From NCBI GenBank assembly GCA_030747075.1, contig JASLLL010000016.1, positions 1-53,948 of the forward strand: a DNA stretch of 53,948 bases, in the 5' to 3' direction. Below the pieces are notes generated by a model. The model ran no database searches and had not been told where the DNA came from. It was given only the letters and a program-made list of their open reading frames with translations. Shown here in pieces: positions 1 through 53,948 of the stretch. The position numbers and the translations under genes were made by a program. The stretch is from Gemmatimonadota bacterium. Lineage in GTDB: Bacteria; ARS69. Numbering within the stretch: position 1 is the stretch's first letter; every line of letters begins with the position of its first letter.

Positions 1-17
1 GCTGTGGGGTACGGTAA

Positions 18-302
18 AAGCGGCTTATCGGTAGGGGGACAGGGGTTCGTCTCTTGTACGGAGAACGGATTGAGAGTCGGGCTGCGGACAACTGCAAGGA
101 GGCTAAGTATGTACCAGCAAGACAAGCGTTCTCTTGTGATGCATGTGGGGAGCATGATGATGCTCATGTCCCGGGCAGGTCAACGGGGCTCCTCTGGGAC
201 GCCCGCGACAGCGACGGACGCCGGGTCGTATCGGGCGTCTACTTCCTGCGCCTGAAGGCGGGAGAGGGAACCGCGACTCGCCGACTGGTTCTCTTGCGGT
301 AA
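18..302 (+). pseudogene. C-terminal sorting-domain fragment of a secreted protein
   Basis: The reading frame is open from about 18 after an in-frame TAA and ends at the TAA at 300-302. Only the last 40 or so residues are recognisable: LLWDARDSDGRRVVSGVYF, then LRLKAGEG and a basic LVLLR end. This is the last strand pair of a FlgD-like Ig / type-IX-like C-terminal sorting domain, the same module that closes the two proteins at 26552-31023. The upstream 40 codons resemble nothing and no full-length protein precedes them, so this is probably a remnant, or the tail of a gene interrupted by a frameshift close to the window edge. The tail itself is convincing; its status as a pseudogene is inferred. 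Confidence 0.45.
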
Positions 303-354
303 TCCCGCCCGCCGCCTTGCCGCATCCCCGTGCCCCTGTTAGCCTCGCGGCCTC

Positions 355-1212
355 ATGTCGACCGAATCCGCATATTCGCCCCCGCGCGCCCCGGCTGTCG
401 CGCGGGACGAGCCGCCCGTGCCGTGGACCGCGCGCGTGCCGTTCCTTCTCGCATTCTCGGCGGCGACGATTCTCCTGATCCCGCTGGAGATGTGGCTGCC
501 GGGCGGAGTCGCGGCGACAGTCGCGCTCGTGCTTCTCCTCCGGGATCCGGTCCCCGCGTTCCGTCGGCGACTCGGCACGCTCCTCGGATGCGTGGCGCTG
601 CTCGCCGCCTCTCCGATTCACACGGACACCTCCACGCGCCACTTCGCGACGCTGGGGCTTCCGTTCTTTCTTGCAATCGTCGGCCCGGCCGTCCTTCTCG
701 CGCGCACGGATCCCGGCGTCATCCGCTACCGGTTTTTCCCTCGGCGCATCCGGAAGCTGGATCTCCTCTACACCGCCATCTCCATCCCGCTTGCGTGGCT
801 GGTGATTGAGTTCTACTTCTTCCACGCGAATCCGGAGCTCCCCACGCACTGGCCGCTTCCCGCGGTGCGCGACGCGGAGTCCGTCCGGCGGCTCTTCATC
901 GGCATCAACTGCGTGGGGATCTGGGACGAACTCTTCTTCGTGAACACCGTCTACGCCGTGCTGCGATCGGTGTTTCCGTTCCGTGTGGCGAACGCCGTGC
1001 AAGCGGTGGTCTACTCTGCCGTGTTGACGGACATGGCGTTCACCGGGATCGGCCCCGTGGTCGTGTATGCTTTCGCGTGGACGCAGGGCGCGATGTTCGA
1101 GAAGGCGGAGGGCCTTCTGTGGGTGCTGGTTGTCCACTTGATCGTGGACTTCTACCTGGTGGCCGCAATCGTCGGCTACCACTACCCGGGGAGCGGATAC
1201 GCGGGCTTTTGA
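355..1212 (+). CDS. CPBP-like integral membrane protein (possible CAAX-type protease relative)
   Basis: Predicted 285-residue protein with a Pro-rich cytoplasmic N-terminus and about seven to eight hydrophobic segments from residue 28 onward. Near residue 190 it has GIWDELFFVNTVYAVLR, which resembles the EExxxR box of CPBP intramembrane proteases with Asp-Glu in place of Glu-Glu. VLVVHLIVDF near residue 265 resembles the later His-containing motif of the family. Because the first motif is degenerate, catalytic activity is doubtful. The ATG has no clear Shine-Dalgarno. It converges with cysQ and leaves about 50 bases between the two stops. It could also be an unrelated multi-pass protein; the family call is moderate. 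Confidence 0.55.
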   Translation: MSTESAYSPPRAPAVARDEPPVPWTARVPFLLAFSAATILLIPLEMWLPGGVAATVALVLLLRDPVPAFRRRLGTLLGCVALLAASPIHTDTSTRHFATLGLPFFLAIVGPAVLLARTDPGVIRYRFFPRRIRKLDLLYTAISIPLAWLVIEFYFFHANPELPTHWPLPAVRDAESVRRLFIGINCVGIWDELFFVNTVYAVLRSVFPFRVANAVQAVVYSAVLTDMAFTGIGPVVVYAFAWTQGAMFEKAEGLLWVLVVHLIVDFYLVAAIVGYHYPGSGYAGF

Positions 1213-1263
1213 TGCGGCGGCACTCTCCGCGCATCTTCGCGCACGATGACTCCCCGGCGCGCG

Positions 1264-2325
1264 TTACTTCCCGACCGCTGCCGCCAGTTCTCGGAGCACG
1301 ACCTCATGGATGGGGCCGTTGGAGACGACGACTCCGCGATTGTCGACCATCTTCTTCCCGATGGCGAAGTCCAGCGGCTTCCCGAAGAGATCCGTGACGG
1401 ACCCGCCCGCCTCCTCGACGACAATGGCCCCGGCCGCATGATCCCAGATGTTCTCGCGGTAGTCCGGCGTGCGCTTGGACGGCAGGCGCAGGTAGAGCGC
1501 CGCTTCCCCGCGCGCAACGGCGGCGTACTTCGCCTGACTGTCCATGCGCACCGGGTCGCGTGTGATCCCCGCCTCACGGGCGATCGTCGCCTGCAACGAA
1601 TGGTCGCCGTGCGCGGCCTCGACGCTCTCCACCATGCGGAACCCGTCGGCCTTGCCGCCTTCAGACACGCGGATGGGGGTGCGCTCTCCAGCCGCGCTTG
1701 CCGGTCCGTCCCAGTCGATCACGAACGCGCCTTCTCCGCGCACTGCGCCGAAGAGGACACCCCGGGCACCGTCCGCATTCCCCGCCTCACGCGGGAGGTA
1801 CGGGCAGCCGAGCACGCCCACCTTCACATCGCCATCCACCACGAGCGCGAGGGCGACCGCGTACTGGTCGCCTCGCAGGAAACCCTTCGTGCCGTCGATG
1901 GGATCCAGCGTCCAGTACCGCGAACCGACCTCGCCATTCCCGTGGTCGATCCAGGTGGTGACATCCTCCGCATTCACCGCCCGCCGATCCTCCGGCGCGG
2001 GGCCGCCCGCGCAACCGCATCGCCCGCCGGTGCCCTTCCAGCAGATGCATCGCCCGGCGTACTCCACCACTTGCGCGAGCGCGCGTGCCCCACCCTCCGC
2101 TCGCAGTGCGGCCGAGTCTTCTTCGCCGACGACCGGGTCCTCCGGGAACATCGCCGAAAGGAACCGGCAGACGATCGCCTGCGCACCGAAGTCCGCCACC
2201 GTCACGGGGCTTCGGTCCTCCTTGGTGATTGCGTCCGGGACGAGTTCCCGGCGCACATTTTCACAAAGCGAAGCGGCCGCCGCGACCGACGCCAGTGCGC
2301 ATTCCAGTTCGCGTTCGAGGGTCAT
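1264..2325 (-). CDS. cysQ: 3'(2'),5'-bisphosphate nucleotidase (CysQ/HAL2, inositol monophosphatase superfamily)
   Basis: Predicted 353 residues. It carries the metal-binding motifs of the Li+-sensitive phosphatase family in order: VVGEED (about residue 65), DPIDGTKGFLRG (about residue 140) and WDHAAGAIVVEEAGG (about residue 295). The GTKGF form of the second motif is typical of 3'-phosphoadenosine-5'-phosphate phosphatases rather than plain inositol monophosphatases. The expected role is hydrolysis of PAP or PAPS to AMP or APS in sulfur assimilation and PAP detoxification. Its ATG overlaps the stop of the upstream M16 protease gene (ATGA at 2322-2325), so the two are probably translationally coupled. 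That pairing has no obvious functional logic. Confidence 0.9.
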   Translation of the reverse strand: MTLERELECALASVAAAASLCENVRRELVPDAITKEDRSPVTVADFGAQAIVCRFLSAMFPEDPVVGEEDSAALRAEGGARALAQVVEYAGRCICWKGTGGRCGCAGGPAPEDRRAVNAEDVTTWIDHGNGEVGSRYWTLDPIDGTKGFLRGDQYAVALALVVDGDVKVGVLGCPYLPREAGNADGARGVLFGAVRGEGAFVIDWDGPASAAGERTPIRVSEGGKADGFRMVESVEAAHGDHSLQATIAREAGITRDPVRMDSQAKYAAVARGEAALYLRLPSKRTPDYRENIWDHAAGAIVVEEAGGSVTDLFGKPLDFAIGKKMVDNRGVVVSNGPIHEVVLRELAAAVGK

Positions 2326-5093
2326 GGGGTGGAAGTCTCCGTTTCCCGGGGCATGGGCGCCCCGTCGATATCGAGATAGTGAACAGGTCCAAGGCCCAGC
2401 GCGCGAATGTCGTCCTCGATGATGTCGAGATCTCCGATGACAATGACCGCCACACGCTCCGGGTGGAGATGGTCGCGGGCGGCCGTGTTCGCTTCGCCGA
2501 GAGACACCGCGCGAATCTCATTCGGATACGCGGACATGTGGTCGTCCGGGAGTTCGTACACGATCTGTTGCAGAAGCCCCCGGAGGATTTCGGAGTTTGT
2601 CTCGAACTTCGCGGGGTACCCGCGTGTGATGGACTGCTTCGCGAGCGACAGTTCGTCCGCTTCGATCGCGCGCTCCCCGCAGACGCCGGCCAGCTCCGAG
2701 AGGATCTCGGTGATCGCCGGCGCGGTCACTTCCGCCTGCACGCGTGCGCCCATGGAGAACAGACCCGGGCCGCGCCGCGCCGTGGTGCGGGATCGTGCGC
2801 CGTAGGTGTAGCCCTTGTCTTCGCGCAGGTTCAGATTCAGTCGGCTGGAGAAGAACCCGCCCAGCACTCGGTTCGCGACGGAAAGCCGGTTCCAGTCCGG
2901 TGCCGTGCGCGTCATTCCGATATGCGAGACGGTGACGGTCGCCTGCGAGTCGCCCGGCTTGTCGACAAGATACACTTCGCGCTGCGTACGCGCGGTCGGG
3001 GTGGACAGAACCACCCGCTCCGGCGCCGCTCCCTCCCAGTCCACGAGATGCTCCTCCAGAATCCCGGCGAGTTCCGCGGCCGTGATGTCGCCCGCCGCCA
3101 GGAGAACGGCATTCCCCGGCGTGAAGTGTTCCGACGCGTGGGCGCGAACGGCATCCAGCGTCATGGCTTCCATTCCGTCCACGGTTCCGTCACCGAGGCA
3201 TCCGTAGGGATGGTCCTTTCCGTAGAGAACGCGCCGCCCGACCATGCGCGAGATCGTGCGCGCGTTGTCCTTCTGGCGGCGGAGGTTCACGATGCGATTG
3301 CGGATGAGCTTGTCGAAGCGGGCCTGTGGGAAGGCGGCATCGGTCAGGACCATGCCGAGCATCTCCGCCGAGCGGTCGAGGTGCCTCCGGAGCGCGGAGA
3401 CACAGAGCGCGCGGTAGTCATAGTCCGTGCTCGTCCACATCTGCGAGCCGATGCGCTCCAGCTCTTCGGCGAACTCCAGGCGGTCGTAGCGACCCGCGCC
3501 TTCCATCAGCATATCGGCAGCGAGGCCGCCCAGCCCCTCCAGTCTCAGGCCGTCCGTGCGAACCGGGTCGTCTGCGCCGCCGGTTCGGAAGACCAGCCGC
3601 AGTTGCACAAGCGGGAGTTCGTGCTGCTCCATGACGACGAGCTCCAGCCCGTTGGACAGGCGCGCCCGAGTGAGTTCGGGCAGCTCAAGGGCGGGTTCCG
3701 GTCCGCCTTCAGGCAGCGTCGTGCGATCGACCTGCGCCACGGGACCGGCCTTGTAATCACCGAAGGGAACGATCTCCATCACGAGGCGGTCGCGTCCCTC
3801 GATCCATTCCGCGAAGGCATCGCGAACACTCTCGCGCGTGGTTCGGGCATAGCGCTCCATGTCCAGCGCGAGGTAATCGGGCGTGCCGAGGTGATGGTTG
3901 TAGCGGTTGAGGCGATCGTTCTTCCCCCCCCACGAGCCGATCCTCTGGAGGGCACGCAGGAACCCGGCTTCCTTCTCGAACTGCGCTCGCTCAAGCTCGT
4001 CGCCGGTGGGGCCTTTTTTCGCGAACCGCGCGAACTCCTCGTCGAGGATGGCGCGTACTTCGGCTTCGTCCGTTCCGGGCCGAAGCGTAATCTGGCAGAA
4101 GAACGCCGACGAAACCTGCTGTCCCCAGTGACCCACCTGCACATCCTGCGCGAGTTCCATTTCGTCCACCAGACGCAGGTAGAGTCGGCTCGTGCGCCCC
4201 GATCCCAGGATCGAGGCCGCGAAGTCGAGATTCGCCTCGCTGTCGGAGAATGCGGGCGGCGTGTGCCACAGGTGGTACACGCGCGGGAGTTGCACGCGCC
4301 CCTCGAGTGCCACGCGCATCTCCCCGCGCATCTGCGGCACCCACTGGCGCACTTCCGTGATGGGCGGCCCGGGCGGGATTTCGCCGAAGTACTGTTCGAT
4401 CCACGCTTTCGTCTGTGCCGGATCAAAGTCCCCCGCGATCGAGAGAGTGGCGTTGTTCGGCGCGTAGTAGGTGCGGAAGAAGTCGATGACATCGTCCAGC
4501 GATGCCGCCTCCAGATCCTCGTGCGAGCCGATCACCGAGTGGTCGTACGGGTGCCCCGCCGGGTAGAAGTACTCGTTCACATTGAGCCAGAATTCGCTGT
4601 AGGGCCGCCCCTCGCTTTCGCGGCGTTCGTTCCGGACGACCTCGCGCTGGTTGTCGAGCTTCTCCTGCGTCATCGCCTCCGGGAGCCAGCCGAGGCGATC
4701 CGCTTCCATCTGAATCGCGCGTTCCAGGTGGTTCGACGGGAGCAGTTCCCAGTAGTTGGTGCGGTCTTCGCTGGTGGAGCCGTTCAGATTTCCGCCGACT
4801 TGCTGAAGAGGGCCGAAGAACTCGTTGTCGAGATGCTCCGAACCCTGGAACATCATGTGCTCGAAGAGGTGCGCAAAGCCGGAGCGCCCGGGGCGTTCGT
4901 TCTTTGAGCCGACGTGGTACCATACATTCACTCCGACAATCGGCGTGGAGTGGTCCTCGTGGAGGATGACCTCCAGGCCGTTGTCCAGCGTGTAGAACTC
5001 GTGGGGGATGGCGGGAGTGTCCGGTGCGGGTGCGGCGGCGAGAGCAGCGGGCAGCGCAAGAGACACGAGGATCACGAACGGGCGCAGAGACAT
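2322..5093 (-). CDS. M16-family zinc metalloprotease, two-domain (pitrilysin/insulinase-like), secreted
   Basis: Predicted 923 residues. The ATG at 5093 is chosen because it follows AGGAAGGA at a good distance and begins a signal peptide (MSLRPFVILVSLALPAALA). The frame stays open further upstream but that part is Pro/Arg-rich nonsense. The first M16 domain has the inverted zinc motif HLFEH in GFAHLFEHMMFQGSEHLD near residue 70, and the downstream Glu region NQREVVRNERRES about 75 residues later. The second half (about residues 470-900) is a homologous M16 domain without an HxxEH motif, as expected for the inactive partner. It likely acts in the periplasm or at the outer membrane on peptides or misfolded proteins. 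Confidence 0.95.
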   Translation of the reverse strand: MSLRPFVILVSLALPAALAAAPAPDTPAIPHEFYTLDNGLEVILHEDHSTPIVGVNVWYHVGSKNERPGRSGFAHLFEHMMFQGSEHLDNEFFGPLQQVGGNLNGSTSEDRTNYWELLPSNHLERAIQMEADRLGWLPEAMTQEKLDNQREVVRNERRESEGRPYSEFWLNVNEYFYPAGHPYDHSVIGSHEDLEAASLDDVIDFFRTYYAPNNATLSIAGDFDPAQTKAWIEQYFGEIPPGPPITEVRQWVPQMRGEMRVALEGRVQLPRVYHLWHTPPAFSDSEANLDFAASILGSGRTSRLYLRLVDEMELAQDVQVGHWGQQVSSAFFCQITLRPGTDEAEVRAILDEEFARFAKKGPTGDELERAQFEKEAGFLRALQRIGSWGGKNDRLNRYNHHLGTPDYLALDMERYARTTRESVRDAFAEWIEGRDRLVMEIVPFGDYKAGPVAQVDRTTLPEGGPEPALELPELTRARLSNGLELVVMEQHELPLVQLRLVFRTGGADDPVRTDGLRLEGLGGLAADMLMEGAGRYDRLEFAEELERIGSQMWTSTDYDYRALCVSALRRHLDRSAEMLGMVLTDAAFPQARFDKLIRNRIVNLRRQKDNARTISRMVGRRVLYGKDHPYGCLGDGTVDGMEAMTLDAVRAHASEHFTPGNAVLLAAGDITAAELAGILEEHLVDWEGAAPERVVLSTPTARTQREVYLVDKPGDSQATVTVSHIGMTRTAPDWNRLSVANRVLGGFFSSRLNLNLREDKGYTYGARSRTTARRGPGLFSMGARVQAEVTAPAITEILSELAGVCGERAIEADELSLAKQSITRGYPAKFETNSEILRGLLQQIVYELPDDHMSAYPNEIRAVSLGEANTAARDHLHPERVAVIVIGDLDIIEDDIRALGLGPVHYLDIDGAPMPRETETSTP

Positions 5094-5140
5094 GAGGAGT
5101 TCCTTCCTCAGGGGACATGGGTGACGGAGGGGCAGGGATT

Positions 5141-5785
5141 GTGCCATCGGCGGGGAAGCGTCGCAAGACGCAAGGGAAGCGGAGAGGCGCGGCGCTGAAC
5201 TGGTCTCGCCGGGAGTTCCTCGGGGTCGCGGGCGGCGTGTTTGCGGCCGGAGCGGGGGGGGCTCTGCTCGCGGATCTTCTGCCCGACGACGCGGCGGAGG
5301 GTCCGGTTCCGGTGGAAGCGGCTCCGGATCTCTCGGGCGAAGATCCCGGTGAACTTCGCGAAGTGCTCGCGGCGGCGGCGGCGGCGCTTCTGGACGATGC
5401 CGGGCCGTGGACTCGCGAGGAAGCGCACGAGTGGGCGGCGCGGGAACTTCGGCGCTGGCCGGATGTGGACGGGGACCTCGCTCGGGGTTCGCTGGACGCG
5501 GGCTACTTCCTTCGCCACGCACTGGGAGAGGGAGACGCCCGCGCGATCACGCTTCGTCCCTCCGGGGAGGTCGCGGGCAAGCTGGAGTCCATCGGGCTGG
5601 CGGGGGTCTTCGCCCGATTCCGCGAGCTCGTGCCAAGCCCCCGTCGGCTTTCACCCGGGGCCGCCGCCCGCGTCCGCACGACGCTCGCGGCACTCCTGCG
5701 CACATTCGTGGTGAGCCCGCTCTTCCGCGAGACGCATGGCGTTCCGCCGCTACCCGAGCTTCCGCCTCCGCCGGAGGCCCGCTGA
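5141..5785 (+). CDS. Tat-exported small protein paired with a GMC oxidoreductase (gluconate 2-dehydrogenase subunit 3-like)
   Basis: About 214 residues from GTG 5141, which has GGAGGGG eight bases upstream. An ATG at 5117 gives eight more residues but lacks a ribosome site. The N-terminus is basic and then shows the twin-arginine motif SRREFLGVAGG followed by an Ala/Gly-rich hydrophobic core. The rest is helical and acidic with no cofactor motif. The stop overlaps the ATG of the GMC flavoprotein by one base (TGATG). Gluconate 2-dehydrogenase small subunits have this size, a Tat signal and this gene order, so it probably chaperones or co-exports the flavoprotein through the Tat pathway. Family assignment rests mostly on context. 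Confidence 0.62.
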   Translation: MPSAGKRRKTQGKRRGAALNWSRREFLGVAGGVFAAGAGGALLADLLPDDAAEGPVPVEAAPDLSGEDPGELREVLAAAAAALLDDAGPWTREEAHEWAARELRRWPDVDGDLARGSLDAGYFLRHALGEGDARAITLRPSGEVAGKLESIGLAGVFARFRELVPSPRRLSPGAAARVRTTLAALLRTFVVSPLFRETHGVPPLPELPPPPEAR

Positions 5786-7290
5786 TGCCGCGTCGCCAGC
5801 GGGAGCCGCGGCCCGATGTCGCGGTCGTCGGTGCGGGGATGGCGGGTGCGCTCGTCGCATGGCGACTGGTGGCGCGCGGCGCCCGCGTTGTGCTGATCGA
5901 AGCGGGGGGGCGGCACGGCCACGCGGCCGGACCCGGTGCGCGACGCGTTCCGTACCTGCGCGCGCTTCGCGGGCTGCCGCCATGGCGCACGCCGGAGGAG
6001 GCGGGGGAGTTGCGCGCCAGCGTGGAGACGGGCCTCGGTGGCACGACGCTCGTGTGGGACGGATTCGCGCAGCGCCTTGCGCCCGATGACTTCCGCTCGC
6101 GCACGCTTTTCGGGCGTTTCGCGGACTGGCCGATCGCCGCTTCCGATCTCGCGCCCTACTACGACGACGCGGAGCGTGAGATCGGCCTTGCGGGCGGGCC
6201 TTCCGGCGGGCTGCCCGCGCATCCCCTCGCGGAAGCGGACGAGCGCTTTGCCGCCGCCATCACGAAACTGGGCGGCCGCGCCGTCGCGCTCCCGAACGCG
6301 CGTGCGAGTCGCCCGTATCGCGACCGCCCCGCGTGCGGCGGGTACGCGGGGTGCGCCGCCTGCCCGACGCTTGCGAAATACACGGCGGAGTCGCACATCG
6401 TTCGCGCGCTTTCCACGGGCCGACTGGAACTGCGCACGCGAGACCGCGTCACCAGTATCGAAACCGGCGACGGCCGTATCGACTTCCTTCGAACGCACGA
6501 TGTATCCGGGAACCGGCGCAAGGTCCAGGCCGACGCGTTTGTGCTGGCGGCGGGGAGCCTCGTGAACGCGTCGCTCCTGCGTGCGCTGGCCGTGGAGGAA
6601 AACGCATCGCCTCCGCCCGCCATTCCCTGGGCGGATCACCTGCTCTTCGAGATGGAGGCATTCCTGGACGAAGCATGGATGCCGGGCACCACGGCGTTTC
6701 CCGTGGCGGGGACGGACCTCTTCGCCTCGCGCAAGGAGCGGGAGCGAGGCGGGGCTATCGGGATGGTGTTCGGCGGGACGGCGGCGACGCCCGCGGCAGG
6801 AAGGATCGTCGGGGAGCTCTTTCGGGAGGACGGGCGCACCGGGAGGGATCTAGCGAAGGGAATCCGCCGACACCTTCGCGGGCGCGTGGCGATCACCGTG
6901 TGCGTGGAACCGCCACAGGACGCGGGGCGATCCCTGCGCCCGGGTACGGAAGCTGGCGCGCTCCCCGAACTGTCGGGCGAATGGAACGACGCCGCGCGGA
7001 AGGCCGTTCGCCGCGGTGAGGACGCGGCCCGGCGCGTATTCCGCGCGATGGGGGCGAAGCGCGTCCGCCGCGCTGGATCGCCACGCCTGGCCGGGAGCCA
7101 CACCGCCACCGCGCCGATGACCGCTTCGTCCGCCGAAGTGCCGTTTCAGACCGTGGGCACCGACCTCCGGGTGCCGGGTGCGGAGAACCTCTTTGCGGTA
7201 TCGGCGGGGGTGCTGCCATCGCCGGGGTCGGTCCGGCCCGCGCTGACCGTGGCCGCGCTGGCGCTGCGCGTCGCGAAGGCGGTCCGGTAG
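5785..7290 (+). CDS. GMC-family FAD-dependent oxidoreductase
   Basis: About 501 residues. It starts with a Rossmann FAD-binding motif VAVVGAGMAGALVAWRL and the acidic end of strand 2, LIEAGG. Around residue 65 is a GMC-type segment, GLGGTTLVWDG, and near residue 185 a Cys cluster, CGGYAGCAACPTLAK, that matches the Cys-rich loop of the gluconate/sorbose-type branch. The C-terminus has NLFAVSAGVLPSPGSVRPALTVAALAL, the FAD-closing element. An active-site-like His lies in GSHTATAPM, but the usual second His/Asn before the proline is Arg (SVRPALT), so catalysis may differ. It lacks its own signal peptide and probably travels with the Tat protein encoded just upstream. The substrate (sugar or alcohol) cannot be told. 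Confidence 0.85.
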   Translation: MPRRQREPRPDVAVVGAGMAGALVAWRLVARGARVVLIEAGGRHGHAAGPGARRVPYLRALRGLPPWRTPEEAGELRASVETGLGGTTLVWDGFAQRLAPDDFRSRTLFGRFADWPIAASDLAPYYDDAEREIGLAGGPSGGLPAHPLAEADERFAAAITKLGGRAVALPNARASRPYRDRPACGGYAGCAACPTLAKYTAESHIVRALSTGRLELRTRDRVTSIETGDGRIDFLRTHDVSGNRRKVQADAFVLAAGSLVNASLLRALAVEENASPPPAIPWADHLLFEMEAFLDEAWMPGTTAFPVAGTDLFASRKERERGGAIGMVFGGTAATPAAGRIVGELFREDGRTGRDLAKGIRRHLRGRVAITVCVEPPQDAGRSLRPGTEAGALPELSGEWNDAARKAVRRGEDAARRVFRAMGAKRVRRAGSPRLAGSHTATAPMTASSAEVPFQTVGTDLRVPGAENLFAVSAGVLPSPGSVRPALTVAALALRVAKAVR

Positions 7291-7318
7291 CGGCCCCGCC
7301 TTCGCTTCGCAGCCCCGC

Positions 7319-8773
7319 CTAGCGGGCGCCTTCCAGCCGGTGGATCTCCTCGCGAACGGACTTCACGCCCCACCCGAATGCCTCTTCGTTCATCGGGATC
7401 ATGGCGCACTTGTTTGCGAGGCTCTCGCGCACGGCCGTCAGGAAGGACTCTTCGTGCAGAAGGTCCGTGGCTTCCTGTAGCGCACCGAGCGCGACGACAT
7501 TCTTCACGACCGCCTTCCCGAGCGAGATGGCGATCTCCGTCATGGGAACCGGGCAGAGCCGGATGCCATCCGGGAAATCCGGGACTTCCAGAACGACGGA
7601 GGAATCGTAGATGACCACTCCCCCCGGGCGAACGGTTGGCCCGAACTTCGCGAGGCTGGGCGCATTGAACGCGATCAGAATGTGCGGGTTCGGCGAGCCG
7701 GGCGAGAGCACTTCCGTTCGGCCGACATGAACATCCGCATACGAGGTTCCCCCGCGCGACTCCGGCCCGTAGCTGGGAATGTGCGTCGCGTCGAAGCTCT
7801 CGTTGATGGCGGCTTTCGCAATCAGGAGCGCCGCTGTCTGCGCCCCGTCGCCTCCGGCCCCCGCGAGTTTCAGCGACACATCCGCCGCATCCAGATGCTC
7901 CGGGAAGCCGTCGGTAAAGCGCGGCGAGGCGGTGCCGGTGGCGCCCACGATCTCCGTGACACGCTCCGGCTGAAAGTCCGGCGCGGGCGGATCGAACCAG
8001 GCTTCGCGTGTCTCGTCCTTCAGGATGCCCGGGGGATATCGGGGGACCATCTCTCTTTCGACCCATGCTTCCGTCTCCGTGGACGAGAGCTTCAGGTGCG
8101 TAGGGCACTCCGCCAGCACTTCCACGAAGGAGAAGCCGCGGCCTTCCACCTGGAGTTTGAGCGCCTTCTTGATGGCCTTCTTCGTGCGCATGCGGAGCTT
8201 CTGGCTGAAGAGAGCCGTCCGCTCCACGAATACGGGGCCGTCCAGCCCCGCGATGGTCTCCGCCACGCGAAGCGGCGGGCCTTCCATCCGTCCGCGCCCC
8301 GCGGGGGAAGTCGTGGAGAACTGCCCCGGGAGGGTCGTGGGGGCCATCTGTCCGCCGGTCATGCCGTAGATGGCGTTGTTCACGAAGACCACCGTGAAGG
8401 GCAGTCCAAGCTGCGCGGCGTGCATGATCTCCGCCAGCCCGATCGACGCGAGATCTCCGTCGCCCTGATAGCTGACCACGATCGAGTTGGGATTGGCGAG
8501 CTTGTGTCCCAGTCCGACGGCCGGTGCGCGGCCGTGCGCCGCCTGTGAGTTCCCGACATCGAAGTAGTAGTACAGGAAGACCGAGCACCCCACCGGCGAG
8601 ATGGCAATGGTCCGATCCTGAATGTCCAGTTCCGTAATGGCCTCGGCGAGGAACTTGTGGATGAGACCATGCCCGCAGCCGGGGCAGTAGTGCGTGGACG
8701 ATCCCTTGAGGCCTTCGCCCTTGGCGTGCCGATCAAAGTGCCGGAAGAGGGCGTTTTCGATGGGAGGGCTCAT
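7319..8773 (-). CDS. 2-oxoacid:ferredoxin oxidoreductase, fused beta (TPP) and gamma subunits
   Basis: Predicted 484 residues. Residues 1 to about 290 form the beta subunit: YCPGCGHG near residue 29 is a [4Fe-4S]/TPP-region motif, and GDGDLASIG plus VNNAIYGMTGGQ form the thiamine-diphosphate/Mg binding motif. Residues of about 300-484 form a gamma domain, with GAGGDGAQTAALLIAKA, the SYGPESRGG motif and SPNPHILIAFN. The reaction expected is 2-oxoacid + CoA + oxidised ferredoxin to acyl-CoA + CO2 + reduced ferredoxin. The start overlaps the alpha-subunit stop (ATGA, 8770-8773), so the subunits are made together. Beta-gamma fusion is less common than separate genes. The substrate is not fixed by the sequence. 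Confidence 0.95.
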   Translation of the reverse strand: MSPPIENALFRHFDRHAKGEGLKGSSTHYCPGCGHGLIHKFLAEAITELDIQDRTIAISPVGCSVFLYYYFDVGNSQAAHGRAPAVGLGHKLANPNSIVVSYQGDGDLASIGLAEIMHAAQLGLPFTVVFVNNAIYGMTGGQMAPTTLPGQFSTTSPAGRGRMEGPPLRVAETIAGLDGPVFVERTALFSQKLRMRTKKAIKKALKLQVEGRGFSFVEVLAECPTHLKLSSTETEAWVEREMVPRYPPGILKDETREAWFDPPAPDFQPERVTEIVGATGTASPRFTDGFPEHLDAADVSLKLAGAGGDGAQTAALLIAKAAINESFDATHIPSYGPESRGGTSYADVHVGRTEVLSPGSPNPHILIAFNAPSLAKFGPTVRPGGVVIYDSSVVLEVPDFPDGIRLCPVPMTEIAISLGKAVVKNVVALGALQEATDLLHEESFLTAVRESLANKCAMIPMNEEAFGWGVKSVREEIHRLEGAR

Positions 8774-10155
8774 CGGGCCACCTCCAGAATGTTGTGAACC
8801 TTGTCCGTGATTTCATCCTCCTGGGGCAGGACACCCCCCATGTGCCGCAGGTGATGAATGCCGACGCCGTGAATGTCCGCATGACTGAGCGCCAGGCGGA
8901 GTTCATCCTCCAGTTGGCCGTCGCTGGCTTCCACGACCAGAATGTCGCGGACATGTCCCAGCGTCTCCCGGAGCGCGTCGATCGGGAAGGGCCAGAGCGT
9001 GATCGGGTGGAAGAGACCCACCGCATGCCCTTCCTTGCGGACCCGTTCCACCGCCCCCTTGGCCATGCGGGCCGGAGTCGTGCATGCGATGATCAGGAGC
9101 TCGGCATCGTCCGCGCGGTAGAGATCCGCGCGCTGTTCCCGGGCTGTCATCTTTCCGAACTTCCTGGAGACATGCTGGTTGTGCGTCTCCAGATCCCGTT
9201 CATCCAGATAGATGGAACTGATGAGGTTCCCGCGATGGTCGGCGTCTCCCCAGACCGCCCAGTCCGGGATGCCCGGAAGCACCATCTCCGAGGGAAGGTC
9301 CACCTTGCCCGTCATCTGCCCGAGATAGCCATCCGCCACCACCACGACCGGGTTGCGGTATTTGAACGCCAGCCGGAACGCGTCCATGGTGTAGTCGAGC
9401 ATCTGCTGCGGGGTGGTCGGAGCCAGGACGATGGCGTGCGTGTTGCCGTGCCCCAGCCCCCGGCACACGAGCTTGATGTCCGCCTGCTCCGGCGCAATGT
9501 TCCCCAGACCGGGACCGCCGCGCATCACATTGATAAACACCGCAGGCACTTCCGAGCCGACCATGTAGGAGATGCCCTCCAGCATGAGGCTGAACCCGGG
9601 CGAACTGGTGAAGGTCAGGCTGGGCTTTCCCGCGCCGCCGCAGCCGTACATGTGGTTGACCGTGGCGATTTCGCTGATGGCCTGAAGGAAGATCCCGCCC
9701 AGCTGCGGCTGAAGTGCCGCCATGAGTTCCGCGCCTTCGGTGGAGGGCGTGATGGGATAGCCGAACACATGCCGACATCCGGCGAGAATGGCACCGAGCG
9801 CCGCCGCGTGATTGCCCTTGAGCACCATCGGTTCACATCGGGGCAGCGGGACGCGACGGTCAGGGATGGACGCAGGCCGGGGGCGGCCGTTGGTTTCGCC
9901 GAGGAGCTTTGCCGGATCCTGAAGCTCGAATCCGTTCGGCACCAGCCCGTACGGCTCCGGGCACGCGGAGATGCACACGCCGCATCCGTTGCAGATGTCC
10001 CAGTCCACAACGACCGGGACCAGTCCCGACTCCTGATGAATCTCCTGGCCCATCTCGATGCAGTCCTTGGGGCACGCGGCGATGCACCGCCCGCATCCCT
10101 TGCAGATCTGCGGCAGGAGCGTGGGCTTGGGCCTTGCGGCAGCTTTACCGGTCAT
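8770..10155 (-). CDS. 2-oxoacid:ferredoxin oxidoreductase alpha subunit with N-terminal 2[4Fe-4S] ferredoxin (delta) domain, VorB-like
   Basis: Predicted 461 residues. Residues 15-75 carry two CxxCxxCxxxCP clusters (CKGCGRCIAACPKDC and CNGCGVCISACP), the delta subunit. From about residue 110 the alpha subunit begins with MVLKGNHAAALGAILAG, FGYPITPSTE, then SSPGFSLMLEGISYM and NVMRGGPGLGNI. These match VorB-type (3-methyl-2-oxobutanoate) and KorA-type subunits more than pyruvate enzymes. Together with the beta-gamma fusion this two-gene set encodes all four subunits. A valine-pathway enzyme (mmsA) 29 kb away fits branched-chain oxoacid use, but 2-oxoglutarate is equally possible. Confidence 0.95.
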   Translation of the reverse strand: MTGKAAARPKPTLLPQICKGCGRCIAACPKDCIEMGQEIHQESGLVPVVVDWDICNGCGVCISACPEPYGLVPNGFELQDPAKLLGETNGRPRPASIPDRRVPLPRCEPMVLKGNHAAALGAILAGCRHVFGYPITPSTEGAELMAALQPQLGGIFLQAISEIATVNHMYGCGGAGKPSLTFTSSPGFSLMLEGISYMVGSEVPAVFINVMRGGPGLGNIAPEQADIKLVCRGLGHGNTHAIVLAPTTPQQMLDYTMDAFRLAFKYRNPVVVVADGYLGQMTGKVDLPSEMVLPGIPDWAVWGDADHRGNLISSIYLDERDLETHNQHVSRKFGKMTAREQRADLYRADDAELLIIACTTPARMAKGAVERVRKEGHAVGLFHPITLWPFPIDALRETLGHVRDILVVEASDGQLEDELRLALSHADIHGVGIHHLRHMGGVLPQEDEITDKVHNILEVAR

Positions 10156-10157
10156 GG

Positions 10158-10517
10158 TCAGGCATCCTCCTTCTTCTCTTCGTCCGGATATGCGCAGAGA
10201 ATGGAGGTCACTCCCCCCTCCGTGTCCAGCTCCTCTCCCCGGAAGTAGGGGCAGCGCTCGTGTTCCTCGACTGGCCTTTTGGCGACGCGGTTCGGGCAGT
10301 AGGAGACCCAGGACGGAGTGTCGTCCCGGAAGCCGTCGGGGCAGTCCTCGCCGAAGAACCGGACATGGAGGGGGCAGGCCTTCTCAATCGACCCGCCTTC
10401 TTCTCCCGGCTGGACAGACCGGCGAACGGGCCGGTCCGGCAGGGGAAAGAAGGGGCCGTCGTTCTCAACCGGCCAGTAATGAAGCGGCCAGCCGCCCTCC
10501 CTGTCGGGGTGCTGCAT
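10158..10517 (-). CDS. Cys-Pro-rich small hypothetical protein, first gene of the oxidoreductase operon
   Basis: Predicted 119 residues, acidic and soluble, with no signal peptide. It starts at ATG 10517 behind GGGAGGG and stops two bases before the alpha-subunit start. It holds five cysteines, four in Cys-Pro pairs (ACPLH, DCPDG, YCPNR, RCPYF) and one in LCAYP, spaced irregularly through residues 45-110. This hints at a metal or Fe-S site, but the pattern is not one I can name. I do not recognise the family. Its place directly behind the operon promoter suggests a role in assembly, electron transfer or regulation of the oxidoreductase; this is inference only. Confidence 0.7.
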   Translation of the reverse strand: MQHPDREGGWPLHYWPVENDGPFFPLPDRPVRRSVQPGEEGGSIEKACPLHVRFFGEDCPDGFRDDTPSWVSYCPNRVAKRPVEEHERCPYFRGEELDTEGGVTSILCAYPDEEKKEDA

Positions 10518-10600
10518 GACAACCCTCCCTCTACAGGCAAACGGGATGGACCGGAGCCGGGGATCCCACGGGCCCCGCAGAATATGTGATTCGCGGATCC

Positions 10601-10629
10601 AGTATACCGGCAGGGGAAACGCCGGGCAA
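10601..10629 (-). promoter_or_regulatory. Sigma-70-like promoter of the oxidoreductase operon
   Basis: Read on the minus strand: TTGCCC (10629-10624), a 17-base spacer, then TATACT (10606-10601). It lies 84 bases upstream of the ATG at 10517 in the gap behind the aldehyde dehydrogenase gene. Spacing is ideal and the -10 matches at five of six positions. Confidence 0.55.
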
Positions 10630-10646
10630 CCGAAGGGACGGACCGG

Positions 10647-12080
10647 TCATGCAGGCAGCGAGCGCTCGATCAGGAGCCGGATCTCCGTCATATCCTCGAT
10701 GGCGAAGCGAATGCCCTCCCTCCCGAGGCCACTCTCCTTGACTCCGCCGTAGGGCATGTGGTCCACACGCCACGACGGGGCGTCACCGATCACGACTCCA
10801 CCCACTTCCAGCGTCTCCCAGGCCTTGCGCGCGCGGTAGAGGTCTCGGGTGAAGACGCCTGCCTGCAGGCCGAAGACACTGTCGTTCACCTCGGCGAGCG
10901 CGTCGTCGAAGTTCGCGAACGAGGACAGCACCGCCACGGGGCCGAAGGCCTCGCGCCGCACAACCTCCGCATCGCGCGGGACGCTCTCCAGAAGCGTGGG
11001 GGCGACCATGGCACCCTCGCGTTCTCCGCCGCAGAGGATGCGTCCGCCCGCGTCCTTCGCGTCCGCAATCCAGCCTTGAAGGCGCGCGGCTTCCTTCTCC
11101 GAGATCATCGGGCCGATGAAGGTGTCCGGGTCTTTCGGATCCCCCATGCGAAGCGACTTCACCGCGCTGACAAAGCGGTCGCGGAACTCCGGAAGGACCG
11201 ACTCGTGGACGATCACGCGCTGCACCCCGATACAGCTCTGTCCTGACTGGTAGAACGCGCCGATCGTGATGCGCTCCACCGCGTCCGCGAGGTCCGTGTC
11301 CTCGTCCACGATGCACGCCGCGTTCCCTCCAAGTTCCAGTACCACCTTCTTCCGTCCGGCGCGTGCCTTGAGCCCCCAGCCGACATCCTGCGATCCCGTG
11401 AAGCTCAGGAGCTTGAGGCGATCGTCCGTGGTGAAGAGGTCCGCCCCGGTCCGGGGGCACGGGAGAATGGAGAACGCGCCGTCGGGAAGGTCCGTCTCCG
11501 CGAGGACTTCGCCGATGATGAGCGCGCCCACGGGTGTCAGGCTTGCGGGCTTCAGCACGAAGGGGCACCCGGCCGCGATGGCGGGTGCGACCTTGTGCGC
11601 CGCGAGATTCAGCGGGAAGTTGAACGGGCTGATGAACGAGCACGGTCCGATCGGAAAGCGCTTCCACATTCCGGAGTAGCCGCGTGCCCGCGGGCTGATG
11701 TCCAGCGGGAGTACTTCGCCGGGGATGCGGACGGACTCCTCCGCAGCCACCCGGAAGGTGTCGATGAGGCGCGAGACCTCTCCGCGGGAGTCGCGGATGG
11801 GTTTCCCCGCCTCCACGCAGAGCCCCAGCGCCAGTTCCTCCGCGCGCTCGGTGAATCGGGCGACGCAGTGGTCCAGTACCGCCTTTCGCTCGAAGGCCGC
11901 CATTCGGCGCATGGGTGTGGCGGCTCCGGCAGCTGCGGCGATTCCGCGGTCGATGTCTTCCGGCGTGGCCAGCGCGACGCGCGTGGCGACTTCTCCGGTG
12001 AACTTGTCGGTGACGGCCAGATCCGTGTTCGGCGTTTCCGCCCGGCCGCCCACGAAGAGCGGCCATGTCTCTCGCAGCAT
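10647..12080 (-). CDS. NAD(P)-dependent aldehyde dehydrogenase
   Basis: Predicted 477 residues, normal family length, start ATG 12080 with GGGAGGA upstream. Signatures run in order: FISPFNFPLNLAAHKVAPA (cofactor domain, about residue 150), SFTGSQDVG, catalytic Glu in LELGGNAA (about residue 250), nucleophilic Cys in GQSCIGVQR (about residue 281), and EAFGPVAVL. The MPYGGVKESGLGREG end is typical of lactaldehyde/succinate-semialdehyde-type enzymes. Expected cytoplasmic, oxidising an aldehyde to its acid. Phosphate-binding choice and substrate cannot be read from the sequence. It is probably monocistronic, since the next minus-strand gene has its own promoter. Confidence 0.95.
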   Translation of the reverse strand: MLRETWPLFVGGRAETPNTDLAVTDKFTGEVATRVALATPEDIDRGIAAAAGAATPMRRMAAFERKAVLDHCVARFTERAEELALGLCVEAGKPIRDSRGEVSRLIDTFRVAAEESVRIPGEVLPLDISPRARGYSGMWKRFPIGPCSFISPFNFPLNLAAHKVAPAIAAGCPFVLKPASLTPVGALIIGEVLAETDLPDGAFSILPCPRTGADLFTTDDRLKLLSFTGSQDVGWGLKARAGRKKVVLELGGNAACIVDEDTDLADAVERITIGAFYQSGQSCIGVQRVIVHESVLPEFRDRFVSAVKSLRMGDPKDPDTFIGPMISEKEAARLQGWIADAKDAGGRILCGGEREGAMVAPTLLESVPRDAEVVRREAFGPVAVLSSFANFDDALAEVNDSVFGLQAGVFTRDLYRARKAWETLEVGGVVIGDAPSWRVDHMPYGGVKESGLGREGIRFAIEDMTEIRLLIERSLPA

Positions 12081-12220
12081 GGCGCTTCCTCCCGCATTTG
12101 TGATGTCCGGCCGAACATACCGCGCGCGCGGTCGTGAGGAAAGCGACGCCGCGCTTTGCCCGTGGCGGACTTCCCGCCGCTCGGGCTACGATTCCGCCGC
12201 CACATTCGGGAGGCCGGGGC

Positions 12221-13084
12221 ATGGACACCACCTACGAACTGCTCGACGCCGGGGACGGTGCGCGTCTGGAGCGGTTCGGCGCGGTCGCGACGGTCCGTCC
12301 CGCACCCGCCGCACGAGCCTCCCGGCTGGCGCCGCCGGACGCATGGACAGCGGCCGACGCGGTCTACCACCCGGGAGATCGCGGGAAGGGAGGTGCGTGG
12401 GAGGCGCGGGGCACGCTGCCGGATCCGTGGGCCGTGCGGTCGGCCGGACTCCGGATGCGGCTTCGACTGGCTCCGTCCGGGCAGGTCGGTCTCTTCCCGG
12501 AGCAGGAGGCCCTTCGCGAACGCATCGGCGCCCTCCTCCACGCGCAGGCCGCCGCGCTCGGGGAGCCCCCGCGCGTGCTCAACCTCTTCGCGTACACCGG
12601 CGGGACCACGCTCGCCGCGGCCGCCGCCGGAGCGCGGGTGGCTCATGTGGATGCCGCGCGCGGAGTCGTGTCCTGGGCGCGGGAGAATGCCGCTCTGAAC
12701 GCGCTGGACTCGGCGCCCATCCGTTGGATCGCCGACGATGCGCGGCGGTTCGTCACGCGGGAGGCAAGGCGCGGCCGCCGCTACGACGCCGTCCTTCTCG
12801 ACCCGCCGACCTTCGGGCGCGGCACGAAAGGCGAATCGTGGAAGATCGAGCGCGACCTCCCCGGGCTGCTGGAGGCGTGCGCGTCGCTTCTTTCCGGCCC
12901 GCAGTCGCTCCTTCTCCTGACCGCGCATACCACCGGATGGCGCGCGGGGCGGCTCTCGCGATCGCTTCGCGACGCCTTTTCCAGGCTGCCGATCCGCGTG
13001 GAATCGGGGACAATGGAGCTGGCCGCAGTGAGTGGTGCGCGACTTCCCGCGGGGTGCTGGGCGATCGCGCGCCCGGGAGGGTGA
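12221..13084 (+). CDS. Class I SAM-dependent RNA methyltransferase (RlmI/RlmK-like)
   Basis: About 287 residues from ATG 12221, preceded by GGGAGG. The frame extends upstream to 12134 without a ribosome site or plausible sequence. The SAM domain begins near residue 110: VLNLFAYTGGTTLAAAAAGA (motif I), VDAARGVVSWARENA, then DAVLLDPPTFGRGTKGE near residue 190 (the DPP active loop) and a C-terminal SLLLLTAHTTGW strand. These match the 23S rRNA m5C methyltransferases RlmI and RlmK. The short N-terminal part lacks a clear PUA domain, so the exact target is uncertain. It is followed after three bases by a second RNA methyltransferase gene, suggesting a two-gene RNA-modification unit. Confidence 0.85.
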   Translation: MDTTYELLDAGDGARLERFGAVATVRPAPAARASRLAPPDAWTAADAVYHPGDRGKGGAWEARGTLPDPWAVRSAGLRMRLRLAPSGQVGLFPEQEALRERIGALLHAQAAALGEPPRVLNLFAYTGGTTLAAAAAGARVAHVDAARGVVSWARENAALNALDSAPIRWIADDARRFVTREARRGRRYDAVLLDPPTFGRGTKGESWKIERDLPGLLEACASLLSGPQSLLLLTAHTTGWRAGRLSRSLRDAFSRLPIRVESGTMELAAVSGARLPAGCWAIARPGG

Positions 13085-13087
13085 CTG

Positions 13088-13972
13088 ATGGACCCGATCA
13101 CCAGCAGCAAGAATCCCCGTGTGAAGAGCGCCGTCCGCCTTCGGGACCGTCGTGCCCGTCGTCGCGAAGGACGCTTTCTCGTCGAAGGTTCCCGCGAGAT
13201 CGCGCGCGCCCTCGACGCGGGCTTTCGCGCGGAGACGCTCTTCGCGCAGGAGAAGCTCGTGGAGTCCTCCGGGCTGCCGTTCCTCGTGGAGCGCGCCGCC
13301 GCGTGCGGTGCGCGGGTGATCCCGGTCGCCCCCTCCGTCTTCGCGAAGCTCGCCATCCGCGAGGAGTCCGATGGGCTCGTGGCGGTCTTTCCCATCCCGG
13401 ACCCGTCTCCGGAGCGTCTTCGTCCGGGTGCCGCCCCTCTTCTTCTGGCGGCTTCAGGCATTGAGAAGCCGGGGAACCTCGGCGCGCTCCTTCGCTCCGC
13501 GGACGCGTTCGCCGTGGATGCGTTGCTCGTGGAGGGCGGGTCGGACCTCTGGGGGCCGAATGTGGTCCGGGCGAGTCTGGGGTGCCTCTTCACGGTGGCC
13601 GTCGCGGCTTTCGAGGACGGGGCGCTCTTCCCGTGGCTCAAGGAGCGGGGCGTTCGGATGGTGGCGGTGACGCCGGACGGGGACACGCCCCTGCCGGACG
13701 CGGACCTGACGGGAGCCGTGGCGGTGGTCGTCGGAAACGAGCAGTCGGGGATCTCCCGGGAGGTGCGGGAGGCGGCGGATGTCCGGGTCGCCATCCCCAT
13801 GGGGGGCGCGGCGGATTCGCTGAATGTATCGGTGTGCGCCGGGATTGTGCTCTACGAAGCGACCCGGCAGCGTGGCGGGGGGGCAAAGAACGAGCCCGGG
13901 GGTCCCGCCGTTCCGCATCCCGAGGGGAGTCCGCCCCTGTATAGAATCCCCACCTCCACGGAAAATCCGTGA
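13088..13972 (+). CDS. TrmH/SpoU-family 2'-O-ribose RNA methyltransferase
   Basis: Predicted 294 residues. The N-terminal substrate-binding domain (about 1-105) starts ITSSKNPRVKSAVRLRDRRARRREG and includes FLVEGSREI. The SPOUT knot has its three motifs: EKPGNLGALLRSADAF (about residue 120), VVGNEQSGIS (about residue 215) and IPMGGAADSLNVSVCAGIVLYEA (about residue 235). It is likely an rRNA Gm/Um methyltransferase of the RlmB/TsnR group. ATG 13088 follows GGGAGGG. The tail after about residue 258 is Pro/Gly-rich and looks non-essential. Target base not determinable. Confidence 0.9.
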   Translation: MDPITSSKNPRVKSAVRLRDRRARRREGRFLVEGSREIARALDAGFRAETLFAQEKLVESSGLPFLVERAAACGARVIPVAPSVFAKLAIREESDGLVAVFPIPDPSPERLRPGAAPLLLAASGIEKPGNLGALLRSADAFAVDALLVEGGSDLWGPNVVRASLGCLFTVAVAAFEDGALFPWLKERGVRMVAVTPDGDTPLPDADLTGAVAVVVGNEQSGISREVREAADVRVAIPMGGAADSLNVSVCAGIVLYEATRQRGGGAKNEPGGPAVPHPEGSPPLYRIPTSTENP

Positions 13973-14093
13973 GAGGCCGGGTGCGGTCGAGCAGCGGAAA
14001 CCCGCCGGGCTCTCATGCGAGAGAATCCCGCCCCCGCGAAGGGCGTACCCGATTCTCCCGTACCTCCTGTCAACGGAAGGACGAGGGAGCGTC

Positions 14094-15389
14094 TTGACTG
14101 GAAAATCGACCGAAAGGCCGCTTGTTTCCCGGTGCAGTGGGCTATTGTCGGTTTTTCGCAAGGAGACCCGCGAAGCCCTCAGGGATCGCAATCTTGTGAT
14201 CAATGTGCTCCTTGTGCCGCTGCTCCTGTATCCGGTGCTTGGGTTCGGAGCGTTTCAGGTGGTGCAGATCCTCGCGGGCGTTCGCGAGGGGCGCGTTTCG
14301 GTGGTGGCCGTCGAGTCGGATACCCCGGGGGCGATTCGGGATTCGCTGGCGGCGGTGGCCGGGCTGGAAGTGGTGAGCGCGGCTCCGGGTGACTGGTCCG
14401 CGGCGCGCTTCCGGGAATCTCGTGATCGCGCGGAGTTTTCGGGGGAGGCGCCGCTCGAGGCGCTGCTCCAGTGGAGTGAGGGAGAGCGCGGGGCGGCGGC
14501 GGCGATCTTCTTCGACGGGTCGCGGGAGCGGTCGGTGGCGGCGCGCGACGATCTCACCGGGGTGCTGCTCGCGGCGCGTCAGGAGCGCACCGGGGACGCC
14601 TTCGCGAAGGCGGGTCTGTCTCCCGGGCACGCACGACCCTTCCGCGTGGAGCGTCGGGACATCGCGTCGGCTTCGGAGCGCGGGGGGAAGCTCCTTTCGC
14701 TCATTTTGCCGATTACGCTTCTGGTCATGCTCTCGACCGGCACCTACTACACCGCGCTCGACGCCGTGGTGGGCGAACGCGAGCGCGGCACGCTGGAGAC
14801 CATCCTCACCACGCCCGTTCGGCGCGGCACCATTCTCGCCGGGAAGTACCTCTTCGTGGTGGCGTCCAGCGTGGTTGCGCTCGTGCTGAATCTCGCAAGC
14901 CTGACGCTTTTCGCCGCGTTCATCCTGCGGCTCGTCAACGCGCACGACGAGATCACCGTCGCCATTACCCCGGTCGGCGCGATGGCCATTGTCGGGACGG
15001 CGGTGCTGCTGGCGGCGTTTCTGGCGGCGGTGCTCATGCTCTTCGCATCGACCGCGAAGACCTACCGGGAAGGGCAGTCCATTCTCATGCCGTTCTATCT
15101 CGCCACGCTCATTCCCGGCATGATGGTGACCGTCTCACGGGATCCGTTCACGACGGGTCGCGCGCTCATCCCCGTGGTCAACGCGGTGGGGCTGTTCAAG
15201 GCGGCGATCGACGGAACGCTCTCTCCCGTCACCGCCGCGTTGACCATGGGGTCGCTGGCGGTTCTCGCGTCGGTCGCACTGGCGGTCGCCTCCCGGATGG
15301 CACTTCGGGAATCCGTCTGGATGGACCCGGCCATGACCTGGAAGAAGCTGTTTTCCGTGAAGGAGGGGGGATTGTGGGCGAAGTCCTGA
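14094..15389 (+). CDS. ABC-2 type exporter permease (NatB-like)
   Basis: About 431 residues if it starts at TTG 14094, which follows GAGGGAG and gives a short N-terminus ending in LLSVFRKETREALRDRNLVINVLLVP. The frame is open upstream but that part overlaps the methyltransferase gene and is not membrane-like. It has one N-terminal helix, a large extracytoplasmic domain (about 50-200), then five to six helices, with ERERGTLETILTTPVRRGTILAGKY near residue 225, the coupling segment of ABC-2 permeases. It is the first gene of a three-gene ABC unit whose ATPase start lies inside its last 16 bases. Confidence 0.85.
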   Translation: MTGKSTERPLVSRCSGLLSVFRKETREALRDRNLVINVLLVPLLLYPVLGFGAFQVVQILAGVREGRVSVVAVESDTPGAIRDSLAAVAGLEVVSAAPGDWSAARFRESRDRAEFSGEAPLEALLQWSEGERGAAAAIFFDGSRERSVAARDDLTGVLLAARQERTGDAFAKAGLSPGHARPFRVERRDIASASERGGKLLSLILPITLLVMLSTGTYYTALDAVVGERERGTLETILTTPVRRGTILAGKYLFVVASSVVALVLNLASLTLFAAFILRLVNAHDEITVAITPVGAMAIVGTAVLLAAFLAAVLMLFASTAKTYREGQSILMPFYLATLIPGMMVTVSRDPFTTGRALIPVVNAVGLFKAAIDGTLSPVTAALTMGSLAVLASVALAVASRMALRESVWMDPAMTWKKLFSVKEGGLWAKS

Positions 15390-16174
15390 TTCGTGCGGAA
15401 TCGCTGACGAAGGTGTTTCCGGATCACGGCGGCGGGGAGGTTCGTGCGGTGGACGGCGTGTCCTTCGAGTGTCGAGCGGGCGAGATCTTCGGCCTGCTCG
15501 GACCCAACGGGGCGGGGAAGACCACCACGCTTCGGATGCTCTCCACCGCGCTCACGCCCACCTCGGGCACGGCATTGGTGGGCGCGTGCGATGTGCGCGA
15601 TGACCCGGTCGGCGTGCGACGCGCGATCGGGTTTCTCTCGGGCACGACCGGGCTCTACCACCGCCTGACCGCGCGGGAGATGGTGCGCTTCTTCGGGGAG
15701 TTCCACGGGATGACGGGTCGTGCGCTGGAGCATCGTGTGGACGAGGTGCTCGCGGCCTTCGGTATCTCCGACTACGCGGAGAAGCGTTGCGAGAAGCTCT
15801 CCACCGGCATGAGCCAGAAGGTCAACATCGCGCGGACCGTCGTGCATGACCCGCCCGTTCTGGTGCTGGACGAACCGACCGGCGGCCTGGATGTGCTGGC
15901 CGCCTCCACGACGCTCGACTTCGTGCAGGGTCTTCGCGACGACGGGAAGTGCGTTCTCTTCAGCACGCACATCATGAGCGAGGCCGAAAAACTCTGCGAC
16001 CGGATCGCCATTCTCCACGAAGGGCGCATTCGCGCGGAGGGAACGCTGGAGGAGCTGCGTCAGATGTCGGGTGAGCGCTATCTGGAGGACATCTTCCGGC
16101 GAGTCGTTGCGGAAAAGGACACGGTCGACGCGGAATCCCCGCCGCGGCACCCGGAGGAGGGGCGGAACCCGTGA
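15374..16174 (+). CDS. ABC transporter ATP-binding protein (NatA-like)
   Basis: Predicted 266 residues from GTG 15374, with AAGGAGGGGGG just upstream inside the permease gene. Walker A is GPNGAGKTTT (about residue 45), the signature is LSTGMSQKVNIAR (about residue 140), Walker B is VLVLDEPTGGLD, and the switch His lies in FSTHIMSEAE. The Q-loop region is poorly defined (GFLSGTTGLYHRLTARE). Order and sequence match NatA of Na+ extrusion and related drug exporters. It powers the two permeases encoded on each side, and its stop overlaps the next GTG start (GTGA). Confidence 0.95.
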   Translation: MGEVLIRAESLTKVFPDHGGGEVRAVDGVSFECRAGEIFGLLGPNGAGKTTTLRMLSTALTPTSGTALVGACDVRDDPVGVRRAIGFLSGTTGLYHRLTAREMVRFFGEFHGMTGRALEHRVDEVLAAFGISDYAEKRCEKLSTGMSQKVNIARTVVHDPPVLVLDEPTGGLDVLAASTTLDFVQGLRDDGKCVLFSTHIMSEAEKLCDRIAILHEGRIRAEGTLEELRQMSGERYLEDIFRRVVAEKDTVDAESPPRHPEEGRNP

Positions 16175-18141
16175 TCGGTCTGATTGTCCGCAAGGAGTTC
16201 GCGGAGATTCGCCGGGATCGCAAGACGATTCTGATCTCGCTTCTCCTGCCGGTGTTCATGTACCCGCTCCTCTTCTCGTTCATGACGCGGCTGGAGCGGA
16301 AGGAGGACGCGAAGGAGGACCGGTTCGTTTACGAAGTGGCGCTGGCGGAGGGGGCCGCGTCCCTTCTGGGAGAAGCCGTGAACGCGGACTCCGGATTCGC
16401 GCGCGCGGCGTCTCCCGGCGGAGACGGGGACGCGCTCGACGATGCGCTTCGGGCGGGCGACATCATGGCGTGGGCGGGGATCGAGGATGCCGCGGAGGAG
16501 TCCCCGCTCGTTTCGATTCGGTACGACATGGCCAACGACCGTTCGCGCGACGCATCCGAACGGCTGGCGGATCTTGCGCGCGACGCGGCGTCCGAAGAAC
16601 GCGACCGCCGGTGGCGCGAGGCGGGCCGCGAGGGGCTTCCGGAGGATCTGCTGGCCATAGAGGAAACGGATGTCGCCACCGAGGAAGAGACCGGCGGCGC
16701 GGCGGCAGCGAAACTCATCCCGTTTCTGCTCATCATGACGCTCTTTGCCGGGGGGGCGGCGGTCGCGACGGACATTGTCGCGGGGGAAAAGGAACGAGGG
16801 ACGCTGGAGACGCTCTATCTCGGCCCCGTGCCCCGGCGGGCGATTGCCTCGGGGAAGTACCTCGTCGTGGTGCTGGTGACGGTGATGGCCGGGCTTCTCA
16901 ACCTGCTCAGCATGGCGGCCTGCTTTCGGTTCGGTCTTGTCGGAGAGGCCGCGGAGGGTCTGGCGATCTCCGGTGCGGGGGTGGCGTCGGCGGCGGTGCT
17001 TGTTGTCCCGCTTTCGATGCTGATCGGTGGCGTTCTCCTGGCGATCTCGGCTCACGCGCGAAGCTTGAAGGAAGCGCAGTACCTCATGACTCCGGCGATG
17101 CTCGTCGCCTTCATCCCCGGGATGCTGGCTTCCAGTCAGGACATTGCGCTGAACGGCTTCACCGCGTTCATTCCCGTGGCGAATGTCGCGCTGGCCGTGC
17201 GTGACGGACTGATCGCGCCGGTTCCCGTGGGTCTCCTTCTCGCGGTGGCGGCAGCGTCCACGCTCTGGGGACTGCTGGCCGTTCGCATCACCGGGCGCAT
17301 GCTCTCCCGGGAGGAGACGATCCTCGGCTTCGATCCCGAACCGTTCCTCTCCGCCACCCTTGCCGGGCGAACGCGTGCGCTCCACCTGGCGATGGCGGTC
17401 ACCGTGCTCGCGTACTTCTACCTGGGCAGCCTCCTGCAGCAGGCGAATGTCCTCGTCGGGCTGGCGCTCAGCTTGTGGATCGTGCTGCCGCTGCTCGGCG
17501 CGGCGACGCTTCGCATGGGCTGGAGCGGAGGGCGCGTGCGGGAGGTTCTCTCGCTTCGCCCGGCACCGCTTCGTGCGATCGCCGCCGGTGCGCTTCTCGG
17601 CGCGGGGTGTGTCTTCCCGGTGGCGGCCGGACTCGTGCGCGTGCAGGAGATCTTCCTTCCGTCTCCGACCGCCTTCTTTCAGGCGATGGAAGAAGTGATG
17701 CGCTCCGCGTCTCCGGTGACGATCGTCCTGCTCATGGCGATCTCCCCGGCGATCTGCGAGGAACTGGTCTTCCGGGGCGTCGTGCTGGGGCTTCTTCGGC
17801 GTATCATGCCCGACCGCAGGGCCATTCTGGTGAGCGCGTTCTACTTCGCCGTCTTCCACCTGAGCGTCTTCCGGTTTCTTCCGACATTTCTTCTCGGACT
17901 GGCGATGGGAGCGCTTGCGGTTCGCACGCACTCCGTTCTTCCGTCGATGGCGTTTCATGCTTTCTACAACGCCGGGGCGATCGGGGGGTCGCTCTTCCTC
18001 GGGGAAGAGTGGACCGCCCTCGGAGGGGGGATGGCCTGGCTGGCGAGCGCGGGGTTGCTGGCTGCGGGCGGGCGGCTTCTCGGGGCTGCGGGTCAGGACA
18101 CCGGTGGGGATGGCGGCGTGGGTGCCCCGGCGGGCGAGTAG
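16171..18141 (+). CDS. ABC-2 permease fused to a CPBP intramembrane protease domain
   Basis: Predicted 656 residues. Residues 1 to about 400 form an ABC-2 permease: LIVRKEFAEIRRDRKTIL at the N-terminus, an acidic extracytoplasmic domain, then GEKERGTLETLYLGPVPRRAIA near residue 205 and several helices. Residues of about 430-640 form a CPBP (CAAX-type) domain with AICEELVFRGVVLGLLRR (about residue 528), FAVFHLSVFRFLP, and the late MAFHAFYN motif; the Glu-Glu, Arg and both His residues are present, so it could be an active protease or a structural relative. It forms a transporter with the NatA-like ATPase and the first permease. The last 49 bases overlap the convergent gene at 18093. Confidence 0.95.
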   Translation: MIGLIVRKEFAEIRRDRKTILISLLLPVFMYPLLFSFMTRLERKEDAKEDRFVYEVALAEGAASLLGEAVNADSGFARAASPGGDGDALDDALRAGDIMAWAGIEDAAEESPLVSIRYDMANDRSRDASERLADLARDAASEERDRRWREAGREGLPEDLLAIEETDVATEEETGGAAAAKLIPFLLIMTLFAGGAAVATDIVAGEKERGTLETLYLGPVPRRAIASGKYLVVVLVTVMAGLLNLLSMAACFRFGLVGEAAEGLAISGAGVASAAVLVVPLSMLIGGVLLAISAHARSLKEAQYLMTPAMLVAFIPGMLASSQDIALNGFTAFIPVANVALAVRDGLIAPVPVGLLLAVAAASTLWGLLAVRITGRMLSREETILGFDPEPFLSATLAGRTRALHLAMAVTVLAYFYLGSLLQQANVLVGLALSLWIVLPLLGAATLRMGWSGGRVREVLSLRPAPLRAIAAGALLGAGCVFPVAAGLVRVQEIFLPSPTAFFQAMEEVMRSASPVTIVLLMAISPAICEELVFRGVVLGLLRRIMPDRRAILVSAFYFAVFHLSVFRFLPTFLLGLAMGALAVRTHSVLPSMAFHAFYNAGAIGGSLFLGEEWTALGGGMAWLASAGLLAAGGRLLGAAGQDTGGDGGVGAPAGE

Positions 18142-18854
18142 CGACGGGCCGCGAGCAGCACCCAGGGGATGGCGACCGCCGTCGGCACCAGCCACGGGAC
18201 GGCACTCCAGATTCCGTCCGGAACGCCGGAGACGAAAAGCGGCGTCCCGATTCCCAGAAAGGCCGTGTGGAAGACGACACCCGCCGCGGCCATGGCGGTG
18301 ATGTGTTCGCGCTGCCACCGGAGTCCGAGCGCCCCGGACCTCTCCGTCACGAACTGCCGCGCCAGAAGCGCGAGCCCCGCGGGGGGCAGCACGAGAAGTG
18401 CGACGCCCGGGCCGGTGATCAGCCCGATGCCACGGATGAACGCGGCCACTCCGGCTGCGGCTGCGGCGATCCGGAGCGCGGGAGCCACGAGCGACGGCGG
18501 TTGCTGCGCGCCGGACTTTGCGCGTGCGGCGACGACACCGTGGCGGATCGTCGCAAGCAGAACCATCGCCAGGAACCCGAGAAGCAAGCCGAGCGTGCGC
18601 GTGGCGGCTGCCTCCGCGGCGGCCCCTTCCGCTCCGAGCCGGGCCGTCTGATAGCCGGCGGGGTCCGTCACCTGCCAGGCGCAGGTCGCGACGGCCACCC
18701 ATCCGATGATTTCCGCGCAGATCCGGAAGAAGCTCCCCGCCGCGAGGTGCCTCCGTCCTCCCTTCGCGGAGAAGGCGGCCACCCAGAACGCAACGAGCCC
18801 AGCACAGCCGAAAGAGGTGTGCAGCCAGCGCTGAATGATATGCAGGTCGGGCAT
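18093..18854 (-). CDS. Multi-pass integral membrane protein, unknown function
   Basis: Predicted 253 residues, start ATG 18854 behind CGGAGG. It has about seven hydrophobic segments from residue 10 to 245, with MPDLHIIQRWLHTSFG before the first. The segments WLHTSFGCAGLVAFWVAAF and FRICAEIIGWVAVATCAW resemble heme-binding or DUF2306-like membrane proteins only loosely. I cannot assign a family. The C-terminal Pro-rich tail lies opposite the end of the ABC-CPBP fusion gene. The downstream end has no visible terminator. Confidence 0.7.
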   Translation of the reverse strand: MPDLHIIQRWLHTSFGCAGLVAFWVAAFSAKGGRRHLAAGSFFRICAEIIGWVAVATCAWQVTDPAGYQTARLGAEGAAAEAAATRTLGLLLGFLAMVLLATIRHGVVAARAKSGAQQPPSLVAPALRIAAAAAGVAAFIRGIGLITGPGVALLVLPPAGLALLARQFVTERSGALGLRWQREHITAMAAAGVVFHTAFLGIGTPLFVSGVPDGIWSAVPWLVPTAVAIPWVLLAARRYSPAGAPTPPSPPVS

Positions 18855-18877
18855 GGAGCCTCCGCGTCGGGTCGAGG

Positions 18878-19915
18878 TCAGTCGCCGTCGATCAGCCGAC
18901 CGATTCCGCCCACATGGTCGAGGATGGACCCCTCACCCTTGCGTCGTCCACCGGTTTGAGGCGCGGCCGCATAGATTCTGCTGGCGAGCCTGCTGAACGG
19001 GAGCGACTGCATGAAGATCTTCCCGGGGCCGGTCAGCGTGGCGAAGAAGAGGCCTTCACCGCCGAAGAGCGCCGTCTTGATCCCCCCCACGAACTCCACA
19101 TCGTAACGGACAGATTCCTCGAGCGCGACGAGGCAGCCCGTGTCGAGGCGAAGAGTCTCGCCCGGCTCCAGTTCGCGCGACACCACATGTCCGCCCGCAT
19201 GGACGAATGCCAGCCCGTCTCCCTCCAGCTTCTGGAGGATGAAGCCTTCGCCGCCGAAGAGCCCCGCGCCCAGGCGTTTCTGGAACGCGATCCCCACCGC
19301 CACGCCCTTGGCCGCGCAGAGGAAGGCGTCCTTCTGGCAGAGCATGACCCCGCCGTGCCGGGTGAGATCCATCGGGAGGATGCGTCCGGGGTATGGGGAT
19401 GCAAACGCGACCGTCTGGCGCTTTGCGCCGCCGTTGCCGAAGACCGTCATGAAGAGCGACTCCCCGGTCAGCACCCGTTTCCCCGCGGAGAGCAGCTTGC
19501 CCATGAACCCGCCGCCGGATACCGCATGGCTCCCGTCGCCGAAGATGGTCTCCATGCGGATACCCGGGTCCATGTACATGAACGATCCGGCTTCGGCGAT
19601 GGTCGCTTCCCCGGGATCCAGCGTGATCTCGACGAACTGCATTTCCTCGCCGAAAATCTCGTAGTCGATGACATCCGCGCGCGGATGACCGAAGGCACCG
19701 GAGGGAGGAGGGGGCGGAGCGGACGGGACGCCGCCGAATGCCGCGGCGAAGTCCGCGACCCGGCCCAGCATCTCCCAGTTGTTGGTTCCCGGGCCGTAGA
19801 CATAGGTCTCCGCATCGACCGAACCGTCGGCGATACGGGCCTCCACTTCACTCTTGGGATAAGGGCCTTCGTTCTTTCCTTCGATGGCGAGATACCACAC
19901 ATCACCGCTGGCCAT
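18878..19915 (-). CDS. AIM24/TIGR00266-family protein with N-terminal GYF_2 domain
   Basis: Predicted 345 residues, start ATG 19915 behind GAAGGAGG. Residues 1-60 are a GYF_2-type domain ([23 protein letters not shown], then NNWEML). A Pro-rich linker follows (about 65-80). Residues of about 85-300 are the AIM24 beta-sandwich, with [57 protein letters not shown], and [20 protein letters not shown]. Function is unclear for the whole family; bacterial members are often near membrane-stress genes. GYF_2 may recruit Pro-rich partners. Confidence 0.9.
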
Positions 19916-20026
19916 GGTTCCTCCTTCAGGTGGATGCCTCGCGCCCGGGTGGCCGCGGATCGTCGCGCGCGGACTGGCGGCCTGATGCCGTCACTATAGA
20001 ACGGATGCCGGGGGGCGTGGGTTTCC

Positions 20027-20055
20027 TTTGCGAAGGCTTCCGCTCAGGGTAGGAT
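20027..20055 (+). promoter_or_regulatory. Possible promoter of the glycosyltransferase gene
   Basis: TTTGCG (20027-20032), a 17-base spacer, then TAGGAT (20050-20055). Weak match to consensus, but the position, 13 bases before the strong ribosome site at 20068-20076, is consistent with the CTG start proposed for the next gene. Confidence 0.3.
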
Positions 20056-20082
20056 TCCAGGTCCAGCGGGAGGAGGTGCGTT

Positions 20083-21126
20083 CTGGAGATTGCCGTTCTG
20101 TCGCCGAACAAGCCCTTCTGGGGGGCGCGTCTAGTGCAGATTCCGTTTCTGTACGCGCTGCGCACTCGCCACCCACAGGCCACGATTCGCGTGGTTTCCC
20201 CCGTGGCCCAGGCGCGGGCTTTCACAGAGTGGGGGTTGGCGGACGAGGTCCGTCTCTGCGCGGGCGGGGGGGTGGCCGGATTCCTGCGACTGGTGCGTGC
20301 GCTGCGTCGCCACCCGCCGGACCTTCTGCTCCAGCTTCGCCGATGGTCCCCGGCGTGCTCGCTCGCGGCGGCCGTCTCACCGGGAAGGCGTGTCGGGTTC
20401 GCGCACGGCACGCTCTCGCGTCTGCTCGACGAGCGCCACCCGTACGATGATGGCGTTCATCTGGCCACGCGCTACCTGTCGCTGGTGGATGCGCGTGCTC
20501 GTGGCGAGTGCGACACCGCGACCGTCCCCCTCTTCCGGGAGTGGATGAATCTCGTCGCGCCGCCGGAACCGCTGCCCGAGGACGCCGCCGCGCGTCCCGT
20601 GCTCCTCATGCCGGGCGCGGGGAATCCCGAGAAGCGCTGGCCGCTCGACCGCTTTCTGTCGCTGGCCGGGAGAATCCCGGCGGAGCGATTCGTTCTGCTC
20701 CTCGGGCCGGGCGAAGTCGAGGAGCGCGCAATGCTCCTCCCGCTTGCGCAGGATGCGCCGGGTGGTGCTGCCGTCCTCCCGACAGGGGTGGCGGGAAACG
20801 AGTGCCCGGTGGAGATTGCCGAGAGCACGGATCTTGTTCGGACGCTGGCGCTGGTTCGCGGGGCGCGGCTCACCATCTCCAACGACTGCGGGCCGTCGCA
20901 CATTGCGCAGCTCTCCGGCGGGCGGTTTCTCGGTCTCTACCGTCCCGAGTCGGAGACGCTCGCGGACTGGTTTCTCGATCGGGAGAACGCGGATCTCCTG
21001 TGCGCGCCAGCCGGGCAGGCGCTCGATGCCGTGTCGGTGGAGGCGGTGGCGGAGGCGGCCGGGCGGCTTCTCGAAAAGCCGGCCTGCGCCGAGGAAGTGC
21101 GCCCTCTGTCGGACCGGCGTGCATGA
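20083..21126 (+). CDS. Glycosyltransferase family 9 (ADP-heptose:LPS heptosyltransferase-like)
   Basis: About 347 residues if it starts at CTG 20083. This codon sits six bases after GGGAGGAGG and gives MEIAVLSPNKPFWGARLVQ, the first Rossmann strand of the family; no ATG, GTG or TTG lies in frame between the TAG at 20050 and GTG 20134, and starting at that GTG would remove the strand. Further motifs are LLMPGAGNPEKRWPLDRFLSLA (about residue 180) and ARLTISNDCGPSHIAQLSGG (about residue 265), the sugar-nucleotide region. It is expected to be cytoplasmic and peripheral to the inner membrane, acting in lipopolysaccharide core or surface glycan synthesis. Confidence 0.85.
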   Translation: MEIAVLSPNKPFWGARLVQIPFLYALRTRHPQATIRVVSPVAQARAFTEWGLADEVRLCAGGGVAGFLRLVRALRRHPPDLLLQLRRWSPACSLAAAVSPGRRVGFAHGTLSRLLDERHPYDDGVHLATRYLSLVDARARGECDTATVPLFREWMNLVAPPEPLPEDAAARPVLLMPGAGNPEKRWPLDRFLSLAGRIPAERFVLLLGPGEVEERAMLLPLAQDAPGGAAVLPTGVAGNECPVEIAESTDLVRTLALVRGARLTISNDCGPSHIAQLSGGRFLGLYRPESETLADWFLDRENADLLCAPAGQALDAVSVEAVAEAAGRLLEKPACAEEVRPLSDRRA

Positions 21127-21159
21127 GCGGCACCCGCACACCGTGCCTTTCGCCCCCGG

Positions 21160-21999
21160 TCAGACGAGGTCGATCTCCGGCATCCGGTCGAGCAGCCCGG
21201 CATCCATCGCGCGACGATACAGGTGCCGGAGTGCCGCGACGCCCGGATCGCCCATGTCGAGCGTGTCCTCGTTCACATACATCCGCACGAACTTCCGCCC
21301 GACTTCGCGTGTGATGCCCCGCCCGTACTCCAGCGCATACTCCAGAGCGTCGTCTTCGTTGGCCAGCGCGTGCGCGATGGAGCGCCGGAGCATCGTGGAA
21401 ATGCGCTCCGCCATCTCGCGTCCGAGGTCCTTCCGCACGAGGTCCAGCCCCAGCGGAAGCGGGAGGCCGTCGGTCTCCTTCTCCCAGATCTCGCCGAAGT
21501 CGGCGATCCTGTGCAGGCCTTCCTCCGCGTAGGTAATCTGACCTTCGTGGATGAGGAGCCCGACCTCCGCGTCGCCATGCCGGACCGCGTCCGGGATCCG
21601 GTCGAAGTCCACCACCACGCGATTCACTCCGGGGAAGAGGATCCCCAGCAGAAGGTTGGCGGTTGTCTTCTCGCCCGGGATGGCGACGGTCTTCCCCGCG
21701 AGGTCCGCCGGGTCCATCGGTGTCTTCGCCACGAGGATGGGGCCGTAGCCGCGTCCCATGCTGGCTCCGGTGCGCATGATCCAGTAGGTGTCCTGGAGCT
21801 CCGGGTAGGCGGCCGCGGAGACCGCCGTCACTTCCAGCTCCGCGGTGAGGGCGCGCCGGTTGAGCGACTCGATGTCCTCGAGCACATGCTCCACGGCGAT
21901 CCCGTCGATGCCCTCGGCTTCTTTGGCCAGAGCGTAAAACATGAAGGCGTCGTCGGGGTCGGGACTGTGGCCGATGCGAAGCGTGAGCGTCTGGGTCAA
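21160..21999 (-). CDS. mqnD: 1,4-dihydroxy-6-naphthoate synthase-like protein (MqnA/MqnD family)
   Basis: About 279 residues from TTG 21999, behind GGAGGAAACCG. The fold is that of a periplasmic-binding-like enzyme without signal peptide. The N-terminus [19 protein letters not shown], the [11 protein letters not shown] segment, [28 protein letters not shown] and [15 protein letters not shown] match MqnD; the His in IHEGQ is the expected catalytic residue. It acts in the futalosine route to menaquinone, fitting menG in the window. The start overlaps the dusB stop (TTGA). I call MqnD over MqnA from the IHEGQ box and the GEKTTA box. Confidence 0.83.
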
Positions 22000-23102
22000 C
22001 GGTTTCCTCCGTGGTCGGGTTCGGGCGATTTCCGAGGGCGGGAGTCTACCTTCCCCGCGCCCGGGGCTCCACCCCTGTCTCCCTCGTCGTGGGTGGCGAC
22101 AAATGCGTCCTGAACGCGGCGGCGCTCCAGAAGATCGAAGTACTCGTCGAGGAACTCCATGGCCTCCGCCACCGTGTCCGAGTGGTGAATCCGGTCTCGC
22201 AGGCGCGCTCCCCAGGGAAGCCCGCGGGTGAAGTAGCCGGCCGTCTTCTTGATGCGGCCCAGCGTCGCGAAGTCCGTGCAGTGGCGCCCGAGGTCGCGGA
22301 AGTGCTCCTTGAGGACCCGGTGGCGATCGCGCAGCGTCGGCTCTTCGACGGGTTCGCCCGCGAGGTCTGCGGCGATCTGGCGCAGGAGCCACGGATTCCG
22401 AAGGATGCCCCGTCCCGCCATGACCCCGTCCGCGCCGGACGCCGCCAGCGCGGCGCGTGCATCGGCGACCGTCAGGATGTCGCCGTTGACGAGCACGGGC
22501 ACGCTGACCGCGCGCTTCACCTGTCCGACGAACGCCCAGTCCGCGTGTCCCTTGTACAGGTCGGCTCTCGTTCGTCCGTGAACGGTGATCATCGCCGCGC
22601 CTTCGCCTTCGGCCGCGCGCGCGATCTCGGGTGCGTTCCGTTGGCTCGCGTCCCATCCGGTCCGCATCTTGACCGAGAACGGAATCCCCGCTTCGGCGGT
22701 GGCCGCTCCGACCGCTGTGAAGATCCGCGTGGCGAGTTCCGGCTCACGAAGCAGCGCCGCGCCGCTGCACCCGGAGGTGACACGCTTTGACGGGCACCCG
22801 AGGTTGATGTCCACCAGGTCCGCGCCGAGTCCGGCCGCCGTGCGCGCCGCCAGAGCCATGCGCTCCGGGTCCCGGCCGTAGATCTGGATGGCGACGGGAT
22901 GTTCGTCCGGGTCAATCTCGGCCATGCGCCATGCCTTCGCGACATCGCGCGTCCACGCCTCGGAACTGACAAACTCCGTGACGGCCAGTCCGCATCCGCC
23001 GAGCTTTCGGACCAACCGGCGGAAGTCGCGGTTGGTGATTCCTTCCATCGGCGCGAGTGCCGTGGGGGGGTCGATACGGACGCTTCCTGCGGAAAAGCTC
23101 AC
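21996..23102 (-). CDS. dusB: tRNA-dihydrouridine synthase B
   Basis: About 368 residues from GTG 23102, preceded by GGAGG five bases before it. FMN-binding TIM barrel with [17 protein letters not shown] (about residue 15), [20 protein letters not shown] (catalytic Cys in the GCS segment, about residue 105), [13 protein letters not shown] and VNGDI. The C-terminal helical tRNA-binding part includes [18 protein letters not shown]. It reduces uridines in the tRNA D-loop. The last 40 residues or so are a charged low-complexity tail. In bacteria dusB is often followed by fis; here it is followed by mqnD, with which it is coupled. Confidence 0.95.
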
Positions 23103-23327
23103 CAGATCCTCCAGAACCGGGGAATGCGGGAGGATAGCGTCCCGGGGCGCGCGGCGCCAGAACCCGCTTTCGCGCGTCCCGATTCCGGCGTAATCTCCCC
23201 GGGTGGCCGGTCTCCTCCGGGGGGCTTGCTTCGGCATGGTTGCGGCAAAGGGCCGCCGGCGCGGAGTTCCTCCCGCGCGCCCGCTGCCTGCGCCGAAGTT
23301 CACTCATCGCAACCCGGGAGGGTTTCA

Positions 23328-24995
23328 ATGCTCGCACCGATGATCCGGAAGTGGATCCCCCTGACGATCCTGACCGCGCTGGCGCTGGCGACGGCCTTCG
23401 GCTGCTCCGACAATCCCGCCGGCAACGACAACAACGACAATGGCAGCGGGGATGTCTCCGAAGCGGACTCCATCGCCGCATTCTGGATGCAGAATCTGGC
23501 GGATACGCTGGCCGCTCTCGGGGACGCGTCGGATCCCGAAATCCTGGCCACGCTGGACTTCACCGCGATTCAGGCGGGGGTGGACCACGCCCTTTCGGTG
23601 AACGCCACCTCGCCGACGGCGAATCTGGCAGCCGCGCTGGTGGACATCGTGTCGATCAACTTCGACATGGAGCTCTGGGCCAGCTTCCGCCAGATCCGCT
23701 CCACCGACGCCGTGACCGGCGAAAAGGCGGACCTCCCCGCGGGCGGGCTGTATCTGGATCCGGTCTCCCCGATTCTCGGGAATCAGTTCGCGCTTCTCGC
23801 GACGGCGCCCCGGGAACTGGCGTCGCACTTCCTTCGTGCGCCCACCCCGGACTTCTCCGTTGCGCTGCTCCAGCTCTTCATCGAGAGCCGGATACTCCCC
23901 GCGTTCCAGAGTGCGCTGGCGCATCTGGAACTGGCCGAGGCGAACAGCGGGCCGGAAGTCCACCTGACGGTCGACGGAGAGACCATCGAGATCGACCTCG
24001 GCGAAGTGCTCGTGTTCGACGCGTCGCTTCGGGCGGCGCTCGTACCGTTCCTTCTGTTGACCGCGTTCGACATGGACATGGTGGGGACGGACGGAACCTA
24101 CGGATGGGTCGACGAGATGGAAGCGGCCCGCGCCTCCCTTCCCGGCGGCGAGCCCGCGCGGATCGAAGACGACGGCTTCGGCGGTTCGCGTCTGGTGTAC
24201 GAGTTGCGCTACTTCTGCACGCCGTATCCGGACTCCATCCTGTTTGAGGCGCTGCGCTTCAACTATGAGGATCGCGAGGACTTTCTCACGCGACGCGGCA
24301 CGCAGATGGATGACGCCTACGACGCGCTTCTGGCCGCGCGCGACAAGCTGGAGAGTGCCGTGGCCGCCATCCGCGCCGAGTCGGACGGGCAGGAAGACGA
24401 CATCATCCAGATCGGGAGTCTCATGGAGATCGACACGGAGATCGAGAACGATCCCGACAAGCCGGACTTCGCCACCGACTTCACCACGATCGAAGATGTG
24501 CTGGCATGGGTGGAAACGCTGATCACCGAGACATACACACTGGAGGCGGAAGGTCCGGCGGGGCCGTTCACGCTCGACATCAATCTGGCGAACTACTTCC
24601 TGGGGTCGCCGCAGGATGGTCGCGATTTCCTGCCGATCTTCGAGTTCCTCGCCAAGGATGAATGGGTCGTTCGGGAATCCGGTGCCCAGTACTACGACTC
24701 CTGGGCCGCGGATCCGCTCTGGGAATACTGCTACGCGGATTCCGTCGACTGCGCCTCCGTAACCTGTACGAACGGTTTTACGGAAATCGCCGTGGAGGAC
24801 TACACCTACGCACACTTGGAGATTCCCATCTCGGGGCTGAATGTCCCGCTCCAGTTTCTGGATGACGAGGGGATGCCGGTGGATCTCGTTCCCGTCATGG
24901 ATCTGCCCTACTTCCCGGACTACACCTTCGGCGGGCTCTTCCCCGGATCCACGCGGGAATCGTGGCTTGCGATCATCGGCTTCGAAGCGCCGTGA
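23328..24995 (+). CDS. Predicted lipoprotein of unknown function
   Basis: Predicted 555 residues, ATG 23328 behind GGGAGGG. Residues 1-25 form a lipoprotein signal peptide with a lipobox, ATAFGC. An Asn/Asp-rich linker (NPAGNDNNDNGSGD) follows the modified Cys, typical of an outer-membrane lipoprotein. The rest is acidic and mixed alpha/beta, with no motif I recognise; paired Cys are present near residues 295 and 465-480. The stop overlaps the GTG of the next gene (GTGA), so the two proteins are probably made in fixed ratio and act together. Confidence 0.85.
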   Translation: MLAPMIRKWIPLTILTALALATAFGCSDNPAGNDNNDNGSGDVSEADSIAAFWMQNLADTLAALGDASDPEILATLDFTAIQAGVDHALSVNATSPTANLAAALVDIVSINFDMELWASFRQIRSTDAVTGEKADLPAGGLYLDPVSPILGNQFALLATAPRELASHFLRAPTPDFSVALLQLFIESRILPAFQSALAHLELAEANSGPEVHLTVDGETIEIDLGEVLVFDASLRAALVPFLLLTAFDMDMVGTDGTYGWVDEMEAARASLPGGEPARIEDDGFGGSRLVYELRYFCTPYPDSILFEALRFNYEDREDFLTRRGTQMDDAYDALLAARDKLESAVAAIRAESDGQEDDIIQIGSLMEIDTEIENDPDKPDFATDFTTIEDVLAWVETLITETYTLEAEGPAGPFTLDINLANYFLGSPQDGRDFLPIFEFLAKDEWVVRESGAQYYDSWAADPLWEYCYADSVDCASVTCTNGFTEIAVEDYTYAHLEIPISGLNVPLQFLDDEGMPVDLVPVMDLPYFPDYTFGGLFPGSTRESWLAIIGFEAP

Positions 24996-26422
24996 TCCGA
25001 TGCGCCCTTCCGGCGCTGACGCTGTGCGCCCTCGTCGGTTCGGCCGTGGTCGATCCGGCGGGGGCGTTTGAGCTTCCGGGGCTTGGCGCGCTTCTCGGCA
25101 CCGAGGATCCGCTGGCGGCGTTCCCCGATTCGCTGCCCCGTGAAGGCGTCGTGCGCGCGGGCTATGCGCATCACCTTCTCTACCGGTCCACGGAGGGCGA
25201 CACGCGCCACCATTACGCCACGACCGGCGTCTGGGGAATGGTGCTGGCGAGGGGAGGGCCGCGCCTGTGGTTTGGCGCGCGGGCGTCGGGGGACCGTGTC
25301 ACGATCCTCCAGCGTGAAGTGCACGGCCCAGACGACGCGCTCGATGGGCGTCGCCCGGTGGAACACATCTCAATGGCGTGGGCGGCGCGGCGGGGCCGGT
25401 GGGAGGCGCGGGGACTTCTGGGTGGCGCGGGCGGCACGGAGTGCGCGCTGGAGGTCCGGGGCGCGTGGGGCGCACTGGAGCGCGTCGAGGCACGCGCGTG
25501 GCTGGCGCGCACCGAAACGCGACTGTCGCAGCGCGTCTCCGGGTCGCTCTTTCGCTTTCCGGTCCGGCTTCGAGATGAAGTCGGCGAAGCGCACCTTGGG
25601 CTTCGTCCGATCCTTGGCGTTCTTCGCGTGGAAGCGTCCGCCAGGCGGCGGCGTGTCGCGGGAGAACGCACCGACCCGGAGACCTGGAACCTGCCGTTCA
25701 TTGCCGTGGATCGCCTGTCCGCGCGCCTCTCTGCGGTCCGGGGTCCGCAAGTGGACCTTCGCGCCTCGCGGGAGGTGGCGTCTGTGGACCTTGCCATGGC
25801 GTCGGGCGGCACGCGCTATCTGGACGCGGGCGGCGTCGAGACGGACCGGCGAACGGTGGAAGCGGGATGGAGGCCGGGGTCGCGTCTTCGCGTCTCGGGC
25901 GGGGTGGACCGATGGCGCGTGCGGGGCGGCCGGGGCTTCGCGGAGATCTGGCCGTTCAGCGTCTGGGAGATCTTCCGGTCCACGCGCTACCGGCTCGTCT
26001 CCGTGGACGCGCACTGGGAGGCCATCTACGCCCGCGTCGAGTGGAGTACGCACGCATGGCGCAGTCTTCGTCTGCGAATCGACGGACGGTTTGAGAAGTG
26101 GAAGGACCACGGGAGGGTCGCGTGGGAAGAGCGCGTCCCGGTGGTGTACCCGTTCTACTTCACCTACGAAGCGCACGAGGCCGAGTTCGACACGCACGCC
26201 CCCTGGGGCGCCCAACTCGATCTGGAACTCACCTGGTCGCCGCGCCCGGGGTGGACCGGCGCGCTTCACGCCAGGAGTGTGGCTCCGCTGGGGGACGATC
26301 GGCCCGAGGCCGACGCGCCTCCCGGTCCGCCGGGTCCGCCACCCCCGCCCTCCCCTCCTTCGGAGAAGAAGCGGATCCTGGGCGGGCTTTCGCTGGCCGC
26401 GTCGGTTGCGCGGGCGTGGTGA
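24992..26422 (+). CDS. Putative outer-membrane beta-barrel protein
   Basis: Predicted 476 residues from GTG 24992, overlapping the lipoprotein stop. The N-terminus ALPALTLCALVGSAVVDPAGA is a signal peptide. The mature part is rich in alternating Arg/aromatic/Val strands (for example RLVSVDAHWEAIYARVEWST and SLRLRIDGRFEKW) typical of a barrel, and ends in a Pro-rich segment, PPGPPPPPSPPSEKKR, then GGLSLAASVARAW. The final Trp is compatible with barrel insertion, though the Pro stretch just before it is odd. No homologous family recognised. Paired with the lipoprotein encoded upstream. Confidence 0.72.
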   Translation: MIRCALPALTLCALVGSAVVDPAGAFELPGLGALLGTEDPLAAFPDSLPREGVVRAGYAHHLLYRSTEGDTRHHYATTGVWGMVLARGGPRLWFGARASGDRVTILQREVHGPDDALDGRRPVEHISMAWAARRGRWEARGLLGGAGGTECALEVRGAWGALERVEARAWLARTETRLSQRVSGSLFRFPVRLRDEVGEAHLGLRPILGVLRVEASARRRRVAGERTDPETWNLPFIAVDRLSARLSAVRGPQVDLRASREVASVDLAMASGGTRYLDAGGVETDRRTVEAGWRPGSRLRVSGGVDRWRVRGGRGFAEIWPFSVWEIFRSTRYRLVSVDAHWEAIYARVEWSTHAWRSLRLRIDGRFEKWKDHGRVAWEERVPVVYPFYFTYEAHEAEFDTHAPWGAQLDLELTWSPRPGWTGALHARSVAPLGDDRPEADAPPGPPGPPPPPSPPSEKKRILGGLSLAASVARAW

Positions 26423-26452
26423 GCCGCACTGAGGGCTCACTGGCAGTGTGAT

Positions 26453-26482
26453 TTGGCGCATCCGTGCCCATTTCGGTAGAAT
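26453..26482 (+). promoter_or_regulatory. Possible promoter of the beta-propeller gene pair
   Basis: TTGGCG (26453-26458), an 18-base spacer, then TAGAAT (26477-26482), which matches the -10 consensus at five of six positions. It lies 70 bases upstream of the ATG at 26552. Confidence 0.45.
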
Positions 26483-26551
26483 GGTCCCACGCCTTGGCCG
26501 GCGGGAAGCACGCATCCGAAGAACTCTCACACCCTCTCCCCCCGGGAGGCC

Positions 26552-28813
26552 ATGGTGCCGAAGTTCCTCTGCTGTCGCCGGATCGTCGACCGTCTGCTTC
26601 TTGCCCTCTCCATTCCGATCGCTCTGGCGTGGGTACTGGCGCCACAGCCCGCCACCGCTTGCCGCATCGGGTCGCGGTGGGACGCCACCGCTCCCGCGGG
26701 GTCGGGGGCGCCGCCTGCCGGTCCCGCGTCGCGCACTGGGCACTTCGCGGACGGCTTCAGCCATCTCGTCTCGGTCGGCGTGTCCAACTACGACTCCGAC
26801 TGCAATCCGTGGCTCACTTCCGACGAGTCGGAGATCTTCTTCATCCGCGCGTCCGGCCATGCCGGGCCTGCGGATTCGCTCTTCGAAGGGAAGTGGGACA
26901 TCTACCACGCGGACTGGGATTCCGTGGCGGGGGACTGGGGGCCGGTGTCGAATCTGGGACCGGGCGTGAACTCACCCAATGCGGACCGCAGCCCGACGAC
27001 GACGGCGGACGGGGACACGCTGATCTTCGCATCCGGGGCCATCATGAGGGTGGCGATTCGTTCCGGAGGAGTGTTCTCTCTGGTGGATTCGCTCTTCACG
27101 GGGATGGACCCGTGCCTTTCCGAAGACGGATCGCAACTTTACTTCGTGCGCAACTACGACATCTGGGTGGCGGACCGCGGACCGAGCGGCGCCATCACCG
27201 ACTGGGTGAACCTGCGCGCGCTCAACTCCTTCGTCAATACAACCTACCGGGAGGATCGGCCCTACATCTCCCGTGACGGAACCCGACTCTTCTTTGCGGA
27301 CTTCGGAGGCCCCCGCCCGGGCGGGTACGGGGACGCGGACCTGTGGGTGAGCGACTGGGATCCGGTCATGAGCGACTGGAAGCCGCCCGCGAACATGGGG
27401 CCGCCGGTCAACAGCGACCGGCCCACCTGCACGCCGTGGGTGTCGGCGGACGGACGGCGGATCTACACCGCGTCGGAATCGAACGAGGGAAGCCGCGGCA
27501 CGGAGGACATCTGGATCTCGTACGCGGACTCGACCGTGGCGCCGGACTCCGCGAGCCATGTGCCGGGAGACTGGACACTCCTGGGCGATCTGGCCGGGGC
27601 GTGGAATGTGTACGACATCATCGGGGAGACCGGCGGCACGCTCCTCGCGGCGACTTCCCCGGAGGGCGCCGTCTTCCGGTCGACCGACGACGGCACTTCG
27701 TGGGCGAAGACGATTCTGCCCGGCGCGATGAAAGTCCATGTGCTCATGGAGACAAGCACCGGGGATCTGTATGCGGGGACCTACCCGCGGGGGCGCGTAT
27801 TCCGGTCGACGGACGGGGGGGCATCCTGGAGCGGCACGGCGCCGATCCCCGGCGCGAAGAGCATTCGGTCGCTTCTGGAGACCTCCGACGGGCGCGTGCT
27901 TGCGGGCGCGTCGCCGGACTGCGCCATCTTCGCCACGACCGACGGCGGGAGCAGCTGGTCCGCGCTGGGGGCCACTTCCGGCATGAAGAACAGCGTGACG
28001 CGGATGGCCGAACCGTCGCCGGGGGTGCTCCTGGCGGGCGGCTGGGGAGACCTGAACCGCTCGATCAATGGCGGGAGTTCGTGGAGCCGGATCATTCTGG
28101 GAAGCGGGATGTTCAGCTTCGAGTCGTTCACCACCGACTCCTCGGGGACACTCTGGATGACCGGCTGGAGCCACCACGATCAGGGCTTCGTCAGGAGAAG
28201 CAACGACGACGGGGCGTCGTGGACCACGACTTCCTCCTCGGTCACGGTGGATTCGCTGAACGCGGTGCGCGTATACGATCTCGTGGAGCCGGAGGCGGGA
28301 TCGCTCCTTGTCGGGTTCCAGCCCGGGCCGGAGCGGGTCGCTTGTCTCACCACCGACGGAGGGTCGACCTGGGATGTCCAGGAGTCGCTCTCCGGCGCGC
28401 GGGAGATTCTCCGCTTCCACAAAGACTCCGGCGGCGTGATCTATGCGGGGACCACGCCCAACGGCGACCTCTTCCGATGGGACGGCGGGAGCGCGACCGG
28501 CGCGGCGGTGCCGGGCGAGGGGCCAGCGCCTGTTCGGATGACGGCGGTCCTCGGCGGCGTGCCAAATCCCTTCCGCGAGCGGACGGTCGTGTCGTGGCAG
28601 GTGCCGCGCCGGACGGTCGCGGAGCTTTCGATCGTGGATGTGGCGGGGCGCCATGTGCGCTCGCTCTTCGCGGGTTCGGCTTCGGCGGGGCTGCACGAGA
28701 CCGCGTGGGACGGGCGCGACGAGTCGGGCGTGGCGGTGGCTTCCGGGATCTACTTTGCGCGGCTTCACTCGGGGGAGAGCGTGACCTTCCAGCGCGTCAC
28801 GAGGGTCCGATGA
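26552..28813 (+). CDS. Secreted PD40/Asp-box beta-propeller protein with C-terminal sorting domain (copy 1)
   Basis: Predicted 753 residues, ATG 26552 behind GGGAGG, with a signal peptide (LLLALSIPIALAWVLA). Residues of about 65-350 hold TolB/PD40-like blades such as ADGDTLIFASG, SEDGSQLYFVR and SRDGTRLFFADF. Residues of about 355-640 hold Asp-box repeats of the BNR/sialidase kind: FRSTDDGTSW, FRSTDGGASW, ATTDGGSSW, LTTDGGSTW. From about residue 665, VPNPFRERTVVSWQVP starts a FlgD-like Ig domain ending SGIYFARLHSG and RVTRVR, the form of a C-terminal sorting signal. It is probably exported across the outer membrane, perhaps by a type-IX-like system. No sialidase active site was seen. Confidence 0.9.
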   Translation: MVPKFLCCRRIVDRLLLALSIPIALAWVLAPQPATACRIGSRWDATAPAGSGAPPAGPASRTGHFADGFSHLVSVGVSNYDSDCNPWLTSDESEIFFIRASGHAGPADSLFEGKWDIYHADWDSVAGDWGPVSNLGPGVNSPNADRSPTTTADGDTLIFASGAIMRVAIRSGGVFSLVDSLFTGMDPCLSEDGSQLYFVRNYDIWVADRGPSGAITDWVNLRALNSFVNTTYREDRPYISRDGTRLFFADFGGPRPGGYGDADLWVSDWDPVMSDWKPPANMGPPVNSDRPTCTPWVSADGRRIYTASESNEGSRGTEDIWISYADSTVAPDSASHVPGDWTLLGDLAGAWNVYDIIGETGGTLLAATSPEGAVFRSTDDGTSWAKTILPGAMKVHVLMETSTGDLYAGTYPRGRVFRSTDGGASWSGTAPIPGAKSIRSLLETSDGRVLAGASPDCAIFATTDGGSSWSALGATSGMKNSVTRMAEPSPGVLLAGGWGDLNRSINGGSSWSRIILGSGMFSFESFTTDSSGTLWMTGWSHHDQGFVRRSNDDGASWTTTSSSVTVDSLNAVRVYDLVEPEAGSLLVGFQPGPERVACLTTDGGSTWDVQESLSGAREILRFHKDSGGVIYAGTTPNGDLFRWDGGSATGAAVPGEGPAPVRMTAVLGGVPNPFRERTVVSWQVPRRTVAELSIVDVAGRHVRSLFAGSASAGLHETAWDGRDESGVAVASGIYFARLHSGESVTFQRVTRVR
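28415..28813 (+). repeat. Near-identical 3' end shared by the tandem propeller genes (copy 1)
   Basis: This block aligns without gaps, at an offset of 2210 bases, to 30625-31023. By hand I count about 26 differences over roughly 390 bases (about 93% identity). The differences are spread through the block and many are synonymous. The upstream parts of the genes are much less alike. Confidence 0.85.
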
Positions 28814-31023
28814 CGGGCGGCGGTCGGCGGCGGCCCGCATTCGGGTCGGCCGCGGCGCTCGGGCTGTTGATCGCGGGCGCGGCGATCGCCTGCGATCCGG
28901 GCAACGCCCCGGACGGCGAACAACCCTATGCGGGGGCTCGCGGGATCGGCGGCACGGCGGCCGGTTCGTACAGCCATCCGATCAGCCTCAGCGTCTGCCT
29001 CTACGATTCCGAGTGCAACGGGTGGCTCACGCCTGACGAGCAGGAACTCTTCTTCATCCGCCTGTCGGGTGTGGGCGGTCCCGCGGATTCCGGCCATCAG
29101 GGCAACTGGGATCTCTACCACGCGGAATGGGATTCCGTGGCGGGGGACTGGGGTCCGGACACGAATCTCGGGCCGGGAGTCAACACGGCTGCCGGAGAGC
29201 GTCGGCCCACCACGACGGCCGACGGCGACACTCTCCTCTACGCGAGCGGGGCGGTCATTCGATGCGCGGTGCGAACGGCTGGCGTGTTCACGCAAGTCGA
29301 TTCGCTCTTTGTCGGGTCGGATCCGTGCCTGTCGGCGAATGCGTCGCAGCTTTACTATGTGAAGGCGTCCAACATCTGGCTTGCGGACCGGGGCCCGAGC
29401 GGCGCCATCACCGACTGGGTGAACCACCGGGCTGCTCCCGGAGCCGTGAACAGCCCCAACGCGGAGGTTCGGCCCTATATCTCCCGAGACGGCCAGCGGC
29501 TCTACTTCAGCGACTTCGGGGGGATTCGGCCCGGAGGCTACGGGAACGCGGACCTGTGGGTGAGCGAGCTTGTGGGGGCAGGCGTCTGGGGTCCGCCGCA
29601 GAATCTGGGGGCCCCCGTCAATACGGATGGCCCGGCCTGTACGCCGTGGGCGTCGGTGGGGGAGGATCGGCTGGTCATTTCCTCCGGCGTCTCCGAGGGC
29701 ACGCGCGGCATTGAGGATCTGTGGGTGCTGCATGCGGATTCGAGTGTGGCGCCGGACACGGTGGTGCATCCCGATGGAGTGTGGGCGCAGCTTGGAGAAC
29801 TGGACGGCGCGTGGAATGTGAACGCGATTCTCGGAGAGACGGGCGGAACGCTCCACGCCGCGACCTCTCCCGAAGGCGCGGTGTATCGATCGACCGACGC
29901 GGGCGCGAGCTGGGCGAAGTCGCTGCTTCCGGGAGCGATGAACGCGTACTCGCTTCTCCAGACGCCCGGCGGGGATCTCTACGCGGGGACCTACCCGGAC
30001 GGGGATGTGTTCTTCTCCGGTGACGACGGGCTTTCGTGGATTGCTACCGGGGACATCCCGGGGGCCACCGCCGTGCGGGCACTTCTTTCGACCTCCGACG
30101 GGCGCGTGCTGGCCGGAACCTCGCCCAACTGCGACATCTACGCCACGGTCGACTCGGGAGCGACCTGGACGGCCCTGGGAGCCACCTCCGCCATGCAGAA
30201 CAAGATCGCAACGCTCTACGAACCCTCTCCCGGCATTCTGCTGGCGGGAGGATGGGGTCGTCTCAACCGTTCCACGGACGGCGGCGCCACATGGACCGGG
30301 CTGATGCTGGGATCGGGAATGTGGAGCGTGGAGAGCTTCCACAACGACTCCGCGGGGCGCGTGTGGTGGACCGGTTGGTCGCATGACCTCCACGGGGGGC
30401 AGGTGCGATGGAGCACCGATGTCGGCGTGACCTGGACCCCGGTCGCTTCCGTGGAGGCGGACTCGATCCACGCGATCCGCATTTTCGATCTGGTGGAAAC
30501 GCCGGAGGGAGACTTCCTGGTCGGGTTCCAGCCGGGAATGGAGCAGCCGGTCTGCCGGACCGGCGACGATGGAGCCACATGGACCGTGGAGGGCACCATG
30601 ACCGGCGTGCGGGAAGTGCTGCGCTTCCACAAGGATTCCGGCGGCGTGATCTACGCGGCGACCACTCCCAACGGCGACCTCTTCCGATGGGACGGCGGGA
30701 GCGCGACCGGCGCTGCGCTGCCGGGCGACGGGCCGGCGCCTGTTCGGATGACGGCGGTTCTCGGCGGCGTGCCGAATCCCTTCCGCGAGCGGACGGTCGT
30801 GTCGTGGCAGGTGCCGCGCCGGACGGCCGCGGAGCTGTCGATTGTGGATGTGGCGGGGCGCCATGTGCGTTCGCTCTTCGCGGGGCCGGCTTCGGCAGGA
30901 TTGCACGAGACCGCGTGGGACGGGCGCGACGAATCGGGCGTGGCGGTCGCTTCCGGGATCTACTTTGCGCGGCTTCGCGCGGGGGAAAGCGTGACCTTCC
31001 AGCGCGTCACGAGGGTGCGATGA
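28810..31023 (+). CDS. Secreted PD40/Asp-box beta-propeller protein with C-terminal sorting domain (copy 2)
   Basis: Predicted 737 residues, ATG 28810 inside the stop of copy 1 (ATGA). It has its own signal peptide (GSAAALGLLIAGAAIACD) and the same architecture: PD40 blades (TADGDTLLYASG, SRDGQRLYFSDFGG), Asp-box repeats (YRSTDAGASWAK, RSTDGGATW), then the FlgD-like sorting domain. The proteins align without large gaps and the last 130 residues are nearly identical, so this is a tandem duplication. Coupling suggests the pair is secreted together. The signal-peptide end AGAAIACD could also be read as a lipobox-like site. Confidence 0.9.
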   Translation: MTGGGRRRPAFGSAAALGLLIAGAAIACDPGNAPDGEQPYAGARGIGGTAAGSYSHPISLSVCLYDSECNGWLTPDEQELFFIRLSGVGGPADSGHQGNWDLYHAEWDSVAGDWGPDTNLGPGVNTAAGERRPTTTADGDTLLYASGAVIRCAVRTAGVFTQVDSLFVGSDPCLSANASQLYYVKASNIWLADRGPSGAITDWVNHRAAPGAVNSPNAEVRPYISRDGQRLYFSDFGGIRPGGYGNADLWVSELVGAGVWGPPQNLGAPVNTDGPACTPWASVGEDRLVISSGVSEGTRGIEDLWVLHADSSVAPDTVVHPDGVWAQLGELDGAWNVNAILGETGGTLHAATSPEGAVYRSTDAGASWAKSLLPGAMNAYSLLQTPGGDLYAGTYPDGDVFFSGDDGLSWIATGDIPGATAVRALLSTSDGRVLAGTSPNCDIYATVDSGATWTALGATSAMQNKIATLYEPSPGILLAGGWGRLNRSTDGGATWTGLMLGSGMWSVESFHNDSAGRVWWTGWSHDLHGGQVRWSTDVGVTWTPVASVEADSIHAIRIFDLVETPEGDFLVGFQPGMEQPVCRTGDDGATWTVEGTMTGVREVLRFHKDSGGVIYAATTPNGDLFRWDGGSATGAALPGDGPAPVRMTAVLGGVPNPFRERTVVSWQVPRRTAAELSIVDVAGRHVRSLFAGPASAGLHETAWDGRDESGVAVASGIYFARLRAGESVTFQRVTRVR
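30625..31023 (+). repeat. Near-identical 3' end shared by the tandem propeller genes (copy 2)
   Basis: Partner of 28415-28813. It codes for the end of the propeller region and the complete sorting domain. The higher identity here than in the rest of the genes suggests gene conversion or strong constraint on the secretion module. Confidence 0.85.
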
Positions 31024-31132
31024 CGCGTGGTCCGGTTCGTGTGCGGGGGGCGCGGTAACGCGTGACGCCGCCGGTCGGGAGCAGTAGGGTCCGGGGGATC
31101 GCACGCATGCTTCCCGATCCCGGAGGATCCCC

Positions 31133-31672
31133 GTGTTCAACAGAGACCATGCGCTCTCCAGCGTTTTCGGCACGGTGCTGATCGCGTTGCTGGCCGCCGC
31201 GCCTGCCTTCGCCACCGCAAACCACGCTCACCATCACTACCACATGGGCGTGCGGGCCTTCGCGGGCACCCGCCACGCCGCCACACTTCATTATGAGTCC
31301 TGGGGTGGGGGGATGGACCTCGCGCTGGCCCGGGACGACGCCGCGGACATGGAGCGTCTTGCGGGAGAAATCCTGGAACGCCTGGAGAGGCTGGAGGCGG
31401 TCTGGACTCCGCAGGAGGCCCGGAGGATCAACCGGGATGTCGCGTCCATGAAGTCCATGTGCGCACGGGCGGCGGCGCTTTCGCGCTCTGTCGTGGGCTT
31501 CATCGACGAGGCGACTGTCGACGGGGACCTCGTCGCGGACGAAACGCTCTCCATGCGCTGTGCCGGAAAGGCCCGAGAGTTGTGGGATCTCTTCAGCGGG
31601 ATTCTCGCGGCGCACAAACGCGCGGAACGCGTCCTGGGGATTCCGGTCCCGCCGGATCCGCCTTCGCGCTGA
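31133..31672 (+). CDS. Small exported protein, unknown function
   Basis: Predicted 179 residues from GTG 31133, behind GGAGG. Signal peptide VFGTVLIALLAAAPAFA, then a His-rich start of the mature protein (NHAHHHYHMG) that could bind a metal. The remainder is predicted helical (MERLAGEILERLERLEAVW) with two Cys in the C-terminal half (SMCARAAAL and SMRCAGKA). Family not recognised. It is loosely reminiscent of small periplasmic helical metal-binding proteins, which is only an impression. Confidence 0.7.
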   Translation: MFNRDHALSSVFGTVLIALLAAAPAFATANHAHHHYHMGVRAFAGTRHAATLHYESWGGGMDLALARDDAADMERLAGEILERLERLEAVWTPQEARRINRDVASMKSMCARAAALSRSVVGFIDEATVDGDLVADETLSMRCAGKARELWDLFSGILAAHKRAERVLGIPVPPDPPSR

Positions 31673-31871
31673 CCTCTCCGGGTGCTTTCGGGGGGCTACT
31701 CGCCGCCCCCTCCGCACGCTGCCAGACCGGTCGCGGCACTCGAGTGATCCGGGGAGACGCGCAGCACTTCGCGGAACGCGGCCTTTTCGGTCTTCGCGGG
31801 GTCATGCCACCGGGCCTGTCTGCCGATTCTACCGACAAGCCCCGTTCCGCCCCGTTGCCCGGGAGTGCCGC

Positions 31872-33350
31872 GTGTCGCGTTTGTCGGCGTCTCGTCGAGA
31901 GCCTCTCCAGTCCGTCGTTGTCCGCGAGGCGGCGCAGCGGTCGGCTTCGACTGTGGTGGCTCCGGTGCTGATCTATCTGCCGGGTGTCTACTTTGCGGAT
32001 CTCCCGCCGGAGTCCGCCTGGAAAGCGGTGGCCGCAGGCGTGGTGCTTCTGGTGAGCGCGGCGTTTCAGCTCGTCGTGGCGCGCGCGGCCGAGGCTCCGC
32101 GCGCGAATCGTCCTTCTCGCGGCCGCACGCTCTTCGCCACGGCCACGCTGGTCGCCGGTACGCTCTGGGGGGTGCTCTGCGCGTATGCAGTCACCACGCG
32201 CGGACTGGACACCGCGACGCTCATTCTGCTGGCTGGCGCCTGCGGGCTTTGCGTGGCGTCTTCCTCGCTGGCGCCCTGCCTTCGGGTTCACCGCGCGTAT
32301 CTGGGCGTGGTGGCATTGCCCGCGGCTGCGGCAACCCTCCACCGGGGGGGAGCCGACGGGTTTGCCGCCGCCGCCGTGCTCCTGCTCCTCTCAGGGCTCC
32401 TGACCGCGCAGGGGGGGCGCGCCCACCGGGAATACTGGACGGCGCTCGTGAATCGCCGGCTTCTGGAAGAGCGCGCGGAGGAGTTGGAGGCGGCGCAGGC
32501 TCGTCTGGATGAAGCCCGTCGCGCGGCGCCGGAGTTCCTCACGAACATGAGCCACGAGACGCGCACGCCGATCAACGGGATCACGGGGATGGCAGGTCTG
32601 CTTGACGAGACGGACCTGAGTCGTGAGCAGCGCGAGTATGTCGACTCCATCCGCCGGTCGGCGGACGCGCTGCTCGAACTCATCACGACGATTCTCGAAA
32701 TCTCGCGGGTCGAGGCCGGGCAGGTTTCGCTGGAGGACCACCGCTTCGATCTCGCGCGGACGATCTCGGGGATTGCCGAGACGATGGCCGACGCGGCACG
32801 GGAGAAGGGCGTGGACCTTGTGGTGGAGTACCCGCCGGGAGTTCCACGCCTCTTCCGGGGAGACGAAGGCCGCGTGCGGCAGATTCTCACGAACCTCGCC
32901 GGGAACGCGCTCAAGTTCACGCAGGAGGGCAGGGTGCGGATCGCGGTGGAGTGCGCGCGCGAGGAACGCGGCACCGCGATGGTGGTGGTGGCCGTGGAAG
33001 ACAGTGGCGTCGGGATTCCGGCGGAGAAGCTCGCGACGGTCTTCGACAAGTTCACTCAGGCCGACGGGTCCGCCACGCGCCGGTTTGGCGGTACGGGACT
33101 GGGGCTTGCGATGACGCGGCAACTGACGGAACTCATCGGCGGCGAGATCGGCGTGGAGAGTGTCCCGGGCAAGGGGTCCATCTTCCGGGTGCGGCTTCCG
33201 CTCGCTCTGGAACCGGCCCCGGACGCAAACGGGCCGCGCCCTTCGACGCGGCCCGCGGCACTGTCCGCCCGGAAGGAGACCTCTCAGAAGCTCTGGCTGA
33301 GTCCGAGAAGCGCCAGTCGTCCCAGTTCCGGCGCCCCAATGAACTCCTGA
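31872..33350 (+). CDS. Membrane sensor histidine kinase (orphan)
   Basis: About 492 residues from GTG 31872, with GGGAG ten bases upstream. About six hydrophobic segments fill residues 20-190 and no periplasmic domain is evident. A short coiled coil (RLLEERAEELEAAQARLDEA) leads into HisKA with the phospho-accepting His in NMSHETRTPINGI (about residue 226). The HATPase region has QILTNLAGNALKFT (N box), VEDSGVGIP (G1), KFTQADGSATRRFGGTGLGLA (F/G2). No receiver or Hpt domain follows and no response regulator gene is adjacent. The last 22 codons lie antisense to the 3' end of the TonB receptor gene and look like run-on sequence. Confidence 0.93.
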   Translation: MSRLSASRREPLQSVVVREAAQRSASTVVAPVLIYLPGVYFADLPPESAWKAVAAGVVLLVSAAFQLVVARAAEAPRANRPSRGRTLFATATLVAGTLWGVLCAYAVTTRGLDTATLILLAGACGLCVASSSLAPCLRVHRAYLGVVALPAAAATLHRGGADGFAAAAVLLLLSGLLTAQGGRAHREYWTALVNRRLLEERAEELEAAQARLDEARRAAPEFLTNMSHETRTPINGITGMAGLLDETDLSREQREYVDSIRRSADALLELITTILEISRVEAGQVSLEDHRFDLARTISGIAETMADAAREKGVDLVVEYPPGVPRLFRGDEGRVRQILTNLAGNALKFTQEGRVRIAVECAREERGTAMVVVAVEDSGVGIPAEKLATVFDKFTQADGSATRRFGGTGLGLAMTRQLTELIGGEIGVESVPGKGSIFRVRLPLALEPAPDANGPRPSTRPAALSARKETSQKLWLSPRSASRPSSGAPMNS

Positions 33351-35995
33351 TGGCGGTGGTCCAGGATGTTCTGGATGGTGAGATTGAGCCGGGTGGCCTC
33401 CGTGAAGTCGTACGAGGCGGAGAGGTCGGCGATCGTGTACGCCTGAATGGTGCCGGTGTACGCTCCCGAGTCCACGGGGAAGGCGTCCACATACCGGACA
33501 CGCAGCATGGCGTTGAATCCGGTGGCGCGGTCTGAATAGGCGACCATCCCGCCGAACTTGTGTTTCGGAGCGTTGAGCGCGACATCGCCGATCCCGTCGG
33601 CGGATCGGAAGAAGTCCCGGCTCACATACGAGTAGTTGAGTCCGCCCGTCCACAGTCTTGACGGCGCCCACAGGAGCGACATGTCCACGCCCATGTAGGA
33701 GAAGTCGCCGAAGTTCCGGTAGGAGATCATGAGGTCGGCCGCGTCGTCGCCGGTGAAGCCCTCCGGCGTGATGGTGCCCAGCGGGATCTCCGCAAGCTTG
33801 GACGCCAGTTCGGCGACATCCGCCTCCGGCACGCCTTCCGACAGCAGGTAGGCGTGAACGCTGGTGGAGTCCAGAAAGACATTGGGCGTCTCCACGCGCA
33901 CCGCCGAGACGAAGTTGTTCACGCGGTTGTGGTAGACATCCACCGATGCTCCGAGCGTCTGCGACAGGAAGCCCTTGAAGCCGACCTCCGCCGTGTTCCG
34001 GATGGTGGGGATCAGGGGGTCGATGTCCATGACATACGACGGATCCACCTCGACCAGCGTCTCCGTGGCGATGTCCACCACGCGAAGGGTGGTCGCTACA
34101 TCTCCCGGGCCGGGAGAGGAGACCGCGAGTACCTGCGGATACCCCTGCGCCGCGACCAGCGTTCGCGCATTGAGCCACGCCCAGGATGCTTCCAGGCTGG
34201 TCGCCGCGACATTCGCATCTGCCGGTGCGTACGCTTCCCGCCCCAGCGGATTGAAGGGCGACTGCATGTACAGTCCGCCCAGCCCGCCGTTGGCGTCCTT
34301 GCGGAAGGTGTAGCCTTCGTCGGGAACCCCCCGATAGAGAACGTCCGACTGGAAGGAGTTCATCCCGAAGTCCGAGAATCCGAACACATCGTTCATGGCG
34401 ATGACATCCACGAAGAGTTCCGTCGAACTGGGTGTGCTGTAGGCGCGGTTGTAGGTGAGGCGGAACTTGCGCTGGTCGGACTTCCCGTAAACGATGGCCG
34501 CCCGCGGCGAAAAGACGACCCCCTCAAGCCGGTTGTGATGATCGAGTCGCGCCGCCGCGACGAGTTTCAGCGCGTTCGACAACCGCGTCTCCGACTGGAA
34601 GTAGCCGCCGACTTCGTCGATGTTGTCGTCGTCTTCGTTGCGGCCGAGGATGGTGCCCTTCGTCTCCGGACGCGTGAGCAGCACATCCATGCCGTAGGTG
34701 AAGTCCTGGTTCTCGCCGAGGTCCATTCCGTGCTGAAGCTGGGTGACGATGAGCTTGGACTCATCGATCATGCCTTCGCCGGTCCGCAGAAGGTACGAGT
34801 CTCCCGCGTCACTCATGTTCACGAACGACTGGAGGAACCAGCCGCCGTAGAGCAGGCGCCCCTGCAGGTAGCTGTAAGTATGGTCCACAATCTGCGCGCC
34901 GCCGACTCCGGTCATCTCCACATTGGATGCCCGATTGTACCCGCCGCCCAGAATCAGCGAGGACTTGCCGTTCATTCGCACATCGAGGCGGCCCTCCACG
35001 CCGAGCCGATCGATGTCGTAATCCCGGCGTCCGATGCTGAGCGTGTCCGCGAGTGCTCCCAGAGCGATGGCGTTTTCCCGCGCCTCCGCCTCCAGCCGGT
35101 CCGTGAACTGCCAGTCGTTCCCCTGCTGCTGCTGGACCGTGACCTTGTAGGCGACATTCTCGCCGAGCTTCATCGCGTGGCGCACCGATCCCATGGTCAC
35201 GCCCCGCTCCCCGCCGGACGCGGAGACCTCCGTTCCCGGGGAGTCGAAGGGAGAGCGCGTCAGCATATGGATGACGCCGTTCGCGCTGTTCGGCCCGTAG
35301 AGAGCGGAGCCCGGCCCGGAGACGATCTCGATTCGGTCGAGGTCATCGGTGGCGGTCGGGATGAACTGATAGGCGTTCACGCGAAGCGACGGAACGCGCG
35401 CGATCCGATTGTCCACGAGGGTCAGCGTGGCGCCGGAGAAGACATTGTTGAACCCGCGGACCACGACATTGGCCTGGTTGAGTCCCGATCGCACCACATC
35501 CACGGCCGGGAGCGCGGTGATGTTGTCCGCGGGCGTCATGGACTTCACTGCGCGAATGGCTTCCTTGCCGACCACCTGCACGGATGCGGGGGCCTCCAGG
35601 ATCTTCTCCGGGCGGCGGGATGCCGTGACCTGAACCGCGTCCACTTCGAAGGCGGCCTCATCCAGGGTGATCGAAATCTCCTGTGGCTTGTTCTTCCTGA
35701 CGGTGATCTCGATCGTCTTCGTGCGATAGCCCATGTAGGAGACTTTGAGCCGATAGAGTCCCGCGGCGAGGTTCTCAAAGAAGAAGTCGCCCTTTTCGCC
35801 GGTGAGGCGACCGACCACGGTGTCCCCGTTGGGGCGGGAGAGGATGGCGTTGGCCGAGAAGAGGCCGTCCCCGGTGGCGGAGTCCGTCACGATCCCGCGA
35901 AGGACTGCCCCCGGCTTCGGGGCGGCGTCGGCAGAGGCGGTCTGGGCCGCGTGGACGAGAAGAAGAGCGAGGGGAATCCACGATCGGGCGCGCAT
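33284..35995 (-). CDS. TonB-dependent receptor with carboxypeptidase-regulatory-like domain (copy A)
   Basis: Predicted 903 residues, ATG 35995 behind GGAGGA, with an N-terminal signal peptide. Residues of about 30-110 are a carboxypeptidase-regulatory-like domain (VLRGIVTDSATGDGLFSANA and VSYMGYRTKTIEI). The plug follows (about 115-250) with VQVTASRRPEKI as a TonB-box-like segment, VVVRGFNNVFSGATLTLVD and SGPGSALYGPNSANGVIHM. The rest is the 22-strand barrel, ending in a terminal Phe (ALLGLSQSF) for BAM recognition. It takes up a ligand across the outer membrane with TonB energy; the ligand is unknown. A close paralogue lies immediately upstream. Confidence 0.95.
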   Translation of the reverse strand: MRARSWIPLALLLVHAAQTASADAAPKPGAVLRGIVTDSATGDGLFSANAILSRPNGDTVVGRLTGEKGDFFFENLAAGLYRLKVSYMGYRTKTIEITVRKNKPQEISITLDEAAFEVDAVQVTASRRPEKILEAPASVQVVGKEAIRAVKSMTPADNITALPAVDVVRSGLNQANVVVRGFNNVFSGATLTLVDNRIARVPSLRVNAYQFIPTATDDLDRIEIVSGPGSALYGPNSANGVIHMLTRSPFDSPGTEVSASGGERGVTMGSVRHAMKLGENVAYKVTVQQQQGNDWQFTDRLEAEARENAIALGALADTLSIGRRDYDIDRLGVEGRLDVRMNGKSSLILGGGYNRASNVEMTGVGGAQIVDHTYSYLQGRLLYGGWFLQSFVNMSDAGDSYLLRTGEGMIDESKLIVTQLQHGMDLGENQDFTYGMDVLLTRPETKGTILGRNEDDDNIDEVGGYFQSETRLSNALKLVAAARLDHHNRLEGVVFSPRAAIVYGKSDQRKFRLTYNRAYSTPSSTELFVDVIAMNDVFGFSDFGMNSFQSDVLYRGVPDEGYTFRKDANGGLGGLYMQSPFNPLGREAYAPADANVAATSLEASWAWLNARTLVAAQGYPQVLAVSSPGPGDVATTLRVVDIATETLVEVDPSYVMDIDPLIPTIRNTAEVGFKGFLSQTLGASVDVYHNRVNNFVSAVRVETPNVFLDSTSVHAYLLSEGVPEADVAELASKLAEIPLGTITPEGFTGDDAADLMISYRNFGDFSYMGVDMSLLWAPSRLWTGGLNYSYVSRDFFRSADGIGDVALNAPKHKFGGMVAYSDRATGFNAMLRVRYVDAFPVDSGAYTGTIQAYTIADLSASYDFTEATRLNLTIQNILDHRHQEFIGAPELGRLALLGLSQSF

Positions 35996-36045
35996 GAAGT
36001 CCTCCGACTGGCTCCTCCCTGGACTCCCGGGGAGGGAAGAGGTTG

Positions 36046-36079
36046 CAAAATGGGCGCCCCCCCGTCAGGAGAGGCGCCC
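36046..36079 (-). terminator. Intrinsic terminator downstream of TonB receptor copy B
   Basis: On the minus strand, GGGCGCC and GGCGCCC (36079-36073 and 36058-36052) form a 7-bp GC stem around a 14-base loop, followed by ATTTTG. It starts nine bases after the receptor stop. The T run is short, so termination may be partial. Confidence 0.5.
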
Positions 36080-36087
36080 GGTGGAGG

Positions 36088-38763
36088 CTAGAACGACTGC
36101 GAAATCCGGAGCATCGCCAGGCGTCCGAGTTCCGGCGCGCCAATGATCTCCTGGTGCAGGTTGTCGAGCAGGTTCTGGACCGTCAGGTCAACGCGGGTTC
36201 CTTCGCCGATGCGGTATCCGGCCGTGAGGTCCACGGTCGTGTACTCGTCCACGGTGCCGACAAACGCGCCGGAGTTCACCGGGAAGGACTCCACCCAGCG
36301 CAGCCGGGCCTTTGCGTTGAAGCCCGTGGCGGCATCATGGTAGGCCAGCGTGGCCCCCGCCTTGTTCTTGGGTGAGTTCAGCGCGATCTCGCCCATTCCG
36401 CCGTCATCCGTGAACACATCCTTCGTCACATGCGAGTAGTTGAACCCCGCGGTCCACAGACGCGAGAGTGCGCACTGGACGCTGAGGTCCAGCCCGTCGA
36501 GGTCGAAGTCCCCGAAGTTGCGATAGGTCATGATGAGATCCGTGGGATCCTCCGAGCCTTCCGGTGTGATGGTGCCGACCGGGATGCCCGCGATGCCCTC
36601 CGCGAGTGAGGCCACCTGATCCGGAGGAAGGCCGAGCCCCCCGAGGTACGCGGCCAGCGTCGCGGGATCGTAGAACACATTCGGCGTCTCGACACGAAGC
36701 GCGGAGACGAAGTCGGTGACCTTGCTGTGGTAAAGGTCCACGGCCACGGAGATGCGGCTGCCGACCATCCCCTTGTATCCCAGTTCCATGGTCTCCGTAA
36801 TGGTGGGCCGGATGCGGTCCACATCGGTGACATAGGACGGGTCCACCTCGTCGAACTCGCCGCTCGTGGTGTTGAGAACGCGGAGCGTCGTGCCGACGGT
36901 TCCCGGGGCGATCACGGCAGGATCCGGAATGCCGGAAATGTCCACGCCCTGAGCCGCCATGATGGCCTGAATGGCGCCCCACATGAGCGTGGCGTCCGCG
37001 GGCAGCGGTTGCGCCGGGCCACCCAGGATGTCCGGCGTGAACGGTGACTGCATGAAGAGCCCGCCCACACCACCGAGGGCGTCATTCCGAGCGAAGGTGA
37101 ATCCGTCCGCGGGGACCCCCTTGGCCCACAGATCCATGCCGAGTCCGCCGAGGTCTTCCAGCGCGAGAAGATCCAGGAAGAGGTTGTTGGAGGTCGGCGT
37201 ACTGAACGCACGGTTGAAGGTGGCGCGGACCGTGTGGGCATCCGTCGGGCCGAAGACCACCGCGGCCCGCGGCGAGAAGACCCGATCCTCCAGATGGCTG
37301 TGGTCGTCCAGTCGCGCGGCGGCCACCAGCTTCAGTCCTCTCCCCAGGCGGGTTTCGCTCTGGAGGTACGCACCGAACTCGTCGATGGCGTCGGACTCCT
37401 CGTTTCGCCCGTTGATGGTGCCCCTGGTGTCGGGGCGGGTATTCAGGATGTCCACCCCGTAGGTGAAGTCCTGATTCGCGCCGAGGGCGGCACCGTGCTG
37501 GATCTGGGTGACGAAGAGCTTGGACTCGTCGACGATCGGGGCTCCCGTCCGCAGCAGGTAGGTGTCTCCGGCATCGCTCTGGTTCACGAAGGACTGGAGG
37601 AACCAGTCGCGGTACAGCAGACGCCCCTGTGCGTAGGAGTACTGGTAGTCCTTGACCTGCCCGGTCCCGAGGCCGGTCATCTCAATGTTCGACGCTTCGT
37701 TGACGCCGCCGTTCAGGATGAAGGTGGCTTCCGGAGTCAGATGGACATCCAGGCGACCTTCCACTCCCAGCCGGTCCACATGGTAGTCCCGGGCACCGAT
37801 CAGGAGCGTCGCGGGGTCCGCACCATCGTCGATGGCCACCTGGCGGTAGTACTGCTCGACCGGATCCACATACTCCCAGTCTTCGCCCTCCTGATGCTGG
37901 AGCGAGACCCGGAAGGCCGCCCGGTCGCTCAGCTTCACCGCATGGCGGATGGAGCGCGTGATGATGTTGCGCGTCCCGGCGGCGACGCTCACGGTCGTCC
38001 CTTCCGACGAGAACGGAGAGCGCGTCACCATGTGGACGACGCCGTTGGCGCTGTTCGGGCCGTAGAGTGCCGAACCGGGGCCGGAGACGACTTCGATCCG
38101 CTCGAACTCCTCGGTCGGCGTGGGGATGAACTGGTAGGCGTTCACCCGGAGCGACGGGACGCGGGCAATCCGGTTGTCCACGAGGGTCAGCGTGGCGCCG
38201 GAGAACACATTGTTGAACCCGCGCACCACGACATTCGACTGGTTGATGCCCGCGCGGACCACATCCACGCCGGGCACCGTCGTCAGGTGGTCCGCCGGAG
38301 TCAGCGTCTCTCGGCTCTGGATATCCCCCTGATTCACGACATGCACCGCTGCCGGGGCGTCCACGATCTTCTCCGGGCGGCGCGAGGCGGTGACCTGCAC
38401 CGCATCCATCTCAAACGCCGTCTCGGAGAGCTCCACCGAGATGCGGGCGGCTTCTCCACCGGAGACGGTGACATCGCCCGACCAGGCGGAGTAGCCCATG
38501 TAGGAGACGCGGACGGAGTAGGTGCCCGCCGCGAGGTCGGCGAACACGAACTTGCCGGACTCGCCGGTCAGCCGACCGTTGACCGTCTGGCCTGAGGCGT
38601 TCGACAGGACGACATTGGCCGAGAACAGGGCCGCGCCGGTGCCGCCGTCTGTGACGGAGCCCCGGATGGAGGCCGTGCCGGCCGCGACGGGGGCGGCTGC
38701 CGCCAGGCAGAGAGCCAGCAGCATCAGAATGGGGACAAGAGTATCCTTGAAATGGAAGCGCAT
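36088..38763 (-). CDS. TonB-dependent receptor with carboxypeptidase-regulatory-like domain (copy B)
   Basis: About 891 residues from ATG 38763, behind GGAGG; an upstream in-frame ATG adds ten residues without a ribosome site. It has a signal peptide (ILMLLALCLAAAAPVAAG), regulatory-like domain (SIRGSVTDGGTGAALFSANV, VSYMGYSAW), plug (VQVTASRRPEKIVDAP, VVVRGFNNVFSGATLTLVD, SGPGSALYGPNSANGVVHM) and barrel ending AMLRISQSF. Long identical stretches with copy A show a tandem duplication, while barrel loops differ, suggesting different ligands or different substrate-lipoprotein partners. No SusD-type gene is adjacent. Confidence 0.95.
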   Translation of the reverse strand: MRFHFKDTLVPILMLLALCLAAAAPVAAGTASIRGSVTDGGTGAALFSANVVLSNASGQTVNGRLTGESGKFVFADLAAGTYSVRVSYMGYSAWSGDVTVSGGEAARISVELSETAFEMDAVQVTASRRPEKIVDAPAAVHVVNQGDIQSRETLTPADHLTTVPGVDVVRAGINQSNVVVRGFNNVFSGATLTLVDNRIARVPSLRVNAYQFIPTPTEEFERIEVVSGPGSALYGPNSANGVVHMVTRSPFSSEGTTVSVAAGTRNIITRSIRHAVKLSDRAAFRVSLQHQEGEDWEYVDPVEQYYRQVAIDDGADPATLLIGARDYHVDRLGVEGRLDVHLTPEATFILNGGVNEASNIEMTGLGTGQVKDYQYSYAQGRLLYRDWFLQSFVNQSDAGDTYLLRTGAPIVDESKLFVTQIQHGAALGANQDFTYGVDILNTRPDTRGTINGRNEESDAIDEFGAYLQSETRLGRGLKLVAAARLDDHSHLEDRVFSPRAAVVFGPTDAHTVRATFNRAFSTPTSNNLFLDLLALEDLGGLGMDLWAKGVPADGFTFARNDALGGVGGLFMQSPFTPDILGGPAQPLPADATLMWGAIQAIMAAQGVDISGIPDPAVIAPGTVGTTLRVLNTTSGEFDEVDPSYVTDVDRIRPTITETMELGYKGMVGSRISVAVDLYHSKVTDFVSALRVETPNVFYDPATLAAYLGGLGLPPDQVASLAEGIAGIPVGTITPEGSEDPTDLIMTYRNFGDFDLDGLDLSVQCALSRLWTAGFNYSHVTKDVFTDDGGMGEIALNSPKNKAGATLAYHDAATGFNAKARLRWVESFPVNSGAFVGTVDEYTTVDLTAGYRIGEGTRVDLTVQNLLDNLHQEIIGAPELGRLAMLRISQSF

Positions 38764-39021
38764 CGGTTCCTCCAGGCTCATTGGGACGGTCAATCGGGAC
38801 GGAGGGCATACCGCTCATGGGGAAGCGACTGACCTCATAATCAGCGGAAAGGGAAACAGGTTCCCGCGATTGTGTCTATAGCCCTTATCCGGCGGGTCCT
38901 GCGCGGGGGGATGCCAAGGCGGCGCAAAGCGGCCGCAGGGGCCGCTGAATGCCTCTCAGGGCGTGAGCGACGCTCACCCCCCCCGACGAGCTTCTACGGC
39001 CCGGCCGCGGCTGCGCCCGGC
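38764..39021. other. Intergenic region between TonB receptor copy B and mmsA, with two dyads
   Basis: 258 bases without a gene. It contains a perfect 7-bp inverted repeat with a one-base centre, GTGAGCG-A-CGCTCAC at 38963-38977, beside a run of C, and an imperfect stem with arms AGCGGC/GCCGCT around 38930-38950. They lie 3' of mmsA and could help end its transcript, but no T run follows. I could not find a convincing promoter for the receptor here; the leader part (38780-38880) is less GC-rich than its surroundings. Confidence 0.4.
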
Positions 39022-40536
39022 TCAGGTGGACTGCGGGAACGAGAAGTCAGGCCCCTTCACTTCCTCCGGGCGGGGCCACCGCTTCGTCACGACCTTCGTC
39101 TCCGTGTAGAACGCGACGCCGTCGCGCCCGTGGACATGCAGGTCGCCGAAGAAACTCCCCTTCCATCCGGAGAAGGGGTAGTAGGCCATCGGCACCGGGA
39201 TCGGCACATTGATGCCGACCATCCCCACTTCCACGCGTCGCTCGTACTCCCGTGCGAAGTGCCCGCTCCGCGTGAAGAGCGCCGTGCCGTTGCCGACCTT
39301 GCCCGCGTTTACCAGGGCGAGCGCGGACTCGAAGTCCGGGACGCGGACCATGCACAGCACGGGTCCGAAGATCTCCTCGGTGTAGATGGTCATGTCGGGC
39401 TTCACATGGTCGAACAGTGTGGGTCCGAGGAAGAAGCCGTCTTCGTGCCCGGGGACCACCAGGCCGCGCCCGTCCACGACCAGGTCCGCTCCCCCGGACA
39501 CTCCCTGGTCGACAAAGGAGGCGACACGATCCCGGTGCTCCGCCGTGATGAGCGGACCCATGTCGTTGGCCGGGTCCATGCCCGGACCGGTGCGAAGGGC
39601 ACCGGCCGCCGCGGCAAGTCGCTCGCGGATCGGCTCCGCCACATCGCCCACCGCCACGACGACGCTGATCGCCATGCAGCGCTCTCCCGCGCTGCCGTAC
39701 GCCGCCCCGATGATGGAGTCCACCGTCATGTCCAGATCCGCATCCGGCATGACCACCAGATGGTTCTTCGCGCCGCCGAGAGCCTGCACGCGCTTGCCTT
39801 CGTTCGCGGCCAGACGGTAGGTGGCCAGTGCGGCGGCCGTGCTCCCCACGGAGGAGACCGCCCGAACCTGCGGATGGCGGACGAGCGCCTCGACCGTCTC
39901 CTTCCCGCCGTGAACCAGATTCACGACGCCGTCCGGGCAACCCGCCTCCGCCAGCAGCTCCAGCATTCGCTCGGAAGTCCGTGGCGTCTTCTCCGAGGGT
40001 TTGAGGACGAAGGTGTTCCCGCAGCCGATCGCGAGCGGGATCATCCACATGGGGACCATGGCCGGGAAGTTGAACGGCGTGATCCCCACGCAGACCCCCA
40101 GCGGCTGGCGATGGCTCACGCAGTCGATGCCCGGCCCGGTCAGTTCGCTGGAGTCTCCCTGCAGGAGGGTTGGAATGCCGCAGGCGAAGTCGATGATCTC
40201 CTGGCCCCGGATCACCGACCCCATGGCGTCGGTGATGATCTTGCCGTGCTCGGAGGTGACGATCTCCGCGAGTTCCTTCGCGTGGCGCCCCACCAGTTCT
40301 CGATAGGCGAAGAGCACCCGCGCGCGCGCGGCAACCGGCGTCTCCCGCCATGCCGGATATGCCTCTGCGGCCGCGCGGACCGCCGCGTCCACTTCCTCCG
40401 GTTCCGACCACGGGACTTCCGCCTGAACGGTGCCGTGGGCGGGGTTGAAGACGGGGGTGGTGGTTTCCGCGACGGAGTCCGTCCAGCGCCCCGCGATCAG
40501 GTTCTTCAGGCGGACGGGCGTGGTGCCTGCGGTCAT
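39022..40536 (-). CDS. mmsA: Methylmalonate-semialdehyde dehydrogenase (CoA-acylating)
   Basis: About 504 residues from ATG 40536, behind GGAGGAT; the frame continues upstream with Arg/Pro-rich nonsense. Hallmarks of the CoA-acylating class are LIAGRWTDS at the start, SEHGKIITDAMGSVIRGQEI (about residue 100), GITPFNFPAMVPMWMIP, and the Cys in GSAGERCMAIS (about residue 286). The usual general-base Glu region reads LGGAKNH rather than LGGKN with Glu, as expected for this class. It converts methylmalonate semialdehyde to propanoyl-CoA and CO2 in valine catabolism, and may also accept malonate semialdehyde. Confidence 0.95.
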   Translation of the reverse strand: MTAGTTPVRLKNLIAGRWTDSVAETTTPVFNPAHGTVQAEVPWSEPEEVDAAVRAAAEAYPAWRETPVAARARVLFAYRELVGRHAKELAEIVTSEHGKIITDAMGSVIRGQEIIDFACGIPTLLQGDSSELTGPGIDCVSHRQPLGVCVGITPFNFPAMVPMWMIPLAIGCGNTFVLKPSEKTPRTSERMLELLAEAGCPDGVVNLVHGGKETVEALVRHPQVRAVSSVGSTAAALATYRLAANEGKRVQALGGAKNHLVVMPDADLDMTVDSIIGAAYGSAGERCMAISVVVAVGDVAEPIRERLAAAAGALRTGPGMDPANDMGPLITAEHRDRVASFVDQGVSGGADLVVDGRGLVVPGHEDGFFLGPTLFDHVKPDMTIYTEEIFGPVLCMVRVPDFESALALVNAGKVGNGTALFTRSGHFAREYERRVEVGMVGINVPIPVPMAYYPFSGWKGSFFGDLHVHGRDGVAFYTETKVVTKRWPRPEEVKGPDFSFPQST

Positions 40537-40681
40537 GGGAATCCTCCGGCTGGGAAAGTGATCCGACTTGAACCGCGCCATTGTGAGGGATGCGGGCGCG
40601 CGGTGCCAGCGCGCATTTCCGCCGAGGTTGTCAGGCGGGTTGCTGACCGGCATGATCGACCGGACAATCAGGAGGGGAAGC

Positions 40682-41179
40682 GTGGAGCATGAGCGCCGGA
40701 CGCCGGACATTCGGAGAGTGGGGGCGGCAGAGGTGCTGCCGCTTCGTGCGCGCGTTCTGCGTCGCGGCATGGAGGGAGAGCCCGCCGCCTTCGCGGAGGA
40801 TGCGGATTCGCGGAGCTTCCACCTGGCTGCCGGTTTCCCCGGGGAGATCGTCGGCGTGGTCAGCGTTCTGCCCGCTCCCTTCCCCGGGCCGCCGGAGGAG
40901 GCGGGGTGGCGGCTTCGCGGGATGGCGGTGCGGGAGGATCTGCGGGGACGCGGAGTCGGCGCGCTTCTTCTTCGCGCGGTGGATGGCGTGATGGCCGGAG
41001 AGGGTCGCCCCGGGCCTCTCTGGGCGAATGCCCGGACGGGAGCCGTGGGGTTTTACATTCGCCACGGTTGGCGGGTCCTGGGTGACGAGTTCGATATCCC
41101 CCCGATCGGACCGCACCTGCGCATCCTCCGCGTGGCGGAGGAGGCGGGTCAGTCGCCCGCGAGAGGTTCGTCGAAGTAG
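40682..41179 (+). CDS. GNAT-family N-acetyltransferase
   Basis: About 165 residues from GTG 40682, which follows AGGAGGGG by four bases; the frame is open back to 40568 but without a comparable ribosome site. The fold runs from RRVGAAEVLPLRARVLR through EIVGVVSVLPAPFP (strand 4 region), then the acetyl-CoA motif RGMAVREDLRGRGVGALLLRAV near residue 85, and ends with GAVGFYIRHGWRVLGDEF. Substrate unknown; the last motif is typical of GNATs acting on amino acids or small amines. It converges on the PhoU-like gene with a 31-base overlap. Confidence 0.85.
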   Translation: MEHERRTPDIRRVGAAEVLPLRARVLRRGMEGEPAAFAEDADSRSFHLAAGFPGEIVGVVSVLPAPFPGPPEEAGWRLRGMAVREDLRGRGVGALLLRAVDGVMAGEGRPGPLWANARTGAVGFYIRHGWRVLGDEFDIPPIGPHLRILRVAEEAGQSPARGSSK

Positions 41180-41829
41180 TCCACCTTGTCGGCGGGCATC
41201 ACGACCGCCGTCGCGATGTTCACCAGATGCGCGAGAATCCGCTTGTAGTAGCGGGCCGTCAGCACGAGCGACACGGCTTCGGGCACTTCGTGGTCCCCGG
41301 AAGCGATCACCGGGAGCGCCTCGTCGCAGCGGCGCATGGCCTCCCGTCCGGTCTCAATGACACGGCGGGCGCGGTCGGTGTCGCTGTCGGAAAAACACCC
41401 GCGGGTCTCGATAAAGAGCTCCTTCGCCAGCGTGCGGACCCCATCGAAGTGCCGATCGTAGGCTTCCCGGCAGAGGTCCTTCCCGCCGTGGATCTGGTGG
41501 ACCTCGTAGAGGTTCTTCACATAGTCGCCGATGCGCTCGGCGTCCTTCACGAGACTGGTGAGGATGAAGGCGGTCGGGATTTCGTGGTCGCTCGGGTTGG
41601 CCGCCAGATGCGAGATGATGCGCCGCCGGATCTTCCTCTCGCGGTGGTTGATCTCGCGGTCCCGGGCGTAGAGATCGTCGCGGATGGCTTCGGGATTTTC
41701 GGCATCGAAGAGCGTGTCGGCGCAGAGGATGAAGTTCTCCTCGGCGAGTGCCAGCATCCGGTCGAAGCTCTCAACGATTTCGTCGGTCCAGTCGACTCCA
41801 CGAAAGAAGTTCGCAAGGGACTTGAACAT
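41149..41829 (-). CDS. PhoU-like protein (partner of the adjacent Na/Pi symporter)
   Basis: Predicted 226 residues, ATG 41829 behind GGAGG. All-helical, with acidic Glu/Asp ligand patterns typical of PhoU bundles: AENPEAIRDDLYARDREINHRERKIRRRI and TSLVKDAERIGDYVKNL (the E/DxxxD metal motif). Starts 19 bases after the symporter stop, so it belongs to the same operon. Such PhoU-like proteins are often fused to NptA-type symporters; here they are separate. Likely to tune phosphate entry. Confidence 0.88.
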   Translation of the reverse strand: MFKSLANFFRGVDWTDEIVESFDRMLALAEENFILCADTLFDAENPEAIRDDLYARDREINHRERKIRRRIISHLAANPSDHEIPTAFILTSLVKDAERIGDYVKNLYEVHQIHGGKDLCREAYDRHFDGVRTLAKELFIETRGCFSDSDTDRARRVIETGREAMRRCDEALPVIASGDHEVPEAVSLVLTARYYKRILAHLVNIATAVVMPADKVDYFDEPLAGD

Positions 41830-41848
41830 GACACACCTCCAGCGGGGG

Positions 41849-42964
41849 TTATCCCCCGGGTATCAACCGCTGCGCCAGAATGACGAGGCCGGGCAGCAGG
41901 AAGAACAGGGACAAGAGATAGAGAAGGGGGATCAGTTTCGATCGCAGCGACAGGTCCGCAAGTTTCTCAGCCATGCGAATGGGAAGCCTCCTGACGGCGC
42001 GGACGGGATAGATGAGGGCGATCCCAGCGATGTTGAAGAACAGGTGCACGAGCGCAATGGTGACCCCCTCCCGGCTTCCGGCCGTGGAGGCGAGAAGGGC
42101 GGTGACGGTCGTGCCGATATTCGCGCCGAGTGTGATGGCGAACGCGCCTTCCATCGGCAGGATGCCCGCCCCGATCATCGGCACGAGCAGGGAGGTCGTG
42201 ATGGAACTGGACTGCACGAGCACGGTGATGAAGGTCCCCACGAGAATCCCGGAGAGGCCGCCGCGCCGCATATGCTGGAAGAAGGCACCCTCCGCGCGTG
42301 CGAGGAAGAGTTCGCGCATCATCTTCGGGAGCCGGAGCAGCACGAGGAAGATCCCGCCGAGCGCCAGAAGGAGGCAGACGCCCCCGGTGACCGGGTCGGA
42401 GAGGCCCGCGTCTTCGAGCGCATGGGCCACGGCCTTGGCGACGGGCTTCGTGGCCGCCTTCACCGGGCTGTGGAACTCCACCTCCGCTCCACCGACGAGC
42501 ATCTGTGAGGCCGCGCCCGCCATCCGTTCGAGGAACCCGAAGCGGATTTCCAGCGGGAACAGGATGGCCAGACTCATCAGGTTGAAGAAGTCGTGCATCG
42601 TGGCGCCCGCGAAGGAGCGGCGGAACTCCTCGCGGCGATTGACGGAAGCCATCGCGACCATCGTGTTCGTGACGGTGGTGCCGATGTTCGCGCCCATGAT
42701 CAGGGGGACCGCACCGTGAACGGTGAGCGCCCCGGCGGCTACCATCCCCACGACGAGGGCGGTCGTGGTGGAGGAACTCTGGATGATCGCCGTGGCGAGC
42801 ATCCCGATCATGAGCCCCACGACCGGATGCGAGGTGGACTGGATGAGGGCCGCGCTGAAGTCCTTCCCGAGGAGCTTGAACGCCACGCCCATGAGCGCGA
42901 TGAACACGAGGAAGAAGTAGAGCAGGATGGCGAGGAAGAGGACCTTCTGAATCCGGGCGGTCAA
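41849..42964 (-). CDS. Na+/phosphate symporter (NptA/PNaS family)
   Basis: Predicted 371 residues from TTG 42964, overlapping the menG stop (TTGA). The inverted repeat of the family is clear: QSSSTTTALVVGMVAAGAL and LIMGANIGTTVTN in the first half, QSSSITTSLLVPMIGAG and ITLGANIGTTVTALLAS in the second. Nine or so helices. It imports phosphate with sodium; the linked PhoU-like gene supports this. No fused PhoU tail, unlike many longer homologues. The TTG start has only a weak ribosome site, in keeping with coupling to menG. Confidence 0.95.
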   Translation of the reverse strand: MTARIQKVLFLAILLYFFLVFIALMGVAFKLLGKDFSAALIQSTSHPVVGLMIGMLATAIIQSSSTTTALVVGMVAAGALTVHGAVPLIMGANIGTTVTNTMVAMASVNRREEFRRSFAGATMHDFFNLMSLAILFPLEIRFGFLERMAGAASQMLVGGAEVEFHSPVKAATKPVAKAVAHALEDAGLSDPVTGGVCLLLALGGIFLVLLRLPKMMRELFLARAEGAFFQHMRRGGLSGILVGTFITVLVQSSSITTSLLVPMIGAGILPMEGAFAITLGANIGTTVTALLASTAGSREGVTIALVHLFFNIAGIALIYPVRAVRRLPIRMAEKLADLSLRSKLIPLLYLLSLFFLLPGLVILAQRLIPGG

Positions 42965-43704
42965 TCGTCACTCCGCGAGGCGGGCGTGGACCCTTTTCGG
43001 GCGACGATGCAGTGCGCGATCCCCATCGTCAACGGTCTTACGACGACCGGGGCAAATCCCAGAGAGTGCAGCAGCGAGACGAACTCGTCCGGCGAGAGGA
43101 ACCCCTTCTTTGTGCGGCGGAGGTAGTGGTACGCGGAGGGATTGCGGGAGATGATCCGGCCGACTCGCGGGAGGATGTGGTCGAGGTAGAACCGGACGGG
43201 GGCCTTCTCCCGCTTCCGGAAGAACTCCAGGACGATGAGCCTCCCGCCGGGCGTGAGGACGCGGTGGGCTTCGAGGAGGCCCTTTTCGAGATCGGCGAAG
43301 TTGCGGACGCCGAATCCGATGGACGCGATGTCGAAGAAGCCGTCGGGTTCCGGGATGTCGAGCGCGTCTCCTTCGCGAAACTGCACGCGGTGCGAGACAT
43401 TTCGGGCGGCGGCCTTCTTGCGTGCGCGCCGGACCATCTCCGAACTGAGGTCAAGGCCGACCACTTCGCCCTCGAAGTCGGGATCCTGCGCGAAGGCAAA
43501 GGCCAGATCTCCGGTTCCCGTGGCGAGATCCAGCACGCGCCTCGCCTCGGAGGGACGCGCCATGCGGACAGCGGCCAGCCGCCAGACCCGGTCGCGCCCG
43601 AACGACAGGAGGCGATTGAGAAGGTCGTATCGGGGGCTGATTTCCGTGAACATCCGCGCGACGGTGGCGGGATCTTTCTCGCGGAGACGGTCCTCGAGGC
43701 TCAT
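42961..43704 (-). CDS. menG: Demethylmenaquinone methyltransferase (UbiE/MenG family)
   Basis: About 247 residues from ATG 43704, inside the stop of the upstream gene (ATGA). The N-terminus is typical of MenG (MFTEISPRYDLLNRLLSFGRDRVWR). SAM motif I is VLDLATGTGDLAFAFA (about residue 58), then VGLDLSSEMVRRARKKA, GDALDIPEPDGFFDIASIGFGVRN and GGRLIVLEFFRKREKAP. It methylates demethylmenaquinone; together with mqnD in the window it points to menaquinone as the respiratory quinone. It could instead be a ubiquinone-pathway UbiE, but no ubiquinone gene is here. Confidence 0.92.
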   Translation of the reverse strand: MSLEDRLREKDPATVARMFTEISPRYDLLNRLLSFGRDRVWRLAAVRMARPSEARRVLDLATGTGDLAFAFAQDPDFEGEVVGLDLSSEMVRRARKKAAARNVSHRVQFREGDALDIPEPDGFFDIASIGFGVRNFADLEKGLLEAHRVLTPGGRLIVLEFFRKREKAPVRFYLDHILPRVGRIISRNPSAYHYLRRTKKGFLSPDEFVSLLHSLGFAPVVVRPLTMGIAHCIVARKGSTPASRSDD

Positions 43705-44894
43705 GCCCGGTCGTCCGGCAGGGTGAGTGGCTGGCCGTCGAGGGTCTCGCGGAGGTCGAGATCGCGTTCCGCGAGGTGGCGCAGGAAGATCCCGGGCGGG
43801 ACGGCTCGCTCGGGCGTGGCGGCCCCCGGTTCGCCGGTTTCTCCACGGACCATCATCTGCGCGATGACGGATGCGGGATCCGCCGTGGTGCGCATCATGG
43901 CGCTTCTCCCGAAGCGATCGGGGCGGCACAGCAGTTCCGCGCGGTAGCGGCGTGTCGCGCCGTCGCGCCCGGCTTCCGCTTCCACACGGACGAGAATCAC
44001 ATCCTCTCCGGGGGGCGGGAGGTGTGTTTCCAGGAGACGGGTGAGCAGTTTTCTGGGTGCGACGGTGGAACCGTCGGCGAGCGCGACCGGCTCCGTGGAA
44101 CCGAGCCCCAGGTCGAAGAGAAGCCGCACCTGCCGGGCATGGCCGGGATAGCGGATGGTCTTGTAGTCGAGATTGCGGACGCGCCCGCGAAAGGAGTGCG
44201 GCATGGTGGACGCCCCGCCGGAGGTCTGGAATGCCTCCATCTTCCCGAAGGGCGGCGCAAACTCGATCTCCTCCGTTTCGGACAACCCGTCGACCGTGAA
44301 GGTCTCTCCATCGCGCAGAACGAGGCAGGGTTCGATGTACTCGTTGATCAGGCCGTGGACCGAGAAGAAGAGGGCGTAGTCGAGGGGCGGCTCGGGGTGG
44401 GCCGGGAGGCCGCCGACACGAATCCGAAGGTGGTCCACCACGCCTTCGCCGAGAAGCTCCACGGCACGCGCCGCGACGACATTGACCATCCCCGGCGCAA
44501 GCCCGCAGTCGGGGATGATGCGGACGCCGCCGCGCCGGGCGTCGGCGTCGAGCGCGAGTTCTTCCGCGACGACCGTATTGTTCCCGCCGAGATCGCAGAA
44601 GTGCGTCCTCGCCCCGACGGCGGCGCGGGCGAGGGCCGCGTTGAAGAAGTACGGGACGGCGGACAGGCAGGCGTCGTGTCGGGCGAGCAGCTCAGGCAGC
44701 GTGGGGTCTTCCGGGAGTTCGACGCGAACGGTGTCGATGGCGCGGCCGGTCGCCTCCGCGATGCGGGAGCGCGCGCTCTCCAGCGTCTTCGCGTCCTGAT
44801 CGGCGAGGGTCACGCCGGTTACCCCGGGGCTCCGCGCGAGGTCGAACGCCGCCGCGTAACCCATGAGCCCCGAGCCCAGTACCAGGATGTTCAC
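43701..44894 (-). CDS. Saccharopine-dehydrogenase-like NAD(P) oxidoreductase (lysine dehydrogenase type)
   Basis: About 397 residues from GTG 44894, behind GGAGGGAG. It opens with a Rossmann motif, NILVLGSGLMGYAAAFDLA, then LSAVPYFFNAALARAA, and DCGLAPGMVNVVAARAVE near residue 135. The C-terminal catalytic domain includes VGGLPAHPEPPLDYALFFSV, TSGGASTMPHSF and NLDYKTIRYPGHARQVRLL. These match the short homologues annotated as L-lysine dehydrogenase or carboxynorspermidine-type enzymes rather than full-length saccharopine dehydrogenases. It is the first gene of an operon with menG, a Na/Pi symporter and a PhoU-like gene, and a stable hairpin precedes its ribosome site. Confidence 0.88.
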   Translation of the reverse strand: MNILVLGSGLMGYAAAFDLARSPGVTGVTLADQDAKTLESARSRIAEATGRAIDTVRVELPEDPTLPELLARHDACLSAVPYFFNAALARAAVGARTHFCDLGGNNTVVAEELALDADARRGGVRIIPDCGLAPGMVNVVAARAVELLGEGVVDHLRIRVGGLPAHPEPPLDYALFFSVHGLINEYIEPCLVLRDGETFTVDGLSETEEIEFAPPFGKMEAFQTSGGASTMPHSFRGRVRNLDYKTIRYPGHARQVRLLFDLGLGSTEPVALADGSTVAPRKLLTRLLETHLPPPGEDVILVRVEAEAGRDGATRRYRAELLCRPDRFGRSAMMRTTADPASVIAQMMVRGETGEPGAATPERAVPPGIFLRHLAERDLDLRETLDGQPLTLPDDRA

Positions 44895-44905
44895 GGCATC
44901 TCCCT

Positions 44906-44942
44906 CCGGTTCCCGGGCGCGCAGTCTGCCAGAGGGAACCGG
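44906..44942 (-). promoter_or_regulatory. Leader hairpin next to the ribosome-binding site of the saccharopine-dehydrogenase-like gene
   Basis: Perfect 9-bp inverted repeat, CCGGTTCCC and GGGAACCGG, with a 19-base loop. On the minus strand the 3' arm runs directly into the AGGGAG ribosome site of the GTG start at 44894. It could be an operator or an RNA element that controls translation. No protein or riboswitch family is recognised. Confidence 0.45.
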
Positions 44943-45059
44943 GACAGGCAAGCGGGAGAACGCTGACCGGAAAGACCCGGCAGGCACTCGGGGCGCGCGT
45001 GCGGAGGGCACCCTTGCATTGGTGAAAAGCCGGTGAAGGAGGGGAGAAATCGAAAAATC

Positions 45060-45088
45060 TTGACGCCCTAAATCTAGGGGTCTAGTGT
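45060..45088 (+). promoter_or_regulatory. Sigma-70-like promoter of nrdJ
   Basis: TTGACG (45060-45065), a 17-base spacer, then TAGTGT (45083-45088). The -35 matches at five of six positions. The spacer holds an inverted repeat, CCCTA-AATC-TAGGG (45066-45079 region), which could bind a regulator. Transcription would start near 45095, giving a leader of about 230 bases before ATG 45326. The leader has a CCGGG/CCCGG stem around 45270 but no B12 box that I can find. Confidence 0.55.
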
Positions 45089-45096
45089 GCCGTTCG

Positions 45097-45112
45097 CCAC
45101 AAGATGTAGTGA
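45097..45112 (+). promoter_or_regulatory. NrdR-box-like operator just downstream of the nrdJ promoter
   Basis: The core CACAAGATGTAGTG (45098-45111) matches the published NrdR box core CACWATATATWGTG at 12 of 14 positions. It sits at about +3 to +18 of the predicted start point, where a repressor would block transcription. NrdR boxes normally occur in pairs; a right-half match, TAGTGT, lies 24 bases upstream inside the -10, at a spacing that is not the usual 31-32. Site call moderate. Confidence 0.45.
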
Positions 45113-45325
45113 TTTTCGGGGTCAGTATTCCGTTTCAGACAGGGACTATTCCGGTAGTCGTTTCGTGGGCCGGGCCAGACATCCAGCACTTGCCTTCAGA
45201 CAGCGCGCAGCTTCCAAAGTGACTCCCAGGACGGTCGAACTTCAGATTCAGTGCCGAAGAGTCGGCGGGTCCGGGGGTTTCTCCCGGTAGAGTACGTGTC
45301 GGCGGGTCGGGGAAAGGGCGAGCGG

Positions 45326-48300
45326 ATGAGTGGTGCGGGGCGGACGCGGAGCGTTGCGGACGGTGGAAAAAAGAAGGGCGGCGCAGGCACAAAGCGTACA
45401 CGGAAGAAGAAGGGCGAAGGAATCGGCCGACGCTTTTCCACCCCGGGCACCGATTGTCTTGCGGACACGGAGTATGAGAGGCGTCGCGCGGAGATCACCG
45501 CAAGGGATGGTTCCGTGGTGTTCTCCATGGAAGACATCGAAGTTCCCCGCGACTGGTCTCAACTGGCCACGGACATTGTCGCGTCGAAGTACTTCCGCAA
45601 GGCGGGAGTTCCGGGAGCCGGTCGGGAGACTTCCGTCCGGGATCTGATCGGCCGCGTTGTGCGCACCATTCGTGCCGCCGGCGAGGATCAGGGCCACTAC
45701 TTTTCGGGCATCAAGGAAGCGGAGTCCTTCGAGGCGGAACTCGCCAGCCTGCTCATTACCCAGCGTGGCGCCTTCAACTCCCCCGTCTGGTTCAACTGCG
45801 GTCTCTGGCATGAATACGGAATCGACGGATCGGGCGGGAACTTCGCCTGGGACGCGGAGACGGACACCTTCGTCCGGACATCGGATGCGTACAGCCGCCC
45901 GCAGAGCAGCGCGTGCTTCATCCAGTCGGTTTCGGACGATCTCATGTCCATTTTCCAGCTCGCGCAGAATGAAGCCCGCCTCTTCAAGTATGGCTCCGGG
46001 ACAGGCACCAACTTCTCGGCGCTTCGCGGGAGTCGGGAGATGCTCTCCGGTGGCGGCACTTCCAGCGGGCTCATGTCCTTCCTGGAGGTGCTGGACCGGG
46101 CGGCGGGAGCCACCAAGTCCGGGGGGACCACCCGCCGGGCCGCCAAGATGGTCTGTCTGGACATGGACCACCCGGAGATTGAGTCGTTCATCGACTGGAA
46201 AATGAAGGAAGAGGAGAAGGCCCGCATCCTGATTGAAGGAGGGATGGACCCGGACTTCAACGGAGAGGCCTACCACACCATCAGCGGCCAGAACTCCAAC
46301 AACTCCGTGCGCGTGACCGATGAGTTCATGCGGGCTGTGGAAGACGACGGATCGTGGACCACGCGCATGAGAACGACGGGCGAGACCTGCGACACCTATT
46401 CCGCACGGGATCTGATGGATCGCGTGACCCACTCGGCGTGGGCCTGCGCGGATCCGGGCATGCAGTTCGACTCCGCCATCAACCGGTGGCACACCTGCAA
46501 GGCTTCGGGTCGGATCAACGCGTCCAATCCGTGTTCGGAATACATGTTCCTGGACGACTCCGCCTGCAACCTCGCATCGCTGAACCTGCTGAAGTTCCTG
46601 GATGAGGACGGCATTCTGGATGTAGAGGGGATCCGGCACGCGGTGCGGGTCTTCATTACCGCCCAGGACATTCTGGTGGATCTCGGTTCGTACCCGACGG
46701 AAGCCATCGCCCGGAACAGCCATGAGTACCGACCGCTCGGGCTGGGCTACGCGAATCTGGGTTCGCTGCTCATGGTGCTGGGGCTTCCGTACGACAGTGA
46801 GAAGGGCCGCGCGGTGGCTGCCGCCGTGACGGCCATCATGACCGGACACGCGTACCATGTTTCGGCGGAACTGGCGCGGCGGAAGAGCGCGTTCAAGGAG
46901 TATCGGAAGAACGCCACTTCGATGGACGATGTGATCCGGATGCACCGGGACCATGTGGGAGACATCGCCGACTGCTGCCCGGAGTACCTCCTGACCGCGG
47001 CGCGGGAGGACTGGGACCGGGCGGTGGCCGCCGGAGATGCGCACGGATACCGGAATGCGCAGGTCAGTGTTCTTGCGCCGACGGGAACCATCGGCTTCCT
47101 GATGGATTGCGACACCACCGGTGTGGAGCCGGACTTCGCGCTGGTGAAGTTCAAGAAGCTCGCGGGTGGCGGGAACCTCAAGATCGTGAACGGCTCGGTG
47201 CCGGAAGCGCTGCGCCGCCTGGGTTACACGGAGAACCAGATCGCCGACATCGAACTCTACATTCGCGGCACCATGACGCTCAAGGGCGGGCCGGGCATCA
47301 ACCGGGAGTCGCTGCGTGAGAAGGGGCTGTCGGAAGAGGACCTGAAGAGCGCGGACGACGCGCTTCCGGGTTCGTTCGATCTGGAAGGGGCCGTCAGCCC
47401 CGGCACTCTCGGCGCGGACAGCATGGCCCGGATGGGGATTCCGGAGGAGCGATACACGAAGCCGGGCTTTTCGCTTCTGCGCGAACTCGGGTTCCCGCGG
47501 ACGGTGATCGACCATGCCGGTGAAGTCATCTGCGGCCGCATGACCGTGGAAGGCGCCCCTCACCTGCGCGATCGGCACCTGCCCGTCTTCGACTGCGCCA
47601 GCCGGTGCGGGAAGAAGGGGAAGCGGCTGATCGAACCGGGCGGGCACCTGCGAATGATGGGTGCGGTGCAGCCGTTCCTGTCGGGCGCCATCTCCAAGAC
47701 GGTGAATGTCCCGAACGAGACCACCACGGAGGGGATCGCGGATCTCTACCGGATGGGCTGGGAGATGGGGCTGAAGGCGGTGGCCATCTACCGAGATGGT
47801 TGCAAGGCCTCCCAGCCGCTTTCCGCGTCCAGCGGGGTTGTCGACGAGTCCGAGGATTCCGACGACGCGGTTCGGAGCGTGGCGCATCGCGTGCGTCTGC
47901 CCCGGAAGCGCGGCGGCTTCACGCAGGAGGCTCGCGTCGGCGGGCAGAAGGTGTACCTGCGGACGGGAGAGTATGAAGACGGACAGCTTGGCGAGATCTT
48001 CATCGACATGCACAAAGAGGGCGCCGCCTTCCGCAGCATGATGAACTGCTTCGCCATCTCCGTGAGCCTGGGGCTTCAGTACGGCGTGCCGTTGGAGGAG
48101 TTCGTGGATGTGTTCACATTCTCGCGCTTCGAACCGCAGGGGCATACGGACCACCCCAATGTGCGCTTCGCCACTTCCGTGGTGGACTTCATCTTCCGCG
48201 TGCTGGCCATGGAGTACCACGACCGCCACGATCTCGTGCAGGTGCCGCCGCCGGGCTCCTGTGAGACCGCGGAGGGCGGGCCTCCACAGCTTGAGGAAGC

Positions 48301-48604
48301 GGCCCCCGGGGAGGGTGCCGGGCCGGTGGAGCCCGCGGCGTCGGTGGTGGCGTCAGAGGGGGATTCCGGTTCGCATGGCTCCGGCAATGGAGCGACAAAG
48401 GCCGGGAACGGCGCCGAGAGCGCGGGGCCCGCGCGTGGCGAGGCAGTCGGAATGGAAGCGGGGATGGCGCTCCAGGGCGTGGAAGGACAGATCGCGCTCC
48501 TGATGAAGGACGCGCCCTTCTGCGATTCCTGCGGCCACCTGACGGTCCGGAGCGGCGCGTGCTACAAGTGCGTGAACTGCGGGCAGTCGATGGGCTGCTC
48601 CTGA
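45326..48604 (+). CDS. nrdJ: Adenosylcobalamin-dependent (class II) ribonucleoside-diphosphate reductase
   Basis: About 1092 residues from ATG 45326, behind AAAGGGCGAG; GTG 45251 would add 25 residues without a ribosome site. A Lys/Arg-rich N-terminal extension precedes the catalytic barrel: FNSPVWFNCGL, SACFIQSVSDDLM, GSGTGTNFSALRG, the radical loop NPCSEYMFLDDSACNLASLN (about residue 400), and PTGTIGFLMDCDTTGVEPD. From about residue 860 a TSCPD-type domain follows, then a Gly/Ala-rich linker and a C-terminal Cys module (CDSCGHLTVRSGACYKCVNC then GCS) for re-reduction. It makes deoxynucleotides in air or without oxygen, given vitamin B12. The gene stands alone. Confidence 0.97.
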   Translation: MSGAGRTRSVADGGKKKGGAGTKRTRKKKGEGIGRRFSTPGTDCLADTEYERRRAEITARDGSVVFSMEDIEVPRDWSQLATDIVASKYFRKAGVPGAGRETSVRDLIGRVVRTIRAAGEDQGHYFSGIKEAESFEAELASLLITQRGAFNSPVWFNCGLWHEYGIDGSGGNFAWDAETDTFVRTSDAYSRPQSSACFIQSVSDDLMSIFQLAQNEARLFKYGSGTGTNFSALRGSREMLSGGGTSSGLMSFLEVLDRAAGATKSGGTTRRAAKMVCLDMDHPEIESFIDWKMKEEEKARILIEGGMDPDFNGEAYHTISGQNSNNSVRVTDEFMRAVEDDGSWTTRMRTTGETCDTYSARDLMDRVTHSAWACADPGMQFDSAINRWHTCKASGRINASNPCSEYMFLDDSACNLASLNLLKFLDEDGILDVEGIRHAVRVFITAQDILVDLGSYPTEAIARNSHEYRPLGLGYANLGSLLMVLGLPYDSEKGRAVAAAVTAIMTGHAYHVSAELARRKSAFKEYRKNATSMDDVIRMHRDHVGDIADCCPEYLLTAAREDWDRAVAAGDAHGYRNAQVSVLAPTGTIGFLMDCDTTGVEPDFALVKFKKLAGGGNLKIVNGSVPEALRRLGYTENQIADIELYIRGTMTLKGGPGINRESLREKGLSEEDLKSADDALPGSFDLEGAVSPGTLGADSMARMGIPEERYTKPGFSLLRELGFPRTVIDHAGEVICGRMTVEGAPHLRDRHLPVFDCASRCGKKGKRLIEPGGHLRMMGAVQPFLSGAISKTVNVPNETTTEGIADLYRMGWEMGLKAVAIYRDGCKASQPLSASSGVVDESEDSDDAVRSVAHRVRLPRKRGGFTQEARVGGQKVYLRTGEYEDGQLGEIFIDMHKEGAAFRSMMNCFAISVSLGLQYGVPLEEFVDVFTFSRFEPQGHTDHPNVRFATSVVDFIFRVLAMEYHDRHDLVQVPPPGSCETAEGGPPQLEEAAPGEGAGPVEPAASVVASEGDSGSHGSGNGATKAGNGAESAGPARGEAVGMEAGMALQGVEGQIALLMKDAPFCDSCGHLTVRSGACYKCVNCGQSMGCS

Positions 48605-48613
48605 CGCGCGGCG

Positions 48614-48653
48614 CTTCTCAGGATCTGACGAGGCTTCTCAGGGTCTGAAGAGG
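48614..48653. repeat. Two tandem 20-base direct repeats after nrdJ
   Basis: Positions 48614-48633 and 48634-48653 are 20-base copies with two differences, each containing TCAG-N3-CTGA. The rest of the 201-base gap to the convergent feoB gene is GC-rich and without a gene; a short direct repeat of CGATCCCAA occurs near 48775. No terminator with a T run is visible. Confidence 0.5.
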
Positions 48654-48805
48654 CCTTGAGGGCTGGCCCGTTGGGCGCTTCCGGGGCGGGTTCGATCGGA
48701 GGGGGGGAGAGCTTCCCCGCCGAGGGTCGCGTCCGGCCCGCTTTCCGCCCCCTCGCCCTTCGGGAGCCGGGGACGATCCCAACGATCCCAACGAGAGCGG
48801 CCGCC

Positions 48806-50209
48806 TTACCCTCCGAGAATCCGTGCGGTCTGCGCCACGAGGAAGCAGACGACGATCCCGATCCCCAGCGGGAGTAGCGCGCCGAGCGTCGTCCACCTTG
48901 TGCTGCGGGTCTCCTTCCACATGGTGAGGATCGTGGTGGAGCAGGGATTGTGGAGCAGCGAGAAGAGCATGACGCAGGTGGCGGTGAGAAGCGTCCACTC
49001 GTGGCCGTCCACCAGGAGTGTCTGGAGTTCGGCGAGACTGTCGAGTTCGGTCATCCGGCCGACACCCATGTAAGCCATGATGATGGTCGGGACGACGATC
49101 TCGTTCGCGGGGATCGCGATGATGTACGCGAGCAGGATGACGCCGTCGAGTCCGAGGAGATGGCCGGCGGGGTCGAGGGCTGTGGCGAGGTGCGCCATGA
49201 TGCTGGCGTCGCCGAGGTGGACATTGCCGAGAATCCAGGCAATCCCGCCGCACGGCGCGGCCATGATGATGGCGCGCCAGAGCACAAAGAGCGTGCGGTC
49301 GATGAGGGAGGTGTAGAAGATCCGGAGGAATCTGGGGCGGCGCCATGGCGGGAGCTCAAGCGTGAAGGCGGAGGCTTCGCCCTGAAGGACGGTGCGGGAG
49401 AGCCCCCACGAGACGGCGAGTGTGAAGCCGACCCCGAGGAGGACGACGCCGACGACGCTGCCCGCGGCGGCGAAGGACGCGGCGGCGGGGGACACGGTGG
49501 AGCCGACGAAGAGCGTGCCGAGGACGATGAGCGTGGGGAAGCGGCCGTTGCAGGGGACGAAGTTGTTCGTGAGGATGGCGATCAGACGCTCGCGCGGGGA
49601 GTCGATGACCCGCGTGGCGATGACTCCCGCCGCGTTGCAGCCGAAGCCCATGGCCATGGTGAGCGCCTGCTTCCCGTGGGCGCCGGAGCGACGGAACATC
49701 CAGTCGAGATTGAATGCGACGCGCGGCAGGTACCCCAGATCCTCCAGGAATGTGAACATGGGGAAGAAGATGGCCATGGGCGGGAGCATGACCGCGATCA
49801 CCCACGCGAGTCCCAGATAGACGCCGTCCCAGAGGAATCCCGTGAGCCACCAGGGCGCGCCGAGCGACTGGAAGAGGGCGGTGCCCGCGTCTCCCAGACC
49901 GAAGAGGAGGTTTGCGAGCATGGAGGAGGGGTAGTTCGCGCCGACGATCGTCAGCCAGAAGACCGTGGCGAGAACGACCACCATGAGCGGCAGCCCGAGC
50001 GTGGGCGAAGTCACCAGGCGGTCGATCCGCCGGTCGAGATCCAGGCGTGCGCCATCGGGTGCGTCGGTGGCGCGGCGGGCGATGCGCTCCGCTTCGTCGA
50101 AGAGCGAGTGGACCATGCGGTCGCGGAAGCGGTCGCCGAGGCCGCGCTGGAGTTCGTCCGCGCGCGCGAGGACCGGATGGGTCGGAGGGGACTCCAAAGG
50201 GCGGCTCAT
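48806..50209 (-). CDS. feoB: FeoB membrane subunit (split FeoB, Fe2+ permease part)
   Basis: Predicted 467 residues, ATG 50209 overlapping the G-domain gene stop (ATGA). There is no G domain. After a helical N-terminus, LGLPLMVVVLATVFWLTI begins the first helix. The conserved Cys motifs of FeoB gates are present: GFGCNAAGVIATR (about residue 205), VPCNGRFPTLIVLG (about residue 240), and NPCSTTILTMWKET near the end. AIPANEIVVPTIIMAYM is another conserved segment. It forms the Fe2+ pore and must work with the separate G-protein subunit encoded immediately upstream. Confidence 0.93.
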   Translation of the reverse strand: MSRPLESPPTHPVLARADELQRGLGDRFRDRMVHSLFDEAERIARRATDAPDGARLDLDRRIDRLVTSPTLGLPLMVVVLATVFWLTIVGANYPSSMLANLLFGLGDAGTALFQSLGAPWWLTGFLWDGVYLGLAWVIAVMLPPMAIFFPMFTFLEDLGYLPRVAFNLDWMFRRSGAHGKQALTMAMGFGCNAAGVIATRVIDSPRERLIAILTNNFVPCNGRFPTLIVLGTLFVGSTVSPAAASFAAAGSVVGVVLLGVGFTLAVSWGLSRTVLQGEASAFTLELPPWRRPRFLRIFYTSLIDRTLFVLWRAIIMAAPCGGIAWILGNVHLGDASIMAHLATALDPAGHLLGLDGVILLAYIIAIPANEIVVPTIIMAYMGVGRMTELDSLAELQTLLVDGHEWTLLTATCVMLFSLLHNPCSTTILTMWKETRSTRWTTLGALLPLGIGIVVCFLVAQTARILGG

Positions 50210-51006
50210 GGGGTGGTCTCCTTCGGTCGGGAGACGCCGAGCGACGCGAGTTCCCCGGTCTCGAGAGCGCGTCGCACGCGGAGATCGCCCTCCAGCAACC
50301 GGTAGGCGACCCAGCGCGCGCTTGGCAGCCCGGGAGCGGCTTCGTGCAGGAGCGGGAGCATTTCGTCGACGGCGGCCTGAACCTCCGGCGGTGGTTCGGG
50401 GAGCCGCGGGGCAGTGGGGATGCTGCCATCGGTCACGCCCGCGACCGTGCGGACGAGGTCGGCCAGGCCCTCGCCCGTGCGAGCGGAGGTCGGCACGGCG
50501 GGGACGCCGAGATCGCGGGAGAGCTGCCGGGCGTCGACGGTGATGCCCTTGCGGCGCGCCTCGTCCATGAGATTCACGCAGACAACGGCGCGCGGGGTGA
50601 TCTCCAGCACCTGCAGCACAAGGTTGAGGTTGCGCTCGAGAGCGGTGGAGTCGACGACGACCACGGTGCAGTCCGGCTGCCCGAAGAGGATGAAGTCACG
50701 GGCGATTTCTTCGTCCTGAGACGCGGAAAGGAGCGAGTAGGTGCCCGGGAGATCGACGAGCTTGTAACGGACGCCCTCCCACGCGAAGCCGCCTTCGGCG
50801 CGGGCGACGGTCTTCCCGGGCCAGTTGCCGGTGCGCTGGCGAAGGCCGGTGAGGTGGTTGAAGACGGACGACTTGCCGGTGTTCGGGTTGCCGGCGAGCG
50901 CGACGACGCGGTCGAAGTGCGTGAGAGAAACTCCCATGCGGTCGAGGCGGCTTCCCGTGGGGCAGGCGTCGCAGGAGGAGGGCCGGGGAGCGGCGTCAGG
51001 ATGCAC
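50206..51006 (-). CDS. feoB: FeoB G-protein subunit (split FeoB, NFeoB part)
   Basis: Predicted 266 residues from GTG 51006; ATG 50937 is an alternative. G motifs are GNPNTGKSS (G1, about residue 39), the switch region with TGNWPGKTV, DLPGTYSL (G3), VNLMDEA (G4) and TSARTGEG (G5). A four-helix guanine-dissociation-inhibitor-like part follows. An N-terminal extension carries CDAC, a possible metal site. The gene ends before any membrane segment. It overlaps the regulator gene by 11 bases upstream and the permease gene by four downstream. Also known FeoB proteins fuse both parts; the split is the notable point. Confidence 0.92.
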   Translation of the reverse strand: MHPDAAPRPSSCDACPTGSRLDRMGVSLTHFDRVVALAGNPNTGKSSVFNHLTGLRQRTGNWPGKTVARAEGGFAWEGVRYKLVDLPGTYSLLSASQDEEIARDFILFGQPDCTVVVVDSTALERNLNLVLQVLEITPRAVVCVNLMDEARRKGITVDARQLSRDLGVPAVPTSARTGEGLADLVRTVAGVTDGSIPTAPRLPEPPPEVQAAVDEMLPLLHEAAPGLPSARWVAYRLLEGDLRVRRALETGELASLGVSRPKETTP

Positions 51007-52024
51007 GGGCGGCCTTCTCTTCGACGGGGCGCACCCAGATTTGGGAGGCCTGGCGGCGGCGGAGCGCGATCAGCGTCCCGCGGACGCGGAAGGCGCGCGG
51101 GTCTCCGACCATCGTGGAGAGTTCGGCGAAGAGGTGCGTGCCGGGCGTGAGGCCCAGGTCGAGCAGGCGCCGGCGGGTGAATCCGCGGCAACGGGAGTCC
51201 AGAAGGACCACCTCCGCCTCGGCTCCGGTGGGAAGGTCGGAGAGCGGGATGACTCCGGCGGGGCGTTCGCGCTCTTCGGGGGCGGCGGGGACCACCTGTA
51301 TGTTTGCGGCGACCACGGGCGCGAGGTGGTGTTCGGCCTCTCCATCGGAAAGGACGATGCGCTCCGGCGTGGATTCGAGCACACGAACGATGCGGCCCGG
51401 CCCGAGGTCCGCGGCGGTGATCTGGCGCATGACGATCTCCGGCTCATCCTCGACATGCGTGATGCGGGCGGGACGATCGAGCGGCCACTCCGTGAGCGCC
51501 ACCGCATCCGCGCGCGGGAGGGTCTCGCCGGCGCGGGGGATGGGGTCGCCGTGGGGGTCGTGGAGCGGGTGGCCGAGGTGGGCTTCGAGCTGTTCGAGGT
51601 CCGCGGGAGTGAGGCGATGCTCGGCGCGTTCGGCCGCGCGGTGAATGCGCCCGAGCGGGAGCCCGGCCTCGTCGACGAGGTATCGCTCCCAGAGGCGGTG
51701 CGCGCGGACGACATGGAGCGCGAGGCGTTCGCCCTGGTGCGTGAGGGCGAGGCCGTCGCCGGTGGATCGGAGAAGGCCCGCCGACTCCATGCGCGAGATG
51801 AGGCTGAGTGTGCGGGAAGGCGGAAGCGTGAGCAGCCCGGCGAGCGACTCCGGCGTGGCGGCCGCGCCGCGGTGCTCCCGGTCGAGGATGTGCTTGAGCG
51901 CGTCTTCGACCGCCGCGCGGGATCGGGAGGCGCGGAGGGCGCGGATGCGGGCAAGGACGCCCCAGCGCGGCCAGAGGAGCGCGGCGAGAAGGACCGCCAG
52001 CGGAGCGGCTGCGTCAGGCGACAT
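50996..52024 (-). CDS. DtxR-family protein with two C-terminal FeoA/SH3 domains and an N-terminal membrane segment
   Basis: About 342 residues from ATG 52024; GTG 52054 would add ten. Residues 6-25 are hydrophobic (APLAVLLAALLWPRWGVLA), suggesting membrane anchoring. A winged helix follows (PESLAGLLTLPPSRTLSLISRMESAGLL), then a metal-binding dimerisation part with AHRLWERYL and IHRAAERAEH: His, Glu, His, Glu, Glu, His at the DtxR/MntR ligand positions, with Glu where DtxR has Cys102. Then two SH3 modules, the last a FeoA domain (RRRLLDLGLTPGTHLFAEL, GDPRAFRVRGTLIALRR). It probably supplies FeoA to the split FeoB; DNA binding from the membrane is uncertain. Confidence 0.88.
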   Translation of the reverse strand: MSPDAAAPLAVLLAALLWPRWGVLARIRALRASRSRAAVEDALKHILDREHRGAAATPESLAGLLTLPPSRTLSLISRMESAGLLRSTGDGLALTHQGERLALHVVRAHRLWERYLVDEAGLPLGRIHRAAERAEHRLTPADLEQLEAHLGHPLHDPHGDPIPRAGETLPRADAVALTEWPLDRPARITHVEDEPEIVMRQITAADLGPGRIVRVLESTPERIVLSDGEAEHHLAPVVAANIQVVPAAPEERERPAGVIPLSDLPTGAEAEVVLLDSRCRGFTRRRLLDLGLTPGTHLFAELSTMVGDPRAFRVRGTLIALRRRQASQIWVRPVEEKAARAS

Positions 52025-52676
52025 CGCGCACCAGTATGTGGCGGGCGGCCTCACGGCCGAGCGTGTGGAGATCCCGGCCTGCGCGGAGCGTGATGGGGCC
52101 GTCGAACGGGGCCACTTCCTTTACGCGGACAGAAACGCCGGGAAAGAGGCCGAGCCCGCCGACATAGCGGAGGAATTCGGGATCGTCGTCGCTGACCTGC
52201 GCCACCGTGGCGCGGCCCCCGGCGGGAAGCTCCGCCAGCGGAACGAGCACGAGACGCGGGAGAGACCCGTCCTTGGCGGGGATCGGGTGGCCGTGCGGGT
52301 CGGTGGTGGGGTTGCCGAGCTGGTCGGCGATGCGATCTTCGAACTCCTCGCTGATGGCGTGCTCCAGCTTGTCGGCCTCTTCGTGCACGCGGTCCCAGGA
52401 GTAGCCGAGCGTGCGATGCAGAAAAGTCTCCACGAGACGATGATGGCGGAGAATCTCCAGCGCGCGTTCGCGGCCCGCGGCGGTGAGGGAGGCGCCGCGC
52501 CGCTTCTCGTAGCGGACCCAGGCGGGGCGCCGGGCGGCGAGACGCTGGAGCATCTCCGAGACCGCGGCCGGGGAGACGCCGAGGCGGGTGGCCAGCGTGC
52601 CGGTCGTGGCTCGACCACGCTCCCCGCCGATGAGGAGGACGGCCTTCAGGTAGTCTTCAATCTTCTCGGAGGGCAT
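52014..52676 (-). CDS. DtxR/MntR-family metal-dependent transcriptional repressor
   Basis: Predicted 220 residues, ATG 52676. The winged helix has EKIEDYLKAVLLIGGERGRATTG and LGVSPAAVSEMLQRLA; the dimerisation part has HHRLVETFLHRTLGYSWDRVHEEADKLEHAISEE, and an SH3/FeoA-like C-terminal domain follows from about residue 145. Ligand residues are His, Glu, His, Asp, Glu, His; Asp stands where DtxR has Cys102 and MntR has Glu, so Fe2+ or Mn2+ sensing is open. It heads the locus, sits next to its own operator-like palindrome, and likely represses the four genes including itself. Confidence 0.92.
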   Translation of the reverse strand: MPSEKIEDYLKAVLLIGGERGRATTGTLATRLGVSPAAVSEMLQRLAARRPAWVRYEKRRGASLTAAGRERALEILRHHRLVETFLHRTLGYSWDRVHEEADKLEHAISEEFEDRIADQLGNPTTDPHGHPIPAKDGSLPRLVLVPLAELPAGGRATVAQVSDDDPEFLRYVGGLGLFPGVSVRVKEVAPFDGPITLRAGRDLHTLGREAARHILVRDVA

Positions 52677-52689
52677 GGTGACCTCGGGA

Positions 52690-52705
52690 TTTAGGTGACC
52701 CTAAA
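52690..52705. promoter_or_regulatory. DtxR/IdeR-like operator palindrome
   Basis: TTTAGGTGACCCTAAA: 6-bp arms TTTAGG and CCTAAA around TGAC. The inner 14 bases match the DtxR/IdeR core TTAGGTTAGCCTAA at 12 positions. It overlaps the -10 of the promoter read toward the regulator gene. Confidence 0.65.
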
Positions 52706-52731
52706 ATACCGGAGGGTGCGGAGGGTGTCAA
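52703..52731 (-). promoter_or_regulatory. Sigma-70 promoter of the metal-regulated locus
   Basis: On the minus strand: consensus TTGACA (52731-52726), a 17-base spacer, then TATTTT (52708-52703). The operator palindrome begins within the -10, so a metal-loaded repressor would occlude polymerase. Only about 26 bases separate the -10 from ATG 52676. Confidence 0.68.
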
Positions 52732-52808
52732 GGGGGGGTGGGGGGGGCGGTGAGGTCGGGGTAGCTTGGCCCCGATCGGAAACGGTCTCCCCGGTGGAGG
52801 CAAGGAAG

Positions 52809-53819
52809 ATGGGTGACCGGCCAGGGAAGCTGATGGAGCAGATGCGGGGCGCGATTCGCATGAAGCAGTACAGCCCCCGGACGGAGAAAGCCTACGCGCA
52901 GTGGGTGCGGAGGTTCGTGCGTTTCCACGGGATGCGGCACCCGCGGGAGATGGGCGCGGGCGAGATTCGAGCGTTCCTGACGCACCTGGCCGAAGTGGGA
53001 CGCGTCAGCGCATCCACCCAGAACCAGGCGCTGTGCGCGCTTCTGTTTCTCTACAGGGAAGTGCTGGGTGTGAAGCCGGGGTGGGTGGACGGGGTGGCGC
53101 GAGCGAAGCGGCCGGTGCGACTGCCGGTGGTTCTGGGCCGCGGGGAGGTGAACGGCGTCTTGAGCGCGATGCACGGTATGCCGAGGCTTGTCGCGACACT
53201 TCTGTACGGGTCGGGGCTGAGGCTTCTGGAGAGCGTGCAACTCAGAGTGAAGGACCTGGACTTCGAGAGGCTGGAGGTGTGCGTCCGGAGCGGGAAGGGG
53301 AACAAGGACCGACTGACGGTGCTGCCCGCCGGGATCGTGGAGGCGCTTCGGGGGCACCTTGCGAGAGAGCGGGAGCGGCATCGGGCTGAGAGGGCCTCAG
53401 GCAGGGGACGGGTGAAGCTGCCGAAGGCGCTGGATCGGAAACTGCCGGGTGCCGGGGTGGAGTGGGCGTGGCAGTGGGTGTTTCCGGCGCGAAGAACCTA
53501 TGTGGAGAGAGAGACCGGGCGCGAGTTCCGGCATCACTACCACGAAACGGCTGTCCAGAGGGCGGTGAGGTCGGCGGCCATCCGGGCGGAGATTCCGAAA
53601 CGGGTCACCTGCCATGCGTTTCGCCACTCATTTGCCACGCACCTGCTGGAGGACGGATACGACATCAGGACCGTGCAGGAACTCCTGGGGCACAAGAGTG
53701 TCAAGACGACGATGATCTACACGCATGTGCTGAACCGAGGGGGCCTTGGGGTTCGGAGCCCGGCGGATGGGCTGCGGGCGGCGCGGCGGTTGGGGGGGCG
53801 TGGGGGCAGGGCTGGATAG
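52809..53819 (+). CDS. intI: Integron integrase (IntI-family tyrosine recombinase)
   Basis: About 336 residues from ATG 52809; upstream GGAGG and AAGGAAG give a fair ribosome site. The N-terminal SAM-like domain contains [23 protein letters not shown]. Catalytic residues include Arg in YGSGLRLLE (about residue 136), [12 protein letters not shown] (His and Arg, about residue 268), [15 protein letters not shown] with Tyr (about residue 303). The insert that separates IntI from XerC/D is present: [18 protein letters not shown], then [17 protein letters not shown]. The C-terminus ([15 protein letters not shown]) is also IntI-like. It is transcribed toward the window edge, away from the Feo locus, so any cassettes on its 3' side lie outside or at the very end. 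Confidence 0.93.
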
Positions 53820-53879
53820 CGAGACGGAGGGGAGGTGCCGGGCGGGCGCAAACTAGTGGGGGCGGGTGGATTGTGATGT

Positions 53880-53908
53880 TTGCCGAATATGCGGAGGGTG
53901 TGTTATAC
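53880..53908 (+). promoter_or_regulatory. Possible promoter after intI, directed toward the window edge
   Basis: TTGCCG (53880-53885), a 17-base spacer, then TTATAC (53903-53908). No gene follows in the window. In an integron with inverted integrase this would be the place of the cassette promoter. The match is moderate and the function is inferred. Confidence 0.4.
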
Positions 53909-53934
53909 AGAACGGGATAGGGGGAGGGGGGAGT

Positions 53935-53941
53935 GTTGGGC
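53935..53941 (+). other. GTTRRRY core-site match near the window edge (possible attI or attC point)
   Basis: GTTGGGC fits the integron recombination core GTTRRRY. A 7-base degenerate motif is expected often by chance, so it matters only through its place 116 bases after the intI stop and downstream of the promoter-like sequence. The window ends seven bases later, so neither the paired site nor a cassette can be checked. Confidence 0.25.
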
Positions 53942-53948
53942 GGGGCAG

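Follow-up and report, generated by a model that had tools for sequence, protein, structure and literature searches.

We find that two adjacent genes for secreted-looking proteins with paired propellers, here termed A and B, end in nearly identical stretches of about 400 bases on gene bodies that have diverged far more strongly. We place a probability of roughly 0.75 on the reading that A and B are tandem paralogues of long standing whose tails were homogenised by gene conversion well after the two genes had diverged. Both lie in the window (the whole 53,948-nucleotide stretch of DNA analysed here), which is contig 16 of G000, a Gemmatimonadota genome of 2.67 Mb in 61 contigs.

Gene A (26552-28813, + strand) encodes a protein of 753 amino acids and its tandem paralogue B (28810-31023, +) one of 737. 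They have the same architecture, composed of a signal-peptide-like start, two propellers (the first PD40, the second YCF48-like) and an FlgD_ig/type A sorting tail. An earlier reading of the letters alone (the sequence-only reading) had described the two genes as joined by an ATGA overlap, and its coordinates are correct: the stop codon of A and the start codon of B overlap at 28810-28813 (+). The GAGGG at 28801-28805 (+) is a candidate ribosome-binding site for B. CGATGA closes both genes, and a start function is needed from the copy in A only; behind the copy in B (31020-31023, +) there is a frame of just 12 codons.

At the N-termini of both proteins we read a signal-peptide-like stretch with a final Cys. 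The Pfam models PD40 and Reg_prop score above their cut-offs in both proteins, Sortilin-Vps10 falls slightly short (32.4 and 30.3 against 33), and BNR and BNR_2 give sub-threshold matches in A only. The C-terminal end of each protein matches FlgD_ig (38.7 and 41.6 against a cut-off of 27) and, right at the cut-off, the NCBIfam type A sorting domain TIGR04183 (23.4 and 23.0 against 23), the latter covering residues 671-749 of A (28562-28798, +) and 655-733 of B (30772-31008, +). The Pfam model Por_Secre_tail (PF18962) scores the two tails at 13.9 and 13.6, below its cut-off of 27. The PD40, Reg_prop and FlgD_ig matches thus bear out the claim that both are PD40 propeller proteins with a common C-terminal sorting module.

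The second propeller of B (29782-30690, +) has a YCF48-like fold according to both its sequence profile (E about 2e-4) and its predicted structure, for which Foldseek gives a TMt of 0.74 against 2xbg with a model of moderate confidence (mean pLDDT 61). This model covers the second half of the protein; a whole-length model of B built from a two-row alignment reached a mean pLDDT of 39 and its fold matches were discarded. The second propellers of A and B resemble the seven-bladed propellers of the YCF48 type (PDB 2xbg, 5oj5), from which the two proteins differ in having a PD40 propeller before and a sorting tail after this domain, and in an identity of 15%. The similarity is one of fold only, the YCF48 model NF010237 scoring 25.2 and 10.3 against a cut-off of 326. 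The first propeller resembles the PD40 part of PorE/CHU_0125-type proteins; the corresponding models score far below their cut-offs (NF052230, 25.9 and 37.4 against 600; NF053607, 53.1 and 68.5 against 620) and, unlike these proteins, A and B contain no OmpA-like domain detectable with Pfam. A scan with B found no named relatives, and among plasmids three records matched, in the tail region only. The propellers are predicted to form a ligand-binding head displayed at the cell surface.

The 399 bases at 28415-28813 and 30625-31023 align without gaps and are 93% identical, far above the upstream parts, just as the sequence-only reading had stated; the offset is 2210 and the upstream identity approximately 65%. 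In windows of 40 codons the nucleotide identity of A and B is 0.41-0.44 in the first three windows, 0.57-0.76 over columns 60 to 600; in the tail it rises to 0.92-0.96. By a two-rate test the change point lies at 28412 in A (2-lnL interval 28409-28429), with 577 differences in 1683 bases (0.343) before it and 26 in 399 (0.065) after it. The likelihood ratio of 149.7 compares with a maximum of 22.4 among 500 codon shuffles, and the best-segment score was equalled in none of 20000 shuffles. A recent duplication of the whole gene is expected to leave uniform identity along both copies, which is not what the sliding windows reveal.

The homogenised tract therefore runs from 28412 to 28813 (+) in A and, shifting the change point of A by the offset, from 30622 to 31023 (+) in B. 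It takes in most of the last blade, the linker and the sorting domain; its 5′ edge falls within the last propeller blade of the model, some 50 codons short of the sorting domain. The homogenised sorting-domain end that had been described is consequently real, but the stretch exceeds the sorting domain and includes most of the last blade together with the linker. At the 3′ side the tract reaches as far as the stop codon, since the two copies are not homologous any further: matching ceases two bases past the stop. The longest exact match between the two genes is 52 bases within the tracts and 31 bases within the bodies. At the protein level the bodies are 59% and the tails 95% identical, with seven amino-acid differences in the tract.

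Synonymous sites follow the same pattern. The NG86 estimate of dS is 1.07 upstream (alignment columns 40-621, where it is near saturation) and 0.20 in the tract, while dN is 0.336 upstream and 0.025 in the tract. Among codons that specify the same amino acid in both genes (Met and Trp excluded), 171 of 320 are identical upstream (53%) against 102 of 121 in the tract (84%; Fisher p 8e-10). Selection on a protein signal alone does not reduce synonymous divergence, and since dS falls in the tract such selection on the secretion signal cannot by itself explain it. Of the two causes offered by the sequence-only reading, gene conversion is thus supported by the homogenised synonymous sites, and selection on the secretion signal alone is not. 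Strong selection that kept the tails alike without any exchange of DNA would fit the high amino-acid identity of the tails and their low dN relative to dS (0.025/0.20). However, dS itself is about fivefold lower in the tract, the codon identities differ as just described, and the tract edge precedes the sorting domain instead of following the domain edge. In addition, a homologous pair in the genome G198 (L208 and L209) has no tail excess and the other tails of G000 are widely different. Unless selection acts on the DNA as such, the synonymous data contradict this explanation, and we see only a very slim chance that it is right.

Under the gene conversion reading, A and B would be long-diverged tandem paralogues of a double-propeller protein, and homologous recombination would have copied the approximately 400-base 3′ end of one gene over that of the other. 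The copied piece would comprise most of the last blade, the linker, the sorting tail and the CGATGA end. The recombination event itself we infer from the pattern that it would have left. As to the direction of copying, the few of the seven differing sites that can be compared with G198 are mixed: an Ala of B agrees with L208 and L209, and a Gly of A with L210.

The main rival remains a recent duplication of the whole gene followed by replacement of one 5′ body by a diverged homologue from elsewhere, which would leave the young tail in place. Such a replacement predicts the same pattern of identity, and diverged donors exist, since a distant lineage also has homologues that span both propellers. 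It nevertheless needs upstream homology at about 65% identity, where the longest exact match between the bodies is the 31 bases given above, and the bodies of A and B are closer to each other (59%) than those of A (49-50%) or B (45-49%) are to L208/L209. We therefore regard body replacement as unlikely. An artefact of assembly or binning, in which the tails were cross-assembled, has in its favor the fragmentation of the genome and the capacity of repeats of such length to mislead short-read assembly. Against it, the 26 differences are scattered along the tract, the longest exact match in the tract makes cross-assembly unlikely, and both reading frames stay open, so that we consider an artefact highly improbable.

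The other tails of the same genome serve as controls for the gene conversion reading. The genome-wide count of the sorting domain that had been proposed gives 99 FlgD_ig matches in G000, 89 of which are above the cut-off. Comparison of the tail DNA, which covered 98 of the 99 tails (the one left out is on contig 10) and for 18 of them used the whole locus of 1.8-3.2 kb, revealed similarity along the whole length in no pair but A and B; the remaining tail-tail matches are 63-85% identical over 52-548 bases. Besides B, the tail of A finds similarity of 70-73% over 97-119 bases at three places in the genome, as well as two short matches, one of 27 bases (93%) and one of 44 bases (80%). Neighboring tail genes on contigs 4 and 21 (38% amino-acid identity) have no excess of DNA identity in their tails (49 frames examined, including A and B), and these pairs may be too diverged to recombine.

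A further tandem pair in the window encodes TonB-dependent receptors with CarboxypepD_reg domains (33284-38793, - strand; 57% amino-acid identity). Its plug region forms a segment of low divergence, with 14.7% differences inside and 37.0% outside (LR 57.6). Within this segment 80-85% of the amino acids are identical, and same-amino-acid codons are identical at 24 of 32 and 17 of 34 positions (75% and 50%, compared with 84% in the tract of A and B). These figures indicate that codon identity can also go up through constraint acting locally or through a conversion of small extent; the segment looks to be mainly the product of protein constraint, with a small conversion being possible.

The body finds matches in 24 of 386 genomes at 1e-8, and among the matches listed both propellers are spanned in two of the 386, G000 and G198. 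At most three candidates were scored per genome, and copy numbers are thus lower bounds. In the other genomes of the phylum (four, 67-96% complete, two of them below 90%) there is no full-length match to A or B, and G001 gives a partial one. The G198 homologues L208 and L209 are 64% identical in the body and 60% in the tail, L209 being without its last residues; the corresponding values are 36% and 38% for L208 and L210, and 32% and 32% for L209 and L210. As a control the L208-L209 pair is imperfect, its 40-codon windows being patchy (0.47-0.90 nucleotide identity) with the 0.90 peak away from the tail. Since the G198 homologues likewise consist of a body followed by the tail, the tail was not added late and, judging by these sequences, was probably ancestral.

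A second flaw of this control is that the G198 family has near-identical tails of its own. Where contigs of G198 break off within propeller genes, two tails (L208 8585-8939 and L209 1-339) are 97.3% identical over 339 bases, with 9 differences, and the end of contig 80 has 93 exact bases in common with contig 15. Such ends could be additional cases of tail homogenisation or, alternatively, one gene in different strain versions. On contig 80 the end of a double-propeller gene, of which the contig holds the last 137 codons only, is followed through ATGA by a second double-propeller gene. In L210 (3769-3787) the ATG that overlaps the stop of the preceding gene does not share the frame of the second gene's propeller body, which reflects a genuine lesion or else an error of assembly. 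On contig 15 another propeller end is ATGA-joined to a 504-residue protein with a sorting tail. An ATGA end ahead of a next gene is found in three cases in all, and behind the gene of L208 the next frame begins 11 bases past the stop. The secreted-looking genes beside the propeller gene at L209 2466-5635 have starts that appear to resemble those of TIM-barrel hydrolases.

The search for type IX secretion genes in G000 was positive for SprA, PorU and PorV. The SprA model gives 550.7 bits summed over the frame (best single stretch 207.2, cut-off 200), and on contig 14 a PorU match (542.9 against 420) is adjoined by a PorV match (195.6 against 90). Nine frames contain, between them, ten pieces that match C25-peptidase. 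On the weaker side, none of 14 control genomes gave a match to the SprA or C25 model, and the GldM model TIGR03517 matched neither G000 nor any control genome. With SprA, PorU and PorV models above their cut-offs the genome does not lack type IX-like machinery, and export of A and B by this route is therefore probable on sequence grounds. The two proteins would cross the inner membrane by Sec and then exit by way of the SprA channel, their tails being handled by PorV and PorU, after which the two propellers would be displayed on the cell surface as a head that binds ligands. The sensor or adhesin role previously suggested for them is a guess. A and B resemble known type IX substrates (TIGR04183, or the FlgD_ig fold of PF13860) in carrying the tail at the extreme C-terminus and in occurring with the SprA, PorU and PorV matches; they differ in reaching the TIGR04183 cut-off only, in staying below that of PF18962 and in the absence of a GldM match.

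Gene conversion is a known process of ordinary recombination, and the propeller protein family is little described. In the literature on type IX secretion and recombination we found no description of sorting-tail conversion. One study describes how rearrangement of domains, allelic exchange and gene conversion have shaped surface proteins of Porphyromonas gingivalis (PMC5266723). The likeness to A and B lies in the recombination of surface proteins, which in that species include Kgp, a type IX cargo. In that study the variation between strains falls in the adhesin and catalytic domains and the C-terminal domain is described as conserved, whereas in A and B the tail itself falls within the single homogenised tract of two tandem paralogues.

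A and B are a clean case in which apparent gene conversion renews the export tails of two secreted proteins, whose heads, presumed to face the ligand, diverge all the same. Common tails can serve as recombination substrates in a genome with about a hundred of them, and we see this in one pair only.

Behind B lies a gene for a small His-rich, exported-looking protein of 179 amino acids (31133-31672, +), and a homologue follows the homologous pair on G198 contig 80 as well (32% identity, E 7e-11). The protein is matched in 5 of 386 genomes including G000, the match in G044 being weak and unseen by tblastn. The recurrence of the propeller pair and this small partner in a distant genome is a testable lead on the ligands of the propellers. 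On G198 contig 15 a double-propeller gene follows, at a distance of 77 bases, a group of genes encoding an ABC permease (TIGR01581, 215.5 against 210.3), an ABC ATPase and MoaD/ThiS-like and MoeB/ThiF-like proteins, the last three scoring above Pfam cut-offs and below the NCBIfam cut-offs of the models tried; a candidate binding-protein frame there had no match. In G001 (L228, 709-1217 and 1218-4532) the gene for the small His-rich protein, which has an HAHxH motif, overlaps by ATGA with a MoeB-like gene. MoaD-like and ModA-like genes lie upstream on the same strand, with an unannotated stretch in between; the ModA-like protein scores 58.1 against 62.5 with TIGR01256 and is above the SBP_bac_11 cut-off. 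The MoeB-like gene of G198 is nearest to that of G001 (52%), and the only match in G000 at 1e-25 is distant (E 6e-28). These two links in two genomes are no more than suggestive of an association of the propeller and His-rich proteins with MoeB/MoaD-type clusters. One may imagine an undescribed surface module of tandem, ATGA-coupled double propellers and a small exported [HR]AHxH protein, linked to a molybdate- or tungstate-type uptake cluster with MoaD-/MoeB-like genes, in which the 3′ ends, being at once export signal and start site of the next gene, are repeatedly homogenised; this we hold to be rather doubtful. Beside A and B, no molybdate-type cluster was found among the window genes scanned.

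Separately, the right end of the window carries an integron integrase gene (52770-53819, +), which matches TIGR02249 with 423.2 bits against a cut-off of 265.

Follow-up and report, generated by a model that had tools for sequence, protein, structure and literature searches.

A predicted reverse integron in a small candidate phylum, sampled at its integrase end by a contig that stops 129 bp past intI

The window, i.e. the whole stretch of DNA analysed here (53,948 bp), is the entire contig C16 of assembly G000 (exactly 53948 bp), and the window edge is therefore the assembly end. The assembly comprises 2.67 Mb in 61 contigs and is rated 100% complete. It was compared with four further genomes of the same small candidate phylum (G000-G004); an IntI above the cut-off was obtained in three of the five. 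In the window, the integron integrase gene intI (336 aa, intact) is located at 52809-53819 on the plus strand, with the start ATG at 52809 and the stop codon at 53817-53819. The product scored 423 bits with the family HMM TIGR02249 (curated cut-off 265), and 151 and 137 bits with the XerC and XerD models (cut-offs 335 and 330, respectively). Its best solved relative, V. cholerae IntI4 (2a3v; phmmer E=2e-75), was aligned end to end, covering the catalytic R, H-x-x-R, H and Y as well as the IntI-specific insert. The original prediction had relied on the recombinase residues and this insert to set the protein apart from XerC/D. Judged from its sequence, the ORF is an intact integron integrase and not a Xer recombinase. 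The substrates that enzymes of this family recombine are attI and the bottom strand of attC in its folded form.

The 5' side of intI is occupied by genes for iron uptake, as predicted for a native Feo locus. The divergent neighbour, separated from intI by 132 bp, encodes a DtxR-family repressor with a C-terminal FeoA domain (52014-52676, minus strand; Pfam Fe_dep_repress, Fe_dep_repr_C and FeoA). On the same strand, a protein combining a DtxR C-domain with FeoA (50996-52054; Fe_dep_repr_C, FeoA), the N-terminal GTPase part of FeoB (50206-51006; FeoB_N, E=2e-58) and the FeoB membrane part (48806-50209; Gate, FeoB_C) are encoded. FeoB is split over two overlapping ORFs (48806-51006), one for the GTPase part and one for the membrane part. 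The search of the 52.8 kb upstream of intI gave no attC. With dtxR at a distance of 132 bp in addition, this side does not show the classical layout of attI and array 5' of intI.

Within the dtxR/intI intergenic region, a TTAGG-N4-CCTAA palindrome (52691-52704) overlaps promoter-like hexamers on both strands. It is the only match in the window, with 0 expected in shuffles, and by comparison with known consensus sites it is like a DtxR/IdeR box. If DtxR binds at this site, intI might be iron-responsive. A LexA-type box (CTGT-N8-ACAG) was absent from the window, and SOS control of this intI is therefore not indicated.

On the 3' side, the contig ends 129 bp past the intI stop, so that no cassette is visible in the window. 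This flank (53820-53948, plus strand) is probably the intI-proximal part of attI, as suggested by an attI profile built from relatives with reverse layout. In such loci, the crossover was mostly located 148-190 bp past the intI stop, and TTATRC-like heptamers occupied positions near -55 and, often, -24 relative to it. In leave-one-out runs, the top-ranked position of the profile was the true crossover for 12 of the 13 core loci, among them both sisters of the window locus. The window flank contains two core-like heptamers, GTTATAC (53902-53908) and GTTGGGC (53935-53941). Reading GTTATAC as the -55 heptamer places the crossover at about 53956, and the best-scored crossover of the profile was at about 53990 (shuffle p = 0.04, which is suggestive only). 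Both positions lie past 53948; the contig end therefore most likely falls inside attI, ahead of a first cassette. A terminator-like site was seen neither in the window flank nor, in the sisters, between intI and attI or the first cassette. Cassettes could therefore be co-transcribed with intI.

For attC detection, an early, stricter finder missed the attC sites of the sister genomes because their R boxes pair poorly. They were recovered with a looser finder, which was then replaced by two covariance models, R1 and R2. The covariance-model check proposed in the original prediction was run on the available DNA: no attC was found in the whole 53948-bp contig, and neither R1 nor R2 yielded a convincing site in the G000 assembly, where 150 candidate stretches from a total above 3000 were scored. 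Arrays were found 3' of intI in sister genera. The R1 search was strongly positive in G001 and G004, which serves as positive control for the G000 search. A candidate at C5:95817 was the sole weak R1 match in G000 (E = 0.06); it was unconfirmed by R2 and was rejected. Comparison of the C16 end with the other contigs of the bin gave only matches of chance length, and Rfam gave zero matches within the window. The array of G000 is thus either unassembled or unbinned, or absent.

The sister genomes G001 and G004 belong to the same family-level lineage as the window and carry integrons in the reverse layout proposed for it; their genomic neighbours upstream of intI differ from those of the window. 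In the first tree, their IntI proteins formed a weakly supported group (51) with the window IntI. In G001, intI on contig C352 is followed by a GTTGGGC core 148 bp past the stop, a first cassette encoding a secreted protein and a canonical attC. An exact 114-bp overlap joins C352 to contig C23, where 17 further attC-bounded cassettes follow in one direction on the strand of intI, giving one integrase and 18 consecutive cassettes over the two contigs. The attC arms on C23 are near-identical, mostly TAGGGTTTGCAGC ... GCTGAAACCC; the attC sites of the sister species are GC-rich, with TGCAGC / GCTGA arms. A promoter-like site is present between intI and the first cassette of G001 on the cassette strand. 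In G004, two attC-bounded cassettes lie 3' of intI (R2 scores 65.8 and 36.9 bits), and both genomes have additional attC-bearing contigs. Close to its 3' end, the G004 intI (L092 7636-8653) contains an in-frame TAG; the array is still present, and the gene is probably an inactive pseudogene.

For the layout survey, 80 related IntI loci were used as a sample of the nearest relatives. With the R2 model, 102 attC sites were detected in 83 sources. attC sites were visible in 38 of the 80 loci: 16 had plus-strand sites, at least some of them 3' of intI (reverse), and 22 had minus-strand sites 5' of intI (classical). None mixed both patterns. One reverse locus (L074) had plus-strand sites on both sides of intI, and another (L058) was left unlabelled since its 3' attC sites, seen by the motif finder, were unconfirmed by R2. 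The original prediction had described the reverse order as seen in a minority of chromosomal integrons; among these nearest relatives it made up 16 of 38 scorable loci, which is no small minority.

Mapped on the IntI tree, the layout labels needed one change, as compared to a minimum of 8 and a mean of 13.4 for shuffled labels. All classical loci fell into a single 54-row clade (SH-aLRT 97), with the window outside. A bootstrapped tree that included class 1 IntI1 again gave one layout change and placed IntI1 inside the classical clade; here, the smallest strongly supported set containing the window comprised 31 of 86 rows (98/95). The phylogenetic placement called for in the original prediction thus put the window outside the classical-layout clade in both trees. 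The AU test did not reject placement of the window IntI within the classical clade or as its sister (p = 0.52), so that the tree by itself is not decisive on the layout of the window. Its top pairwise identity in the tree alignment was 61%, to the classical-layout locus L017. In the literature searched, with incomplete coverage, no statement was found that layout tracks a single split of the IntI tree.

Contig ends less than 600 bp from intI were on the 5' side in 18 of 20 loci of the classical clade and on the 3' side in 7 of 8 others (p = 2e-4); arrays evidently stop assemblies. The chance of a random contig end at the break position of the window is about 0.3%.

As an out-of-sample check, plasmid 1 of Gemmatirosa kalamazoonensis (L148), a complete 1.1-Mb replicon obtained from a plasmid search and unlabelled when the clade rule was made, was analysed. 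Its IntI is 60% identical to the window IntI and is placed outside the classical clade. At E below 1e-4, 36 attC sites counted as strong, all of them on the plus strand in the 20 kb 3' of intI (L148 20001-40411). A few weak minus-strand matches were mirror images of plus-strand sites or near chance level. This integron shares the reverse layout proposed for the window; it differs in that a large array is visible and in being carried on a complete 1.1-Mb replicon.

Taken together, the 3' arrays of the sisters, the clade position, the side of the break and the attC-free 52.8 kb on the 5' side agree with the original prediction that any array must lie 3' of intI. With a probability of roughly 0.8, the window carries the intI end of a reverse integron of the sedentary, chromosomal type, with cassettes expected 3' of intI beyond the assembly end. 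IntI would be transcribed toward its own attI, which would sit 3' of intI and start within 53820-53948. At this site, promoterless cassettes would be integrated in the form of folded attC strands and would be co-directional with intI; transcription continuing from the intI promoter could contribute to the expression of the first of them. The array would exist in the G000 genome, and the assembly would have broken at attI because the first cassettes are variable or unbinned.

An empty integron of the reverse type, with IntI and attI but no cassettes, as in the near-empty integron of Treponema brennaborense, is unlikely, yet it is the best of the alternatives. The solitary integrase allowed for in the original prediction stays viable because G000 yielded no attC, and this in a 2.67-Mb assembly rated 100% complete; moreover, integrons without cassette array have a precedent (PMC3607928). 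Against it, the contig ends exactly where the arrays of relatives begin, which is expected in only about 0.3% of random breaks, 3' breaks recur among the reverse-type relatives, arrays are present in the sister genera, and contigs with arrays readily drop out during assembly or binning. Far less probable is a classical integron that lost its array, or from which the array was relocated, so that the integrase stayed behind next to the Feo locus. The 61% identity to L017 and the AU result for a position as sister of the classical clade speak in its favour, but the window lies outside that clade in both trees, the sister genera are reverse and the 52.8 kb on the 5' side are without attC. A Xer or phage-type tyrosine recombinase was refuted on sequence and has a negligible probability: the general tyrosine recombinase domain (Pfam Phage_integrase) is common to both, but the protein reaches 423 bits with TIGR02249, misses every Xer cut-off and matches IntI4 end to end including the IntI insert, and separate Xer-type recombinase genes are present on contigs C3 and C5 of G000.

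Reverse integrons, in which intI and cassettes are co-directional, have been described in Treponema (PMC3607928, PMC7691350), and IntI of Spirochaetota are said to be generally reverse-oriented (PMC9668308). The integron of T. denticola and relatives is sedentary and chromosomal (PMC3607928, PMC7691350), as proposed for the window; it belongs to another phylum, and the array of the window itself is unassembled. Class 1 integrons (IntI1) and the Vibrio superintegron have the enzyme family and the attI x attC chemistry in common with the window, but show the classical divergent layout, and both IntI are in the classical clade. Reverse integrons were thus already known, and the window would add one in an undersampled candidate phylum. 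The survey provides a predictive rule, according to which the side of intI to be searched for cassettes follows from the IntI clade. This may help to recover arrays lost at metagenome contig ends, and many "lone" integrases may be breaks at attI. In the reverse layout, cassettes are transcribed in line with the integrase gene, so that their expression could be coupled to induction of the integrase.

Several cassette products share a C-terminal motif with other proteins of the phylum, [ST]WGxxKxxYR directly before the stop codon. Counts of the strict DNA pattern of this tag were 18, 36, 22, 22 and 33 for the five genomes, and 0 for the reversed control. In 958 kb of IntI loci from other phyla, a looser form gave no match. 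A plausible signal peptide was assigned to 27 of 29 sampled tagged ORFs by a simple hydrophobicity rule (loci overlap and some ORFs were counted twice). None of four tagged cassette proteins matched an NCBIfam family, and no paper on the tag was found. These patterns suggest a so far undescribed tag for sorting or anchoring. In the G001 array, the strict tag was over-represented relative to the genome (3 vs 0.14 expected, p = 4e-4), so that the array resembles a collection of secreted proteins adapted to the host.

A joint reading of these data is possible but tentative, and we would not bet on it as a whole. Layout would be deep and essentially fixed in IntI lineages, with one split; reverse loci would have a specific attI in which core-like repeats precede the crossover by about 55 and 24 bp; and the reverse array of this phylum would be a bank of secreted proteins carrying the host C-terminal WGxxKxxYR tag, partly expressed by read-through from intI.

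Tagged proteins with signal peptide are encoded by cassettes in L122 (G001:C23), in L091 and by cassette 1 of L092. Tag sites were located genome-wide in G000-G004, in L122, L091, L092 and L128-L147, and in the window itself at 5-34 on the plus strand.
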